Assembly (NCBI RefSeq): GCF_004328645.1
Contig: NZ_CP031395.1
Coordinates: 3,683,501-3,747,500 of the forward strand
DNA length: 64,000 nt
Origin: Hylemonella gracilis
GTDB lineage: Bacteria; Pseudomonadota; Gammaproteobacteria; Burkholderiales; Burkholderiaceae_C
Direction: 5' to 3'
The notes beneath the pieces were generated by a model that saw only the letters and a list, made by a program, of their open reading frames with translations, ran no database searches and was not told the origin of the DNA. Made by a program: the position numbers and the translations under genes. Within the stretch, counting starts at the first letter, position 1, and each line of letters begins with the position of its first letter. Positions 1-64,000 of this stretch are shown here, in pieces.

Positions 1-81
1 GCGGCGCACCACCGTGGGCTCGGTGAGTCGGGCCCAGGCAGCGCGTAAAAGTTCCGTTCTTTGCGGGGTTACGGTAGTCAT
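1..81 (-). CDS. Start of a gene, probably the partner sensor histidine kinase (partial, runs off the window)
   Basis: Only the first 27 codons are in the window (begins MTTVTPQRTELLRAAW). The ATG overlaps the stop of the upstream response regulator as ATGA, so the two are probably translationally coupled. In OmpR-type loci the gene coupled this way to the regulator is nearly always its sensor kinase, and that is the only basis for the name. No kinase motif is visible in the part present, so a different function is possible. Confidence 0.45.
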   Translation of the reverse strand, partial: MTTVTPQRTELLRAAWARLTEPTVVRR

Positions 82-734
82 GGTTGCAGCAGGTAACCAA
101 CACCGCGCACGGTGCGGATCAATTCTGTTCCGATCTTGCGTCGAAGGTTGGAGACGTGTACTTCGACGGCGGCAAAGTCCATCGGTTCGCCCAGTGGATC
201 CAAGCGATGTGACAGAACACTTTTTGACACCACAACCCCGGGTTCACGTGCCAGCTCCAACAACAACTGGAATTCGCGGGGTGAAAGTTCAAGCACAACG
301 CCTCCGCGCTCCACCACATGGCGGCGTGGTTCGACGATCAGTTCTCCTAGTACCCAGCGTTCGCTGGCTTGACGTGCACTGCGACGCAGAACGGCACGAA
401 TGCGCGACATCAGTTCTGCGGTGGAAAAAGGCTTGATCACGAAATCATCCGCGCCCCCATCGAGCCCAGCCAGGCGGTCATCCACGGCCGAGCGTGCAGT
501 GATCATGATGATCGGTACTTTCTCCCCCTGAGAACGCCAGCGCTTCAGCAGGTCAAAACCACTGCCATCGGGCAAGGTCAAGTCAAGAAGCACGCAGTCG
601 ATGGCGTTTTCATCCAGCTTGGTCGGGGCATCAAAAGCGCGGCGGAACCACTCGCTCGTCAGCCCTTCGACCTTCAGCGCGGACTGCAGTGCGCGACCTA
701 GCTCCAGGTCGTCTTCGATCAGCAAGATGTGCAT
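78..734 (-). CDS. Two-component response regulator, OmpR/QseB class
   Basis: 218 aa, the normal length for the class. The start is the ATG of MHILLIEDDLELG; longer upstream reading would not be regulator sequence. The receiver domain (about 1-115) has the acidic pair IEDD, the phospho-acceptor in CVLLDLTLPDGSG and the conserved Lys in VIKPFS. The C-terminal winged-helix domain (about 125-218) contains LSPREFQLLLEL and ends in the typical VHVSNLRRKIG and RTVRGVGYLL segments. It would bind DNA when phosphorylated by the kinase probably encoded just downstream. It is divergent from the S9 peptidase gene with about 120 bp between them, so it may regulate that gene, but no operator was identified. 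Confidence 0.93.
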   Translation of the reverse strand: MHILLIEDDLELGRALQSALKVEGLTSEWFRRAFDAPTKLDENAIDCVLLDLTLPDGSGFDLLKRWRSQGEKVPIIMITARSAVDDRLAGLDGGADDFVIKPFSTAELMSRIRAVLRRSARQASERWVLGELIVEPRRHVVERGGVVLELSPREFQLLLELAREPGVVVSKSVLSHRLDPLGEPMDFAAVEVHVSNLRRKIGTELIRTVRGVGYLLQP

Positions 735-857
735 GACGTGATTGTGGCGCTGGCGATGCCACTGCATACGCCGAGTTTCTGTGTCTTTGGCTGATCTTAA
801 GGTTGCGCCTTGCACAATGCCCCGACGACAGGCTTCCACAAAGAACGGGTGAACCCT

Positions 858-2846
858 ATGAAGACACTCCGGAAAAGACATGCACTGCGACGTTGGTCGT
901 ATGGTGTCGCGATGGCCGTCACGCTGACGGCTTTCACAGGCTGTGCCACCGGTCCTACGCATCCCGCGCTCATTGGGGCCGATTTGCCAGAGTTGATCCC
1001 GGTACGCGACTTCGTGGCCAGCCGGCAGTCCACGGGCGGGTATCAGGTGTCGCCCGACGGGAAGCGCATTGCCTGGTTCGGCACCGATGGTCTGGCACCC
1101 GCAGTATGGTTGCGATCCATCGATGGCGACGATGCCAAGGCGTTTCGCATCCGCGCGCGTTTTATCCGGTTCAGTGCAGACAGCCGTTGGCTGGCCATTA
1201 CGGCAGACCCCACCGGCGACGAGAACATGCGTATCTACGCAGGCCAAGTGGACGGCTCGGACACGAATCTTCGCGAATTGATGCATGCCCCGGGGTCTGT
1301 GACGCAGATATCGGAAGCTGTGGATGGTTCGTCCGACTTCATCGTCACATCCAATCAGCGCGACAGGAAGGTTTTTGACCTGTATGGCTTCAACCCTGCA
1401 AGCGGCACATCCATATTGCTGAGTCAAAACCCTGGCAATGTCACATGGTGGGGCGTTGATCGCACTGGAAGGTTGCGGGCACGCGCGCAGGTATTGGGCG
1501 ATCGAGGCGTGCTGGAGCGCCCGGGATCAGAGCCTGGTAGCTGGCTCACCGTAATCCAATGGAGCCGCTGGGATAGCCTTTCCATCTTCGGCATTCACGA
1601 GGAAGGACGCAAAGCCTGGGCTCTATCCAACCGAGGTCGTGACAAGCAGGCCTTGGTCCGGCTGGATCTGGTCAACGGAGAAGAGGAACAGGTGTTCGCA
1701 TCGCCCGATGTAGACCTCGACAACGTCACTCTGAGCCGACGAACACGCGAGCCTCTGGTGGCCTATTCCATGCCAGGCTATCCAGAACGCAAGGTATTCG
1801 ACCCTTCATTGGCAGCGCGCCTGTCCGCCCTGACGGGTGACCAAGCTGCGGAAGTATTGATCACCAGCACAGACCAAACCGACAAGATACTGACCGTCGC
1901 GGTAGCCACCGACCGGGGCACACGGAATTACTTGCTGAGGGATGGCCGTGAACCCCAGTTCCTTGGCGAGAACCGATTGAGCCTGATTGCCAAGGATTTA
2001 GCGCCGACGACGCCTATCACGTACGCGGCTCGGGATGGGCTGACTATCCATGGCTATCTGACACTTCCCACGGGCGTGGCACAACGGCATCTTCCCATGG
2101 TTCTGTTGGTACATGGCGGCCCCTGGCGGCGCGACCGTTGGGGTGGTGGAATCACAAACCGGTCCTTGCAGCAATTCCTGGCCAATCGAGGCTATGCGGT
2201 ACTGCAGGTGAACTACCGAGGCTCCAGCGGCTATGGGCGCGCGCACATGGAAAAAGCCATCGGTGAATTTGCGGGCCGCATGCACGACGACCTGGTGGAC
2301 GGTGTGCGTTGGGCCGTAGAACGAGGCGTGGCAGATCCTGCACGCGTGGCCATCTACGGGGCCAGTTACGGCGGTTACTCGGCCCTGGTGGGTGCCACCT
2401 TCACGCCCGAGGTCTTTGCGTGTTCCGTGGATGTGGTGGGAGTGACGGACATCGCACGCCTGTTGGAGACCGCTCCTCCATATTGGGAGTTGGGCCTGCC
2501 CTGGTGGTACCGCTATGTCGGAAATCCGGCCGAACCGGCTGACCGTGCGCGCATGGATGCCAAGTCTCCGCTTTACCGCGCCGCGAATGCGAAAAATCCC
2601 ATCCTCATCATGCACGGTGTGAACGACTCTCGCGTGAAGCTGGAGCAAGCTGAGCGGATGGTGGCCGCGCTGCGCAAGGCGAACAAGGAGGTGGACTACG
2701 TCACCTTCAAGGGCGATGGCCATGGCAACCTCCGTTGGACCAACAACCTCACGATGTACCGCAAGACGGAAGACTTTCTGGCACGTTGCCTGGGTGGACG
2801 CAGCAATGGATTTGATTATTACCAGTTGGGGGCCTGGGCGTTTTGA
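858..2846 (+). CDS. S9-family (prolyl oligopeptidase-like) serine peptidase, lipoprotein
   Basis: 662 aa from the ATG of MKTLRKRHALRRW. The first 28 residues form a lipoprotein signal with lipobox LTAFTGC, so the enzyme is predicted to be anchored in the outer or inner membrane facing the periplasm. Residues of about 60-400 look like the beta-propeller part of the family (repeated PDGKRIAW / SADSRWLA type motifs). The C-terminal alpha/beta-hydrolase part carries the triad: Ser503 in GASYGGYS, Asp590 in HGVNDSRV, His622 in GDGHGN, plus the oxyanion segment VHGGPWRRD. It probably cleaves short peptides; the substrate cannot be read from sequence. It stands alone, divergent from the response regulator gene. 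Confidence 0.92.
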   Translation: MKTLRKRHALRRWSYGVAMAVTLTAFTGCATGPTHPALIGADLPELIPVRDFVASRQSTGGYQVSPDGKRIAWFGTDGLAPAVWLRSIDGDDAKAFRIRARFIRFSADSRWLAITADPTGDENMRIYAGQVDGSDTNLRELMHAPGSVTQISEAVDGSSDFIVTSNQRDRKVFDLYGFNPASGTSILLSQNPGNVTWWGVDRTGRLRARAQVLGDRGVLERPGSEPGSWLTVIQWSRWDSLSIFGIHEEGRKAWALSNRGRDKQALVRLDLVNGEEEQVFASPDVDLDNVTLSRRTREPLVAYSMPGYPERKVFDPSLAARLSALTGDQAAEVLITSTDQTDKILTVAVATDRGTRNYLLRDGREPQFLGENRLSLIAKDLAPTTPITYAARDGLTIHGYLTLPTGVAQRHLPMVLLVHGGPWRRDRWGGGITNRSLQQFLANRGYAVLQVNYRGSSGYGRAHMEKAIGEFAGRMHDDLVDGVRWAVERGVADPARVAIYGASYGGYSALVGATFTPEVFACSVDVVGVTDIARLLETAPPYWELGLPWWYRYVGNPAEPADRARMDAKSPLYRAANAKNPILIMHGVNDSRVKLEQAERMVAALRKANKEVDYVTFKGDGHGNLRWTNNLTMYRKTEDFLARCLGGRSNGFDYYQLGAWAF

Positions 2847-2922
2847 TCAGAACGGCTTTCGCACAAGACCGACGTCCCAAAAATTGAGCGGCGACCGAGT
2901 CTGGAGCCTCTCTTGAGTTAAG

Positions 2923-3159
2923 TCAGTCAAGCCCAGGTTCACTGACGAAATACTGAACAAACCGCCGCGTGAGCGGTGCCACCAGCAGCACGACTGGAAA
3001 GGCGATGAGCCAAGCCGCCAGCCATGCACCGCCCCACAAAGCCAGAAAGTCGGCCTCCGGACCGACTGCGCGCAAGGTCGAGATAGCCGAAACCAACAGG
3101 GACATCAGACCCGAAAGGATGAAGCCGAAGAGGACGGGGGCGTAGCGGGCGGGCAGCAT
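2923..3159 (-). CDS. DUF2798-type small membrane protein
   Basis: 78 aa, starting MLPARYAPVLFGFILSG. Two hydrophobic helices (about 7-30 and 44-66) fit the two-helix DUF2798 family, whose function is unknown. Its ATG overlaps the flavodoxin stop (TGATG), so it is translated as the last gene of the DUF2938-flavodoxin-DUF2798 operon. The family assignment rests on the pattern of two helices and the FGFILSGLMSLLVS segment. No catalytic residues are apparent. Confidence 0.7.
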   Translation of the reverse strand: MLPARYAPVLFGFILSGLMSLLVSAISTLRAVGPEADFLALWGGAWLAAWLIAFPVVLLVAPLTRRFVQYFVSEPGLD

Positions 3160-3740
3160 CAGATGGCCTCCTCGGTAGGCATGGCCATGCGTGCCAACAC
3201 GCTGGCAAAGTTTCGGCCAAAGGCCTCGGCGCTGCGCAGGTCGCCGGGTGCATAAGACTGGCCCGGGGTCGAATGACCGGCCTGTGCCATCAGACCCGTC
3301 CATGAGCCTAGGCGGTTGAGTGCCTGCTCGTAGGGCACACCGCTGTTCTGTTCGGGCAGGAAAGGATTGCCCACCCAGATCATGCCGTGCTGCATGGCGA
3401 AGGTGAGCATGGACAGCAGCGTGGTCTGCTTGTCACCGGAGGGCAAGGCCGAGACGGTGAAGCCCGAGGCGAGCTTGCCCTTGAGTTGTTGCCTGCGCCA
3501 CAAACCACCAGTGGCGTCCATGAAGGACTTGAACGAACCACTGACGCCGCCCAGGTAAGTGGGCGAACCGAAGATACAGCCGTCGAACGCGATCAAGCTG
3601 CCGGGATCTCGGGTCAGATCTTCGGCCCTGAGCAGGCTGACTTCGGTACCGGCCACGCTCTGGGCACCAGCGACGACGTGCTTGGCAAAGTGCTCCGTAT
3701 TGCCTTGCCCGCTGTGATAGATGACGGCGATATTCTTCAT
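3159..3740 (-). CDS. Flavodoxin-family NAD(P)H-dependent FMN protein (WrbA-like)
   Basis: 193 aa, full length. Residues 4-16 (AVIYHSGQGNTEH) form the phosphate-binding loop for FMN, and residues about 70-95 contain the second flavin-contacting loop (FGSPTYLGGVSGSFKSFMD). Such proteins act as quinone or nitro-compound reductases or electron carriers in the cytosol. It is the middle gene of an operon read from a MerR-type promoter, which suggests a role in redox or toxic-compound stress. The actual substrate is not evident. Confidence 0.88.
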   Translation of the reverse strand: MKNIAVIYHSGQGNTEHFAKHVVAGAQSVAGTEVSLLRAEDLTRDPGSLIAFDGCIFGSPTYLGGVSGSFKSFMDATGGLWRRQQLKGKLASGFTVSALPSGDKQTTLLSMLTFAMQHGMIWVGNPFLPEQNSGVPYEQALNRLGSWTGLMAQAGHSTPGQSYAPGDLRSAEAFGRNFASVLARMAMPTEEAI

Positions 3741-3782
3741 GATGGCTCCTTGGGATGAAATGAAGAAAGTGGGAGTGATGTG

Positions 3783-4283
3783 TCAGGCGTGGTCCAGGAC
3801 AGCCGCAGCAAGTGCTGCCGCGTACAGGCCGAGACCGAACACGGTGTGGTTGGCCAGGCTCTTGACACGATTGAGGACTGGTGTCGCCGTGCGTGCCGAG
3901 GCGAAGCCGGCGCCCATGGCCGGTTGCATGACAAACAGCGGCAATGCCACGGTGCCAATCCCAAAGGCCAGGAAAGGCAAGAGCGTGGGCGTTCTCAGCC
4001 ACGTCGGGCCACACAGCCCGGTGAACAGCAGCGCAAAGGAGATGCCGGTGAGATAGTGGACGATCCAGCCCAGCGCCAATTCACCACGCACAGGGGCTGC
4101 CTTGGAGATACTGTCGTGCACCCAGTGTCCCCGCGGCATATGCCCGACCCAGCGACCGAGCGGTCTGAAATTGAGGGCGGGTACACCGACAGCCTGGAGC
4201 AGTAGCAGCCACAGGTCCATCACCAGGGTAGCACCGACGCCCATGAAAACTGCGCGCGGAAGTGGGAATTCGAGGAATGTCAC
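3783..4283 (-). CDS. DUF2938-family integral membrane protein
   Basis: Predicted 166 aa from a GTG at 4281-4283, preceded by AAAGG at suitable distance. A longer reading from an ATG at 4337 is unlikely because that ATG lies inside the promoter and upstream of the expected transcript start near 4316. Four or so hydrophobic helices are visible (MGVGATLVMDLWLLLLQ, LTGISFALLFTGL, LLPFLAFGIG and a C-terminal one), with the family hallmark LGRWVGHMPRGHWVHD between helices 1 and 2. Function is unknown. It is first in the operon under the MerR-type promoter, followed after 42 bp by the flavodoxin gene. Confidence 0.8.
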   Translation of the reverse strand: MTFLEFPLPRAVFMGVGATLVMDLWLLLLQAVGVPALNFRPLGRWVGHMPRGHWVHDSISKAAPVRGELALGWIVHYLTGISFALLFTGLCGPTWLRTPTLLPFLAFGIGTVALPLFVMQPAMGAGFASARTATPVLNRVKSLANHTVFGLGLYAAALAAAVLDHA

Positions 4284-4322
4284 GAGGCGCCTTTGAGGTT
4301 GACTTGATGAAGCGGTCCAGGC

Positions 4323-4353
4323 ACTATAGAAATTCAAGTCAACTTGAGGTCAA
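4323..4353 (-). promoter_or_regulatory. MerR-type promoter/operator for the DUF2938-flavodoxin-DUF2798 operon
   Basis: On the minus strand a -35 TTGACC (4348-4353) and a -10 TATAGT (4323-4328) are separated by 19 bp rather than 17. The spacer contains a perfect dyad TCAAGT-TG-ACTTGA. A 19-20 bp spacer carrying a dyad is the signature of promoters that MerR proteins activate by untwisting DNA. The divergent merR-like gene starts 15 bp away, so it is the obvious regulator. Confidence 0.8.
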
Positions 4354-4367
4354 GGCATTTTTGGATC

Positions 4368-4790
4368 ATGGACATTGCGGAAGTTGCCAAGCGGTCGGGG
4401 CTCCCAGCTTCGACCTTGCGTTACTACGAGGAAAAGGGCTTGATCGCCTCGGTGGGGCGCAACGGACTGCGGCGCACTTTCGAGCCACGCGTGCTGGAGC
4501 AACTGGCGCTGATTTCGCTCGGACAGGTGGCGGGGTTCTCCCTGGACGAAATCGCCCGGATGTTCACGCCCGACCGACGGCCCCACATCCAACGAACAAT
4601 GCTGGAGTCCAAGGCGGATCAGATAGACGCGTTGATGATCAAACTGCGCGCGATGAGCCGGGGACTGCGGCATGCCGCGAATTGCCCGGCACTGAGCCAT
4701 ATGGAATGCCCATCGTTCAGGCGTCTGCTGAAGGCCGCAACAGATGGGTCACTGACCGATCGGGTGGCGCGGAATGCGCGGAGCGTTTGA
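4368..4790 (+). CDS. MerR-family transcriptional regulator
   Basis: 140 aa from the ATG of MDIAEVAKRSGLPAS. The N-terminal winged helix (about 1-70) has the family signature STLRYYEEKGLI and a second helix-turn-helix-like stretch (ISLGQVAGFSLDEIARMF). A dimerisation helix follows (about 80-112). The C-terminus holds two Cys about nine residues apart (NCPALSHMECPS), which might bind metal or sense oxidants; this differs from the SoxR iron-sulfur pattern. It probably controls itself and the divergent operon through the dyad in the 19-bp spacer. The inducer is unknown. Confidence 0.88.
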   Translation: MDIAEVAKRSGLPASTLRYYEEKGLIASVGRNGLRRTFEPRVLEQLALISLGQVAGFSLDEIARMFTPDRRPHIQRTMLESKADQIDALMIKLRAMSRGLRHAANCPALSHMECPSFRRLLKAATDGSLTDRVARNARSV

Positions 4791-4857
4791 AATCGCAAAG
4801 ATGTGAGGACGACCTGCCCCTGTGGACCGAGGACAGTCAAGTTGAGGCTCAGAAGCA

Positions 4858-5408
4858 TCAATTGGAGTCGAGGGTCAATTCGCTTCTGGTCAGATGCCGC
4901 CCAGTTGACCGTGTGACGGCGAACAAAAGCCCGGCCATGGCAATGGCCAACCCGACGGCCTCGTCTGCGCTGGGACGATGGCGATCCCCGCGATACGACG
5001 CGGAGTCAACGCGTCGCCCAGCAACCATGCGCTCAGCACCATGCCCATCACGCGCATGGTCGCGAACGGGAAAACTGCCGCATGGCTTTGTGGCGCAAGC
5101 TGCAATGCGCCAAATATCAGCAGCCCGAATGGCGTACCAGCGAGAATCGCCATGAGCAACCAGACACGCCATCGCTTCATGAACACCCGGGCGTCCAGCC
5201 AAAGGACCCGTGCCAGCAGCGGAAAGGTTGCCAATCCTGCCGCTCCAAAGCGCAGCGCGGTCAGATCCGCTGTCCCCATACCTCGGGAGATGCCCCAGCG
5301 GGCATACACCGTGTAGAGCGCGCCAATACTGGCTGCAATCAAACCAATGGCAACCCCGGCAACCAAACGCTTGGTATCCGATTTCGTGGTCGGAGATGTT
5401 GCTGGCAC
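4858..5408 (-). pseudogene. Truncated, frameshifted EamA/DMT-family transporter
   Basis: The reading frame from the ATG at 5408 encodes one five-helix EamA half (GLIAASIGALYTVYARWG, then ALRFGAAGLATFP, LLMAILAGTPFGLLIFGALQ, and LGDALTPRRIAGIAIV). After that last segment the frame must shift at about 4968-4975 to recover hydrophobic sequence (EAVGLAIAMAGLLFAV) that runs to a stop at 4858. Full-length members have two such halves and about 300 residues; here about 180 are left, so both a frameshift and loss of most of one half are present. It follows the CMD-family gene by 29 bp on the same strand. A sequencing error could explain the shift but not the missing half. Confidence 0.65.
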
Positions 5409-5437
5409 GATACGGTCCTTTTTTTGGTCAGGGGGTG

Positions 5438-5971
5438 TTAGATCTTCGGTGCGGCAGGAAAATCGACAGGAACCTTGGTCGTGCCGTGCAGGTAGTTCGT
5501 GACCGTCTTGTCGCCGATGATCACAATGGCATCAACCAGGTTCTCCTTGGTCCAGCCCGCATCGAAAAAGGCCTGAACGAGTGAGGTGTCGGCATGCCCG
5601 CGTTCGACGGCCATGCTCTTGACCAGCTTGGCAAGAGCATCGAGCTTGACGTCGAAGCTTGCGCCACCGCGTCGAATCTCGAGAATTTGCTCGGGAGTGA
5701 AACCGACCATGCCGCCAATCACGGTGTGCGCTGCCAGGCAGTACTCGCAGTTGTTGACTTGGCTGACGACCAGGTTCACGACCTCACGAGCTTTGCCGGT
5801 CATGCTGCTCTTCGCATTTTGGAACGCAAGGTAATTTCCCAATGCATGCTCGGAGTGCGCCAGCGTGGCATAGAGATTGGGGACCTTGCCCAAGCCTTTC
5901 TTGAGGTTGTCAAACAAAGCCTGGTTGGCAGGGCTGACTTGGTCGCGGGAGGGGACGTTGATGGTGGTCAT
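5438..5971 (-). CDS. Carboxymuconolactone decarboxylase (CMD/AhpD-like) family protein
   Basis: 177 aa, an all-helical family. The redox motif is present as NCEYCLAAHT (Cys-x-x-Cys followed by His), as in alkylhydroperoxidase AhpD-like members, at about residues 75-85. Such proteins reduce peroxides or, in other subfamilies, decarboxylate aromatic-pathway intermediates. The CxxC favours the peroxidase-like group. It lies 51 bp after an SDR oxidoreductase gene on the same strand, and the pair is divergent from a LysR regulator, a layout common for electrophile or quinone stress genes. Confidence 0.87.
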   Translation of the reverse strand: MTTINVPSRDQVSPANQALFDNLKKGLGKVPNLYATLAHSEHALGNYLAFQNAKSSMTGKAREVVNLVVSQVNNCEYCLAAHTVIGGMVGFTPEQILEIRRGGASFDVKLDALAKLVKSMAVERGHADTSLVQAFFDAGWTKENLVDAIVIIGDKTVTNYLHGTTKVPVDFPAAPKI

Positions 5972-6022
5972 GATGAATTTTCGAAAGCGAAGTTGAGGAA
6001 ATGGGCGCAGTTCGACGTTGTC

Positions 6023-6772
6023 TTACTGCGCCGTGAAACCGCCGTCGATCGTGATCGACTGACCGGTGAGGTACGCCGCCTTGCTACTGGCGACGAAGAT
6101 GATGGTCTGGGCGATTTCGTCAACGGTCGCGGCACGTTTGGCCGGGACGATCGAGAGGAAGCCAGCCTTGGCTTGCTGATCACCGCCAACAAAGCGGTCC
6201 AGCATCTCGGTCTGGACAGGGCCTGGTGCAACAGCGTTGACGCGCACTCCCGCTGCGGCACCCTCGAGCGCGGCGCTCTTGGTCAGTCCTTCGATGGCAT
6301 GCTTGCTGGCCACATAGATGGAGGCGCCAGGAAAACCGACCTGGCCAGCAATAGACGATAGATTGACGATGCTGCCCGTGCCCTGCTCAAGCATTACGCG
6401 CATTTCGTGCTTGAGCGACAACAGCGTCCCCAGCACATTGGTGTCGAAAGTGGCGGCGTAGTCATCCGCCCCTTGCTCCGTGATGGGCGCCTGCACGCCT
6501 TCCGTGCCGGCGTTGTTGACCGCGATGTCGAGCCTGCCGAACCGCTCAACGGTCTTGTCGACCAAGGCGCGCACGTCGGACTCGTAGCGCACATCGGCAC
6601 GCAGGAATTCGGCTTCGACGCCCAGGCGGCGCAACTCGGCGGCAAGCGCCTGACCCTCAACGTCACGTCGTCCACTGACAACAATGCGGGCGCCTTCTTG
6701 AGCGAAAGCCAGAGCGGTGGCTCGTCCGATACCGGTGAGCGCTCCTGTGACGAGTACGACGAGGGGATTCAT
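6023..6772 (-). CDS. Short-chain dehydrogenase/reductase (SDR)
   Basis: 249 aa, classical SDR length. The NAD(P)-binding motif TGALTGIG is at about 11-18, NNAG at about 88-91, the catalytic Ser in NLSSIAG and the Tyr/Lys pair in YVASK. The C-terminal part ends with the usual LTGQSITIDGGFTAQ. Arg follows the first strand region (VSGRRD), which hints at NADP preference. The substrate is unknown. It is first in a minus-strand cluster with the CMD-family gene and the EamA remnant, and is divergent from the LysR gene with a 115-bp AT-rich gap that probably holds the LysR binding site. Confidence 0.92.
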   Translation of the reverse strand: MNPLVVLVTGALTGIGRATALAFAQEGARIVVSGRRDVEGQALAAELRRLGVEAEFLRADVRYESDVRALVDKTVERFGRLDIAVNNAGTEGVQAPITEQGADDYAATFDTNVLGTLLSLKHEMRVMLEQGTGSIVNLSSIAGQVGFPGASIYVASKHAIEGLTKSAALEGAAAGVRVNAVAPGPVQTEMLDRFVGGDQQAKAGFLSIVPAKRAATVDEIAQTIIFVASSKAAYLTGQSITIDGGFTAQ

Positions 6773-6887
6773 GCGGTGACTCCATTGATGAGGTTGCGAT
6801 GGGCCTACTGTGATTTATTCCTATTCAATGCACTAGCCAGAAATTCGTACTAATATTTATTCCAATCAAGACTTAATTGGATGAAAA

Positions 6888-7802
6888 ATGGACCGATTAC
6901 AAGCGATGGAAATCTTTGTGCGCGTGGTGGAGACCGGCAGCTTTTCTGCCGTGGCGCGCGAGAGACGCAGCACGCAGAGCGCCATCAGCAAGCAAGTGGC
7001 CGGACTGGAGAAAACACTGGGCGCGCAGTTGCTCTTGCGAACGACGCGAGCACTCGCGCTGACCGAGGCAGGCGAGCGCTACTTCGAGCAAGCACGCCGG
7101 CTGGTGGCCGAAGTTGCCGAGGCCGAAACCGAACTGCGCGCTGGAGACACGCAGTTGCAGGGCTGGTTGAGAGTGGCGGCGCCAGGTGCGTTTGGTCGCC
7201 TCAAAGTTCTACCGCTGGTACAGAAGTTTCTGGCAGCTCATCCGGGGGTCAAGGTCGACCTTCGCCTTGCCGACGGCTTTGTCGACCTGGTTGAGCAAGG
7301 CATCGATGTGGCTGTGCGCATTGGCGAGCTAACCGATAGCAGCCTCGTGGCTCGCCGGGTGGGTACGACTCGGCGTGGACTGCTCGCCAGCCGCAAATAC
7401 CTCCGCTCTCTGCCCAAGACGGCGTCCATGCCGCGTGTGCCCGAGGATCTGTTTGCACACAACTGCATCGTCTATAGCGAACTCGCCACGCGCAACGCTT
7501 GGACATTCACAGCAGGACCCGGGGCAGGCGTCGAGCCTGGCAGCAGTTGCACCGTGCGAGTAGGCGGAAATCTGCAGACCAATGCGAGTGAAGTAATCCG
7601 CGCGGCCGTGCTCGCAGGACAAGGTTTGGGACTTTCCCCGACATTTTTATTCGAGGAAGAAATGGCCCGCGGAGAGGTACAGCTCTTGTTAGCAGACTGG
7701 GCGGTTCAAGAACTCCCTTTGCATCTGGTCAGTCCGCTGCAACGGCGACATTCGGCGAAAGTTCGGGCATTCGGTGACTTGGTTGCAGCTGCCGGACTTT
7801 GA
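6888..7802 (+). CDS. LysR-family transcriptional regulator
   Basis: 304 aa. The N-terminal helix-turn-helix (1-60) reads MEIFVRVVETGSFSAVARE, then STQSAISKQVAGLEKTLG and LLLRTTRALALTEAG, the classic pattern. Residues from about 90 form the two-lobed effector-binding domain. It resembles the subgroup that controls a divergent SDR or quinone-oxidoreductase gene. It is expected to bind the 115-bp intergenic region shared with the SDR operon and to regulate both directions. The inducer cannot be predicted. Confidence 0.93.
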   Translation: MDRLQAMEIFVRVVETGSFSAVARERRSTQSAISKQVAGLEKTLGAQLLLRTTRALALTEAGERYFEQARRLVAEVAEAETELRAGDTQLQGWLRVAAPGAFGRLKVLPLVQKFLAAHPGVKVDLRLADGFVDLVEQGIDVAVRIGELTDSSLVARRVGTTRRGLLASRKYLRSLPKTASMPRVPEDLFAHNCIVYSELATRNAWTFTAGPGAGVEPGSSCTVRVGGNLQTNASEVIRAAVLAGQGLGLSPTFLFEEEMARGEVQLLLADWAVQELPLHLVSPLQRRHSAKVRAFGDLVAAAGL

Positions 7803-7830
7803 TTTCTGTCAGATGTGCATTTGGGAATGC

Positions 7831-7857
7831 TGAACCGCCCCGGCTTTGAACTGCCCC
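7831..7857 (+). repeat. Two tandem copies of an IS-end-like motif
   Basis: TGAACCGCCCC (7831-7841) and TGAACTGCCCC (7847-7857) lie 16 bp apart in the same orientation, followed by CCAGGCGTTGGACAAAC. Such TGAACYGCCCC strings are familiar to me as termini next to IS3-type transposase genes in Burkholderiales, and an orfA-like start follows at 7888. A further identical copy lies at 8439-8449. Confidence 0.5.
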
Positions 7858-7887
7858 CCAGGCGTTGGACAAACTTCAAGGGGTTTC

Positions 7888-7950
7888 ATGAAGAAATACC
7901 AAACGGGGTTCAAGCTCAAGGTGGTCAAGAGCTTTTTGACTGGGAGCCGA
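7888..7950 (+). pseudogene. Remnant of an IS3-family transposase orfA (N-terminus only)
   Basis: After an AAGGGG ribosome site the reading MKKYQTGFKLKVVKSFL matches the opening of IS3-family OrfA proteins (the FKLxVVKxFL helix). Similarity ends after about 20 codons, where the sequence becomes the antisense of the HU-like gene. The element therefore appears cut off, with its remainder deleted or replaced. The frame stays open to 8349, but that part is only the shadow of the HU gene. Confidence 0.5.
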
Positions 7951-8340
7951 TCAGAGCGCCGCGTCCTTGAGCTTCTTCAGCGCGCGGGCCTTGATGCGCA
8001 CCGTGGCAGGCTTGGCGGCGAACACTTGCTCTTCCTTCGTGAAGGGGTTGATGCCCTTGCGCTTGGGCTTGGCGGGCACCTTCTGCACGCCGATCTTCAG
8101 CAACCCGGGCAGTGTGAATTCACCCGCGCCCTTTTTGTTGACCGAGCCCAGCACGGTTGCTTCCAAGGCGGCCAGGACGGCCTTGACGGCCTTGGGCTCG
8201 ACACCCGCCTGTTCGGCCAGGTGGTTTGCCAGAGCGCCCTTGGTGAAGGTGTCCTTGATGGGACGCACGACGGTAGCGACCGGCGCTTTCGCGGTTTTCT
8301 TGGCGGCGGAGGGAGAGATCTTCTTCTTTGCAGTTGCCAT
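7951..8340 (-). CDS. HU-family DNA-binding protein with a Lys/Ala-rich N-terminal tail
   Basis: 129 aa from the ATG of MATAKKKISPSAAKK. Residues 1-35 are a Lys/Ala/Pro-rich tail resembling a histone H1 tail. Residues about 40-125 are an HU/IHF domain (FTKGALANHLAEQAG, then GEFTLPGLLKIGVQKV and the DNA-binding arm region KRKGINPFTKEEQVF). Plain HU proteins are about 90 residues, so the tail is an addition typical of some Burkholderiales homologues. It is probably a nucleoid protein. An IS remnant abuts its stop codon, so its terminator may have been displaced. Confidence 0.88.
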   Translation of the reverse strand: MATAKKKISPSAAKKTAKAPVATVVRPIKDTFTKGALANHLAEQAGVEPKAVKAVLAALEATVLGSVNKKGAGEFTLPGLLKIGVQKVPAKPKRKGINPFTKEEQVFAAKPATVRIKARALKKLKDAAL

Positions 8341-8802
8341 GGCTCTTGAACTCGGTTGTAGTGAATGGAATGATTCGCGCAACACGGCATGGATGTCTGA
8401 GTTGCACGACCCCGGATTTTATCGAAGGGGTATGCGGCTGAACCGCCCCGAGTTTTTGAGGCGCGGGCATGGTTGGAGCAGCGCCTCCTTGACCGCACTC
8501 ACGAATGCGCCGCGCAGCTCGGCACGTCCAGCAACGCGAAGATGTCCTGCTCAGTTGCCAGAACAGAGGAACAATCAGCGATGCAGGGGTTCAAGCTCGA
8601 CCATTTTCCCGCAGTTGAGACGGTCACCCATCAAAGCCAGGGGGTGAGCGGCCCACGCCATGCGAACCAGGGAGGTCGCGACCAACACGCGTACGCATCG
8701 CTCTCGATCCATCGGCGGCGTCTTCGGTACGCGTAGACTTCCCGACACGGCGACCCACCCGCCCTATTCCGCCCTACCAGCCTTGCACGGAAAGTCTTGC
8801 CC
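8341..8802. other. Gene-free stretch with an IS-end-like motif
   Basis: About 460 bp between the HU-like gene and the DUF6151 gene. A third TGAACCGCCCC copy (8439-8449) lies in it. A minus-strand reading ending at a TGA near 8579 gives a protein-like tail (RMAWAAHPLALMGDR) without a start or recognisable family, possibly the end of a decayed gene. I see no convincing intact gene or RNA. Confidence 0.4.
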
Positions 8803-9393
8803 ATGGAAATCCAGTGTGAATGCGGACAGTTTCGAGCCAGGCTCCAAGCCTTTCCCCGCGACACGCCCGGACGTCTGGTCTGCTACTGCGCAGATTGCCA
8901 GATGTATCTGCATCACCTTGGGCGCACCGATCTGCTTGATGTGAACGGCGGAACAGAGGTGATTCCCGCCTATCCCTCGGACGTGAAGATCCTGCAGGGC
9001 TTGGAACACCTGACGTGCACACGTCTCACGGCGACCGGGACCTATCGATTTTCCACGTCGTGCTGCAACACGCCGATCGTCAACACACGACCCGGCGAAC
9101 CTTGGGCTGGTTTTCTGCGTTGCGTTTACACGGCCCGAGATGCGCACTCGCTGGATCAGACGCTTGGGCCGGTTCGCAGCCGGATCATGGGACGTTACGC
9201 GCAGGGAACGCCACCCGCCGGGACCCCCGACAAGCTCAACCTGAAAGCCCTGGTGACCGTGATGCCGTTCATGCTGAAAGGCAAGATTCTGAGGAAGTCC
9301 AGGGCTTCCCCATTCTTTGCCGACGATGGCATCACCCCCATCAGCTCGCCCCAGGTCCTCACTGATGCGCAGAGGCAGGCGGCGCGCGTGTAG
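8803..9393 (+). CDS. DUF6151 family protein (GFA-like zinc-binding fold)
   Basis: 196 aa from the ATG of MEIQCECGQFRARL, with GGAAAG about 13 bp upstream. The N-terminal half has Cys pairs like those of glutathione-dependent formaldehyde-activating (GFA) proteins: CECG near the start, CYCADCQ at about residues 28-34, and SCCNTP near residue 86, which may bind zinc. Function is unknown. It stands alone, facing the LOG lipoprotein gene convergently. Confidence 0.75.
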   Translation: MEIQCECGQFRARLQAFPRDTPGRLVCYCADCQMYLHHLGRTDLLDVNGGTEVIPAYPSDVKILQGLEHLTCTRLTATGTYRFSTSCCNTPIVNTRPGEPWAGFLRCVYTARDAHSLDQTLGPVRSRIMGRYAQGTPPAGTPDKLNLKALVTVMPFMLKGKILRKSRASPFFADDGITPISSPQVLTDAQRQAARV

Positions 9394-9450
9394 GGCCTTC
9401 GCCCGCGCTCGCTCTGTGAACAGGCACGCAGGAACGACGTCGTACCCCGC

Positions 9451-10287
9451 TCAAGGCAAGCCCAGGCGTTTTTCCAGCAGAGGAACCAGGTCCACGGCAC
9501 GCTCCACGTGTTCGAGGTGTTTTGTCACCTCGCCTTGGCGGACAGTGCCGCGGCGGACCATGTCGTCCAGCCGGTCGTAGAAGCTCTTCCAGTGCACCTC
9601 CTTGTTGCCCACCAGGTAGATGGGCACGGGCTGCAACTGGTCACTCTTGGTCATCTCCAGGATCTGGAACAGCTCCCATTCGGTCCCGGTGCCGCCGGGG
9701 CCGATCACGATGGCTGCGGAATGCAGGAACATGGCGTACTCGCGGATGCCAACGCTGGAGAAGATCAAGCCGTCGGTGATCAGGTCCTGACCCTTGTACT
9801 TCCAGAACACCTTGTTCGCGTCGCCGCGTGGCGCCGGATCGTAATAGGTGGTGTAACCGATGCTCGGCCCCCCGGCCAAGAGTGCGCCGCGGTTGCCCGC
9901 CTCCATGAGGCCAGGGCCGGCACCAGTCATCACGGGGTATTGCTTGCCGTGTCTGCGGGTCCAGGCTTCGGCGAAGGCCATCACGTCGGCATACAACGCC
10001 TCACTCTGCCGGGCCAGCGCAGGGTCAGGCAAGCGGCTGGCCTCACCGATGCGTGAGCTGCCATAAATGGCAACGAAGCCGCCCGGGTATTTGCTTGTCT
10101 TGAAGTTCTGAGCGCATTGCAGGTCCCGACCCAGATCCGCCACGCTCAGTTTGTTGTCCACTCCTTTGTAGGGGCCGGTGTAGCTGGCGTTGGGCAGCAC
10201 GCTGGGGCAATCCATGGTGCTCGCGCACCCGGCCAGCATGACGGCGCAGGCCAGAATGAACAGACGTTGAAAGAGTTGCTGCTTCAT
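9451..10287 (-). CDS. LOG-family (lysine decarboxylase-like) protein with a lipoprotein signal
   Basis: 278 aa from the ATG of MKQQLFQRLFIL. The first 20 residues are a lipoprotein signal with lipobox VMLAGC. The rest is a Rossmann-like LOG domain: GSSRIGEA, MTGAGPGLMEAGNRGA and the nucleotide-binding PGGTGTEWE. LOG proteins release cytokinin-type bases from nucleotide monophosphates or act as nucleotide monophosphate pyrophosphorylases, and are normally cytosolic. A membrane-anchored extracytoplasmic copy is unusual. The next gene is a divergent, secreted PAP2 phosphatase. Confidence 0.85.
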   Translation of the reverse strand: MKQQLFQRLFILACAVMLAGCASTMDCPSVLPNASYTGPYKGVDNKLSVADLGRDLQCAQNFKTSKYPGGFVAIYGSSRIGEASRLPDPALARQSEALYADVMAFAEAWTRRHGKQYPVMTGAGPGLMEAGNRGALLAGGPSIGYTTYYDPAPRGDANKVFWKYKGQDLITDGLIFSSVGIREYAMFLHSAAIVIGPGGTGTEWELFQILEMTKSDQLQPVPIYLVGNKEVHWKSFYDRLDDMVRRGTVRQGEVTKHLEHVERAVDLVPLLEKRLGLP

Positions 10288-10604
10288 CACGCGCTCCAAT
10301 GGCTGAACAAACAGAACGCTTCTTGCGCTCTGCTTGGCTTTGCAAGCAAACTCCGTACCCGCCGCGACAAGCCCGAGAGGACTGGGAAGGTTTTGGCAGC
10401 CATTCCCGAGCCCGAGATGCGCTCGGTTCATCGGCTCGGCCTGGTGAAATCAAGAGTGTGACAATCCGCGCAGATGCTGGTTGCCTTGTTGGTTTTCGAC
10501 TTTAATCGGCCGAGCGATTGGTGGGCACACGACCGGCCGCGATACTTCTTAAGTGTCTGTTAATCCGACACCGACAGACTGAGGTCCTCTCTTCAGGAAA
10601 CCGC

Positions 10605-11336
10605 ATGCCACTGTCTTCTACCCACGCATTCGCCCAGTCGTTCCTCGTCGCCACCGGCTGGTCACGCTGGCTTGCATGTTCGGCTCTGGCATTGGCACTG
10701 TCCGCCAGCCTGGCGCCGAGCGCCCGGGCCGATGGGTGCAAGGGCGATGGCGCCAACGGGGGCATCCTCGGCATGGACCGCTGCGACGAATACGAAGCCG
10801 GTGGCATCTTCTCGCGCAAAAACCAGTTGCTGATCGACACGTTGGTGATAGGTGGCACCGTGAGCTACGCACTCTGGGAGGGCAATACCTCGCCCAACGG
10901 GCGTCTGGCGTGGCAGGCGGTAGACAGCATGGCCACCACCGCCATCGTCACGGAAGCGATGAAGCGCACCTTCCAGCGCGCACGCCCCTCCGAGGCGGAC
11001 AACCCCAACCAATGGCGACAGGGCACGAACCACCGAAGCTTCCCCAGCGGAGAAACTGCGTTGATGGCCGCTTTTGTCACGCCATTGATCATCGCCGGTC
11101 AGGCAAAAGCCGACGCCGATCCGGACGGCGGTGTCTCACCGGCCTGGGCCCTCGTTGCCCTGCCCCTCTACATGGCCCGCGCGCGCGTCGCCGCACATGG
11201 ACACTGGCTGAGCGACGTGCTCACGGGGGGAGCGGTAGGCGCGGGCATGGGCTATCTGTCCACGCAACGGGAAACGCCACTCATCCTTCTGCCCACGGGC
11301 GATGGCGTCTACGTGGGGCTCCACTACCGGTTCTGA
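10605..11336 (+). CDS. PAP2-family phosphatase, secreted
   Basis: 243 aa from the ATG of MPLSSTHAFAQS, preceded by AGGAAA. The first 45 or so residues hold a hydrophobic signal (LACSALALALSAS) ending near SARA|DG. The three phosphatase motifs are present in altered form: K-x6-RP as KRTFQRARP, then SFPSGE where the usual motif is PSGH, and R-x5-H-x3-D as RVAAHGHWLSD. The central His of motif 2 is thus Glu, which should change or weaken activity. The family removes phosphate from lipids such as phosphatidic acid or undecaprenyl diphosphate. Confidence 0.85.
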   Translation: MPLSSTHAFAQSFLVATGWSRWLACSALALALSASLAPSARADGCKGDGANGGILGMDRCDEYEAGGIFSRKNQLLIDTLVIGGTVSYALWEGNTSPNGRLAWQAVDSMATTAIVTEAMKRTFQRARPSEADNPNQWRQGTNHRSFPSGETALMAAFVTPLIIAGQAKADADPDGGVSPAWALVALPLYMARARVAAHGHWLSDVLTGGAVGAGMGYLSTQRETPLILLPTGDGVYVGLHYRF

Positions 11337-11342
11337 ATTCTC

Positions 11343-11492
11343 ATGGGAAGCCTGCACGCCCTGCTGCAGGGCCTCGTGACCCCGGAGTTCCTGGGCTTTG
11401 ACGAAATGGCGGCCCTCCATGGTCCAAAGCTGGGCTATGACTGCTTTACGCACTATCGGGTCGGGCTCATTCCAGAGCGCTGCGAGCGCTAG
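11343..11492 (+). CDS. Doubtful 49-residue open frame
   Basis: Seven bases after the PAP2 stop, an ATG opens a 49-codon frame (begins MGSLHALLQGLVTPEFLGF, ends LIPERCER). It looks more protein-like than the antisense reading but I recognise no family. It has no clear ribosome site. It could be a short translated tail gene, a decayed fragment, or chance in GC-rich DNA. Confidence 0.15.
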   Translation: MGSLHALLQGLVTPEFLGFDEMAALHGPKLGYDCFTHYRVGLIPERCER

Positions 11493-11575
11493 GCCAACGG
11501 TTGGGATGGCTCACAGATGCTCCTTTGAATCTCGTTGTTGCATGGTCTGTTCGCCTCGACGCGGTTTGTACAGGG

Positions 11576-12588
11576 TCATGTGCTGGTGATGACCACCTTG
11601 CCCAGGTGTCGTTGGGCGGCGAAGTGCTCGTAGGCCATGCGCGCCTCGTCGAAGGCAAAAACCCGGTCGATCCTGGGCTCCAGCCGATGCTGGCCGATGG
11701 CGCGGTTCATGCTCACGAAGCTGGCACGGCTGCCGACGAACACGCGGCGGATTGTCACCAGCCCTCGAAGCGCCGCAGCGTCCAGCGCGCCCGCCCCCAA
11801 GGCGGCAACCAGCGCCACCTCGGCATTGGCCGCACAGGCGGCCAGCGACTGCGGCAGGGTATCGATGGCGCCCGTCTCCACGACATGGTCGACACCGGCG
11901 CCCTGCGTCAAACGACGGACCTCGGGAGCCCATTCGGGATGCAGGGCGCGGTCGACCACCTCGTCCACGCCCAATCCGCGCAAGACCATCGCTTTCTCCG
12001 GACTCGACGTGACGCCGATGACCCGTGCCCCCAGGGTCTTGGCGAACTGCAGCGCGAACAGCGCGACGCCCCCGTCCCAAGGGTCAGGACGTTGTCCCCG
12101 GGCAGGAGTGATCGCCCACCCGTCAGCGCGTTCCACGCGGTCACGGCGGCGCAAGGCAGCGTGCACCCCTGTTCATAGCTTAGATGCCCAGGCAGCATCA
12201 CCAGGGCGGACGCTTCGGCGACCAGCCAATCAGCCAGCATGCCATCCCGCTGGCAGCCAAACTGGTCCATCGCCATCGGCATTTCGAGTTTGCCGGATTG
12301 CCAGCGCGGGAAATAGCATGCCGCCACACGATCGCCCAGCTTCAGCGACGTCACGCCAGTGCCCAGCGCCACGACTTCGCCCGCCCCGTCAGAGAACGGA
12401 ACGACACCGCGCTGAGCGGGAAACGCGTAGCGCTGCTGCAGGATCAGCAGATCGCGGTAGTTGAGCGAGCGCGCATGGATTTTGACAAGCACCTGATCGG
12501 GCCCTGGCTGCGGCACAGCCTGTTCGTGCTGGACTAGGCCCTCGAGGGTGCCAAACTGGTCCATTCGATAGGTGCGGTAGGTGCGCAT
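11576..12588 (-). pseudogene. Frameshifted zinc-independent alcohol dehydrogenase / quinone oxidoreductase (MDR family)
   Basis: The N-terminal half reads from the ATG at 12588 (MRTYRTYRMDQFG, then LNYRDLLILQQRY and VPFSDGAGEVVALG) and the C-terminal half continues in another frame (GGVALFALQFAKTLGARVIG to LGKVVITST, stop at 11576). The junction is at 12069-12073, where a run of five G on the coding strand encodes TLGTG; six G would restore one 337-residue protein of normal family length. The zinc-ligand Cys/His of classical ADHs is absent (NYRD instead), as in the quinone oxidoreductase branch. Either a real pseudogene or a homopolymer base-calling error. It is divergent from the XRE regulator. 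Confidence 0.8.
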
Positions 12589-12757
12589 CGGTCTGGTGAC
12601 CTTTCCTTGATTTGGGGTTGAGAGAAGGACATGCCGGCGGATGGCCGTGGGTGGAAGACCACAGGCGACCTGCGCAGTGTGCTTCGTCGGCCGCTGCGCG
12701 TCGATTACGCCCAGGTAATGGGCGGCCCCGCTGGACCTCGGTTAGCATGCTCGCGCC

Positions 12758-13555
12758 ATGGACACCCGCAAGCACCGCGCCCCACCCGCCCTCGGCGAGC
12801 AGTTGCGGGCTTGGCGTGAACGGCGTCACTGGAGTCAGTTGGCGCTGGCCGTGCAGGCGGAGGTTTCCTCACGCCACTTGAGTTTCATCGAGACAGGACG
12901 AGCGCAGCCTGGGCGCGAGCTGATCCTGCGACTGGCCGATGAGCTCGACATCCCGCTGCGTGAGCGCAATGACTTGCTGATCGCGGCCGGTTTCGCCCCA
13001 GTGTTCAAGATGCGCAGCTTCGATGATCCGGGGTTCGACCCCATACGCGCCATCGTGGATCTGACACTGGAACGTCACAAGCCCTTTCCCGCCTACCTGA
13101 TCGACAGGCACTGGAACATCATCCGCTCCAACGCTGCGGTGCCCGTGCTTTTTGATGGAGTTGACGCGGCGCTACTGCGCCCGCCCGTGAATGTGATCCG
13201 TCTGGTCTTGCACCCGCGCGGGATGGCGCCGCGCATCCTCAACCACGCGGCTTGGCGCTCGCACTATCTGACTCTGCTGCGACGCCAGATTCAGATGACG
13301 GCGGACCCGCAGTTGCAGGTCTTGCTGCACGAGACGCTGGCCTACCCCGTCACAGGCCCCGATGCGCAAAACGGGGACGGCCATCCCGCCGTTCCGCTGA
13401 TCGTGCAGACCCGCCTGGGTCGGCTCTCCTTCATCGGGGCCACGACGGTGTTCGGCAGCCCCGCGGACGTCACCTTGGAAGAAGTCGCGCTGGAAGTCTT
13501 GCATCCAGCGGATGCCTACACGGACCAGGCCGTGCAGGCAGCAGCGCGGGCGTAA
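12758..13555 (+). CDS. XRE-family regulator with MmyB-like ligand-binding domain
   Basis: 265 aa. Residues about 12-70 are a helix-turn-helix (LGEQLRAWRERRHWSQLALA, then SSRHLSFIETGRAQPGRE). Residues about 95-260 match the MmyB-like domain found C-terminal to such HTHs (FPAYLIDRHWNIIRSN, ending LEVLHPADAYTD), which is thought to bind a small hydrophobic ligand. This regulator type is usually divergent from a dehydrogenase gene, and here it is divergent from the frameshifted MDR dehydrogenase. The gene ends at a strong bidirectional terminator. Confidence 0.9.
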   Translation: MDTRKHRAPPALGEQLRAWRERRHWSQLALAVQAEVSSRHLSFIETGRAQPGRELILRLADELDIPLRERNDLLIAAGFAPVFKMRSFDDPGFDPIRAIVDLTLERHKPFPAYLIDRHWNIIRSNAAVPVLFDGVDAALLRPPVNVIRLVLHPRGMAPRILNHAAWRSHYLTLLRRQIQMTADPQLQVLLHETLAYPVTGPDAQNGDGHPAVPLIVQTRLGRLSFIGATTVFGSPADVTLEEVALEVLHPADAYTDQAVQAAARA

Positions 13556-13572
13556 ACCATCCGGCCAAACAA

Positions 13573-13602
13573 AAAGCCAGCCGTCTCACGACGGCTGGCT
13601 TT
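13573..13602. terminator. Bidirectional rho-independent terminator
   Basis: A perfect 13-bp stem (AAAGCCAGCCGTC / GACGGCTGGCTTT) with a TCAC loop. The A-run on the left and T-run on the right allow termination in both directions, serving the XRE gene (+) and the tRNA gene (-). Confidence 0.9.
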
Positions 13603-13610
13603 GTCTATCC

Positions 13611-13688
13611 TGGTGGAGGTGGGCGGGGTTGAACCGCCGACCTCAGGGTTATGAATCCTGCGCTCTGACCAAACTGAGCTACACCTCC
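13611..13688 (-). tRNA. tRNA with CAT anticodon (tRNA-Met, elongator type)
   Basis: A 78-nt cloverleaf including an encoded CCA. Acceptor stem GGAGGTG pairs with CACCTCC; the D-arm contains GTAGCTCAG; the anticodon loop is TTCATAA (anticodon at 13651-13653); the T-arm has GGTTCAACCCC. The paired G1-C72 excludes an initiator tRNA, which has an unpaired first position. An Ile2 tRNA read after lysidine modification of CAT cannot be excluded. There is an A-C mismatch at the bottom of the anticodon stem. Confidence 0.93.
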
Positions 13689-13798
13689 AAGAGCCGGGCA
13701 TTATAGCCCAATCCAAAACGCCGCAGTGCAGGCGCGCCACCGCCCCGGTATCATCGCGAGTTCGCTTTCGTCAATGACCCAGCCTCTGGATACACACC

Positions 13799-15193
13799 AT
13801 GAACCGCTCGGACTCCCCTGCCGCTTCCGCCGCCCCGCTTTCACAACCTTCCAAAAAAGTCTTCATCAAGACCTTCGGCTGCCAGATGAACGAGTACGAC
13901 TCGGACAAGATGGTCGACGTGCTGGGCGCGGCCCAGGGTTATGAAAAGACCGACGACGTGGAACAGGCCGACCTGATCCTCTTCAACACCTGCTCCGTGC
14001 GCGAGAAGGCGCAGGAAAAAGTCTTCTCCGACCTGGGGCGGGTGCAGCACCTGAAGGCCAAGGGCGTGAAGATCGGCGTCGGCGGTTGTGTCGCCAGCCA
14101 GGAAGGCGAGGCCATCATCGCCCGCGCGCCCTACGTGGACGTGGTCTTTGGCCCGCAGACCTTGCACCGCCTGCCTGAATTGCTCACCGCACGCGAGGCC
14201 ACGCGTCGCCCCCAAGTCGACATCAGCTTTCCCGAGATCGAGAAGTTCGACCACCTGCCCCCCGCGCGCACCGAAGGCGCGAGCGCTTTCGTCAGCATCA
14301 TGGAAGGCTGCTCCAAGTACTGCAGCTACTGCGTGGTGCCTTACACGCGCGGCGAGGAAGTGCACCGCCCGCTGGACGACGTGCTGACCGAGGTGGCCGG
14401 CCTGGCCGCGCAAGGCGTGAAGGAAATCACGCTGCTGGGCCAGAACGTCAACGCCTGGGCCAAGGACGGGCTGGACTTCGCGGCGCTGATCGAGCTGGTG
14501 GCCGAGATGCCTGGCATTGAGCGCATCCGCTACACCACCAGCCACCCCAAGGAATTCACGCCGCGCCTGATCGAGGCCTACGCGCGCATCCCGAAGCTGG
14601 TGAGCCACCTGCACCTGCCCGTGCAGCACGGCAGCGACCGCATCCTGATGGCGATGAAACGCGGCTACACGGCGCTCGAATACAAGAGCACCGTGCGCAA
14701 GCTGCGCGCCGCACGGCCGGACCTGGCGTTGGCCACGGACCTGATCGTCGGTTTTCCCGGCGAGACCGAGGACGACCACGCCAAGACCCTGAAGCTGATC
14801 GAGGACATGGAATTCGACAACAGCTTCAGCTTCATCTACAGTCCGCGTCCCGGCACGCCCGCGGCCAATCTGCCGGACGAAACGCCACACGAGGTCAAGC
14901 TGCGCCGCCTGCAGGAAGTGCAGGCCCTGATCGAGGGCAATATGCGTCGCCTGAGCCAGAAGCTGGTGGGCGCGACGCAGCGCATCCTGGTCGAAGGCCC
15001 CTCGCGCAAGAACCCGAACGAACTCACAGGCAAGACTGTCTGCAACCGCGCGGTGAACTTCGCCATGGGACCCGCCATGCAGACCGCCGCCTCACGGCTG
15101 ATCGGCCAGATGGTGGACGTGAAGATCACCCAGGCCTACCCGCACTCGCTGCGCGGTGAGGTGCTGACGCAGGAAATGGCCGCCCAGGCCTGA
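13799..15193 (+). CDS. miaB: tRNA-2-methylthio-N6-dimethylallyladenosine synthase MiaB
   Basis: 464 aa, usual length. This radical-SAM methylthiotransferase adds a methylthio group to i6A37 of tRNAs reading UNN codons. The N-terminal UPF0004 domain (about 20-140) has the three auxiliary-cluster Cys ([31 protein letters not shown]). The radical-SAM core has the Cys triad CSKYCSYC, and the C-terminal TRAM domain covers about the last 65 residues. The start at [10 protein letters not shown] gives a short polar extension before VFIKTFGCQ. It lies just downstream of a tRNA gene on the opposite strand. Confidence 0.98.
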
Positions 15194-15196
15194 GCC

Positions 15197-16114
15197 TCAG
15201 AAGCCCAAGGGCGCGGTGCAGGGCGTGGAAGCCAGCCCGGCCACATCTGTTCTAAACATGAACAGGCCGCCCGCCAAGGGCTGCTGCGCCAAAGCCGCCT
15301 CGTCGAGGCCCTTGCGCGCCGTGCTGACATAGACCGTGCACAGATCGTCGCCGCCAAACGCGAGCTTGGTAATGTTGGAACAAGGGAAGTTCACCGCGCC
15401 CAGCAGGCCACCATCCGGCGCGAAACGCTCGATGCGCGCACCGCCAAACAGCGCAACCCACAGGCATCCCTCGCGATCGACCGCCATGCCATCGGGATAC
15501 CCACTGCCCGCAATGCGGGCGAACACACGCTTGCGACTCAGCAAGCCCTCAGGGCCCACATCGAAGGCATACACCACGCGCTGCAGCGTGTCGTTGTGAT
15601 AGAGCGTCGCTCCATCGGGGCTGCACGCAGGACCGTTCGTGATCACATAGACAGTATCACGAACGCTCAGCAAGCCGTCCGCGCCGATGCGGTACAGCAC
15701 GCCGGTCGCCTGGGTTTCGGCGTCATCCATCGAGCCCAGCCAGAGCGCGCCCTCGGTATCGACGTAGCCGTCATTGAGTCGGTTGCCCGGTCGATCAGCT
15801 TCCACTGGCAGACAGAGCGTGAACGTCCCGCTCGGTGCATCGAAACGATGCAGGCCACCCTGGACACCGCACATCAGACCGCCACGGACATGCGGCAGGG
15901 CGAAACCGACCTGCCCGGGCGCATCCCAGCTGCGCCGCGCACCATGCACCGTATCGAGACGATGCAGCTTGCGCTGCTTGATGTCGACGAAGTAGACGGC
16001 GCGTTCCTGGGCATGCCACACCACCCCTTCCCCGAGGGTGGCGGCCACGGGCCACAGGCATTCGGGGCTCAGGTGATCCAGCGGGTTCACATCACGCACC
16101 GAACCAGCCTGCAT
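15197..16114 (-). CDS. xylC: SMP-30/gluconolactonase-family lactonase, probable xylonolactonase
   Basis: About 305 aa. This six-bladed propeller family hydrolyses aldonolactones. Visible metal/active-site segments are LGEGVVWH near the start (Glu ligand), GNRLNDGYVD, TNGPACSPDG (Asn ligand) and GSGYPDGMAVD (Asp). It sits last in the xylF-xylG-xylH-xylB operon, overlapping the xylose dehydrogenase stop, so D-xylono-lactone is the likely substrate. The start is uncertain: ATG at 16114 is used, but GTG codons at 16099 or 16090 also fit with a smaller overlap. It is convergent with miaB, with only 3 bp between stops. Confidence 0.85.
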   Translation of the reverse strand: MQAGSVRDVNPLDHLSPECLWPVAATLGEGVVWHAQERAVYFVDIKQRKLHRLDTVHGARRSWDAPGQVGFALPHVRGGLMCGVQGGLHRFDAPSGTFTLCLPVEADRPGNRLNDGYVDTEGALWLGSMDDAETQATGVLYRIGADGLLSVRDTVYVITNGPACSPDGATLYHNDTLQRVVYAFDVGPEGLLSRKRVFARIAGSGYPDGMAVDREGCLWVALFGGARIERFAPDGGLLGAVNFPCSNITKLAFGGDDLCTVYVSTARKGLDEAALAQQPLAGGLFMFRTDVAGLASTPCTAPLGF

Positions 16115-16859
16115 CGACGAAATACTCGCGCGCCGTGCAGCACTCGGCGTCGTCGGATGACAGAAACAGCGCCATGCGCGCCACATGCACGGAGTCAACA
16201 CGCTTGTGCAGGCATTGGGCAGCGAGCAACTGGGCTTCGCTTTCGGGTGTTTGCCACAGCTTCATCTGGCGCGGCGTGCGCACCGCGCCGGGCACGATGC
16301 AGTTGACGCGGATGCCGAAACCACCCAGGTCGCGCGCCAGGCCCCGCGTCATGCCCTCGATGCCCGCCTTGGCGGTCATGTAGATCGACAAATCCGCCTG
16401 CGCGAGGTGCCAGGAGATCGAACCCAGGTTCAGGATCACCCCGCGCCCCAGCCTCTTCATGCCGCCCATCACGGCCTGCGCGCAGAAGTATTGATGCCGC
16501 AGGTTGACCTGGATGCGTTGGTCCCAGTATTCGGCGCTGATGTCGCCGGGACGATGGCGATCGTCATTGGCCGCGTTGTTGACGAGAACCTCGACCGGCC
16601 CGGCCTGTGCCTCGATCTCGGCAAAGGTCACGTTCAACGCCTGGATGTCGGTCAGGTCGCAGAAGCGGAACACCGGCGCGTTCCGGGCCCCGGCCAGCGA
16701 CGAAACCAAGGCCTCGGAATCCGCGCGGGCCACGTCCAGGAAAGTGACGCGCGCGCCTTGTTGCACATAGGCTTCCACGATGGCCGCGCCGATGCCGCTG
16801 CCGCCGCCGGTCACCACCACGTTCTTGTCAAGCAGAGTTGGATAGATTGCGTAAGTCAT
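16092..16859 (-). CDS. xylB: D-xylose 1-dehydrogenase (SDR family, Caulobacter XylB type)
   Basis: 255 aa. NAD-binding VTGGGSGIG at about 16-24, Asp after the second strand (FLDVA, favouring NAD), NNAANDDRH (an unusual form of NNAG kept in the Caulobacter xylose dehydrogenase), catalytic Ser in NLGSISWHLA and the Tyr/Lys pair in YMTAK. The opening AIYPTLLDKNVVVTGGG and the end EYFVDAGW closely resemble the Caulobacter enzyme as I remember it. It oxidises D-xylose to xylonolactone. It follows xylH by about 58 bp and is followed by the lactonase. Note that the symbol xylB is also used for xylulokinase in enteric bacteria; this is not that enzyme. Confidence 0.88.
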   Translation of the reverse strand: MTYAIYPTLLDKNVVVTGGGSGIGAAIVEAYVQQGARVTFLDVARADSEALVSSLAGARNAPVFRFCDLTDIQALNVTFAEIEAQAGPVEVLVNNAANDDRHRPGDISAEYWDQRIQVNLRHQYFCAQAVMGGMKRLGRGVILNLGSISWHLAQADLSIYMTAKAGIEGMTRGLARDLGGFGIRVNCIVPGAVRTPRQMKLWQTPESEAQLLAAQCLHKRVDSVHVARMALFLSSDDAECCTAREYFVDAGWFGA

Positions 16860-16917
16860 GAAATGAATCTTCAGTCAGTCAAAAGCTGAAGCCAGGAAAA
16901 ACCACGGCGCCGCCGTG

Positions 16918-18114
16918 TCAGATACGGCTCGAACGCGACAGCACGTCGACCCAAACCGCCAGCACCAGGATCGCGCCTTTGACGATCATCTGCCAGTAGG
17001 CGTCGACGTCGAGCATCGACATGCCGTTGTCCAGGCTGGCCATCACCAGCGCGCCGATCAGCGCGCCGTAGACGGTGCCGGATCCACCACGCATCGAGGT
17101 GCCGCCGATGAAACAGGCCGCGATGGCGTCGAGCTCCCCCTGTGAACCCGCCGACGGAGAACCAGCGGCCAGACGCGCCGTGTTGATCATCCCGGCGAAC
17201 GCGCACATCAGCCCCATCAACGCAAACACCGCCAACTTGACGCGGTCGGTGTTGATGCCCGACAGACGCGTGGCATCCAGGTTCGAGCCCACCGCGTAGA
17301 TGCGTCGCCCAAAGACCGTCTGCGTGGCAATCCAGGAAAAGACGCCCAGCATCACGAGCAGGAGCAGCACCGGCACGGGAATACCGCCGTACTGATCGAG
17401 CATGGTCATGAAACCGGCGATCAGGACGCCAACGACGACGACTTTCGCGACGTCTTGCCAGATCGGCGCGACCATCAGTTGATACCGCTGTTGACTGCGG
17501 CGACGCATGATCGTCAGCGCGGCCAGCAGCACGAAGATCAGAACAGCCATGGCATGTCCGAGCAGACGTGGCAGGTAGCCCTGCCCGATGAAGACAAACT
17601 CCTCCGAGACGGGCGCGATGGTCGAGCCACCCGTCGCGCCGAGCAGGATGCCGCGGTAGGCGAGCATGCCGCCCAGGCCAACGATGAAGGAGGGAATGCC
17701 GCCGTAGGTGGACAACCAGCCGTTGAACAGTCCGGCGGCCGTTCCTATCAACAGCACCGTGGGAAACGTGTACCAGATCGGCCAGCCGAAACTCACGTCC
17801 AGGATGGCGGCCAGACCACCCAGCAGGCCCAGTAAAGCGCCAACCGACAAGTCGATCTCGCCCGCGATGATCACGAAGACCATGCCGCAGGCCAGCATGC
17901 CGGTGATCGACATCTGCCGCAGCAGGTTCGACACATTGCGCGGCGTGATGAAGGATCCCTCGGTCATCACCGAGAAAAAGATCCAGATCACGGCCACCGC
18001 GATCAGCAGGGCCAGGATCTTGTAGCGCATGAACAGCTGTTGCGGACGTTGCGAAGAACCGCTGCCCGCTTCTTGCGGTGCCATGGCGGGGGAGGATAGG
18101 GTTTCAGGGATCAT
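16918..18114 (-). CDS. xylH: D-xylose ABC transporter permease XylH
   Basis: 398 aa with about ten hydrophobic segments. The BPD_transp_2 family signature is visible ([19 protein letters not shown], and [20 protein letters not shown]). The length fits XylH-type permeases, which are longer than RbsC. Its ATG overlaps the xylG stop as ATGA, giving translational coupling. It forms the membrane channel for XylF-bound sugar with XylG as ATPase. Confidence 0.95.
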
Positions 18115-19667
18115 GCTGCCATCACTTCACTGCTGGGGGAACGCCGCGCCGGTTGGATCGCGGCGGTCAGAATGTCTTCTTGCGTCAGGTTCTCGTTGAC
18201 GAAATCGCCACGCAGCTCGCCCTCGCCGATCACCAGCACCCGGTCGCTGAGACCGAGCACCTCGGGCAGCTCGGACGACACGACGATGATGGCCATGCCC
18301 TCGCGCGCGAGACGGAAGATCAGTTTGTAGATTTCGTACTTCGCACCCACATCGACGCCACGTGTCGGTTCGTCGAGGATCAGCACGCGCGGGTGGGTCA
18401 GCAGCATGCGCGTGAGCACGGCCTTCTGCTGATTGCCCCCGGACAGGCTGGCAATCGGCAGCATGGGATGCGCGGCGCGCACCGACAGACGCTGCATCTC
18501 GGCACGAATCGTGTCCAGCTCCGCCGACGCCTCGATGCGCCCGCCCTGCGCGAAGCGCTGCAGCACGGCCAGGGTGATGTTGTGCCCAACGCTCATGAGC
18601 GGAACGATGCCGTGCAACTTGCGATCTTCCGGCACCATCGCGATGCCCGAGCGGATCGCGTCCAGCGGCGAGCGGATCTTCACCGGCTTGCCGTCGAGCA
18701 GCACCTGGGCACGACTCGCGCCCCGATAGGCACCAAAAATTGCCTGCATCAATTCGGTCCGCCCCGCGCCCACCAGGCCCGCCACGCCGAGAATCTCGCC
18801 ACGGCGCAGGCTGAAGGAAACATCGTCCACGCGCTTTCGGTGCGCATTGTTGACATCATGGCAAGTCACATGGCGGGCCTCGAACAAGACCTCTCCGATT
18901 TCATGCGGCTCACGCGGAAACAGGTTGCTGATTTCTCGCCCCACCATCTGCGTGATGATGCGGTCGGTACTCAAGTCCTTCATCGGTGCCGTGGCCACGT
19001 GCCGACCATCGCGGATCACCGTGATGGTGTCGCACACTGCCGCCACCTCGTCGAGCTTGTGCGAGATGTAGACGCACGCGACACCACGTTTCTTCAAGTC
19101 GCGCACGATGTCGAGCAGGATACGTATCTCGGTCGCCGTCAGCGAGGACGAAGGTTCGTCAAGAATCAAGAGCTTGGCCTGTTTGTTCAAGGCCTTGGCG
19201 ATCTCGATCAGCTGCTGATGTCCACCGCCATAGTTCATGACCGGCTGGGCCACGTTGATGCCTTTGATGTTCAATCCACGCAGCAACTCGTCAGCGCGCT
19301 GATACATCGCGTCATAGTTCATGCGCCCGCCGGGCAGCGTGATTTCATTGCCAAGGAAAATGTTCTCGGCCACCGACAGTTCGGGCACGAGCATCAATTC
19401 CTGGTGGATGATGACGATGCCGGCCCGCTCGGTGTCGCGGATGCCCCGCGCCTCGAGCGGCGCACCATCCCAGTAGATGGCACCGTCCCAGGTGCCGTGC
19501 GGGTAGACCCCCGAGAGCACCTTCATCAGTGTGGACTTGCCCGCGCCATTCTCACCACACAGGCCAACGCATTCACCCGGCATCACCGTCAGGTCGATGC
19601 CATCGAGCGCCTTGACACCCGCGAACGCCTTGACGATGCCACGCATCGCCAGCAAAGGTTGTGTCAT
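18111..19667 (-). CDS. xylG: D-xylose ABC transporter ATP-binding protein XylG
   Basis: 518 aa from the ATG of [10 protein letters not shown], with GGAGAAAAAGC upstream. Two fused ABC domains, as in all sugar CUT2 ATPases. First: Walker [13 protein letters not shown], signature (degenerate) YGGGHQQ, Walker [12 protein letters not shown]. Second: degenerate Walker A ([12 protein letters not shown]), signature LSGGNQQK, Walker [15 protein letters not shown]. It powers uptake through XylH. Confidence 0.96.
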
Positions 19668-19740
19668 GCTTTTTCTCCACGCGCGAAGCGCGGTGGGTAC
19701 GTCGGCCGACGCACCCACCCTGCGATCGCAAGCGGCCCGG

Positions 19741-20766
19741 TTACTTGCCGCTGATCTGCGCCTGGGTGTAGAGACCGTCCTTGACGACCAGATCGATGTT
19801 CGACTTGGTCAACACGGTCGGTTGCAGCAGCACGGTGTCAACCTTTTTCTTGCCGTTGTCGTACTGCGAGTTGTAGGTCGGTTTGGCGCCCTTGGCGAGA
19901 TCCACCGCCAACTGGGCCGCGGTGGTCGCGATCTGCTTGAGCGGCTTGTAGACCGTCATCGTCTGCGTGCCAGCGATCAGGCGCTTGACGGCGGCCAGGT
20001 CGGCGTCCTGGCCCGAGATCGGCACTTTGCCGGCCATGCGTTGCGCGGCCAGCGCCTGGATCGCGCCGCCCGCTGTGCCGTCGTTCGAGGCGACCACGGC
20101 GTCGATCTTGTTGCCATTGGCGGTCAACGCGTTTTCCATGATCGAGAGCGCGGTGGATGGGCTCCACTCAGGCACCCATTGCGAACCGACCACCTTGATG
20201 TCCCCGCGGTCGATCGCGGGCTGCAGCACCTTCAACTGGCCTTCGCGCAGCATCTTGGCGTTGTTGTCGGTCGGCGCGCCGCCCAGCAGGAAATAATTGC
20301 CCTTCGGACGCGCGCTGTAGACGCCCTGCGCCTGCATTTCCCCGACCTTGTGGTTGTCGAAGGAAATGTAGGCATCGACGTCGGCGTCGAGGATCAGTCG
20401 GTCATACGACAGCACCTTGATGCCGGCTTTCTTCGCCTCGGCCACGACGTTGGTCAGGGCCTTGGAGTTGAACGGCACGATCACGATCACATCCACGCCA
20501 CGCGAAATCATGTTTTCGATCTGGGCAATCTGGCGTGCCTCGTTGGCGTCGGCCGATTGCACCGACACCTTGGCACCGAGCTTCATGGCCGCGGCCACGA
20601 AATAGTCACGATCACGCGCCCAACGCTCGACGCGCAGGTCATCGATGCTGAAACCGATCTCCGGATGCTCCTTGCTGGCATGCGCCATCGACCCGAGCAG
20701 CGAACTGGCGAGGATGGCACCACAGGCCAGCGCACCCAGTACGGAACGACGTTTGCTGAAAATCAT
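19741..20766 (-). CDS. xylF: D-xylose ABC transporter substrate-binding protein XylF
   Basis: 341 aa from the ATG of [13 protein letters not shown], with AGGAGTG upstream. Residues 1-30 are a Sec/Tat-like signal (SKRRS then a hydrophobic core and AHA|SKE). The mature periplasmic protein has xylose-binding features: [49 protein letters not shown] and [12 protein letters not shown]. It is first of the xylFGH-xylB-xylC operon and is divergent from xylR. Confidence 0.96.
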
Positions 20767-21056
20767 TTGTCTCACTCCTGTTTTGTATTGATTGATGGGC
20801 CGATGAATCGGTCCATGACTCGAAGCACGGACCCCGCACGCGACTCGATGCCGCGTGTGAATCCGCCCCCGTCGCGTGCGGTCCTTCAAGAAGGAAGCAC
20901 GCAGGGCGTTTTCATCGTAGCCCTCTCCCATCCCGCGGTCGATTGTGAAATCGGCCAATGAATCTAATGTTTATTTATCATCGCGGTCGGTACATGCGCC
21001 ATGCCAGCGGCATTGGTGGTTCCACCTAGGTACTAACAAGAAGAGAAGAAGAGCGC
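20767..21056. promoter_or_regulatory. Divergent xylF-xylR control region
   Basis: About 290 bp between the two start codons. An AT-rich patch (TCTAATGTTTATTTATCAT, 20962-20980) stands out from the GC-rich surroundings and is the likely core promoter/operator. The segment just before xylR carries GAAGAAGAG as ribosome site. No clear inverted repeat was identified, so the XylR operator is not placed. Confidence 0.5.
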
Positions 21057-22340
21057 ATGGCCATGGAGCCGCGCCAGGCCATCCACGGAGACAAGTCGAC
21101 ATCCAGCGAGACCGCGTCAGCCACCATGCACAGCCCCTCGCCCGCGCATCCGCGCATCCACCGGATCGCGCTCCTGTTCAGCGCGAACAAGATCTACGAC
21201 CGGGAAATCATCGTCGGCATTGGCGACTACCTGCGCTCGACGCGGGTCACCTGGGATCTCTTCCTCGAGGACGATTACCACTGCCGACTCGCAGGCATCG
21301 AGCACTTCGACGGCGACGGCATCATTGCCGACTTCGACGACCCGGCCGTCGCTGAGGCGCTGCAGCACTGCCGCCTGCCCATCGTCGCGATCGGCGCCTC
21401 CTACGAAGACCCGGCGGCCTATCCGAGCCAGCACCCCTACGTCGCGATCGACAACGGGCAGCTGATCTCGCTGGCCTACAACCACCTGATCTCTGCGGGC
21501 CTGCAGAACTTCGCCCTGTACAGCCTGCCTGAATCGGCGGGCTACCGCTGGGCACAGGAACGTGAGCGGATCTACCTGCGCCTGCGCCAGGCCGATCAGC
21601 CCGGCGCGCCCGCGCACGACGAGATTTACCGCGGCCTGCTCACCAGCGCGCTGGCATGGAACCAGGCCAGCGCCCAGTTGATCGACTGGTTGCGCGCCCT
21701 GCCCAAGCCGGTCGGCATCATCGCCGTCAACGACGCGCGCGCGCGCCATCTGCTGCAGGCCTGCCTGCGGGCCGATCTCGCCGTTCCCGAGCAGGTCGCG
21801 ATCATTGGCATCGACAACGATCCGCTGGCCCGCACCCTGGGCCGCATCCCGCTGTCCTCCGTCATCCAGAGCACGGAGGAGATGGGGCGTACCGCCGCGC
21901 ACCTCCTGCACCAGATGCTGGGTGGCGTGCGCCTGCCCGGACACCGGGTGCTCATTGACCCGGTCGGCATCAATGCGCTCGCGTCGTCCCGCCATCAACC
22001 CCTGTCGAACCCCTACGTGATGCGCGCGCGTCACTTCATCCGGCAATACGCCTGCCAGGGCATCAAGACCGAGCAGGTGGCCGCTTACGTGGGCATCTCA
22101 CGCTCGGCGCTGGAAGAGCATTTCCGCCGCGACCTCAGCTGCACCGTGCATCAGGCGATCCTGTCCCACAAACTCGACGTTGCCAAGGACATGCTGGCGC
22201 GACGCGACGCCTCGAGCGCCGATGTCGCCGTGCGCAGCGGCTTCACCTCGCTGCAGTACATGTACACCGTCTTCCGCCGCGAACTCGACTGCACGCCGCG
22301 CGAGTACCAGGAGCGCATGACCTCGGCGACCCGGGCGTGA
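21057..22340 (+). CDS. xylR: XylR-type transcriptional regulator (sugar-binding domain plus AraC HTH)
   Basis: 427 aa. Residues about 35-320 are a periplasmic-binding-protein-like domain (RIALLFSANKIYDREIIVGI, then AIIGIDNDPLARTLGRIPLSS and GRTAAHLLHQML), as in E. coli XylR. The last 100 residues are an AraC/XylS double helix-turn-helix (YVGISRSALEEHFRRDL and ADVAVRSGFTSLQYMYTVFRRELDCTP). It should activate the divergent xylFGH-xylB-xylC operon when xylose is bound. The ATG at 21057 has a purine-rich ribosome site; an ATG at 21126 lies closer to the conserved domain but has none. Confidence 0.94.
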   Translation: MAMEPRQAIHGDKSTSSETASATMHSPSPAHPRIHRIALLFSANKIYDREIIVGIGDYLRSTRVTWDLFLEDDYHCRLAGIEHFDGDGIIADFDDPAVAEALQHCRLPIVAIGASYEDPAAYPSQHPYVAIDNGQLISLAYNHLISAGLQNFALYSLPESAGYRWAQERERIYLRLRQADQPGAPAHDEIYRGLLTSALAWNQASAQLIDWLRALPKPVGIIAVNDARARHLLQACLRADLAVPEQVAIIGIDNDPLARTLGRIPLSSVIQSTEEMGRTAAHLLHQMLGGVRLPGHRVLIDPVGINALASSRHQPLSNPYVMRARHFIRQYACQGIKTEQVAAYVGISRSALEEHFRRDLSCTVHQAILSHKLDVAKDMLARRDASSADVAVRSGFTSLQYMYTVFRRELDCTPREYQERMTSATRA

Positions 22341-22390
22341 ATGCCGAGTCCGCGAGAGCGTGTCGATCGGGCCGCCCGCGAGCCAGTGTC

Positions 22391-22431
22391 AAAAGAAAAA
22401 GCCGCCCGGCGCGACAGGCGCGGGGCGGCTT
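22391..22431 (-). terminator. Rho-independent terminator of the gntK-TRAP operon
   Basis: Read on the minus strand, a GC-rich stem (AAGCCGCCCCGCGCC paired with GGCGCGCCGGGCGGCTT, with small irregularities) is followed by TTTTTCTTTT. It lies 20 bp after the dctP stop. On the plus strand there is no T-run, so it would act poorly for xylR. Confidence 0.85.
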
Positions 22432-22451
22432 GCTGGACCCGGGAAACGGGC

Positions 22452-23471
22452 TTATTTCTTCGCGCGCAAGCGCTTGAGCTCGGCCTGGGTTTCGTCCCAC
22501 AGGGCCTGGCCCACGCCGGTGGCGATGCTGGCATTCACCTGCGTCAGGCGCGCGCGCATGCGGTCGGTCTCGGCGGGGGTCAGCTCGTTGATCAGCATGC
22601 CCTTGGCACGCAGCTCAGCCAGGGCCTGGGCGGCCTCGGCGCGTGTGTCCGTGCGCTCGAAGTCACGGCTCTTCTTCGCGGCGTCCAGCAGGATCTTCTG
22701 CTCATCCTTGGACAGGGTGTCCCACCACTTCTTGCTGACGGTCACGATCCAGGGGCTGTAGACGTGGTTGGTCACGCTCAGGTACTTCTGGACTTCGTAG
22801 AACTTGCTCGACAGGATGGTGTTGTACGGGTTCTCCTGGCCATCCACCGTCTTGGTTTCCAGCGCGCTGAACAGTTCGGAGAACGGCAGCGGCACGGCGT
22901 TGGCGCCCAGCGTCTTGAAGCTGTCGAGGAAGACGTTGTTCTGCATCACGCGCAGCTTGATGCCGTCCATGTCCTCCACCTTGGTGACCGGACGCTTGTT
23001 GTTGGTCAGGTTGCGGAAGCCGTTTTCCCAGTAGACCAGGCCGACCAGGCCCTTTTCCTGCAGCTTGTCCATCACCTTCTGGCCCACCGGGCCGTCCAGC
23101 AGGGCATCGGCTTCCTGGGAGTTGTTGAAGAGGAAGGGCGTGTCCCACAGCGCCATTTCCTGGGTGATGCCCACCAGGGTGGCGGTGGAGCCCACCATCA
23201 TCTCCTGGGCACCGCCGATCAGGGCCTGCTGCATCTGCACGTCCGAGCCCAGGGCCGCCGCGCCCACCGCGCGCAGGCGCAGCTTGCCATTGGAAGCCTT
23301 GGCCACCTCGTCGGCGAACACCTTGACCGCGCGGCCCTGGTTGGACTGTTCGTTCAGGCCGTAGCCAAAGCGGATGATGCGCGACTTCACGTCCTGGGCC
23401 AGACCGGCCAGGGGCGCGGCCAGCACAGCGGCCGTGGTGGCGGCGAGCAGGGTGCGTCGAATCAGTTTCAT
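22452..23471 (-). CDS. dctP: TRAP transporter solute-binding protein DctP
   Basis: 339 aa with a cleavable signal (MKLIRRTLLAATTAAV to GLAQ). The DctP family pattern is clear: RFGYGLNEQSNQGRAVKVFADEV, then LWDTPFLFNN, MDGIKLRVMQN and ENPYNTILSSKFYEVQKYLSVTNH-type sequence (arginine in LRVMQ binds the substrate carboxylate). It is last in the operon gntK-dctQ-dctM-dctP, which points to a sugar acid such as gluconate as substrate. That specificity is inferred from context only. Confidence 0.94.
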   Translation of the reverse strand: MKLIRRTLLAATTAAVLAAPLAGLAQDVKSRIIRFGYGLNEQSNQGRAVKVFADEVAKASNGKLRLRAVGAAALGSDVQMQQALIGGAQEMMVGSTATLVGITQEMALWDTPFLFNNSQEADALLDGPVGQKVMDKLQEKGLVGLVYWENGFRNLTNNKRPVTKVEDMDGIKLRVMQNNVFLDSFKTLGANAVPLPFSELFSALETKTVDGQENPYNTILSSKFYEVQKYLSVTNHVYSPWIVTVSKKWWDTLSKDEQKILLDAAKKSRDFERTDTRAEAAQALAELRAKGMLINELTPAETDRMRARLTQVNASIATGVGQALWDETQAELKRLRAKK

Positions 23472-23511
23472 GGGATGTCTCCTTGAAGCGAGTGAAAGAA
23501 AGTAGGAACCG

Positions 23512-24807
23512 TCAGCGCAGCCAGGCCACGGGCAAGGTGACGATCTGCGGAAAGGCGATGAAGAGCAGCAGGATGGCCAGATAGACCACCAGATAGGGAT
23601 TCACCCCGCGAATCACCTCGTCCAGCCGCATGCGGCCCACGCCCGCCACCACGTTGAGTACCGTGCCCACGGGGGGGGTGATCAGGCCGATGGTGCCGTT
23701 GAGCACGAACATCAGGCCAAAGTACACCGGGTCGATGCCGGCCTTGACCGCGATGGGCAGCATCACGGGCGCGAAGATCAGGATGGTGGGCGTCAGGTCC
23801 AGCGCGGTGCCGATCAGGACCAGCACGCCCATCATCACCAGCATCAGCAGCTTGGGGTTCTCGGTCAGGCCACCGAGCCAGCCCGTCAACACGGTGGGCA
23901 GATCGGCCAGCGTGACCATGTAGCTGGCCACCTGCGCGCCCGCGCACAGGAACATCACGATGGCCGTGGTCTTGGCCGCGCGGGCCAGCACGCCTTGCAG
24001 CTGCGCGAGGGTCATCTCGCGGTGCACCAGCGTGGCGACCACCAGCGCGTAGAACGCCGCCACCACCGCCGCCTCGGTCGGCGTGAACACGCCGGACTTC
24101 ATGCCGCCAATGATGATGACCGGCATCAGCAAGGCCCAGAACGCCTTGACCGTGGCGCGCAAGCGTGCCTTGTAGGGCATGGGCTCGTCACGCTGCACGC
24201 CCGTCATGCGCGCGCTTTCGATCCGCCACGCGATCACCAGGCCCAGGCCCATGATGAAGCCAGGCACGATGCCCGAGAGGAAGAGCTGGGAAATCGAGGT
24301 GTTGGTCGTCACGCCATAGATCACCATGGGCATGGACGGCGGGATGATGGGCGCGATGATGCCACCCGCCGCCATCAGGCCGGCCGAACGACCCATGGGG
24401 TAGCCGTGCTGCTTCATCATGGGCAGCAGGATGGTGGCCAGCGCCGCCGTGTCCGCCAGGGCGGAGCCACTCATGCTGGCCATCAGCATGGCCGCGCCAA
24501 TCGTCACGAAACCCAGGCCGCCCCGGATGTGACCCACCCAGGCGCGCGCCATCTCGATGATGCGGCGGCTGATGCCGCCGGCGTTCATCAGTTCACCCGC
24601 AAGAATGAAGAAGGGCACGGCCAGCAGCGGAAAACTGTCGATGCCGGCCACCAGGTTCTGGGCCAGCAACTGGGTGTCCCAGAAATCCAGCGTCCAGGCC
24701 ATGCCCGCGCCAGTCAGCACCAGGGCAAAGGCCATGGGCACGCCCAGGCCCATGAACACCACCATGCCGAGGCAAAAAACAATGAAGGCTTGTGCTTCGA
24801 GACTCAT
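23512..24807 (-). CDS. dctM: TRAP transporter large permease DctM
   Basis: 431 aa from the ATG of MSLEAQAFIVFCLG (a GTG precedes it in frame). About twelve membrane segments, with family motifs GVPMAFALVLTGAG, LLAVPFFILAGELMNAGGISRRI and GGIIAPIIPPSMPMVIYG. It couples sodium flux to solute uptake. It follows dctQ with a few bases between and is followed by dctP after about 40 bp. Confidence 0.95.
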   Translation of the reverse strand: MSLEAQAFIVFCLGMVVFMGLGVPMAFALVLTGAGMAWTLDFWDTQLLAQNLVAGIDSFPLLAVPFFILAGELMNAGGISRRIIEMARAWVGHIRGGLGFVTIGAAMLMASMSGSALADTAALATILLPMMKQHGYPMGRSAGLMAAGGIIAPIIPPSMPMVIYGVTTNTSISQLFLSGIVPGFIMGLGLVIAWRIESARMTGVQRDEPMPYKARLRATVKAFWALLMPVIIIGGMKSGVFTPTEAAVVAAFYALVVATLVHREMTLAQLQGVLARAAKTTAIVMFLCAGAQVASYMVTLADLPTVLTGWLGGLTENPKLLMLVMMGVLVLIGTALDLTPTILIFAPVMLPIAVKAGIDPVYFGLMFVLNGTIGLITPPVGTVLNVVAGVGRMRLDEVIRGVNPYLVVYLAILLLFIAFPQIVTLPVAWLR

Positions 24808-24810
24808 CAC

Positions 24811-25311
24811 TCACTCCACTTCGGCTTCGTGCCCGAAATCCGGCAGGCGTCCGCGCACCAGATCGCGCAGTGCCATGCCCCCGATGGCGACGCTGCACAG
24901 CAGGGCCGGCAGGGGCAGCAAGGCCACGGGATAGCGCAACACCACGCTGTGGCTGTCCATGCCCACCACGACCTGTTGCCAGGCGCCCCAAGCCAGCATG
25001 ACGCAGGCCGCCACCACCAGCAGGTGGATGAGCCGCGCCAGCCAGGGCATGGCAGCACCATGGCGAAAGCGCCGGACCAGCGCGGTGAAGGCCATGTGCT
25101 CGCCGCGCGCGTAAGCCGCGGTCGCGCCGATGCAGACCAGCCAGACGAAAAGCAGGCGCGACAGTTCCTCGCTGGCCGCCACGCCACTGCCGAAGCCATA
25201 GCGCAGCACCACGTTGATGAACACCGCCAGCGCCATCACGGCTAGGCAGACCGCCATGAGCAGGCTGCCGAACCGCTGGGCAGCGGAAGGGGAATGGGAA
25301 TCTTGGGTCAT
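24811..25311 (-). CDS. dctQ: TRAP transporter small permease DctQ
   Basis: 166 aa with four hydrophobic helices (about 15-35, 48-66, 90-110, 128-148), matching the DctQ family. The family segment FINVVLRYGFGSGVAASEELSR is present, split here by the second helix start. It starts 12 bp after the gntK stop and forms the membrane complex with DctM. Confidence 0.92.
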   Translation of the reverse strand: MTQDSHSPSAAQRFGSLLMAVCLAVMALAVFINVVLRYGFGSGVAASEELSRLLFVWLVCIGATAAYARGEHMAFTALVRRFRHGAAMPWLARLIHLLVVAACVMLAWGAWQQVVVGMDSHSVVLRYPVALLPLPALLCSVAIGGMALRDLVRGRLPDFGHEAEVE

Positions 25312-25323
25312 GCCAGGGGCTCT

Positions 25324-25866
25324 TCAATCTTGAGGGATGGGTCGGCCCAGCCAGTCGCAGACCTGGCGACACAGCAGGTCCAGCGGCTGCAAGGCGTCAA
25401 GCGTCAGAACCCCGGTTTCGCCACTGGGGTCTTCCAGCGTCTGGAACTGACTCGCCACCAGGCTGACCGGAAAGATGTGGCCCGGCCGCGCGGCCACACG
25501 CTGGCGCGCCGCGTCCTGGTCCAGGCCCATGAAGGCGAAACGAAGGCCAGGCGCGGCGGCGCGCAGGCGGTCGCGGTAGGCGCGGCGCAGGGCGGAGCAG
25601 GTCAGCACCACGCCCGGTTCGGCGGCCAGCACGGCCCCCAGGCATTCCAGCCAGCCAGCCCGGTCCTCATCGTTCAGCGCGATGCCCGCGCGCATCTTGC
25701 GCACGTTCTCGGCAGAGTGGTAATCATCCCCCTCGTGCAGGCGCCAGCCCAACTGGCGGGCCACGGCTTGCGCCAGGCTGGATTTGCCACAACCAGCCAC
25801 ACCCATCACCACGAGGTGGTGCGGCGCGGACCTGGCATGGGGCACGGTAGTCGGTGTGTCGGACAT
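25324..25866 (-). CDS. gntK: Gluconokinase GntK
   Basis: 180 aa from the ATG of MSDTPTTVPHARS. P-loop VMGVAGCGKSSLAQA at about 20-34, substrate segment EGDDYHSAENVRKM, LNDEDRAGWL, and CSALRRAYRDRLR. These match thermoresistant gluconokinases, which phosphorylate D-gluconate to 6-phosphogluconate for the Entner-Doudoroff pathway. It is first in the operon with the TRAP transporter. A LacI-type operator lies 5-18 bp upstream of its start, so repression probably blocks initiation directly. Confidence 0.95.
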   Translation of the reverse strand: MSDTPTTVPHARSAPHHLVVMGVAGCGKSSLAQAVARQLGWRLHEGDDYHSAENVRKMRAGIALNDEDRAGWLECLGAVLAAEPGVVLTCSALRRAYRDRLRAAAPGLRFAFMGLDQDAARQRVAARPGHIFPVSLVASQFQTLEDPSGETGVLTLDALQPLDLLCRQVCDWLGRPIPQD

Positions 25867-25870
25867 GATT

Positions 25871-25884
25871 TGGTAGCGCTGTCC
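25871..25884. promoter_or_regulatory. LacI-type operator O1 (gntK side)
   Basis: TGGTAGCGCTGTCC matches the near-palindrome TGGTAGCGCTACCA with two changes in the right half. The central CG of AGCGCT is typical of LacI-family sites. A nearly identical site lies 136 bp away beside the regulator gene. Confidence 0.7.
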
Positions 25885-26006
25885 AGTGCTCCGTGAAAAC
25901 GGCACGTCAGGTGCGTGCCGTGCGGATGGATGAACGGTGTTGAGAAACCTGAATGAAAACCCTGATGAACCGGTTTGCGCTGCTGTGCAGCCTTGAATTT
26001 CTTCAA

Positions 26007-26020
26007 TGGTAGCGCTATCC
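26007..26020. promoter_or_regulatory. LacI-type operator O2 (regulator side)
   Basis: TGGTAGCGCTATCC shares 13 of 14 bases with O1 at 25871-25884, in the same orientation. It lies about 45 bp before the LacI-family gene, consistent with autoregulation and with joint control of the divergent gntK operon, possibly with looping. Confidence 0.7.
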
Positions 26021-26064
26021 TACCGCATCCCCTCTTTCCAAATCCGCAGGGATAACCCTTGAGC

Positions 26065-27084
26065 ATGCACCCGCGCCGCCGCCGTTCCAGCGGTCGCGTC
26101 ACCCTCAACGACGTGGCTCACGCCGCCGAAGTCAGCCCCATCACCGCCTCGCGCGCCCTGCGCGGAGAACGCGGCGTGGCCGCGGAACTGGTGGCCCGCG
26201 TGCAAGAGGCCGCGCAACGCCTGGGTTACGTGCCGGACCCCGCAGCCCGTGCCCTGGCCACGCAGCGCAGCACCCAGGTGCCGGTGCTCGTGCCCCTGCT
26301 GTCCAACACCCTGTTTGTGGATGTGCTCGAAGCCGTGCACCGCACCCTGTTCCCGGCGGGCTACCAACCGCTGATCGGCGTGACGCATTACGACGCGCAG
26401 GAAGAGGAAGAGCTGCTGCGCAGCTACCTCGCGCTGCGTCCGGCCGGACTGCTGGTCACCGGCTTTGATCGCACCGAAACCGCGCGCCAGTTGATCGCCG
26501 CCAGCGGCGTGCCCTGCGTGCACCTGATGGAAGTGACCGACGCACCCCAGGTCTACTGCGCCGGCTTCTCACAGCAGGATGCGGGTGCCGCCATGACCGC
26601 GCACCTGCTGGCGGGCGGGCGGCGGCGCATCGCCTTCATCGCCGCCCAGCTCGACCCGCGCACCCTGCAACGGGCCGAGGGCTATCGCCGTTGCCTGCGC
26701 GCTGCCGGTCTGTACGATGCCGGTCTGGAGTTGCTGAGCTCGGCACGCTCGTCCCTGGCCCTGGGCGCCGAACTGCTGGAGCGACTGCTGCGCGAACAGC
26801 CGGACGTGGACGCCGTCTTCTTCTGCAACGACGACCTGGCCCAGGGCGGCCTGCTGGCTGCGCAGCGCCTGGGGGTGGCCGTGCCGCGGCAACTCGCCAT
26901 CGCTGGCTTCAACGACCTGGCAGGCAGCGCGCAGATGCTGCCGCCGCTGACCACCGTGCGCACGCCACGTTGGGCCATCGGCGAGGCCGGCGCGCAGATG
27001 CTGCTGCAACTGATGCGCGGTGGGCAACCGCCCCAGCACAGTGTGCGCCTGCCTTACGAGGTGGTAGCGCGCGCCAGCACCTGA
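26065..27084 (+). CDS. gntR: LacI-family repressor, gluconate-type (GntR-like)
   Basis: 339 aa from the ATG of MHPRRRRSSGRVTL, with AGGGATAA upstream; a TTG two codons earlier is also in frame. Helix-turn-helix VTLNDVAHAAEVSPITASRA with the hinge helix PDPAARALATQRS. The ligand domain (about 68-339) resembles E. coli GntR (VPVLVPLLSNTLFVDVLEAV; VFFCNDDLAQGGLLAA). It is divergent from gntK and upstream of zwf, so gluconate or a phosphorylated derivative is the expected inducer. Confidence 0.9.
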   Translation: MHPRRRRSSGRVTLNDVAHAAEVSPITASRALRGERGVAAELVARVQEAAQRLGYVPDPAARALATQRSTQVPVLVPLLSNTLFVDVLEAVHRTLFPAGYQPLIGVTHYDAQEEEELLRSYLALRPAGLLVTGFDRTETARQLIAASGVPCVHLMEVTDAPQVYCAGFSQQDAGAAMTAHLLAGGRRRIAFIAAQLDPRTLQRAEGYRRCLRAAGLYDAGLELLSSARSSLALGAELLERLLREQPDVDAVFFCNDDLAQGGLLAAQRLGVAVPRQLAIAGFNDLAGSAQMLPPLTTVRTPRWAIGEAGAQMLLQLMRGGQPPQHSVRLPYEVVARAST

Positions 27085-27138
27085 CAGCCGACGGCGCCCG
27101 TGCCAAGATGCAGCTTGCCCCGTGACCTGAACACCCGC

Positions 27139-28605
<1,467 letters not shown>

Positions 28606-28651
28606 GATCGACTTCACACATGACGGGTTTCGCCCAACACGGAGGCCGCTG

Positions 28652-29311
28652 ATGCCCATGCCCGTGGAACATCTCCACGCCAACGCCGAAGCGCTCGCGC
28701 GCGACATCGCGGCGCGCCTGCGGTCCGCCTTGGCCGCGCGCGGCCAGGCCCTGCTGCGTGTGTCTGGCGGGCGCTCGCCCGTGGCACTGTTCGAGCAATT
28801 GCGCGCACAGCCGCTGGACTGGGCCCAGGTGGCCGTGCAGTTGGTGGACGAGCGCCACCTGCCGGACGGTCATGCCGAACGCAACGAAACCCTGCTGCGT
28901 GCCCATCTGCTGCAAGGCCCGGCCGCCGCCGCGCGCCTGCTGCCCCTGGACAAAGCCCATGCGGCGCAAGCGGCGCTCACCGCCGACGTGACCGTGCTCG
29001 GCATGGGCGAGGACGGCCACACGGCTTCGCTGTTCCCCGACGCCCCCGGCGTGGCCGACGCGTTGCGGCCCGAGGCCGCGCCGGACGTGGTGGCACTGAC
29101 ACCCGCGCAAGCGCCCCACCCGCGCCTCAGCCTCAATCTCGCGGCGCTGCTGAAGAGCCGCCACACCGTACTGTCCATCGCCGGCCCCACCAAATGGACG
29201 GTCTACCAGCACGCACGCGCACAGAGCCAAGCCATGCCCGGCACGGACCTGCCGATCTCCCTGGTGCTGCGCCACGCGACCGAGCCGGTCGCGGTGTGGC
29301 ACGCTGATTGA
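28652..29311 (+). CDS. pgl: 6-phosphogluconolactonase Pgl (DevB type)
   Basis: 219 aa. Motifs of the NagB-like fold: [52 protein letters not shown] and a C-terminal SIAGPTKW. It hydrolyses the product of Zwf to 6-phosphogluconate. It lies 46 bp after zwf and 35 bp before edd. Confidence 0.96.
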
Positions 29312-29346
29312 AAAATTGCGCGCTCCCGCGTGATGAGAGACGAACC

Positions 29347-31203
<1,857 letters not shown>

Positions 31204-31285
31204 GTCCACGCCGATAGGCATCCGTCCCGCGCTGGTGACCGATCGCCGTCGCGGTTTTTGTGTTTTGTTATCGTCTCGCTCCATC

Positions 31286-31921
31286 ATGACCTTGCCCCTG
31301 CCCTCCTTCCGCTCCCGCATCGTGCCCGTGGTCGTCATCACCGACCCGAAACAGGCCGCACCTCTGGCCGACGCCCTGCTCGAAGGCGGCATCGACGTGA
31401 TCGAAATCACCCTGCGTCACCCGGCCGCGCTGGCCGCCATCGAGGCCGCCGCGCGCCACGCGCCCGGGCTGTGTGTGGGCGCAGGCACGGTAACCCGGCC
31501 CGATGAAGCACAGCGGGTCAAGGACGCGGGCGCGCGTTTCGCCCTCTCGCCAGGCATGACGCCCGCTCTACTGAACGCCGTGCAGACCGCGCAACTGCCC
31601 TTCGTACCTGGCGTGATGACACCAGGCGAAGTGATGGCCGCGCGCGACGCGGGGTACAGCCTGGTCAAGCTCTTCCCTGCCGCCCAGGCCGGCGGCCTGA
31701 ACATGCTGAAGGCCTTGGCGGGCCCCTTGCCCGACATGCGCTTCTGCCCCACGGGGGGCGTCAGCCCGGACAACCTGCAGGCTTTCTTGCAGCAACCCAA
31801 TGTGGCCCTGGTCGGTGGCTCCTGGCTCACGCCCGCCGACGTGCTGGCGCGCGGGGACTGGGCCGCCGTCACGCGGCTGGCGCGCGAAGCCAGTGCCCAG
31901 ACGCAGACGACCGGCGCCTGA
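31286..31921 (+). CDS. eda: KDPG aldolase Eda
   Basis: 211 aa from the ATG of MTLPLPSFRSRIVPV. Class I aldolase with catalytic Glu in EITLRHPAAL and Schiff-base Lys in YSLVKLFPAAQAGG; also CVGAGTVTR and RFCPTGGV. It splits KDPG to pyruvate and glyceraldehyde 3-phosphate, completing the Entner-Doudoroff pathway started by the upstream genes. It ends the cluster; a histidine kinase gene starts 26 bp later. Confidence 0.96.
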   Translation: MTLPLPSFRSRIVPVVVITDPKQAAPLADALLEGGIDVIEITLRHPAALAAIEAAARHAPGLCVGAGTVTRPDEAQRVKDAGARFALSPGMTPALLNAVQTAQLPFVPGVMTPGEVMAARDAGYSLVKLFPAAQAGGLNMLKALAGPLPDMRFCPTGGVSPDNLQAFLQQPNVALVGGSWLTPADVLARGDWAAVTRLAREASAQTQTTGA

Positions 31922-31947
31922 GGTCGGTCCCGCCACCGCGCAGCGTC

Positions 31948-33588
31948 ATGCAGCTCACCGCCGTCCTGCGCCTGGCCGCCTTCCGCCATTGGTTGCTGGC
32001 GGCCTTCATCCTGATCGCCGTGCTGCTGGGCGGCGCGGCCATCAGCGCGGTGTTCACGCTGGGTCGGCTGATGAACGAGCACGGCGAGGGCGCCTCGCGT
32101 GCCCTGCGCCTGAACGCCGCCACCCAGACCCTGGCCGCGCACACCACGGCGATGGAGCGCGCCGCGCGGCAATCATTGATCCTCAACGACGAACCCCTGC
32201 GCCAACGCTACGCGGAAGAATCGCAATTCGCCGAGGACACCCTCGCGCTGCTGCTGGACGAGACCGCGCAATCCCGTTCACCGGACGACGACATGCAGCG
32301 CCTGGCAACGGACCCTGCCTTCGAGGCATTGAATGGCGCCGCTCAACAATGGCGCGCCCAGCTCGCCCGCATCCGCGCGCTGATGGCGCGAGCCGGGACG
32401 ACGGGAGACGCGCCCGCCAGCCGCGTCCTGGCGCTGCGCCATGCCTTGGCGAGTGAGCGCGCGGTGGCGCGCGCCTTCCGCGACATGGACCTGCTGACCC
32501 AGCAACTCGGCCAACGGGTGCAACAGCTGATCACACGCAATAGCGAAGCGCTGCGCGAGCGGCTGACCCGCAGCCAACGCAACCTGGGCGGACTGGTCAG
32601 TGTCGCCGTGGGCCTCACGCTGGCCCTGGCCGTGGGTCTGGGCCTGTGGCTGGCCCGGCCGCTGCGGCAGATTGAACGCGCCATCGTGGGACTCGGGGAA
32701 AACCGGCTCGATCGGCCCATCGCCATCCGCGGCCCGAGCGACGTGCGCCAACTCGGCCTGCAACTGGACTGGTTGCGCCTGCGCCTGATGGAGCTCGACG
32801 CCGACAAGGCGCGTTTTCTGCGCCACATCTCGCACGAGCTCAAGACGCCGCTGGCCTCGCTGCGCGAAGGCGTGGCCCTGCTGGAAGACGGGGTGACCGG
32901 TCCGCTCAACGAGCGCCAGCACGAGGTGGCGCGCATCCTGCACCAGAACGCGCAAACCTTGCAGCAACGCATCGAGGCCCTGCTGCGCTTCAACGCGGCC
33001 GCCTTCGAGGCACGGCAGCTCAGCCGCCGCGCGGTGGATCTGCACGCGCTGCTTGCCGCGCAGATCGAGGCGCAACGCCTGCAATGGCGGGGTCGCAATC
33101 TGGCGATGCGGGTACGGCACGGGGAGGACGAACACCGCGAGGGGCCGTCGCTGCCGGCCGGCGCCCTGCCCCGGCTGCCCGAGCTGCTTCTGGACGAGGA
33201 AAAGATCGGCATCGCGATCGCCAACCTGCTGTCCAATGCGATCCGCTTCTCACCGCCGGGCGGCGTCATCGACCTCGCCTTCGGTACCCGGCTCGGCTGG
33301 GTGACGCTGGACATCCGCGACCAGGGTCCCGGCGTGGCCGGGACGGACCGCGAGCGCATCTTCGAGCCGTTTTACCGCGGCCAACGCCAGCCCGAACAGC
33401 CGTCCGCACACGCTCTGCATGGCAGCGGCATCGGCCTGTCCATCGTGCGGGAATACATCGAAGCCCACGGCGGACGCATTACATTGGTGGACGATTCGGT
33501 TTCCGACAACGCATCCCTCGTCCCGCCCGGCGCGCAGTCACCTGGTGCGCACTTCCGCATCGAGTTGCCGCATGGGAGTCCGCTTTGA
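31948..33588 (+). CDS. glrK: Sensor histidine kinase, GlrK/QseE type
   Basis: 546 aa. First membrane helix about 15-37 (LLAAFILIAVLLGGAAIS), a helical periplasmic domain about 40-210, second helix about 213-237 (VSVAVGLTLALAVGLGLWLA), a HAMP region, HisKA with phospho-His at about 296 in FLRHISHELKTPLASLREG, and HATPase (NLLSNAIRFSPPGG, DQGPGVAGTDRERIFEPFYR, GSGIGLSIVREY). The gene order kinase, QseG-like lipoprotein, NtrC-type regulator identifies the GlrK/QseE family, but here the regulator gene is separated by about 10 kb. It starts 26 bp after eda and may be partly cotranscribed with it. Confidence 0.88.
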   Translation: MQLTAVLRLAAFRHWLLAAFILIAVLLGGAAISAVFTLGRLMNEHGEGASRALRLNAATQTLAAHTTAMERAARQSLILNDEPLRQRYAEESQFAEDTLALLLDETAQSRSPDDDMQRLATDPAFEALNGAAQQWRAQLARIRALMARAGTTGDAPASRVLALRHALASERAVARAFRDMDLLTQQLGQRVQQLITRNSEALRERLTRSQRNLGGLVSVAVGLTLALAVGLGLWLARPLRQIERAIVGLGENRLDRPIAIRGPSDVRQLGLQLDWLRLRLMELDADKARFLRHISHELKTPLASLREGVALLEDGVTGPLNERQHEVARILHQNAQTLQQRIEALLRFNAAAFEARQLSRRAVDLHALLAAQIEAQRLQWRGRNLAMRVRHGEDEHREGPSLPAGALPRLPELLLDEEKIGIAIANLLSNAIRFSPPGGVIDLAFGTRLGWVTLDIRDQGPGVAGTDRERIFEPFYRGQRQPEQPSAHALHGSGIGLSIVREYIEAHGGRITLVDDSVSDNASLVPPGAQSPGAHFRIELPHGSPL

Positions 33589-33637
33589 TGACGGACTGCG
33601 GATGCCGTGCCTGGACCGCATCCGGAAACGACCTGCC

Positions 33638-34399
33638 ATGAGCTTCCCGCCACACCTGCCTGACAACGCGCATGGTGCCCCCCGCGCCCGGCCGGGGGCG
33701 TGGGCGCGGGGGTCGCGCCTCCTGGCGGCGGGGATGGTCTTGGGCCCACTCGCCGGCTGCGCGGCGCAGCTCTGGCCACCCTCGGCGTGGTCGCTGTCGG
33801 TGGACCTGCCCTTCACACCCCCCCGCCCCGCCGAGGCGGCCCCGATCGCCACACCACCCAGCCCGCCCGGGACACCCGCGTCGGCCTGGCTGAAGGACCC
33901 CGGCAACGTCTCCGAGGCGCTGGCTTACGTCGCGGTCCTGTGCAACCTGCCTCCCGCGGAGCTGACCGCCGAGATCGAGCGGCTGAAAATCATCAACGCC
34001 CAGGACGGACACGACGCGCTGCGGGCGCGGCAGCTCGCCTTCGCGGAACAGCTTGCGCAGCTGTACGCGGAGCGGCAGCGCCTGCAGGAATCCAATGACA
34101 AACAGGCCCTGCAACTGCGCGAGCGCCAGCGCCGCATCGAGCAGTTGAACGGTCAGATCGAAGCGATGCGCGCCGTCGAGTACAGCCTTCCCGCGGCGGC
34201 GGCGGGCGGGTCCGCCCCCCTCGCATCGACGACAAAACCGGGCGGTGCCGCAGCGCGCAGGGGCACCACGGGTTTCACCATTCCCTCCGCACCGACGGGG
34301 TCCAAACCCCTTCCGGCCAGCGCGGCCGAGCCTGCCGCAGGCCGCGACGAACCCGACGCCAAAATCGACGAAGAGACGCACCCGGCGTCCGAACCCTGA
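33638..34399 (+). CDS. QseG-like lipoprotein, copy A
   Basis: 253 aa from the ATG of MSFPPHLPDNAHG (start uncertain; an ATG at 33572 overlapping glrK is also in frame). Lipobox MVLGPLAGC at about 35-43, then the conserved opening AAQLWPPSAWSLSVDLPF, a Pro-rich stretch, and a helical/coiled-coil part (AEIERLKIINAQDGHDAL to RIEQLNGQIEAMRAVE). The C-terminal 75 residues are low-complexity. In enteric bacteria QseG is an outer-membrane lipoprotein that acts on the kinase QseE/GlrK. A diverged second copy lies at 43023-43625, on the other side of the inserted operon. Confidence 0.8.
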   Translation: MSFPPHLPDNAHGAPRARPGAWARGSRLLAAGMVLGPLAGCAAQLWPPSAWSLSVDLPFTPPRPAEAAPIATPPSPPGTPASAWLKDPGNVSEALAYVAVLCNLPPAELTAEIERLKIINAQDGHDALRARQLAFAEQLAQLYAERQRLQESNDKQALQLRERQRRIEQLNGQIEAMRAVEYSLPAAAAGGSAPLASTTKPGGAAARRGTTGFTIPSAPTGSKPLPASAAEPAAGRDEPDAKIDEETHPASEP

Positions 34400-34664
34400 C
34401 GCCCGCGTCCGCCGCGTCGTCGTCGGCGATACGCCTAGCCTAGCTTGCCCACTTGACACATGGCGATCGCTCCAGGCTCTGCTGCTCAAAAGACAAGCAG
34501 GCAGATGGAATCACCCTGGTCAATTTCCCTCGCACATCAATTGACGGCGCTTCGATAACGGGTTTGAGGAGCGAGAGGAACATATCGTCGCCGAGTGGAA
34601 GATGCCGGCCAGTCCCGCGCCGGGCTGGCGCAGGACTGGGGGAGTCCCATCGTCGCGCGTCCCT

Positions 34665-36128
34665 CTAGACCGGGCGGGCGTTGTCAACCAGACTCAAGAA
34701 GTCGTAGTCCGTCTGGATGAAGTATTGCAGGTCGAAGTCTTCGTGCGTGACCACGATGAGGATCGCGGCCTTCTCTTTCAGGTACTCGGCGATGGCCTTC
34801 ATGACCAGGGCGCGGGTCTCGAAGTCGATGTGGGCGAAGGGCTCGTCCAACAGGATCACGTCAGGCTCGGCGGCCAGGGCGCGGACAATGTCCATGCGCT
34901 TCATCTCGCCGGAACTGAGCGACCGGGGCAGGTTGTCCAAGAGCACCCGGCGTAGCTGGATCTTGTCCATCAGCGCCTGCACCCGGTCCTCGGCGTAGAA
35001 GGCCGGATTGCCGTAGACCTTGCCGATCTCCTTGAGAGAGTCCCTCACCTTCAGGTCGGGGAAGAACGAGAAGCGGGAATCCTGCTGAACGATGGCGATC
35101 TTGCGCCGATACGGTTTGAAGGCTTCGGGGTCCCCGCCGCGCTCGTGGGGCTTCAAGGCCACCAGATCCTGGCCACCGAGGTCGATGGTTCCGCTGGTGC
35201 CGTCCAACAGCCGCAGGATGGCCTTGATCATGGTCGTCTTGCCGCAGCCCGAGGGGCCGGTGACGCCGTAGATGTGGGATCGGCGGAAGGTCACGTCGAG
35301 ATGCTTGTAGGCCCAGCTCGGACGGTCGCCGAAAACACCCCGAACCATGTAGTGCTGACTGACGTCTCTCAGGTCCAGGCCTACGGCACCGGTGCCGTCG
35401 TCCTTCTCCTTGTCGATCACGACGTCGTCGGGGAGTTTGTCGAGCGTGATGAGCTTCTGGTTCTCGAGGCGCAGGATGACGTCGAGGTGCAGGGCGCGAA
35501 CGAAGTCGAGGTCGTGGCTGGCCATGAGAATGGTCTTGCCCTTGCCCAGAATCTCGTCGTTGAGGAAGGTGATGAAGCGCTTGCGCAGTTGCCGATCGAG
35601 GTTGACGGTGGGCTCATCCAGCAGCACCAGGTCGGCCTTGCGTGAGAGCAGGATCATCAGGGTGATCCGCTGAAGCTCACCGCCGGAGACTTCGTCGGGA
35701 TACTGTTTCGCGTACCGGGTGAAGTCGAGGTTGAAGAACTCCTTGAGCCGCCGTGCGACCAGTTCCTGGGCCTCGGGGCAGATGATCTTGAGGTTCTGCT
35801 CCAGCGACAGAGCCGGATTCATGGCCTGGGCCGTCTCGGCGGGAACGAAGGTCAGACCGACGTGGAGGATGCTCCGCCAGGTTTCGAGGCTGGTCTTCTT
35901 GCCACCGACGTAGGCGTCGATGCCATGGAGTTTCATTCCACCAGCCATGGTGAAAGGCCCGTAGAGGAGGCCAGCCAGGGTCTTGAGGAAGACCGACTTG
36001 CCGGAGCCAGTGGTACCAGTGATCACCGTCGAGGTACCGGGCACGGGTTCAAACCGCGCGATGTCGAACAGGAGCCGGTCCTTGAGGTGGACCGTGAAAT
36101 TGTTGACGAGGACGGGGGCGGCGCTCAT
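34665..36128 (-). CDS. Single-chain double ABC ATPase (DppD-DppF-like)
   Basis: 487 aa from the ATG of MSAAPVLVNNFTVHL. Two complete ABC domains: first with Walker A TGTTGSGKSVFLK, signature VSGGELQR and Walker B DLVLLDEPTVNLD; second (from about 240) with Walker A TGPSGCGKTTMIK, signature LSSGEMKR and Walker B DVILLDEPFAHID. Peptide/nickel transporters usually have two separate ATPases of about 320 residues each, so this is a compact fusion lacking the family's C-terminal extensions. It is last in the six-gene operon; its ATG overlaps the permease stop (ATGA). Confidence 0.9.
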   Translation of the reverse strand: MSAAPVLVNNFTVHLKDRLLFDIARFEPVPGTSTVITGTTGSGKSVFLKTLAGLLYGPFTMAGGMKLHGIDAYVGGKKTSLETWRSILHVGLTFVPAETAQAMNPALSLEQNLKIICPEAQELVARRLKEFFNLDFTRYAKQYPDEVSGGELQRITLMILLSRKADLVLLDEPTVNLDRQLRKRFITFLNDEILGKGKTILMASHDLDFVRALHLDVILRLENQKLITLDKLPDDVVIDKEKDDGTGAVGLDLRDVSQHYMVRGVFGDRPSWAYKHLDVTFRRSHIYGVTGPSGCGKTTMIKAILRLLDGTSGTIDLGGQDLVALKPHERGGDPEAFKPYRRKIAIVQQDSRFSFFPDLKVRDSLKEIGKVYGNPAFYAEDRVQALMDKIQLRRVLLDNLPRSLSSGEMKRMDIVRALAAEPDVILLDEPFAHIDFETRALVMKAIAEYLKEKAAILIVVTHEDFDLQYFIQTDYDFLSLVDNARPV

Positions 36129-36931
36129 GCGTGCTGCTCCTTTTGCTTGTCTTGTCCCAAAAGGAGCAGGAACGCGAAACTCACCATGACCAAGAGGATG
36201 ACCGGAAGCCAGAACATCAGCCGAGAACCGTCGATGTCGCGCAGCAGGACCATGCGCCAGGCGGCAATCAGGCCGCCGGGACTGGTGTGGGCCGGGGTAC
36301 CGTTGGCACCCATGCCCACCTGGATGATGAAGCTGAACGAGCAATCCAACACCAGGGTCTTGAGCAGAATCACGGCAGCGGTGCGGCGCAGTACGTCGCG
36401 CATGTCCTTCGAGTTCAGCAGGACAGCCAGAATTCGCCCCCTGGTGAAGCCGTAGGACCGCAGCGACACGGAGTACTTGCGGTGGTAGAGCTCACCCAGC
36501 GGCAAGGCCACGCCGCGGACCGCTTCGGGAAGGGTCGTCAGGGTGGCGGCGAAGATGAAGACGCTCAAGGACAAAATGGTCGAGGTCGACGCCGAGTTGC
36601 TGGCCAGGGCCACGGCCACGGGGGCGTAGCAGAACAGTGCCACCAGAATGGCGGGGATCGATTCGACCGCGTCGAGCACCGCAGCGGTGGTCTTGCCCAC
36701 CACGGGCCACAGGATCGAGCAGTAGCCCAGGACCACGGTCACGGCACCGGCCACCAAAACAGTGAAGGCCAGGGTGATGGACAGCTGACGAAAACTCGTC
36801 ACCAGGCTGTGCCAGTAGGCCGTCGGCAGACCGACGGTCCACTCCCCTGCACCGGGAACCCAGGCGAAGAGGAAGGGCGAAAGCATCACCACCACGGCGG
36901 CGATGCCCAGAATCTCAAAGAGCTTTTTCAT
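36125..36931 (-). CDS. DppC-like ABC transporter permease
   Basis: 268 aa, first helix at about 7-25 (LGIAAVVVMLSPFLFAW), about six membrane segments in total. The inner-membrane-component EAA-like loop is recognisable near RSYGFTRGRILAVLLNSKDMRDVLRR, which should contact the ATPase. It overlaps the preceding permease gene by 17 bp and the ATPase gene by 4 bp. Substrate unknown. Confidence 0.85.
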   Translation of the reverse strand: MKKLFEILGIAAVVVMLSPFLFAWVPGAGEWTVGLPTAYWHSLVTSFRQLSITLAFTVLVAGAVTVVLGYCSILWPVVGKTTAAVLDAVESIPAILVALFCYAPVAVALASNSASTSTILSLSVFIFAATLTTLPEAVRGVALPLGELYHRKYSVSLRSYGFTRGRILAVLLNSKDMRDVLRRTAAVILLKTLVLDCSFSFIIQVGMGANGTPAHTSPGGLIAAWRMVLLRDIDGSRLMFWLPVILLVMVSFAFLLLLGQDKQKEQHA

Positions 36932-37799
36932 ACCACCGCGGATACAGGACGAAGAGGGCCGACTTGACCAAGAAAGTCACCAGGGCATTGACGGCCAGGA
37001 GGACGAACACCGCGGCGATCAGGGTATCGGTGTTCATATTGACCAGGGCGTCCAGCAGGGTGCTGCCCAGCCCCGGAAAATTGAAGACCATCTCGGCGAT
37101 GGTGACACCGCCGATGATGGCCGGGACTTTGCCCGCCACATAGGGGATGAACCGGGGAGCCGCAGAGTTCAAGAGATATCCGGTCACCGTCCCCGGCAGC
37201 GGCAGGACTCGACCGACCGCCGGCCCCAGGGTGCTGAACACCAGGGTGTGGGTCGTGTCGATCTGGCGCTTCATGTCCAGGGTCAAGAACCGGGCGGCGT
37301 CCCAGCCCAGACCTCCGAGAACCACCACCACCAGGGCGATGAGCATGGGGGAGGGATTCATGCCGGAAGAACCGTAGAGCAGCCAGAACCCGACGAAGAG
37401 CGGAACCGCCGACAAGAGCGAGGCCAGCAGGCCACCCAAGGCGCCCAGCCCGAGGGCCCTACGCCCCCCCTGCACGGTACGCAGGTAGGTCGACGAGGCC
37501 GCCGTGGATGCGCCCACCAGGGCGATGACCACCAGGAACAGCAGCGAGACCAAGGCCAAGGGGAAGGTGATGGCCGCGCCCGAACTGATGATCTCCCCGG
37601 CGCTGAACCCCGCCGTTTGGAGCGAGAAATCAGGGTTCAGGGTGACCATGGACCAGAAGGCCCCGAGGGTCTTGAGGTACAGGTCCGCCGAGGCACCGAC
37701 GGAGGCGAGGTAGAGACCCACCAAGGCCAGGGTTCCGACCAGGGTGAAGACCACCCCGCGGAGCCCCAGCTCGAGGGCCAGAAAGCGCAGGAACCTCAT
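36915..37799 (-). CDS. DppB-like ABC transporter permease
   Basis: 294 aa from the ATG of MRFLRFLALELGLRG, which overlaps the stop of the binding-protein gene (ATGA). About six to seven membrane helices. The segment IPYVAGKVPAIIGGVTIAEM followed by FNFPGLGSTLLDALVNMNTD is the characteristic C-terminal region of DppB/OppB permeases. A periplasmic domain of about 50 residues follows helix 1, as in DppB. Confidence 0.87.
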   Translation of the reverse strand: MRFLRFLALELGLRGVVFTLVGTLALVGLYLASVGASADLYLKTLGAFWSMVTLNPDFSLQTAGFSAGEIISSGAAITFPLALVSLLFLVVIALVGASTAASSTYLRTVQGGRRALGLGALGGLLASLLSAVPLFVGFWLLYGSSGMNPSPMLIALVVVVLGGLGWDAARFLTLDMKRQIDTTHTLVFSTLGPAVGRVLPLPGTVTGYLLNSAAPRFIPYVAGKVPAIIGGVTIAEMVFNFPGLGSTLLDALVNMNTDTLIAAVFVLLAVNALVTFLVKSALFVLYPRWYEKAL

Positions 37800-39391
37800 T
37801 GGGCCCATTCCTCAACCGAGAGGAAGGGGTTGTCCGAAGCGATGACAACGTTCTTGATGGCCCGGGAATAAACGTCCTTCTTGAGGCTGACCAAGGGCAC
37901 CGAGGGTTGCAGGGCGCCGATCTTGGCCTGCAGCTCACGCGTGACCTTGATCCAGTCGGTGGCCACCACGGTGTTGTCCCAGGTCTGGAACAGGGCGTCG
38001 AGGCCCGTGTCGGCGACGCCGGTCACGTTCAGGGCCCCGTTGCCCCGGTACCACTTGCCCATGTCGGAGTAGACGTTGTCGAAGCCCTCGGCATAGACCA
38101 AGGCCAAGTCGTACTTCTTCTCGTTGAAGACAAGGCGGTTGAACACCTGATCACCGGTGCGCTTGGCCTCGACGGTCAGACCGATCTTGGCGTACTGGGC
38201 CACCAGACCGTCGGCCATCTTCTGCCCCAGGTCGCCCAGAGAGTCGGGAAACAGCAGGACGGCGCTCTGGCCCTTGAGGCCGGCCTTCTCGGCCAGGGAA
38301 GCTGCCGTGGCCGGGTTGTGGGGATGGGTGGCCTCGAAGGGAGGCACGTTGTACTCGGCGAAGTTGCGGCTGAACAGGTCCGAGGGGAAGGCGCCATCGT
38401 TGACGATGGTCAGATCGTCGCGGTCAGTGACTCCGGGAACCAGGGCCTTGCGGTCCACCGCGGCCGACAGGGCGTAGCGCGCCGTGGCCGAAGCGAAAGT
38501 GGGCTTCTTGCTGTTGATCGCGACCTGATAGAAGGCGTAGGGCATGAAGGAGCTGAACTGGACGCCGCCCATCTTCTCGACCATGGGCCGGTCGGCTGGC
38601 GAGGTCTCGAGAATCAGGTTGATGCGGGCCTCGCGGAACTCGTTGAGCCGGATCACCGGATCGAGAACTCTGCGCAGGACCAGAGTCGACGTGGCCGGAG
38701 GGTGACGCAGATAGCTCGCATTGGCCTTGAAGGTCAGCCACTTGCCAATTTCCCAGCTCTCGAAGACGAAGGGACCGGTCCCCACGGGGGCAGTCGCGAA
38801 ACCCCGCTCCTTGTCACCGGAGCGGAGATTCGTCGACAGCTTGGTGCCCTTGTAGTTCTCGGGAATGATCTTGAAAGTCAACACCGGGATGGCCCGGAAC
38901 TCTGGGATGGGCTTGCGGAACTCGATGACGACGGTCTTGGCGTCCTGCGCCTTGACCGACGAAATGAACGAGTTGAGGTAGTCCCGCTTGGGCGACTTGT
39001 TCTCGGGCGCCATGTAAGCGGCGAAGGAGTACGCGACGTCGCCGGCGGTGACGGCGGTGCCGTCGTGCCACTTCACGTCTTTGAGGACCGCCGTGTACGT
39101 AGTCTTGGTGGCCGGGTCCTGGCTGATGGAGTCGGCCAGCGCCAGCTCGGCATTGAGCTTGCCCGAGGCGGTATCGACCTCGAAGTTGGCCAAGCCGTCG
39201 AACACCAGCTCATTGGCGTTCATGCCCTGGAGATTCTGCTCCAGCACGGGGTTCAGGGAGTCTGGCAGGTTCGAGATACCGACCACGAGGCCCTCGGGCT
39301 CCCGCTGCCAGAACATGAACACGGCGGCGGTGGCCGCCAAAACCAGGGCCGCGATAGCCCCGACGATGATCGCATTCTTTTTTTGAGCCAT
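37796..39391 (-). CDS. Family-5 extracellular solute-binding protein, membrane-anchored
   Basis: 531 aa. The N-terminus has an uncleaved-looking helix (IIVGAIAALVLAATAAVFMFW) without a lipobox Cys, so it may be tethered to the inner membrane by that helix. The SBP_bac_5 fold is clear: SLNPVLEQNLQGMNANELVFDGL-type opening, VLKDVKWHDGTAVTAGDVAYSF, and ATARYALSAAVDRKALVPG. Family members bind oligopeptides, nickel or other small ligands. The start lies 1 bp from the stop of the upstream lipoprotein gene. Pocket-determining residues cannot be read with confidence. Confidence 0.9.
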   Translation of the reverse strand: MAQKKNAIIVGAIAALVLAATAAVFMFWQREPEGLVVGISNLPDSLNPVLEQNLQGMNANELVFDGLANFEVDTASGKLNAELALADSISQDPATKTTYTAVLKDVKWHDGTAVTAGDVAYSFAAYMAPENKSPKRDYLNSFISSVKAQDAKTVVIEFRKPIPEFRAIPVLTFKIIPENYKGTKLSTNLRSGDKERGFATAPVGTGPFVFESWEIGKWLTFKANASYLRHPPATSTLVLRRVLDPVIRLNEFREARINLILETSPADRPMVEKMGGVQFSSFMPYAFYQVAINSKKPTFASATARYALSAAVDRKALVPGVTDRDDLTIVNDGAFPSDLFSRNFAEYNVPPFEATHPHNPATAASLAEKAGLKGQSAVLLFPDSLGDLGQKMADGLVAQYAKIGLTVEAKRTGDQVFNRLVFNEKKYDLALVYAEGFDNVYSDMGKWYRGNGALNVTGVADTGLDALFQTWDNTVVATDWIKVTRELQAKIGALQPSVPLVSLKKDVYSRAIKNVVIASDNPFLSVEEWAQ

Positions 39392-39392
39392 A

Positions 39393-40877
39393 TCAGCGCA
39401 TCCTCACCACAAAGGAACTGTAGACGACTGCGTCGCCGGAATATTTGCCGTCGTCATTGGTCTTGCCCAACTCGAAGAAGTATTTCCCCGAGGTCATCTG
39501 GGCTCCGGCGTTGATGACCGGCCAGGAGTTGCCCACCTTGTACTGGCGGTTCACCAGATCCTTGAGCTTCTTGGAATCAATCTCCTTGCCCGACTTGGTG
39601 TTCTCGTTGAACACACGGACAGGGCGGCTGTCGTCAACGGTGATGACCAGGTCGTTCAAGACGCCCTTGGGAATCTCCACCATGCCCCACCAGTAGTCAG
39701 GCGAACTCTTCACCGCGCCCCTGAACTTGGCGGGTCGGCTTTTCTGATCCGGGCCCTTGGCACCGGGAACGGGGTTGAACATGCCGATCAGCATGGGCTG
39801 CACGGCCTTGCCGCGGCTGGCGATCTCGGCGGCGACGGCCGCGTCCTTCTTGGCCTTCTCGATTTCGGCGGTGACCACGGCAATGCGGGCCAGCAGTTCC
39901 TGCTTCTGGGTTTCGACGTCCTTGAGCATGTCCTTGTCGATGACCCTAGGGTACTTGGCGGCAAAGGCCACGACCTCGGCCTGCAGGCTGTCGATGTTGG
40001 TCTTGGTCTGCTGGTTGAACGCCAGCATGTCGTCGAGGGTCATGTTGCCGACCTTGTCCGCGTCGGGCTGGCGGGCGAATTCCTCGCCGATCCGGTCCTT
40101 GAACGAGTAGGCGTGGTTCCGCAAGGTCCTCTCCATCTCGTTGCGGGTGTCGGCCCGCTTGCGGCGTGTCCTGTCCGAGGCCAAGGCAATGATGGACCCG
40201 GCGGGGTAGTTGCCGGCCTTCTGGATGTCGGCCATGGCGGTCTCGACCTTGCCGTACTCGGCGATGGCGGCTTCGTAGCTGTCGATCTTGTCGTCTAGGC
40301 TCTCTTTACCCCGGGCGGCGACCACGAGATCATCGGGCCCCTTTTCCCTGGCCCGGAAGTCGGCGATGGCCGCCAACTCCTTGTTCTCGGGGCCGTAATC
40401 GACGGCGTCGCCCAAAAAGTCACTGGAACTCTTCATGAAGTCCCTGGCGTTCGCAATTCTGTTGGCGTTGAGTCGCAAGCGGACCACGGCTTTGGCCGCG
40501 GGGGCGAGCTGGGTCTTGACGTCGGCGGGCACCTTGAGTTCAGAGGGAAAGTCGCTGGCGGCCTTGACGGCGTTATTCCAGCCAGCCACCAAGGGAGGCT
40601 CGGCGGTCACTGGCAGGGCTGCAGTGGCGTCGACGGTCTTATCGAGGGCAGCCTTCTGGTCAAGATAGCCCATCCATTGACTCTTGACATTGGCCGCTTG
40701 GATATTGGACCAGTAGCCCCGTGCGGCTTCGAACTTGCCGGCGTTCCACTCCTTCACGCCGCCGGCGATCAGTTCGTCGTCCTTCATCATCGAGAACTTG
40801 ATGCTCGCGCACGAAGCCAGGAACAGGGCCAAAAAGGCCAGGATGACAACTTTCAGCTTCATTGTTTGCAGTTTCAT
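39393..40877 (-). CDS. Lipoprotein of unknown function with coiled coil
   Basis: 494 aa. A lipoprotein signal (VILAFLALFLASC) anchors it; the Cys is at about residue 23. Residues about 45-60 (WNAGKFEAARGYWSNIQAAN) resemble a TPR-like helix pair. A coiled coil occupies about 280-340 (QKQELLARIAVVTAEIEKAK). The last 120 residues look beta-rich (VLNDLVITVDDSRPVRVFNE; KYFFELGKTNDDGKYSGD). I recognise no family. Its ATG overlaps the FGE-like gene's stop (ATGA) and it abuts the binding-protein gene, so it is clearly part of the system. Confidence 0.8.
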   Translation of the reverse strand: MKLQTMKLKVVILAFLALFLASCASIKFSMMKDDELIAGGVKEWNAGKFEAARGYWSNIQAANVKSQWMGYLDQKAALDKTVDATAALPVTAEPPLVAGWNNAVKAASDFPSELKVPADVKTQLAPAAKAVVRLRLNANRIANARDFMKSSSDFLGDAVDYGPENKELAAIADFRAREKGPDDLVVAARGKESLDDKIDSYEAAIAEYGKVETAMADIQKAGNYPAGSIIALASDRTRRKRADTRNEMERTLRNHAYSFKDRIGEEFARQPDADKVGNMTLDDMLAFNQQTKTNIDSLQAEVVAFAAKYPRVIDKDMLKDVETQKQELLARIAVVTAEIEKAKKDAAVAAEIASRGKAVQPMLIGMFNPVPGAKGPDQKSRPAKFRGAVKSSPDYWWGMVEIPKGVLNDLVITVDDSRPVRVFNENTKSGKEIDSKKLKDLVNRQYKVGNSWPVINAGAQMTSGKYFFELGKTNDDGKYSGDAVVYSSFVVRMR

Positions 40878-42469
40878 TGGGCCTCCCGGACCACGCGGAA
40901 TCCGATGTCGCTGGCGCCCTGACTCGGGTCGACAGCACGGCGGTTGGAAATGCGGAGCTCATTGGGGCCGTCCATCCAGGAACCGCCCTTGACGATTTTG
41001 TAGGAAGGATCGGCACTCATGTTGGCGTCAGGGGACGTCGAGGTCCACTGCCACACGTTACCGACCATGTCGTTCAGACCCAGCGGATTCTTTCCGCTGG
41101 GAAAGGAACCTGCTGGCGAGGGGTGGGTGAACTTCTTGTTGTTCGAGTAGTTGGCCCGGACGCCATCGGTGGGAGCCTGATCACCCCAGGGGAAGGTCGA
41201 ACTCTGCCCGGCCCGGGCGGCGATTTCGTACTCATCCTCGGTGGGGAGGCGGAACTTCTGGCCGGTGGCGGCGGACAGCCAGGCGGTGTAGCGGACAGCC
41301 TGCTCGTAGCTGACTCCGACGACGGGCTGGTCAGCGCCGCTGAAACCATCCGAGTCGAGGTACTCGGGCCACTCGCTTTGGGGCACGTTGGTGGCATCGA
41401 GGTAGGAACGGAACTGGCCGTTGGTCACGGGGCCCTTGGCGATGGCGAAGGCGGCGACGGTGACGGTCCGGGGCTTCTCGTTGCCACCGGCGCGGCGATC
41501 CTGATCGACCTTGCCGACCGTGTAGGTGCCGGCGGCCAGGTTGGCCAGACTGTCGGCGACCTGGGCCAGTTCCTCGGCATTGCGGTAAGGCGCCTCGGTT
41601 TTCAAGCTGGCGTCGAGGGACGCCAGAAACGTGACTTCGGGTGCCTTGCGGGCGAAGGCGCCGGTGATGGTCAGCACGGCCCGCGTGTTCTTGAAGGCGT
41701 CGCCGCTGGGATAGGCAAAGGCCGCCGCTCCCTTGGCATCGGTGACGATGCTCTGGGCGGGAGCCGTGGCTTCGGCCGCGGACCAGACCACGCTCAAGGG
41801 CAATCCGGCCAAGGGGGAGCCGTCCTTGGCGGTGACGGTGGCGACGAAGGCAGTTCCACCCTGAACCAGGCCATCCTTGGGGTTCAGACTGACCGTGGCG
41901 CCCGCCAGTTGCGCGGCAGCCCAGGTCTCGATGGTCTGTGAGAGGAGCGGGGACGAGGCGTCGCCGGTGCGCAGCGTCAGGGCAACGCCAGCCCGGTAGA
42001 GGGCGGCATCGATCTGGACAGCCTGGGAGAGACGGTCTCCGAGCGCGCCCTTGCCCTTCACCACTGCGTCGAACTTGGGTCCCAGGTCGGCGGCGAGCTT
42101 GGACGTCCGCGCTGCTTCGGCCTTGGCCCAATCGCCGTGCGACACCCGGTACGAGGCCTGGAAGAGGTTGTCCTTCTTGTCCGCGGTGTAAGGACGGGTG
42201 GCCACCACAGCCACCGCAGCCTTCATCTCGGCGGTCAGAACCACCTTGTTCTTCTTCTCTTTTTGGATGGCGCCGCTTTCGGTGAGCAGGTTGTAAACCA
42301 GATCATCGAAGGCTGTGGCCTGGGCCTGGGCCTCGGACGCGCCTGACCCGAAGCCATAGTAGTAGCCGGCCTCCATATGGGTGGCAACAAAATCCGTACT
42401 GGCAGCGTACGACACCGTCGAAAGCGCCAATATCCAACTGGTCGCCAGCGTATATATAAGCTTCTTCAT
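40874..42469 (-). CDS. Secreted FGE-sulfatase-domain-like protein without cysteines
   Basis: 531 aa from the ATG of MKKLIYTLATSWILA, with GGAAAGGACGA upstream. Signal peptide 1-22. Residues about 28-120 resemble an LPP20/FlgO-like repeat (YYYGFGSGASEAQAQATAFD). Residues about 195-285 are an Ig-like beta domain (GLVQGGTAFVATVTAKDGSP). The C-terminal 225 residues are an FGE-sulfatase domain (NGQFRSYLDATNVPQSEWP, FRLPTEDEYEIAARAG, GLNDMVGNVWQWTST, YKIVKGGSW, DIGFRVVRE). The protein has no Cys at all, so it lacks the formylglycine-generating active-site pair and is probably a binding module. It is the first gene of the operon. Confidence 0.87.
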   Translation of the reverse strand: MKKLIYTLATSWILALSTVSYAASTDFVATHMEAGYYYGFGSGASEAQAQATAFDDLVYNLLTESGAIQKEKKNKVVLTAEMKAAVAVVATRPYTADKKDNLFQASYRVSHGDWAKAEAARTSKLAADLGPKFDAVVKGKGALGDRLSQAVQIDAALYRAGVALTLRTGDASSPLLSQTIETWAAAQLAGATVSLNPKDGLVQGGTAFVATVTAKDGSPLAGLPLSVVWSAAEATAPAQSIVTDAKGAAAFAYPSGDAFKNTRAVLTITGAFARKAPEVTFLASLDASLKTEAPYRNAEELAQVADSLANLAAGTYTVGKVDQDRRAGGNEKPRTVTVAAFAIAKGPVTNGQFRSYLDATNVPQSEWPEYLDSDGFSGADQPVVGVSYEQAVRYTAWLSAATGQKFRLPTEDEYEIAARAGQSSTFPWGDQAPTDGVRANYSNNKKFTHPSPAGSFPSGKNPLGLNDMVGNVWQWTSTSPDANMSADPSYKIVKGGSWMDGPNELRISNRRAVDPSQGASDIGFRVVREAQ

Positions 42470-42965
42470 TCGTCCTTTCCGGGTCTCCGTCGGCCGGATC
42501 CCCCCAATTGGCCCTATCGTAGGGCAGGCCATCATGCTTTCCGGGCAGACAACCGCGTTTTTGCGGTTTGTTTCAAACTTTTGCAGATCCAGGGGGTTTC
42601 ATACGCCTGTCCGGTGGGCATCGTACCGTACCGGGGCGTGTGACATCGAACCGCAGGCGACAAGCTCAATTCCTGGCGACCATCACGGAGCGTGACGCCA
42701 TCGAGCGCCTCCTCAAGCAACTGAGGAGGCCTCACTTCCGATGGCGCTACGATGCGGCCACAATAGAGATTGAATTCCCCATACTCACGCTCCTGTTCGA
42801 CGCGCAGGCGGATGATTGCACCGAGAGGCGGTATCAGAGCTTGTTTTCATGTCTGCCAATGCCGCACGATCCGCTGCGATACCACGAGGAGCTTCATGAA
42901 CGCGAAACGCCTGCTGCCGGTCTGGGTGCCCAGACGTTTGTAATGCACGTGCGCCATCGTTTTCC
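42470..42965. other. Right-hand junction of the inserted operon; no clear gene
   Basis: About 500 bp between the FGE-like gene (-) and QseG-like copy B (+). It must contain the promoter of the six-gene operon on the minus strand and presumably one for copy B-glrR on the plus strand. The part beyond 42600 is visibly less GC-rich than the neighbours. An open frame on the plus strand (42568-42969) has no recognisable domain and overlaps a possible early start of copy B; I do not call it a gene. Confidence 0.4.
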
Positions 42966-43022
42966 ATGACCGTCGCTTTCCGTCTGCTTTGCCTGCTAAG
43001 CCTGCCGCGTGCGCGCCTGCGC

Positions 43023-43621
43023 ATGCGTCCGCTCATGCGCCTGCTGACGACCGGCCTGGCCGCGATCCTGCTGAGTCAACTGGCCGGGTGCGCCGCGCAG
43101 CTCTGGCCGCCATCGAGCTGGTCGCTGTCGGTGGATCTGCCTTTCCTGAACCGGCAGCCCGCAGCGGACACGGCCGCCACCCCAACCGCCACGCCCGTGT
43201 CGCCCCGCCTGAAAGATCTCGGCGACGCCGCCGAGGCGCTGGACTACGCCGAGGCGCTGTGCGCCCTGCCGCCCGAGGCACTGGACGCCGAAATCGAGCG
43301 CCTCAAGACCATTGAGGCCCAGGAAGGCCACTCCGCGCTGCGCGCGCAGCAACTCGCCTTCGCGCAGCAACTCGCGCGGCAGCTCGCATCGCTGTACGCC
43401 GAGCAGCAACGCCTGCAGGAATCCAACGAGCAACAGGCGCAACTCCTGCGTGAGCGCCAAAAACGCATCGAGCAGTTGAACGGCCAGATCGCCGCGATGC
43501 GCGCCGTTGAAGACAGCCTGCCCCTGACTTCACCCGTGCCCCCGTCCAGGATCACGACCGGACCCGTGCCCGCCGTCCCGACCGCCCCCCACGCCGACCC
43601 GGACAAAGCGGGTTCATCGCC

Positions 43622-43625
<4 letters not shown>
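43023..43625 (+). CDS. QseG-like lipoprotein, copy B
   Basis: About 200 aa from the ATG of MRPLMRLLTTGLAA; an upstream in-frame ATG at 42966 would add 19 residues, and neither has a good ribosome site. Lipobox LLSQLAGC followed by AAQLWPPSSWSLSVDLPF, nearly identical to copy A, then a diverged Pro/Ala linker and the same helical part (AEIERLKTIEAQEGHSAL to RIEQLNGQIAAMRAVE). Its stop overlaps the glrR start (ATGA), the arrangement expected of the native qseG-glrR pair. Copy A, next to glrK, therefore appears to be the duplicate or the other half of an old rearrangement. Confidence 0.82.
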
Positions 43626-45097
<1,472 letters not shown>

Positions 45098-45135
45098 GGA
45101 TTTTTCATCTCGATAGCGCCAGATGCCCATGTCTT

Positions 45136-45153
45136 CGTCGCTTCTTGGCGACA
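45136..45153. promoter_or_regulatory. Candidate GlrR enhancer site
   Basis: CGTC-N10-GACA, one base from the TGTC-N10-GACA motif known for enterobacterial GlrR. The half-sites extend to GTCGC/GCGAC. It lies about 120 bp upstream of the predicted transcript start of the next gene, a normal distance for a sigma-54 enhancer. Confidence 0.5.
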
Positions 45154-45182
45154 AAAATGACGGTTTTGGGGTGTTTTTTTAC

Positions 45183-45199
45183 CCGGTTTTCCAAACCGG
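45183..45199. repeat. 7-3-7 inverted repeat between enhancer site and sigma-54 promoter
   Basis: CCGGTTT-TCC-AAACCGG, perfect. It follows a run of seven T (45174-45180) and has no T-run after it on the plus strand, so it is a poor terminator for glrR. It may be a second protein site or simply a hairpin. AT-rich DNA suited to bending (IHF-like) follows at about 45210-45240. Confidence 0.55.
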
Positions 45200-45245
45200 C
45201 CCTAAAAGTCTTTGTAAGTCATTGATTTAAAAATAGATTTCATTG

Positions 45246-45260
45246 TGGCACGGCGATTGC
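45246..45260 (+). promoter_or_regulatory. Sigma-54 (-24/-12) promoter of the OpgH-type gene
   Basis: TGGCACG-GCGA-TTGC matches the consensus TGGCACG-N4-TTGC exactly, with GG and GC elements at the right spacing. The predicted start is near 45272, only 1-2 bp before the ATG at 45273. Confidence 0.85.
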
Positions 45261-45272
45261 CCTATAGAAGGC

Positions 45273-47381
45273 ATGTCTGCCTTTTCCTCGCGTCTTTCTG
45301 CCCGTGCCGCCCTGGGCGCCCGCCCCCCATCCGCAACCGGCGCGCGCGCCGCACAGCCCACCGTGTCGTGCGCCTGCGACAGCACGCGCGACGCCGCCAC
45401 CGCCCCGCCCCTGCACCGCGGCAGCATGCCCGCGCAGCCCTGGGTCGGCTTCTGGCGTGGTCTCGGCCTGGGGCTGACCTCGAGCCTGCAACACCTGCTG
45501 CACCCCTGGACACCGCCCGCACGGCCCCAGGTGGGCACGAACGCCGCGGGGCTGGCAAGGCAAAAGACGGCTCGCCAACGGCGTCGGGTGTTCATGCTGC
45601 TGATCGCGCTGTCCACTGCCACCACCACCGCCCTGTTCGCCCACGCCCAGCCCACCGCGCCGACGCCGCTGGCGGACTGGTTGCAACTCGCCCAGATCGC
45701 GCTCTATGCCTTGCTGTCGGCCTGGGTCACCTCCGGTTTCGTAACGGCACTGATGGGAGCCTGGGTTCTGCTGCGTGGTGACCGGCATGCGCTTTCGGGC
45801 CGGTCCGTGCGCCAGCACCGCATGAATCCCGAGGCCCGCACCGCGGTCATCATGCCCATCTGCCATGAGGACGTGGCCACCGTCTTCGCCGGCCTGCGCG
45901 CCACCTGCGAATCGATGGCGGCGACGGCGCGGACCCAGGGTTACGCCGCGACACAGTTCGACGTGTTCGTGTTGTCCGACAGCAGCCGCCCCGAGGTGCT
46001 GGCCGCCGAGCGCGCCGCCTGGGAAGACCTGCGCGCCGCGCTGGCCATGGGCCACGCCCAGTCTGGTCTGCCGCAGGTCGAGGTCTATTACCGCGCCCGC
46101 CGCCGCCGCACCCATCGCAAGGCGGGCAATGTGGCGGACTTCTGCCGCCGCTGGGGCCGGGATTACCGCTACATGGTCGTGCTCGATGCCGACAGCGTGA
46201 TGAGCGGCGATGCCCTCGCCACCCTGGTCAAGTTGATGGAAGCCAACCCGCAGGCCGGCATCATCCAGACCGCGACCCAGGCCGTGGGCCACGTCACGCT
46301 GCACGCGCGCGCGCAGCAATTCGCCAGCCGGGTGACCGGACGACTGTTCACCTTGGGCATGCAGTTCTGGCAACTGGGCGAATCCCACTACTGGGGGCAC
46401 AACGCCATCATCCGCGTCGAGCCCTTCATGCGGCATTGCGCCCTGGCGCCCATCGCCGGCAAGGGCGGCCTGAGCGGCCCCATCCTCTCGCACGACTTCG
46501 TCGAAGCCGCGCTGATGCGCCGCGCCGGCTGGGACGTCTGGCTCGTCTCCGACCTCGGCGGCAGCTACGAACAGCAACCGCCGGACCTGCTGGCCGAGCT
46601 GCAACGTGACCGTCGCTGGTGCCAGGGCAATCTGCAGAACGCCCAATTGATGACCGAACCCGGCCTGCACCCGGTGCACCGCGCCATGTTCGTGACCGGG
46701 GCCCTGGCCTACCTCTCCGCGCCGCTGTGGCTGGCTTTCCTGACCCTGGGTGGCGTGCTCTGGTTCACCGGCGCGGGCCATCCGGGCCTCGGTTCGGCCT
46801 GGATCGGCGCGGGCGCACTCAACGGCGATCTGGTCTGGCTCTGGGCCTGGACCCTGTGCCTGCTGTTCGTGCCGCGCCTGCTGGGCCTGCTGGCTGTGCT
46901 GCTCAAGCGCGAGCAGCATTTCCACGGCGGCGCGCGCAAGCTCTTGCAAAGCGCTCTGCTCGAGGCGCTGCTGGCCCTGCTGCAGGCGCCGATCCGCATG
47001 TTCGCGCACAGCCTGTTCGTGCTGATTGCGCTCACTGGTTGGAAGCTGGAATGGAAATCCCCGCCGCGCGAGGCCGCCGCCGTGCCCTGGATGCACGCGC
47101 TGCGCCAGTTCGCACCGGCGAGCCTGGCCCTGCTGCTGCTGGTGGGCGGCGTGGCGGCTTTCGAGACTTGGAACGCCACCGAAACGAGCTACCCGCTGTG
47201 GTCGCTCATGCTCATCCTGCTCCCGGTGGGGCTGCCGCTGCTGCTGGCCGCTCCGCTGACCGTCGTCAGCAGTCAACCCGGCTTGGGCTCGGCGCTGCGC
47301 GAGCGCCACTGGCTGCTGATCCCGCAGGAAGCCTGGCCCAAGGCCGTGCTGCGGCGAGCCTGGCGGCACGCAGGCGCCTGA
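45273..47381 (+). CDS. mdoH: OpgH/MdoH-type glucan glucosyltransferase
   Basis: 702 aa from the ATG of MSAFSSRLSARAAL. That ATG is almost at the predicted sigma-54 transcript start, so translation may be nearly leaderless or begin at a later ATG (45426, MPAQPWVGFW). Membrane helices at about 120-140 and 155-180, a cytosolic GT2 domain (VIMPICHEDVATVF, VVLDADSVMSGDAL, SHDFVEAALMRRAGWDVWL, QRDRRWCQGNLQNAQL) and a C-terminal helical region. The enzyme polymerises UDP-glucose into periplasmic glucans. E. coli OpgH has 847 residues, so this form is shorter at both ends. No opgG lies in the window. Confidence 0.88.
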   Translation: MSAFSSRLSARAALGARPPSATGARAAQPTVSCACDSTRDAATAPPLHRGSMPAQPWVGFWRGLGLGLTSSLQHLLHPWTPPARPQVGTNAAGLARQKTARQRRRVFMLLIALSTATTTALFAHAQPTAPTPLADWLQLAQIALYALLSAWVTSGFVTALMGAWVLLRGDRHALSGRSVRQHRMNPEARTAVIMPICHEDVATVFAGLRATCESMAATARTQGYAATQFDVFVLSDSSRPEVLAAERAAWEDLRAALAMGHAQSGLPQVEVYYRARRRRTHRKAGNVADFCRRWGRDYRYMVVLDADSVMSGDALATLVKLMEANPQAGIIQTATQAVGHVTLHARAQQFASRVTGRLFTLGMQFWQLGESHYWGHNAIIRVEPFMRHCALAPIAGKGGLSGPILSHDFVEAALMRRAGWDVWLVSDLGGSYEQQPPDLLAELQRDRRWCQGNLQNAQLMTEPGLHPVHRAMFVTGALAYLSAPLWLAFLTLGGVLWFTGAGHPGLGSAWIGAGALNGDLVWLWAWTLCLLFVPRLLGLLAVLLKREQHFHGGARKLLQSALLEALLALLQAPIRMFAHSLFVLIALTGWKLEWKSPPREAAAVPWMHALRQFAPASLALLLLVGGVAAFETWNATETSYPLWSLMLILLPVGLPLLLAAPLTVVSSQPGLGSALRERHWLLIPQEAWPKAVLRRAWRHAGA

Positions 47382-47439
47382 GGCCCGCTCACTGACGCGC
47401 CCTGCTCTGGGCCTTGGGCCCTGGCAGGGTCGTCGCGAC

Positions 47440-48843
47440 TCAAAGACGCGGCATCCCGGGGGGCATGCCCTTCATGCCAGGCATTCCGCCCATGCGCTTC
47501 ATCATCTTCATGAGGCCCCCGCCCTTCATCTTCTTCATCATTTCCTGCATCTGCTCGAATTCCTTGAGCAGGCGGTTCACGTCCTGCACCTGGACCCCGG
47601 CGCCGATGGCGATGCGGCGCTTGCGGGTGGCCTTGATGAGCTCGGGTTTGCTGCGTTCCCGGGGCGTCATGCTGTGGATGATGCCCTGCTTGCGGCGCAT
47701 GTCCTTCTCGACCTTGGCCGTGTCCACCTGGCCGGCCTTGGCGGCGAGCTGACCGGGCAGCTTGTCCATCAGGCTCGCCAGGCCACCCATCTGGTTCATC
47801 TGCTGGATCTGGGCCAGAAAGTCATTCAGATCGAAACCGGCGCCGCTCTTGACCTTGGCCGCGAGTTTCTGCGCGGCCTCGATGTCCACGTTGGCCGTGA
47901 CCTGCTCGACCAGGGCTACGATGTCGCCCATGCCCAGCACGCGACCCGCGTGGCGCTCGGCGTCGAACACTTCAAGGCCGTCGATCTTCTCGCTCACGCC
48001 CGCGAACTTGATGGGCGCGCCCGTGACGGCGCGCACCGACAGCGCCGCGCCGCCGCGCGAGTCACCGTCCATCTTGGTCAGCACGATGCCGGTCAGTGGC
48101 AGGGCTTCCCTGAAGGCCTTGGCGGTGTTCACCGCGTCCTGGCCCTGCATGGCGTCCACGACGAACAGTGTCTCCACCGGGTCGAGGATGGCGTGCAGCT
48201 CCTGGATCTCCTTCATCAAGGCTTCGTCGATGGCCAGACGGCCCGCCGTGTCCACCAGCAGCACGTCGAAATAATGCTTCTTCGCGTAGTCCAGGGCGGC
48301 GCGCGCGATGTCGGCCGGCTTCTGGTCGGGCATGCTCGGAAACCATTCGGCCCCGGCCTGGGCCGTGACCGTCTTGAGCTGCTCGATGGCGGCGGGACGG
48401 TACACGTCACCCGAGACGGTGAGCACCTTCTTCTTGCGCCGGGTGATCAGGTGGCGCGCCAGCTTGGCCGTGGTCGTGGTCTTGCCCGCGCCCTGCAGGC
48501 CGGCCATGAGGATGACGGCGGGCGGCTGGGCGGCGAGGTTGATGTCGGCCGGGCCTTTGAGGACGCCGGACGCATCCACCTCCCCCATGGTGGCCGCGAG
48601 TTCGCGGTTGACCACGCCGACCAGGGCCTGGCCCGGCGTGAGCGAACCCACGACGGCCTGGCCCAGGGCCTTGTCTTTGACGCGGGCGATGAAGTCGCGC
48701 ACCACGGGCAGGGCCACGTCGGCCTCCAGCAGGGCCATGCGCACTTCGCGCAGCATGTCGGCCACGTTGCCCTCGGTGATGCGGGCTTGGCCGCGCATTT
48801 CCTTGACGATGCGCGAGAGTTTGTCGGTAAGGGCGTTGGCCAT
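47440..48843 (-). CDS. ffh: Signal recognition particle protein Ffh
   Basis: 467 aa. N domain 1-85, GTPase G domain with GLQGAGKTTTTAKLA (G1), DTAGRLAIDE (G3) and TKMDGDSRGG (G4), and a Met-rich M domain (IQQMNQMGGLASLMDKL; GGLMKMMKRMGGMPGMKGMPPG) that binds 4.5S RNA and signal sequences. It targets inner-membrane proteins to the translocon. It is divergent from the cytochrome c assembly gene, a common arrangement. Confidence 0.98.
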   Translation of the reverse strand: MANALTDKLSRIVKEMRGQARITEGNVADMLREVRMALLEADVALPVVRDFIARVKDKALGQAVVGSLTPGQALVGVVNRELAATMGEVDASGVLKGPADINLAAQPPAVILMAGLQGAGKTTTTAKLARHLITRRKKKVLTVSGDVYRPAAIEQLKTVTAQAGAEWFPSMPDQKPADIARAALDYAKKHYFDVLLVDTAGRLAIDEALMKEIQELHAILDPVETLFVVDAMQGQDAVNTAKAFREALPLTGIVLTKMDGDSRGGAALSVRAVTGAPIKFAGVSEKIDGLEVFDAERHAGRVLGMGDIVALVEQVTANVDIEAAQKLAAKVKSGAGFDLNDFLAQIQQMNQMGGLASLMDKLPGQLAAKAGQVDTAKVEKDMRRKQGIIHSMTPRERSKPELIKATRKRRIAIGAGVQVQDVNRLLKEFEQMQEMMKKMKGGGLMKMMKRMGGMPGMKGMPPGMPRL

Positions 48844-48913
48844 GAATGAAAACCACTCTCTATACTTAGGTCCGTGATTTTATCGAGCGGTCCCTATCCC
48901 CATACCTGACGCC

Positions 48914-49723
48914 ATGCCTTTCGCGATTCCCTTCCATGCGCTGCTGCCAGGCCTGGTGTGTGCGCTGGCCTACGCGTTGTCGGCGCTGACCCCCGGCCGA
49001 GGCGCCCGCGCGGCGCTCGGTCTGGCCTGGCTGATGCACGCCCTGCTGCTCGGCGTGGGCCTGGGCCTGTGGCACGACGAGCCCCATTTCGGCTTCGCGC
49101 CCGCGCTGTCGGTCACGGTCTGGCTGGTGGTGGCCGTCTACGCCGTCGAGGCCCGCTACTACCCGGCCCTGCAGGCGCGACGCGCGCTGCCCGCGCCGCT
49201 GGCCACGCTGAGCCTGCTGGCGGTGCTGGTGAGCCTGTTCTTCCCAGGACAGGTCGTCACGCACCATGGCGCCCTGCTGCTCCCACTGCACTGGGCGCTG
49301 GGCATCGCCTCCTACGGCCTGTTCGCCGTGGCCGTGGCGCACGCCCTGCTGATGCTGCGCGCGGAGACGCGCATCCGCCATGCCAGCGAATCCGACAGTG
49401 GCCTGCCCCTGCTGACCCTGGAACGCTTGACTTTCCGCTTCGTGACCGCGGGTTTCGCCCTGCTGACGGCCACGCTGGCCGCTGGTCTGCTGTTTGACGA
49501 GCACCTGTACGGCACGCCCTGGAAGTGGAACCACAAGATGGTGTTTTCCGTGCTGTCCTGGGTCGTCTTCGCGGTGCTGCTGTACGGACGCTGGCGACTG
49601 GGTTGGCGCGGCTGGCGCGCGGCCCGTTGGCTCTTCACCGGCACGGGCCTGCTGCTGCTGGCCTATGTGGGCTCGCGCTTCGTGCTGGAAATCGTTTTGC
49701 ACCGCGGCCCGCTGACATCATGA
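48914..49723 (+). CDS. CcsA/YpjD-like cytochrome c assembly family membrane protein
   Basis: 269 aa with about eight membrane helices. The CcmC/CcsA-type C-terminal region contains LHWALGIASYGLFAVAV and the Trp-rich GTPWKWNHKMVFSVLSW. Homologues encoded beside ffh are usually named YpjD; a role in haem delivery is assumed for the family but not shown for this type. Its stop overlaps the next ATG (ATGA). Confidence 0.88.
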   Translation: MPFAIPFHALLPGLVCALAYALSALTPGRGARAALGLAWLMHALLLGVGLGLWHDEPHFGFAPALSVTVWLVVAVYAVEARYYPALQARRALPAPLATLSLLAVLVSLFFPGQVVTHHGALLLPLHWALGIASYGLFAVAVAHALLMLRAETRIRHASESDSGLPLLTLERLTFRFVTAGFALLTATLAAGLLFDEHLYGTPWKWNHKMVFSVLSWVVFAVLLYGRWRLGWRGWRAARWLFTGTGLLLLAYVGSRFVLEIVLHRGPLTS

Positions 49724-49971
49724 AATTCCTGCTCTTCCTGCTCGTCATGCTGCTGGCGGTCTGGCTCTGGCGCTCAGGCCGGACGGCGGAGCCGCCCGCG
49801 AGACGACCCGCTGGCCCAACGCGCCCCACCCCACGCAAAACCGTGCCACAAGACATGGTACGTTGCGCGCATTGCGGCCTGCACCTGCCGCTGAGCGAGG
49901 CCGTGGTCAGTACCGGCGCGCATTACTGCAGTACCGAGCACCGACGGCTGGCCGAACCCGGGACGTATTGA
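49720..49971 (+). CDS. PP0621-family small protein
   Basis: 83 aa from the ATG of MKFLLFLLVMLLAVW. One N-terminal membrane helix, a basic Pro-rich linker, and a C-terminal zinc-finger-like motif (VRCAHCGLHLP then HYCSTEHRRL). The same small gene follows a ypjD-like gene in many betaproteobacteria and pseudomonads. Function unknown. It overlaps the upstream stop and is followed 2 bp later by ampD. Confidence 0.85.
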   Translation: MKFLLFLLVMLLAVWLWRSGRTAEPPARRPAGPTRPTPRKTVPQDMVRCAHCGLHLPLSEAVVSTGAHYCSTEHRRLAEPGTY

Positions 49972-49973
49972 GC

Positions 49974-50600
49974 ATGGTCACGGCGCTGTCCGGTGACGGG
50001 GTGCTCTGGGATGGCGGCTGGTATCGCCACGCTCGGCGGCTCGATTCCCCGAACTTCGGCCCACGTCCCGCCACGGGGCATGCCCTGGGGGATGCAAGCA
50101 CCGCCCCGGAGATCGATCTCATCGTGCTGCATTCGATCAGCCTGCCGCCGGGTCAGTACGGTGGTGACGCCGTGCAGCGCCTCTTCACCAACACCTTGGA
50201 CTGGAATGCCCACCCCTATTTCAAGTCCATCGAGGGCTTGCAGGTATCCGCGCACTTCTATGTGCGACGCGACGGCGCGCTCTGGCAGTTCGTGAGCTGC
50301 GATGACCGTGCCTGGCATGCGGGCGTCTCGCACTACTGCGGGCGCGACAACTGCAATGACTTCTCCATCGGCATCGAGCTTGAGGGTCTGGAAGGCGATG
50401 CCTTCGAAGCGGCGCAGTACGAAACGCTGAGCAGTCTTTGCGCGGCACTGGCCCAGCACTACCCGGTGCGGCAGATTGCCGGCCACGAGCACATCGCGCC
50501 AGGCCGCAAGGCCGACCCCGGACCGGGCTTTCAGTGGCCGCGACTGCAAAGCAGTCTGGGCTGGCCCGCTCAGTACTTTCCCGAAGTCAGCGCAAGCTGA
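49974..50600 (+). CDS. ampD: 1,6-anhydro-N-acetylmuramyl-L-alanine amidase AmpD
   Basis: 208 aa from the ATG of MVTALSGDGVLWDGG. Amidase_2 fold with zinc ligands in LIVLHSISLP (His), AGHEHIAPGRKADPGPGF (His and Asp). SAHFYVRRDGALWQFV and NDFSIGIELEG are conserved. It releases the stem peptide from anhydro-muropeptides during wall recycling in the cytosol. Three short genes ypjD-like/PP0621/ampD form a tight operon. Confidence 0.95.
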   Translation: MVTALSGDGVLWDGGWYRHARRLDSPNFGPRPATGHALGDASTAPEIDLIVLHSISLPPGQYGGDAVQRLFTNTLDWNAHPYFKSIEGLQVSAHFYVRRDGALWQFVSCDDRAWHAGVSHYCGRDNCNDFSIGIELEGLEGDAFEAAQYETLSSLCAALAQHYPVRQIAGHEHIAPGRKADPGPGFQWPRLQSSLGWPAQYFPEVSAS

Positions 50601-51013
50601 CTTGCACGCTCGATCACGGACATGCGCGCCAGGTGGGCGTGCAGCCGTTCGGTGCCGGCGATCACCCCACGCAAACAAGCGCCCTCCCGGCCCGTTTTCA
50701 TGCCTCGACCGCACGCCATCTGGATGCGCGCGCGCGTATCCAGATGCGACAAGGGTTGCGCACCTTCATGACCGGACCAAGAACGACGATGCACGACATG
50801 CATGCACGTCGTGACAAGCGCCATGCGTCGGTCGCGCGAGCCCACACCAAGTAACTTTTGCACACTGGCGTGACCTTCTTCACGCGCATTCGCTCGAATG
50901 CACCGCTACACTACGGGTAGTGGATTGCCTTCGCTGCACACCCTACCTATAGCGTTTCCAGCCTCAAGAACATTTCGCGCCACGACCACAGATTTGCCAG
51001 ACACGAGGAAAAG
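50601..51013. promoter_or_regulatory. nrdA: nrdA upstream region with two long palindromes and paired NrdR-like boxes
   Basis: A 28-bp loop-free palindrome with one mismatched pair lies at 50717-50744 (left arm CATCTGGATGCGCG), and a 22-bp one with one mismatch at 50792-50813 (left arm CACGACATGCA). Closer to the gene, CACTACGGGTAGTG (50909-50922) and CCCTACCTATAGCG (50941-50954) look like a pair of NrdR boxes, centred 32 bp apart, three helical turns, as is usual for this repressor. No gene is convincing here. Confidence 0.65.
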
Positions 51014-53965
51014 ATGCAAACCGGCCTGAACACTCCCCCCTCCTCCCATCCCCTGATGTCCGCGACGCTGCCCCAAGGCACCGGCACAGCCCTGGGCGCC
51101 ACGAGCGCGCTCGCGCATTACCAGATCATCCGCCGCAACGGCGCCGTCGTGCCTTTCGAGCCCAGCAAGATCGCCGTGGCCCTGATGAAGGCCTTCCTGG
51201 CCGTGCACGGCGCGCAGGGCGCGGCTTCGGCCAGCGTGCGCGAAACCGTGGATGAACTGACCCAGGCCGTGGTGCGCGCGCTGACGCGCTCGCGCCCAGG
51301 CGGCGGCACCTTCCATATTGAAGACGTGCAAGACCAGGTGGAACTGGGCCTGATGCGCGGCGGCCACCATGAAGTGGCCCGCGCCTACGTGCTCTACCGC
51401 GCCAAGCGCGCGGAGGAACGCGCCCAGCACGCCGCCCAGGCCGCGCCGCAGACACCGGTGCTGCATGTCACCGACAACGGCCAGCGCCTGGCTCTGGACC
51501 TGGGCCGCCTGCGGCGCCTGATCGAAAGCGCTTGCGCCAATCTGTCGACCGACGTGAAGGCCGAGCCCATCGTGGCCGAAACCCTGCGCAACCTCTACGA
51601 CGGCGTGCCGCTCGAAGAGGTGTACAAGGCGGCCATCCTGGCCGCCCGCACCCTGATCGAGAAAGACCCGGATTACACCTACGCCACGGCCCGCCTGCTG
51701 TTCCACACCATCGCCAAGGAGGTGCTGGGCCGGGACGTGCAACCCACCGAGATGAAGCAGGCCTACGCCGACTACTTCCCGGGCTTCATCAAGAAGGGCG
51801 TGGACGCCGAACTGCTCAACCCCGAGCTGCTGCAGTATGACCTGAAGCGCCTGGGCGCGGCCCTCAAGGCCGAACGTGACCATCAATTCGACTACCTGGG
51901 CCTGCAAACCCTGTACGACCGCTACTTCCTGCACGTCAAGAAGACGCGCATCGAGCTGCCGCAAGCCTTCTTCATGCGCGTGGCCATGGGTTTGGCGCTG
52001 AATGAAATCGACCGCGAAGCCCGCGCCATCGAGTTCTACGAAGTGCTGTCGTCCTTCGACTTCATGTCGTCCACGCCCACGCTGTTCAACAGCGGCACGC
52101 TGCGCAGCCAACTGTCGAGCTGCTACCTGACCACAGTGCCCGATGACCTGGACGGCATCTACGAATCCATCAAGGAAAACGCCCTGCTGTCCAAGTTCGC
52201 GGGCGGCCTGGGCAATGACTGGACGCGCGTGCGCGCGCTGGGCAGCCACATCAAGGGCACGAACGGCGAATCCCAGGGCGTGGTGCCCTTCCTCAAGGTG
52301 GTGAACGACACCGCCGTGGCCGTGAACCAGGGTGGCAAGCGCAAGGGTGCGGTCTGCACCTACCTGGAAACCTGGCACTTGGACATCGAGGAATTCCTGG
52401 AGCTGCGCAAGAACACCGGCGACGACCGCCGTCGCACCCACGACATGAACACGGCCAACTGGATTCCCGACCTGTTCATGCGCCGCGTGATGGAAAAAGG
52501 CGAATGGACCCTGTTCTCGCCTTCCGACGCACCCGACCTGCACGACCTGTTCGGGGCGGCCTTCGAAAAGGCTTACGTGGCCTACGAGGCCAAGGCCAAG
52601 CGCGGCGAACTCAAGCCCAGCAAGACCGTGCCTGCCACGGATCTGTGGCGCAAGATGCTCTCGATGCTGTTCGAAACCGGCCACCCCTGGATCACCTTCA
52701 AGGACGCCTGCAATGTGCGTTCGCCTCAGCAGCACGCGGGCGTGGTCCACTCGTCCAACCTCTGCACCGAAATCACGCTCAACACCAGCGACACCGAAAC
52801 CGCCGTCTGCAACCTGGGCTCAGTCAACCTCAAGCAGCACATCACGGACGGCAAGCTCGACCACGAAAAGCTGAAGAAGACCATCAGCACCGCCATGCGC
52901 ATGCTGGACAACGTGATCGACATCAACTATTACGCCGTCAAGAAGGCACGCGACAGCAACCTGCGCCACCGTCCTGTTGGTCTGGGCTTGATGGCCTTCC
53001 AGGACGCGCTCTATGAAATGCGCATCCCCTACGCCAGCGACGCGGCAGTGCAGTTCGCCGACCAGTCCATGGAGGCCATCTGCTACTACGCCTACTGGGC
53101 CTCGACCGAGCTGGCGCGCGAGCGCGGTGTGTATTCCAGCTACCAGGGCTCGCTCTGGAGCAAGGGCATCCTGCCGCTGGACACGCTCGAACTGCTGAAC
53201 CGGGAACGTGGCGGCTACGTGGAAGTGGACCGCAGTGCCACCCTGGACTGGGACCTGCTGCGCAAGAAGATCGCTGCCGACGGCATGCGCAACAGCAATT
53301 GCGTGGCCATCGCCCCGACCGCGACGATTTCCAACATCATCGGCGTGGACGCCTCCATCGAACCCTGCTTCGGCAATCTCTCGGTCAAATCCAACCTGTC
53401 GGGTGAGTTCACCATCATCAACGGCTACCTGGTGAAGGACCTGAAGCGCCTGGGCCTGTGGGACGAGGTGATGGTGATGGACCTGAAACACTTCGACGGT
53501 TCCCTGCTGCCCATCGACCGCGTGCCCCAGGACATCAAGGCGCTGTACGCGACAGCTTTCGAGGTCGAGCCGAGCTGGCTGGTGGAAGCCGCCGCGCGCC
53601 GCCAGAAGTGGATCGACCAGGCCCAGTCGCTCAACATCTACATGGCGGGTGCCTCGGGCAAGAAGCTGGACGATACCTACAAGCTGGCCTGGACGCGCGG
53701 CCTGAAGACCACCTACTACCTGCGCACCACCAGCGCGACGCAGGCAGAGAAGTCCACCGTGGCCGCAGGTCGCCTGAATGCCGTGTCCTCGGGTTCCTCC
53801 GAGGCGGGCTCCTCCGCCGCACCGCTTGCTTCGACGGTGCCCGCCGCGAAGAAGGTGAGCGCGCTCGAAGCGGCCGCCGCCGCCGCGCAGTCGCAGATGG
53901 CCGTCGCTGCCACCGACATCAAGTTCTGCGCGATCGATGACCCGGGCTGCGAAGCCTGCCAGTGA
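51014..53965 (+). CDS. nrdA: Ribonucleoside-diphosphate reductase alpha subunit NrdA (class Ia)
   Basis: 983 aa. An ATP-cone lies near the start (IIRRNGAVVPFEPSKIAVAL), followed by the radical barrel: STPTLFNSGTLRSQLSSCYL (redox Cys), NLCTEITLNTS (catalytic Cys/Glu), and a TATISNIIGVDASIEPCF segment. The C-terminal tail ends CEACQ, the Cys pair that relays electrons from thioredoxin. A 50-residue low-complexity Ala/Ser linker precedes that tail. It makes deoxynucleotides with NrdB. Upstream NrdR-like boxes suggest dATP-linked repression. Confidence 0.97.
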   Translation: MQTGLNTPPSSHPLMSATLPQGTGTALGATSALAHYQIIRRNGAVVPFEPSKIAVALMKAFLAVHGAQGAASASVRETVDELTQAVVRALTRSRPGGGTFHIEDVQDQVELGLMRGGHHEVARAYVLYRAKRAEERAQHAAQAAPQTPVLHVTDNGQRLALDLGRLRRLIESACANLSTDVKAEPIVAETLRNLYDGVPLEEVYKAAILAARTLIEKDPDYTYATARLLFHTIAKEVLGRDVQPTEMKQAYADYFPGFIKKGVDAELLNPELLQYDLKRLGAALKAERDHQFDYLGLQTLYDRYFLHVKKTRIELPQAFFMRVAMGLALNEIDREARAIEFYEVLSSFDFMSSTPTLFNSGTLRSQLSSCYLTTVPDDLDGIYESIKENALLSKFAGGLGNDWTRVRALGSHIKGTNGESQGVVPFLKVVNDTAVAVNQGGKRKGAVCTYLETWHLDIEEFLELRKNTGDDRRRTHDMNTANWIPDLFMRRVMEKGEWTLFSPSDAPDLHDLFGAAFEKAYVAYEAKAKRGELKPSKTVPATDLWRKMLSMLFETGHPWITFKDACNVRSPQQHAGVVHSSNLCTEITLNTSDTETAVCNLGSVNLKQHITDGKLDHEKLKKTISTAMRMLDNVIDINYYAVKKARDSNLRHRPVGLGLMAFQDALYEMRIPYASDAAVQFADQSMEAICYYAYWASTELARERGVYSSYQGSLWSKGILPLDTLELLNRERGGYVEVDRSATLDWDLLRKKIAADGMRNSNCVAIAPTATISNIIGVDASIEPCFGNLSVKSNLSGEFTIINGYLVKDLKRLGLWDEVMVMDLKHFDGSLLPIDRVPQDIKALYATAFEVEPSWLVEAAARRQKWIDQAQSLNIYMAGASGKKLDDTYKLAWTRGLKTTYYLRTTSATQAEKSTVAAGRLNAVSSGSSEAGSSAAPLASTVPAAKKVSALEAAAAAAQSQMAVAATDIKFCAIDDPGCEACQ

Positions 53966-54160
53966 AAGGAAGACGTGGTGCGCGACCTCTGTCGTGCACG
54001 ACGCATGCACTTGAGTGCGCGGTCACCCTCGCCACTCACGCGAGGGGTGCGATGCGTAGCGCGACGCGCGATGCAATAGAGCAACAAAACGAGCGGCGGT
54101 GTGAATGAACACTTTGCAATTCAGATCGCTGCTCACATAATTCAGGAATTGGATCTCTCT

Positions 54161-55357
54161 ATGTTGTCCTGGGACGAAGAAGTCAAACCCACATCGCCAG
54201 CCCCCGCCGCTGGTGCGGCCCGTTTGTCTCCGTCGCCTGCTGCGACGCCGATGCAGCCAGTCCGGCAGGTCAGCGCGCATGTGCTCGGCGACACGGCGAT
54301 CGCCGCTCCTCAATCCGCCTCGCCCGCGCCCTCCGGTGCGCATCGCATCAAGGCGTCTGACAAGCGCATCATCAATGGCCAGACCGACGTCAACCAGTTG
54401 GTACCGTTCAAGTACAAGTGGGCCTGGGAAAAATACCTCGCCACCTGCGCCAACCACTGGATGCCGCAGGAAGTGAACATGAACCGCGACATCGCGCTCT
54501 GGAAGGACCCGAACGGTCTTTCGGAAGACGAGCGTCGCATCATCAAACGCAACCTGGGTTTCTTCGTCACGGCGGATTCGCTGGCGGCCAACAACATCGT
54601 GCTGGGCACCTACCGCCACATCACGGCGCCGGAATGCCGCCAATTCCTCCTGCGCCAGGCCTTCGAGGAAGCCATCCACACCCACGCCTACCAGTACATC
54701 GTGGAATCGCTGGGTCTGGACGAATCCGAGATTTTCAGCGCCTACCTGGAAGTCCAGTCCATCCGTGACAAGGACGAGTTCCTGCTCCCGTTCATCAACG
54801 CGATCATGGACCCCAACTTCCACACCGGCACACTGGAAACCGACCAGACGCTCCTCAAGAGTCTGATCGTCTTCGCCTGCCTGATGGAAGGTCTGTTCTT
54901 CTACGTCGGCTTCACCCAGATCCTGGCCCTGGGCCGCCAGAACAAGATGACGGGTGCCGCGGAGCAGTACCAGTACATCTTGCGCGACGAGTCCATGCAC
55001 TGCAACTTCGGCATTGACCTGATCAACCAGATCAAGCTGGAGAACCCGCAGCTCTGGACGCCTGAGTTCAAGACCGAGATCCGCAGCCTGTTCGAGAAGG
55101 CTGTCGAACTGGAATACCGCTACGCCGAAGACACCATGCCGCGCGGCGTGCTGGGCATGAACGCCTCCATGTTCAAGGGCTACCTGCGCTACATCGCCAA
55201 CCGGCGCGCCACCCAGATCGGCCTGGAACCGCTCTTCCCCAACGAGGAAAACCCCTTCCCCTGGATGAGCGAGATGATCGACCTGAAGAAAGAGCGCAAT
55301 TTCTTCGAGACCCGCGTCATCGAGTACCAGTCCGGCGGCGCACTGTCCTGGGACTGA
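54161..55357 (+). CDS. nrdB: Ribonucleoside-diphosphate reductase beta subunit NrdB (class Ia)
   Basis: 398 aa from the ATG of [15 protein letters not shown]; an ATG at 54101 adds 20 residues that look unrelated. Residues 15-60 are a Pro/Ala linker. The ferritin-like core carries the diiron ligands: [12 protein letters not shown], then [16 protein letters not shown] (Glu, His), and [15 protein letters not shown] (Glu, His). The radical Tyr is probably in the [11 protein letters not shown] region. The gap of 195 bp after nrdA contains short palindromes including GTCGTGCACGAC (53991-54002). Confidence 0.96.
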
Positions 55358-55451
55358 GGCAACAGGCAAGCAAATCAATCTATGGCTTCACGAATCGCAT
55401 GGACTCCCGACCGCTCTCGACAGAAGAGCTGCGGGTGTCCGTGCCACCCCG

Positions 55452-55494
55452 TTCATGGCGCTGGGTTCCTTCCACAGGTTCCCAGCGCCATGAA
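55452..55494. repeat. Perfect 14-bp inverted repeat downstream of nrdB
   Basis: Arms TTCATGGCGCTGGG and CCCAGCGCCATGAA with a 15-nt loop. It lies about 95 bp after nrdB and 65 bp before the histone-like gene. There is no T-run, so it is not a standard rho-independent terminator. It could stabilise the nrdB mRNA end or bind a regulator. Confidence 0.85.
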
Positions 55495-55557
55495 TCGCTT
55501 CATGTACACCAACAAACGCATGAAGTGCTCTTTGTAACTTGATCAAGGAGAATCGAA

Positions 55558-55995
55558 ATGGCAACTGCAAAGAAAGCTCCGGCGAAAAAATCCGCCGCTA
55601 AGAAGGCCCCGGCTAAGAAGGCCGTCGCCAAGAAGGTCGTAGCGAAGAAGGCCCCGGCCAAGAAGGCTGCTGCCAAGAAGGCTCCGGCCAAGAAGGCCGC
55701 TGTGAAGAAGGTCGCCGCGAAGAAGGCTCCGGCCAAGAAGGTTGTGGCGAAGAAGGCTCCGGCCAAGAAGGCTGCTGCCAAGAAGGCCGCTGCCAAGAAG
55801 ACCGTGGCGAAGAAGGCTGCTGCCAAGAAGCCCGCCGCGAAAAAGCCTGCTGCCAAGAAGGCCGCCGCGAAAAAGGCCGCCGCCAAGCCTGCCGCTGCGC
55901 CTGCGAAGCCTGTTGCTGCGCCGGCGGCGCCCGTGGCTCAAACCACGTTGAACCCGCAGGCCGCATGGCCCTTCCCCACGGCCAGCCGTCCCTGA
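55558..55995 (+). CDS. Histone H1-like Lys/Ala-rich DNA-binding protein
   Basis: 145 aa, ribosome site AAGGAGA. After [16 protein letters not shown] almost the whole protein is built of AAKK, APAKK and VAKK repeats, ending in a Pro/Ala tail. Such tails bind DNA non-specifically and compact the nucleoid, as in Bordetella BpH1-type proteins. The repeat number is likely to vary between strains. It is followed by a strong terminator. Confidence 0.92.
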
Positions 55996-56012
55996 ACGAG
56001 GCCTGCCGTGTC

Positions 56013-56049
56013 AGCCTGTTGCCCGCAAGGGCGACAGGCTTTTTCTTTT
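56013..56049 (+). terminator. Rho-independent terminator of the histone-like gene
   Basis: Stem AGCCTGTTGCCC / GGGCGACAGGCT with one G-T pair and a GCAA loop, followed by TTTTTCTTTT. Confidence 0.92.
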
Positions 56050-56067
56050 CCTGGACGCTCCCGACGC

Positions 56068-56421
56068 ATGGACCGAAACCCGGCGCAGGCCCACCACGCT
56101 CCCGCCCCCTCCTTTCTGCATCCGCAGAAAGACGGCTCCGTGCTGGTGGACATCCGCGTCATGCCGAACGCGTCCACTACACAGATCCAGGGCTTGTTTG
56201 ACGGCGCTCTGGCGGTGCGATTGCACGCCCCGCCCGTGGACGGCAAAGCCAATGAAGCCCTGCGGATCTGGTTGGCGCGAACGTTGGGCATTCCCAAGTC
56301 GGGCGTGTCGCTGCTGCATGGCACCAGCGCGCGCCGCAAGCAGCTGCGCGTGGCGTCCCAGGTCGCGACAGAGGCGGACTGGGCGCAACTCAAGGTCCCA
56401 GGGCCGTCGTCTTCAAACTGA
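56068..56421 (+). CDS. DUF167 (YggU-like) protein
   Basis: 117 aa from the ATG of MDRNPAQAHHAPAPS, placed after the terminator above; an ATG at 56008 would start inside the terminator. The family core is SVLVDIRVMPNASTTQIQG followed by LHAPPVDGKANEAL and ARRKQLRV. The function of this small conserved family is not established. It faces the pfkB gene convergently. Confidence 0.9.
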   Translation: MDRNPAQAHHAPAPSFLHPQKDGSVLVDIRVMPNASTTQIQGLFDGALAVRLHAPPVDGKANEALRIWLARTLGIPKSGVSLLHGTSARRKQLRVASQVATEADWAQLKVPGPSSSN

Positions 56422-56490
56422 AGGCGCCCTCGGCACATTGCATGGGGCACGGACTCCTTGCGCCCCGTGTCGCGCGGGTTGCGCCGTGGG

Positions 56491-57405
56491 TCAGAGGCCG
56501 AACTTCGCGGTGTCCACCGGATAGTTCTGCGGCCCCCGAAAGGCAATCTTGTGCGAGCCCAGGCGGTTACCCAAGGCCGCGGCCTTGGCCAGAGGCCAGC
56601 CACGCTCCAGACCGAAAAGAAGCCCCCCGCGGTAGGCATCACCGCAGCCCGTCGGGTCAACAATGGCGGCCGCCGGGGTCGGCGCGATCCAATCCTTCTC
56701 GCCATCGATCCAGACCTCGCTGCCTTCGGCGCCCAGGGTGATGACCAGACCGCGCACCTTGCGAGAGATGTCCGCCGGGCTCAAGCCCGTGCGGTCGCAC
56801 AGCATCTTGCCTTCGTAGTCGTTCACCGTGACCCAATCTGCCAGTTCGATGAAATGCGCCAGTTCCTTGCCGTCGAACATGGGCAGGCCCTGGCCGGGAT
56901 CGAAGACGAAGGGGATGCCCGCGGCCTTGAACTGGGCAGCATGCTCCAGCATCGCGTCCCGTCCATCGGGCGAGATGATGCCCAGCTTCACGTCCTGCAT
57001 GCCGGGGCCGTCGCGCTCGATGCGGGTCACGTGCGCCTGGGTCATCGCGCCAGGGTGAAAGGCCGTGATCTGGTTGTTGTCCTTGTCGGTCATGATCAGC
57101 GCCTGCGCCGTGTAGGTCTCGGGCAGTTGGCGCACATAACGGGTGGCGATGCCCAGCTTGTTCAGGCGCTCCACATAGCCCGCGCCATCGTTGCCGACGG
57201 TGGCCATCGGCAGGGGCACGCCGCCCAACGCACGCAGGGCGTAGGCGATGTTGCCAGCGCACCCGCCAAAATCGCGCCGCAGCGTGGGCACCAGGAAGGA
57301 AACATTGAGGATGTGCAGCTGGTCCGGCAGGATCTGCTCGGCAAAACGCCCCTCGAAGTTCATGATGGAATCGAAAGCCAGGGAACCACAGATCAGTGCC
57401 GCCAT
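56491..57405 (-). CDS. PfkB-family carbohydrate/nucleoside kinase
   Basis: 304 aa from the ATG of MAALICGSLAFDSIM. Ribokinase fold: first signature region FGGCAGNIAYALRALGG, C-terminal signature DPTGCGDAYRGGLLFGLERG with the catalytic Asp in GCGD. Family members near prmA/accBC in these bacteria are often annotated as adenosine kinase-like, but the substrate is not shown. It is last in the minus-strand series accB-accC-prmA-DUF3426-pfkB. Confidence 0.92.
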   Translation of the reverse strand: MAALICGSLAFDSIMNFEGRFAEQILPDQLHILNVSFLVPTLRRDFGGCAGNIAYALRALGGVPLPMATVGNDGAGYVERLNKLGIATRYVRQLPETYTAQALIMTDKDNNQITAFHPGAMTQAHVTRIERDGPGMQDVKLGIISPDGRDAMLEHAAQFKAAGIPFVFDPGQGLPMFDGKELAHFIELADWVTVNDYEGKMLCDRTGLSPADISRKVRGLVITLGAEGSEVWIDGEKDWIAPTPAAAIVDPTGCGDAYRGGLLFGLERGWPLAKAAALGNRLGSHKIAFRGPQNYPVDTAKFGL

Positions 57406-57460
57406 GGAATGCTCTTTTCTCTTGGATTGGATTGTTGATGAATGAAATGATCGCAAGCAC

Positions 57461-58606
57461 TCAGGGATAAAAGGCCAGCAGCCGGTACCCCGCCACTCTG
57501 CCTTCCAGGCCAGGACCTGCGGCGCGGTTGGCACCGCCGTTGCCGTTCCTGATCTCCATGAGCACCGTGGCCTGGAACTCATTGCCCGAGCGGATCAGGC
57601 GACTCGTGCCCTGGGTGCGCGGCACGTCGTCCTGAGCGGTGCCCGACCCGGCGCCCAGCTCCTGCGGCAGCAGCACGCGGCGGATCAGCACTTGGTCCTG
57701 CACGTCCGTCAGCACGAGTTCCACCGCAGGCAAGGCCAGATCAACCGGCGCCTTGTTGCGCAAGGTCAGGTTGAGCTGGTAGAGCTCGTCGCGGATCTTG
57801 CTGAAGGCCGAACCATCAATCACCACCGATTCGATCTGGCGCAAAGGCTCCACCGTGCAATCGAGTTGCTCGCACAGCACATGCAGCCAGGGGCGCAGGG
57901 CGGGTTCCCGGGCCGCGATGCGGTCGCGCTCATGGCGCGCCACCTGCAGCAGCAAGCCGAGGGACAGCAGACAGCACAACACCAGCAGCAGCGCGCGCAC
58001 CGCAGGATGGCGCCAGCGCGATCGGCGCATGAAGGACAAGGCCTCCGCCTCCTGGCCGTCGGGCCCGGAACTCGCCGACGCCGACGCCTGCCCGGCAGGA
58101 TGCAGCGGTTGAGACGGGCCCCGGTATGCCGCTTCGTAAGGACCGGCCATCGCCGCGGCTGCGGACCGGGGCAAGGGCGCGGACGGCGCGGGGAAACCCC
58201 CACCATCCGGTCGCGGCGGCGGTTCGGCCGCCCGCGGCGCAGGCAAGCCCTCAAGGTCCTCAGTGAAGCCTGGCTCACGCCAGGCGGATGCGTCGGGGGT
58301 TTCGAGCTGCAAATCTTCCAGCGGCGCGTCGTGCGGCGCGGCGAGGTCGCCAAACTCGGCTTCCACCATCTCGTCTTCCCAACTTCTGGGGAGTGCGCCG
58401 GCCGCTGGGGCTGGGGCGGCCCCCGCGCCAGACGGCGGCGTGGCCAGCGGCGTGGTCAAGGCAGGTGGCTCCTGCACCAGATGAGCCGTCGCATCAAACA
58501 CCTGCTCACACTGGCCGCAACGGACCCAGCCTTGCGAGACCTTGAGCTGATCCTGCGCAACCTTGAACATGGTGCGGCAAGAGGGGCAACGGGTGATGAG
58601 GCTCAT
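57461..58606 (-). CDS. Zinc-ribbon and DUF3426 domain membrane protein
   Basis: 381 aa. The first 40 residues are an MJ0042-type zinc finger (RCPSCRTMFK and VRCGQCEQVFDA). A Pro/Ala-rich low-complexity linker runs from about 45 to 200, a membrane helix lies at about 212-230 (LLLVLCCLLSLGLLLQV), and the DUF3426 domain forms the C-terminal 150 residues. Function unknown. It follows prmA by 67 bp. Confidence 0.92.
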   Translation of the reverse strand: MSLITRCPSCRTMFKVAQDQLKVSQGWVRCGQCEQVFDATAHLVQEPPALTTPLATPPSGAGAAPAPAAGALPRSWEDEMVEAEFGDLAAPHDAPLEDLQLETPDASAWREPGFTEDLEGLPAPRAAEPPPRPDGGGFPAPSAPLPRSAAAAMAGPYEAAYRGPSQPLHPAGQASASASSGPDGQEAEALSFMRRSRWRHPAVRALLLVLCCLLSLGLLLQVARHERDRIAAREPALRPWLHVLCEQLDCTVEPLRQIESVVIDGSAFSKIRDELYQLNLTLRNKAPVDLALPAVELVLTDVQDQVLIRRVLLPQELGAGSGTAQDDVPRTQGTSRLIRSGNEFQATVLMEIRNGNGGANRAAGPGLEGRVAGYRLLAFYP

Positions 58607-58673
58607 GTCCGGGCGATTGTAGAGGCGCGCCTTGCCGCCAGGCCCGCCGCGCGCGAGGAAGGCTGCAGGCCGT

Positions 58674-59567
58674 TCAGAGCTTCGCGGTCATCAGCACCCA
58701 GCCGTCCTCGCGGTCGGCGACGGTCAGGGCACTGCCCGCTGGCAGGTGCACTGCGTAGGCGGCGCTGAGTTCGTCCGCCTGGCGTTCCAGGATGCCCGCC
58801 AGCACCAGCGAACCACCCTGGGCCACGCGCGCGATCAACAGCGGCGCCAGCACCTTGAGCGGCGTTGCAAGGATGTTGGCCAGCACGACCGGATAGTCGC
58901 CCCGGGCTGCGTCCGGCAGGCCAGCCCGCAAGCTCACACCGTTGGCCTCGGCGTTCAGTCGGGTCGAGGCCACCGCGGCCTCGTCGATGTCCAGGGCATC
59001 GATGTCGGTCGCGCCGAACTTGGCCGCCGCGATCGCCAGGATGCCCGAACCACAGCCGTAGTCCAGCACGCGCAGGCCGCGCAACGGATGCGTGGCGATC
59101 CAACGCAGGCACATGCGGGTCGTGGGGTGGGTACCGGTGCCGAAGGCCAGGCCGGGGTCCAGGCGGATAAGCTCGCGCGCCTGCGCGGGGGGTTCGTGCC
59201 AGGTGGGCACGATCCAGAACGTCGGCGTGATCTCGACCGGCGCGAACTGGGATTGCGTCAGGCGCACCCAGTCCTGCTCCGGCACTTCGCCCAAGCCCAG
59301 CAACTGGCAATTGGCGAAAAAATCCTGCGCCTGCAACAAGGCGGCGGCTTCGCGTGCGGCCGCTTCGGAGGGAAACAAGGCCACGATGCGCGAGCGCTGC
59401 CAGCCTGCCGCCGGCGGCGGCATGCCCGGCTCGCCGAACAAAGCCCGCTCGGCGTCGGTCTGGGCATCGGCGTCCTCCACGCTGACGCTCAAGGCGTCCA
59501 GCGCATCCAGCGCCTCACCCAACACCTCCACGCGGTCTTCAGGACAGAGCAAGCGGAGTTCGTGCAT
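58674..59567 (-). CDS. prmA: Ribosomal protein L11 methyltransferase PrmA
   Basis: 297 aa from the ATG of MHELRLLCPEDRVEV. The N-terminal part binds L11; the SAM-binding domain has LAFGTGTHPTTRMCLRW, VLDYGCGSGILAIAAAKFG and VVLANILATPLKVL. It methylates ribosomal protein L11 at several Lys/Ala positions. It lies about 150 bp after accC, on the same strand. Confidence 0.96.
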   Translation of the reverse strand: MHELRLLCPEDRVEVLGEALDALDALSVSVEDADAQTDAERALFGEPGMPPPAAGWQRSRIVALFPSEAAAREAAALLQAQDFFANCQLLGLGEVPEQDWVRLTQSQFAPVEITPTFWIVPTWHEPPAQARELIRLDPGLAFGTGTHPTTRMCLRWIATHPLRGLRVLDYGCGSGILAIAAAKFGATDIDALDIDEAAVASTRLNAEANGVSLRAGLPDAARGDYPVVLANILATPLKVLAPLLIARVAQGGSLVLAGILERQADELSAAYAVHLPAGSALTVADREDGWVLMTAKL

Positions 59568-59719
59568 GAGGCGGGGGAATGAAGGAAGAGAAAACGGCGG
59601 AACAGCAACGACCCCAAACCAGGGCTCCCGTGGAACCGGCTTCGCCGGGCCACTGGGAGCGCCCCCTGTCACCGAAGGTTGGCGCATTCAGGGGGAAGGC
59701 GCGTCAGCGCCTCAGGGGA

Positions 59720-61069
59720 TTACCTTTTATGACTACGCATCCACTCTTCCAGGTAGTGGATGTTGGTGCCGCCTTCCATGAACTTGGCGTCGGCCAGCAG
59801 TTCGCGGTGCAACGGAATGTTGGTGCTGATGCCTTCGACCAGCGTCTCGCCCAGCGCGGTCTGCATGCGGGCCATGGCCTGCGCGCGGGTATCGCCGTGG
59901 ACGATGATTTTGCCGACCATGGAGTCGTAGTTCGGCGGCACGAAGTAGTTGGTATAGACGTGCGAATCCACGCGCACGCCAGGCCCGCCCGGCGCGTGCC
60001 ACATGGTGATGCGGCCCGGCGACGGCACGAAGGTGAAGGGGTCTTCGGCGTTGATCCGGCACTCGATGGCGTGGCCTCGGATCTGGATGTCCTTCTGCGT
60101 GAAGGGCAGGTGCTCGCCAGCCGCGACCATGATCTGCGTCTTCACGATGTCGATGCCCGTGATCAGTTCTGTCACCGGGTGCTCCACCTGCACGCGCGTG
60201 TTCATTTCAATGAAGTAGAACTCGCCATCCTGGTAGAGGAACTCGAAGGTGCCCGCGCCGCGGTAGCCGATCTTCTTGCAGGCGGCCACGCAGCTCGCAC
60301 CGACCTTGTCGATCAGCTTGCGCGGGATGCCCGGCGCCGGCGCTTCCTCAATGATCTTCTGGTGGCGCCGCTGCATGGAGCAGTCCCGCTCGCCCAGGTA
60401 GACCGCGTTCTTGTGCTTGTCGGCCAGGATCTGGATTTCCACGTGGCGCGGGTTCTCCAGGAACTTCTCCATGTAGACAGCTGGATTGTTGAAGGCCGCG
60501 GCGGCCTCCGCCTTGGTCATCTGCACGGCGTTCACCAGGGCCGCCTCGGTGTGCACCACGCGCATGCCACGCCCGCCGCCGCCGCCCGCCGCCTTGATGA
60601 TGACGGGGTAGCCTACGACCTTGGCGATGCGCTTGATCTGCACCGGATCGTCCGGCAGTTCGCCCTCGGAGCCGGGGACGCAGGGCACGCCTGCCTTGAT
60701 CATGGCCTGCTTGGCCGAGACCTTGTCCCCCATGATGCGGATGGACTCGGGCGTGGGGCCGATGAACTGGAAGCCGCTCTTTTCGACGCGCTCGGCGAAA
60801 TCGGCGTTCTCGGACAGAAAACCGTAACCGGGGTGGATGGCTTCGGCGTCCGTCACTTCGGCCGCCGAGATGATGGCCGGCATGCTCAGGTAGCTGTCAC
60901 GCGAGGGGGCGGGGCCGATGCAGACGGCCTCCTCGGCCAGCTTCACATACTTGGCTTCGCGATCGGCCTCGGAATAGACCATCACAGCCTTGATGCCGAG
61001 CTCACGGCAGGCTCGCTGAATACGAAGGGCGATTTCGCCGCGGTTCGCGACGAGGATTTTCTTGAACAT
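59720..61069 (-). CDS. accC: Biotin carboxylase AccC
   Basis: 449 aa, standard length. ATP-grasp enzyme: [17 protein letters not shown], the glycine-rich loop [37 protein letters not shown], and [19 protein letters not shown]. It carboxylates biotin on AccB for malonyl-CoA synthesis. It starts 12 bp after accB. Confidence 0.98.
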
Positions 61070-61081
61070 GAGGCGACCGCC

Positions 61082-61537
61082 TTATTCGATGATGAACAGG
61101 GGCTGCCCGTATTCCACGGCCTGACCGTTGTCGCACAGGACTTGCGTCACGGTGCCCGACTTGTCGGCCTCAATCTCATTGAGGATCTTCATGGCTTCGA
61201 TGATGCACAGCGTGTCGCCCTGCTTCACGGCCTGACCCACCTCGACAAAAGACTTGGCGCCAGGCGAGGCCGAGCGATAGAAGGTACCGACCATGGGTGA
61301 CTTGACCGTGTGACCCGTCGCCGCTGCCGGCGCGGCGGCTGGCGCTGCCACTGCGGGAGCTCCGGCAACCGGCGCCGCGGCAGGCGCCATCGCAACCGGG
61401 GCTGGCGCGTAAGCCTGCACCATCGCGCCGCCGCCCTTGACGATCCGCACCTTGCCTTCGGCTTCGGTGATTTCCAGTTCAGAGACGTTCGAATCAGACA
61501 CCAGATCGATCAGGGTCTTGAGTTTGCGCAAATCCAT
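61082..61537 (-). CDS. accB: Biotin carboxyl carrier protein AccB
   Basis: 151 aa. The N-terminal 35 residues ([20 protein letters not shown]) precede an Ala/Pro-rich linker, and the last 80 form the biotinyl domain with biotin Lys in [15 protein letters not shown]. It carries CO2 between AccC and the carboxyltransferase. First gene of the accBC pair. Confidence 0.97.
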
Positions 61538-61656
61538 GAAAACTCCAACAACGTGATTGATATTGCCTCAATCTCGCGGCACATCACTGGCAACTTGCCA
61601 ACAACAGGCGACAAAGGCAAAAGAAACAGGGGCCGTTTTTCGGCGAAGGCGGGACT

Positions 61657-62178
61657 CTACCCGAGTTCCTGCCACTTCGCCAGATCGGCTTCGGACAACT
61701 TACCGATTTTACGATTCAAAATCACGCCATCTGCACCGACCAGCACGGTAAATGGCAATCCCCGGGCTTGATTGCCCAATTGCTGGCTCAGATTCAAGCC
61801 CTCCGCACCCGACAGCACCACCGGAAAGTCCAGCGGCAGGCGTTGCATGAATGCCTGGACAGGCGCCAGCTTGTCCACGGCGATACCAACAATTTGCCAT
61901 CCTTTGGCAGAATTTTGACGGTAGAAGGCATTCAATAAAGGCAACTCCTCCACACAAGGCGGACACCAGGTAGCCCAGAAGTTCACCAGCAGAGGTTTGC
62001 CACGCAAACCGCCCAGCGCCAGGCGTTCGCCTTGCGGCGTGTCCAGCGTCAGCCCCCAGAACTGCGCCATGACACCCGCCGTCATGGCTTGCGGCTGTGC
62101 GCGCCACCAGGCCCAGGTGGCGCCCGCTCCAGCGGCAGCCAGCGCCGCCCCGGCGTACAGAAAATGCCTGCGTTCCAT
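61657..62178 (-). CDS. TlpA-family thiol-disulfide oxidoreductase
   Basis: 173 aa from the ATG of MERRHFLYAGAALAAA, with GAGGTGACC upstream. An N-terminal membrane anchor or signal (about 7-25) places the domain in the periplasm. The redox motif WCPPC sits in VNFWATWCPPCVEELPLL; VPRGLPFTVLV-like cis-Pro region is QARGLPFTVLVG. It probably reduces disulfides, for example in cytochrome c maturation. It lies upstream of accB on the same strand. Confidence 0.94.
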   Translation of the reverse strand: MERRHFLYAGAALAAAGAGATWAWWRAQPQAMTAGVMAQFWGLTLDTPQGERLALGGLRGKPLLVNFWATWCPPCVEELPLLNAFYRQNSAKGWQIVGIAVDKLAPVQAFMQRLPLDFPVVLSGAEGLNLSQQLGNQARGLPFTVLVGADGVILNRKIGKLSEADLAKWQELG

Positions 62179-62189
62179 GGTCACCTCTT

Positions 62190-62800
62190 CTAGATCTGCG
62201 TTTCCGACGCTTGCACCAGCTCCCGCAAGGCCCGGACAGGTCCTCTGGGGCACGCCCACGGGCATCGGGCACGAGGGCGCCGCGCAGGTCGTCCAGGTCG
62301 TTGATGCGCAGGTGCACCCCGACCACCGATTCACCGCTGAGCTCACCGAGTTCGCGGCAAGGCGCGTGCAGGCTCAGCACATCCACCGTCTTGTGCCGCA
62401 AGCCGTTCGCGCTGCGTGACTCGTAGGGCAGGCCAAGATCAATGAGGGCGATCTCGGCTGCCTTGCCGTCCTCGCAGAACAGGTCAAGGTGCACATCCGA
62501 CCAGCGTGTCGCGGTACCGCGCCAGACCGCGCCCATCAAATGGGGTTGAAAATCGGCCAGCCGCTCCATCCATTGCAGGGCAAGCCGCCGCAGAGCCAAC
62601 AGTTCGCGCGGCTGGGTGTCCGCGCAGAACACGGCAATGTAGTCGCGCACGGCGTCTTCCAATGCGTCGTTGTCCGGCAAAGCCGTGCGCTGCGGCAGAC
62701 CCAGCGCCTTCACGGCACGCAGCTTGGCCGGTCCGTATTCCAGCCCTTCTTCCACCACCATGCGCGCCGCGGTCGCCGCGATTTCATCTTGAGCATGCAT
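62190..62800 (-). pseudogene. Conserved nucleotidyltransferase-like protein with an apparent frameshift near the C-terminus
   Basis: From the ATG of MHAQDEIAATAARMV the frame encodes about 185 conserved-looking residues (FCADTQPRELLALRRLALQW, RWSDVHLDLFCEDGKAAEIALIDLG). Around 62240-62247 it stops making sense, and a one-base shift recovers RALRELVQASETQI with a stop at 62190-62192, directly before the tlpA ribosome site. Unshifted, the frame would run far into tlpA. The corrected product is about 203 aa. The functional name is tentative. The shift could be a base-calling error. Confidence 0.65.
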
Positions 62801-62891
62801 GGCGCGGATTGTCACCCCTGTCGCTCGACCCTGTCCTTGTGCGGACAAGGCGAGGGGCTCCGAATCGATAGACCGTCACCCACTGAACGGC

Positions 62892-64000
62892 TCAGCGGGG
62901 CAACCACCCCAGTTCGCGCGCGTGCAGGCTTTGCACGTAGAGGCGATCCGGGGTTTCGGTGACACTGGTGGTTTCGGGATAACGGCCACTGGGATCCTGC
63001 AGATCCACCACCACCTGACCCGCCTCGTTGAAAGCAAAGACATGGCCATAGGCTTTGGGGATGGGCCAGAGCGCACGTGGCAAACGCAAGGTCAGGCTGC
63101 GCAGCCAGGGCTTGGATGCCAGTTGGTCTACCTTGGGATTGCGCGGTTTGACCAGGCCCACCCAGATGCGACCGTCCAGGCCACGCATGAGGTTGTCCGG
63201 GTAACCGGGCAGATTGTCGAACAGCACCGTGGCTTCAGTGCTGGCTTGCATTTGCGCGCCCACGGTTTTCGCCAGCGAAGCCAGATCCAGCGCCTGTGCC
63301 GTAATGGCAACTTTCCAGATGCGGTACTGACCGGTTTCGTTCACGTAGAGGCTGCGCTCGTCCGTGCTCAGCGCCACGCCGTTGGCGAAGCTCAGACCCT
63401 GCGCCACCACGCGGGTTGCCTTGCTGGCGGGGTCGTACTCCAGCACACGGCCCGTGCCGGCCTGCTCCAGGATGTCCAGCACGCTGGCCTCAAAGGTGCC
63501 GCCCCAGTCGCGCGGGGCGAAACGCGTGGACGCATCGCTGAAATAGATCTTGCCGCTCTTCGCCACCACCACGGCATTGGCGTAGCGGATGGGCACAGCG
63601 TCCGCCCGGTCGGTCAACAGCGTGACTTGGCCGTTGGGTCCAATGGACAGCAGGCCCTGCATGGCGTCGGCGGCGATCAGACGGCCTGCGGCATCAAAGT
63701 CGAAACCCAGCACACGCCCACCCGTGTTCGCGTACACCTGCAGCTTTCCACCGTCCGGCTCCATGCGCAGGATCTTGCCGCTGGCCACCGCGATGTAGAG
63801 CTTGCCGTCCGGGCCGGTCAACACGTGCTCGGGTCCCTCTTCGCCATGCAGATCGATCTTGTGCAGGTCCGCCAGCCGGGTGTTGGCGGCATGCGGCTCC
63901 ACATACCCCAGGTCCGCTGCCGGTAGCCAGGCCCGGGGCTGGATCGGCACCGGCCAGAACAACAGGTAAAGCAGGGCCAGACCGAGCAGCAGAGCCAGGG
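62892..64000 (-). CDS. SMP-30/strictosidine-synthase-like beta-propeller protein (5' end outside window)
   Basis: At least 369 residues; the frame is open to the window edge and its first visible residues form a membrane helix (LALLLGLALLYLLFWPVP), so the true start lies beyond. The body is a six-bladed propeller with GPEHVLTGPDGKLYIA, ADAMQGLLSIGPNGQ, GLSFANGVALSTDERSLYVNE and GYPDNLMRGLDGRIWVGL, like strictosidine synthase-like lactonase/esterase proteins (APMAP type). Probably an inner-membrane-anchored periplasmic protein. Substrate unknown. Confidence 0.85.
   Translation of the reverse strand, partial: LALLLGLALLYLLFWPVPIQPRAWLPAADLGYVEPHAANTRLADLHKIDLHGEEGPEHVLTGPDGKLYIAVASGKILRMEPDGGKLQVYANTGGRVLGFDFDAAGRLIAADAMQGLLSIGPNGQVTLLTDRADAVPIRYANAVVVAKSGKIYFSDASTRFAPRDWGGTFEASVLDILEQAGTGRVLEYDPASKATRVVAQGLSFANGVALSTDERSLYVNETGQYRIWKVAITAQALDLASLAKTVGAQMQASTEATVLFDNLPGYPDNLMRGLDGRIWVGLVKPRNPKVDQLASKPWLRSLTLRLPRALWPIPKAYGHVFAFNEAGQVVVDLQDPSGRYPETTSVTETPDRLYVQSLHARELGWLPR

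Follow-up and report, generated by a model that had tools for sequence, protein, structure and literature searches.

A putative family-5 ABC importer cassette with a probably tethered binding protein and two proposed envelope accessory proteins in Hylemonella gracilis and Spirochaetota

The analysed window, a 64,000-nucleotide stretch of a Hylemonella-type betaproteobacterium whose genome is a single contig of 3.82 Mb, contains six packed ORFs on its minus strand (34665–42469), which encode, in this order, an FGE-like protein, a lipoprotein (Lpp), a family-5 substrate-binding protein (SBP), two membrane proteins (PermB and PermC) and a fused ABC ATPase. As judged from sequence comparisons, the balance of evidence tips slightly toward a self-contained family-5 (peptide/nickel) ABC importer cassette, in which a tethered SBP would cooperate with two dedicated envelope accessory proteins.

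The first gene (40874–42469, all coordinates on the minus strand) codes for a secreted protein of 531 aa with a signal peptide, an N-domain (residues ~36–138), an Ig-like domain (~190–300) and an FGE-fold domain (~300–531). A second in-frame start is present at 42535, and ATG 42469 was chosen as the probable start for its normal signal-peptide start. Lpp (39393–40877) has a lipobox with Cys23, a helical part (~30–350) and a C-terminal beta-sandwich (~355–490). It is followed by the genes of the SBP (37796–39391), PermB (36915–37808), a DppB-like inner-membrane permease, and PermC (36125–36931), a very divergent membrane protein with six hydrophobic segments in the hydropathy profile and presumably the second permease. 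The last gene encodes the ATPase (34665–36128). Its mechanical ORF begins earlier, at TTG 36344, and ATG 36128 was taken as the likely start because the resulting 4-nt PermC/ATPase overlap recurs in other loci. The fourth codon of PermB, ATG 37799, matches the MRF start of most homologues; if the longer PermB start is used, the SBP/PermB overlap is 13 nt. The statement of the initial annotation that all five junctions overlap or nearly touch was confirmed: ATGA overlaps were found at 40874, 37796 (with ATG 37799) and 36125, PermB and PermC overlap by 17 nt at 36915, and one base separates the Lpp stop from the SBP start. Junctions in the recovered loci were mostly overlapping or a few bases apart, and in some spirochaetes the SBP–PermB gap reached 213 bases and the FGE–Lpp gap 174.

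The PermB/PermC overlap (36915–36931) was exactly 17 nt long in the window and in each of the 29 other loci for which its two ends could be located. The stretch just upstream of it, inside PermB, reads tatccgaggtggt in 18 of these 29 loci and contains gagg in 28 of them, while H. gracilis and the window have gcgg. It codes for the nearly invariant PermB end and also contains the Shine-Dalgarno-like core that would serve PermC. This double role would account for the fixed length of the overlap, and translational coupling of the two genes may be inferred. The segment 36915–36951 of the window, like its counterparts in the 29 other loci, is an instance of dual coding, where the last PermB codons embed the Shine-Dalgarno-like stretch of the next gene. 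The constancy of the overlap (29/29), together with the low dN/dS values of the window against H. gracilis L008 (FGE-like 0.17, Lpp 0.14, SBP 0.10, PermB 0.09, PermC 0.07 and ATPase 0.04), indicates that the six-gene arrangement is beyond chance.

The transporter genes had been annotated as a helix-anchored family-5 binding protein, a DppB/DppC permease pair and one fused ATPase; the family and the N-terminal helix of the first and the fusion of the last held. The SBP, which contains no Cys, matched PF00496 (SBP_bac_5) with 178.3 bits (cut-off 32.4), and the hydropathy of the window protein revealed an N-terminal hydrophobic helix at residues 8–26. A hydrophobic N-terminus was recognised by eye in 29/29 other loci, and the SBPs of two of them (L030 and L033) include a LIAC sequence that could be a lipobox. 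The ATPase has two ABC_tran stretches, that is, two complete nucleotide-binding domains (NBDs) in a single chain, and the residues that we take to be those of the Walker A, signature, Walker B and H-loop motifs were invariant in both halves (16 aligned rows). No family was matched in the regions after each NBD, and the only Cys residues are Cys117 and Cys295. The permease pair was upheld in part. PermB matched PF00528 (BPD_transp_1) with 28.7 bits (cut-off 26.4), 19 of 21 homologues matched at E ≤ 0.01, and the C-terminal end of PermB gave a profile match to DppB 8z1v (E 6e-4, profile positions 222–292). PermC, in contrast, was not recognisable as DppC in Pfam, where none of 30 homologues matched any family at E ≤ 0.01; no PDB match was obtained at E ≤ 1, and the window protein had no NCBIfam match. 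Its hhalign comparison with two OppC-type proteins was collinear over 172 columns, a result that is not significant with such shallow alignments (P 0.058, probability 0.95 percent).

Lpp had been described as an unrecognised lipoprotein, and this was borne out, as the window protein fell under every Pfam cut-off and no Pfam family was matched by more than 5 of the 36 family members at E ≤ 0.1. Its structure was predicted with a pLDDT of 91.8, and the C-terminal domain showed a weak fold resemblance to collagen-binding domains and PliG. Twenty-nine of the 40 invariant Lpp columns lie in the C-terminal part, from residue 355 onward.

In the importer reading favoured here, the SBP would stay tethered at the inner membrane beside its own translocator, while Lpp, as a helical stalk with a conserved beta-sandwich head, would form an envelope docking or capture platform with the FGE-like protein, presumably a pseudo-enzyme. 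This platform would bring a scarce ligand, at best guess a peptide or a peptide-bearing envelope fragment, to the tethered SBP, and ATP binding and hydrolysis would then drive the ligand through PermB/PermC. The direction of transport is deduced only from the SBP family, which suggests import. Surface or periplasmic capture, as proposed initially for a specialised peptide or glycoconjugate, would be a plausible role. A further version, which we put forward tentatively and regard as rather doubtful, is a trans-envelope ABC apparatus of undescribed importer architecture, where the pseudo-enzyme FGE and the stalk-like Lpp dock on the tethered SBP and bridge the outer envelope to the translocator.

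The six proteins might instead be no importer but an ABC-driven envelope machine that transmits ATP-powered movement via the tethered SBP to the FGE-like protein and Lpp, for example in envelope maintenance or sensing. FtsEX and Bce-type systems use ABC units this way. We consider this explanation unlikely, even though it accords with the two envelope proteins being kept with the transporter, with the N-terminal helix of the SBP, with the concentration of invariant Lpp columns in the C-terminal part and with the structural role described for the FGE fold of PorK (PMC12421860), since such a machine has no obvious need of a complete family-5 SBP and a permease of the DppB type, which are kept here under strong constraint.

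The distribution of the genes bears on the question whether the envelope proteins belong to the transporter at all. One genome of each of 84,980 species was scanned with the Lpp alignment, a search that relies on two conserved peptide patterns and may be escaped by diverged members. Of the 31 loci that it recovered, 27 bear titles of Treponema or other Spirochaetota, two belong to Aminicenantes and two to H. gracilis; a single assembly contributed both L017 and L034, and another one both L035 and L038. In 28 loci the full set of six genes was detected with order and strand unchanged and the FGE gene in first place; contig ends truncate the remaining three (L009, L035 and L038). Flanking genes were not widely common between loci, and the simplest unit would be the six genes themselves. 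Inter-gene distance correlations among them were 0.89–0.98 (16 rows), values that shared descent alone would give. Loci recovered through Lpp cannot reveal a cassette that lacks this protein, and both Lpp and PermC were therefore used to search 295 evenly sampled genomes of Spirochaetota. Lpp matched in 17 genomes, one match being weak (G323, ~106 residues, E 3.8e-4), and G100 had an additional, second, weak one; PermC matched in 19, three of them weakly and partially (G323, G372 and G296, E 1.7e-5 to 5.4e-4). When the weak rows were dropped, the two proteins occurred in the identical 16 genomes, on the same contig and a few kilobases apart. Because PermC alone represented the transporter in this test, relatives of the SBP or the ATPase that lack PermC would have escaped it. 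Occurrence of Lpp apart from the transporter, which the initial annotation had named as a point against its proposal, was thus not observed among strong matches in this set, and the 28 complete loci likewise agree with one co-inherited unit. These data also make improbable an ordinary Dpp/Opp-type peptide importer with two unrelated genes linked by chance: the SBP, PermB and ATPase do belong to broad importer families, but no strong PermC match lacked Lpp in the 295 genomes and the FGE gene leads every six-gene locus. The cassette also suggests that some genomes of Treponema and other Spirochaetota (16/295) carry a lipoprotein family that lacks annotation.

Several spirochaete loci have neighbours of their own. 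In two assemblies (L015:5169-7281 and L029:5089-7159), a histidine kinase and an OmpR-type regulator lie upstream of and divergent to the cassette. A TD-1 cis-regulatory RNA is found beside an S1-domain gene, divergent to the cassette, in Treponema parvum (L016:7714-7827, minus strand), and in Treponema bryantii a run of three tRNA genes starts less than 100 bases from the cassette end (L026:16245-16563, minus strand).

Lpp was present in three of 100 relatives, namely the window's own genome and two of the same genus. At E ≤ 1e-10, the single PermC match among 369 genomes from the class was the genome of the window, and the single match among 297 genomes from the phylum to which one Aminicenantes locus belongs was the genome with that locus. 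The closest named relatives at the locus are two H. gracilis genomes, with 93 percent identity in Lpp; beyond Hylemonella-like sequences, the best full-length Lpp relatives (among the best 120 of 230) had 50–58 percent identity and came from metagenomic contigs without a stated host. In a four-gene tree of 29 rows, Hylemonella grouped with one spirochaete assembly (L013) at full support, but the program warned that each of the two sits on a long branch and that the grouping may be false. At third codon positions, GC was 81–88 percent in the cassette genes and similar (82–87) in the tested neighbours, while overall GC was lower in the cassette (63.0 percent) than in the neighbours (67–72) and was 64.6 in the window, which gives a mixed, weak signal. 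The distribution is most simply read as horizontal transfer into an ancestor of Hylemonella, which is also the most likely origin. On its two sides the cassette now has a kinase gene and a sigma-54 regulator gene, as identified by Pfam domains; we take them to be QseE-like and QseF-like. It is also flanked by two QseG-like lipoprotein genes on the plus strand (33716–34207, within ORF 33419–34399, and 42966–43622), which are 68 percent identical over the matched part. Each of the three cassette-bearing genomes of the genus has two such genes (on separate contigs in G006), and none was found in its 23 other genomes at E 1e-6.

The claim of a secreted FGE-like protein stood as far as the fold and the signal peptide are concerned, the fold being supported by a PF03781 match and a structure match to solved FGE folds. 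Activity as an ordinary formylglycine-generating enzyme was ruled out, as alignment to human FGE revealed that neither catalytic cysteine is present. With their N-domain, three of the 29 members matched the LPP20 lipoproteins (PF02169) at E ≤ 0.1, the lowest value being 0.026. The loss of both cysteines, the complete lack of Cys in the window protein and an invariant S508 in the FGE motif region (29 rows) make it highly improbable that a catalytic FGE-fold enzyme modifies the substrate before import, as PvdO, EgtB or a true FGE would, although a cysteine-free chemistry is conceivable. In one Treponema assembly, a separate second FGE-domain gene lies ~560 bases upstream of the cassette (L024:6278-7831).

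Among solved FGE folds, PvdO of P. aeruginosa gave the highest Z (Z 22.8, rmsd 3.2, 220 aligned), but the FGE-like protein reached only 89.5 bits against the cut-off of 500 of the PvdO model, called dihydropyoverdine dehydrogenase in NCBIfam. PorK/GldK of the type IX secretion system (T9SS) likewise has a cysteine-free FGE fold within an envelope protein, and it is reported to act as a structural docking hub (PMC12421860). By analogy with this description, PorK is the closest precedent for the FGE-like part of the cassette, which nevertheless scored 93.8 bits against the GldK cut-off of 350, has other extra domains and adjoins an ABC transporter rather than a T9SS.

A binding protein, permeases and ATPases are usually regarded as the full set of parts of a binding-protein-dependent importer. 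Here two envelope proteins come in addition, one of which has no Pfam family, and all six genes occur in every complete locus recovered from the three phyla. With the E. coli DppABCDF and Opp importers it shares an SBP_bac_5 binding protein, a DppB-like permease and two NBDs, but it differs in its fused ATPase, the membrane helix of its SBP, the unrecognisable PermC and the two extra envelope genes. The C-terminal [4Fe-4S]-binding extension reported for the DppD/DppF NBDs (PMC12136057) is also absent, considering that no family follows the NBDs and the ATPase has only two Cys. DppABCD/OppABCD of M. tuberculosis, contrasted with DppABCDF in the same source, has a single ATPase subunit and an SBP that stays bound; the cassette resembles it in that its ATPase is a single chain and its SBP probably remains at the translocator, and differs in that the passages on DppABCD/OppABCD mention no FGE-like or helical lipoprotein partner, a comparison by description rather than by sequence. 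In line with the initial annotation, which knew no described importer with such partners, none was found in searches of an open-access library. We would class the cassette as a variant type of family-5 importer of which no description was found there. It offers a testable case both of an importer that brings along docking parts for the envelope and of an FGE fold that serves as a scaffold elsewhere than in the T9SS.
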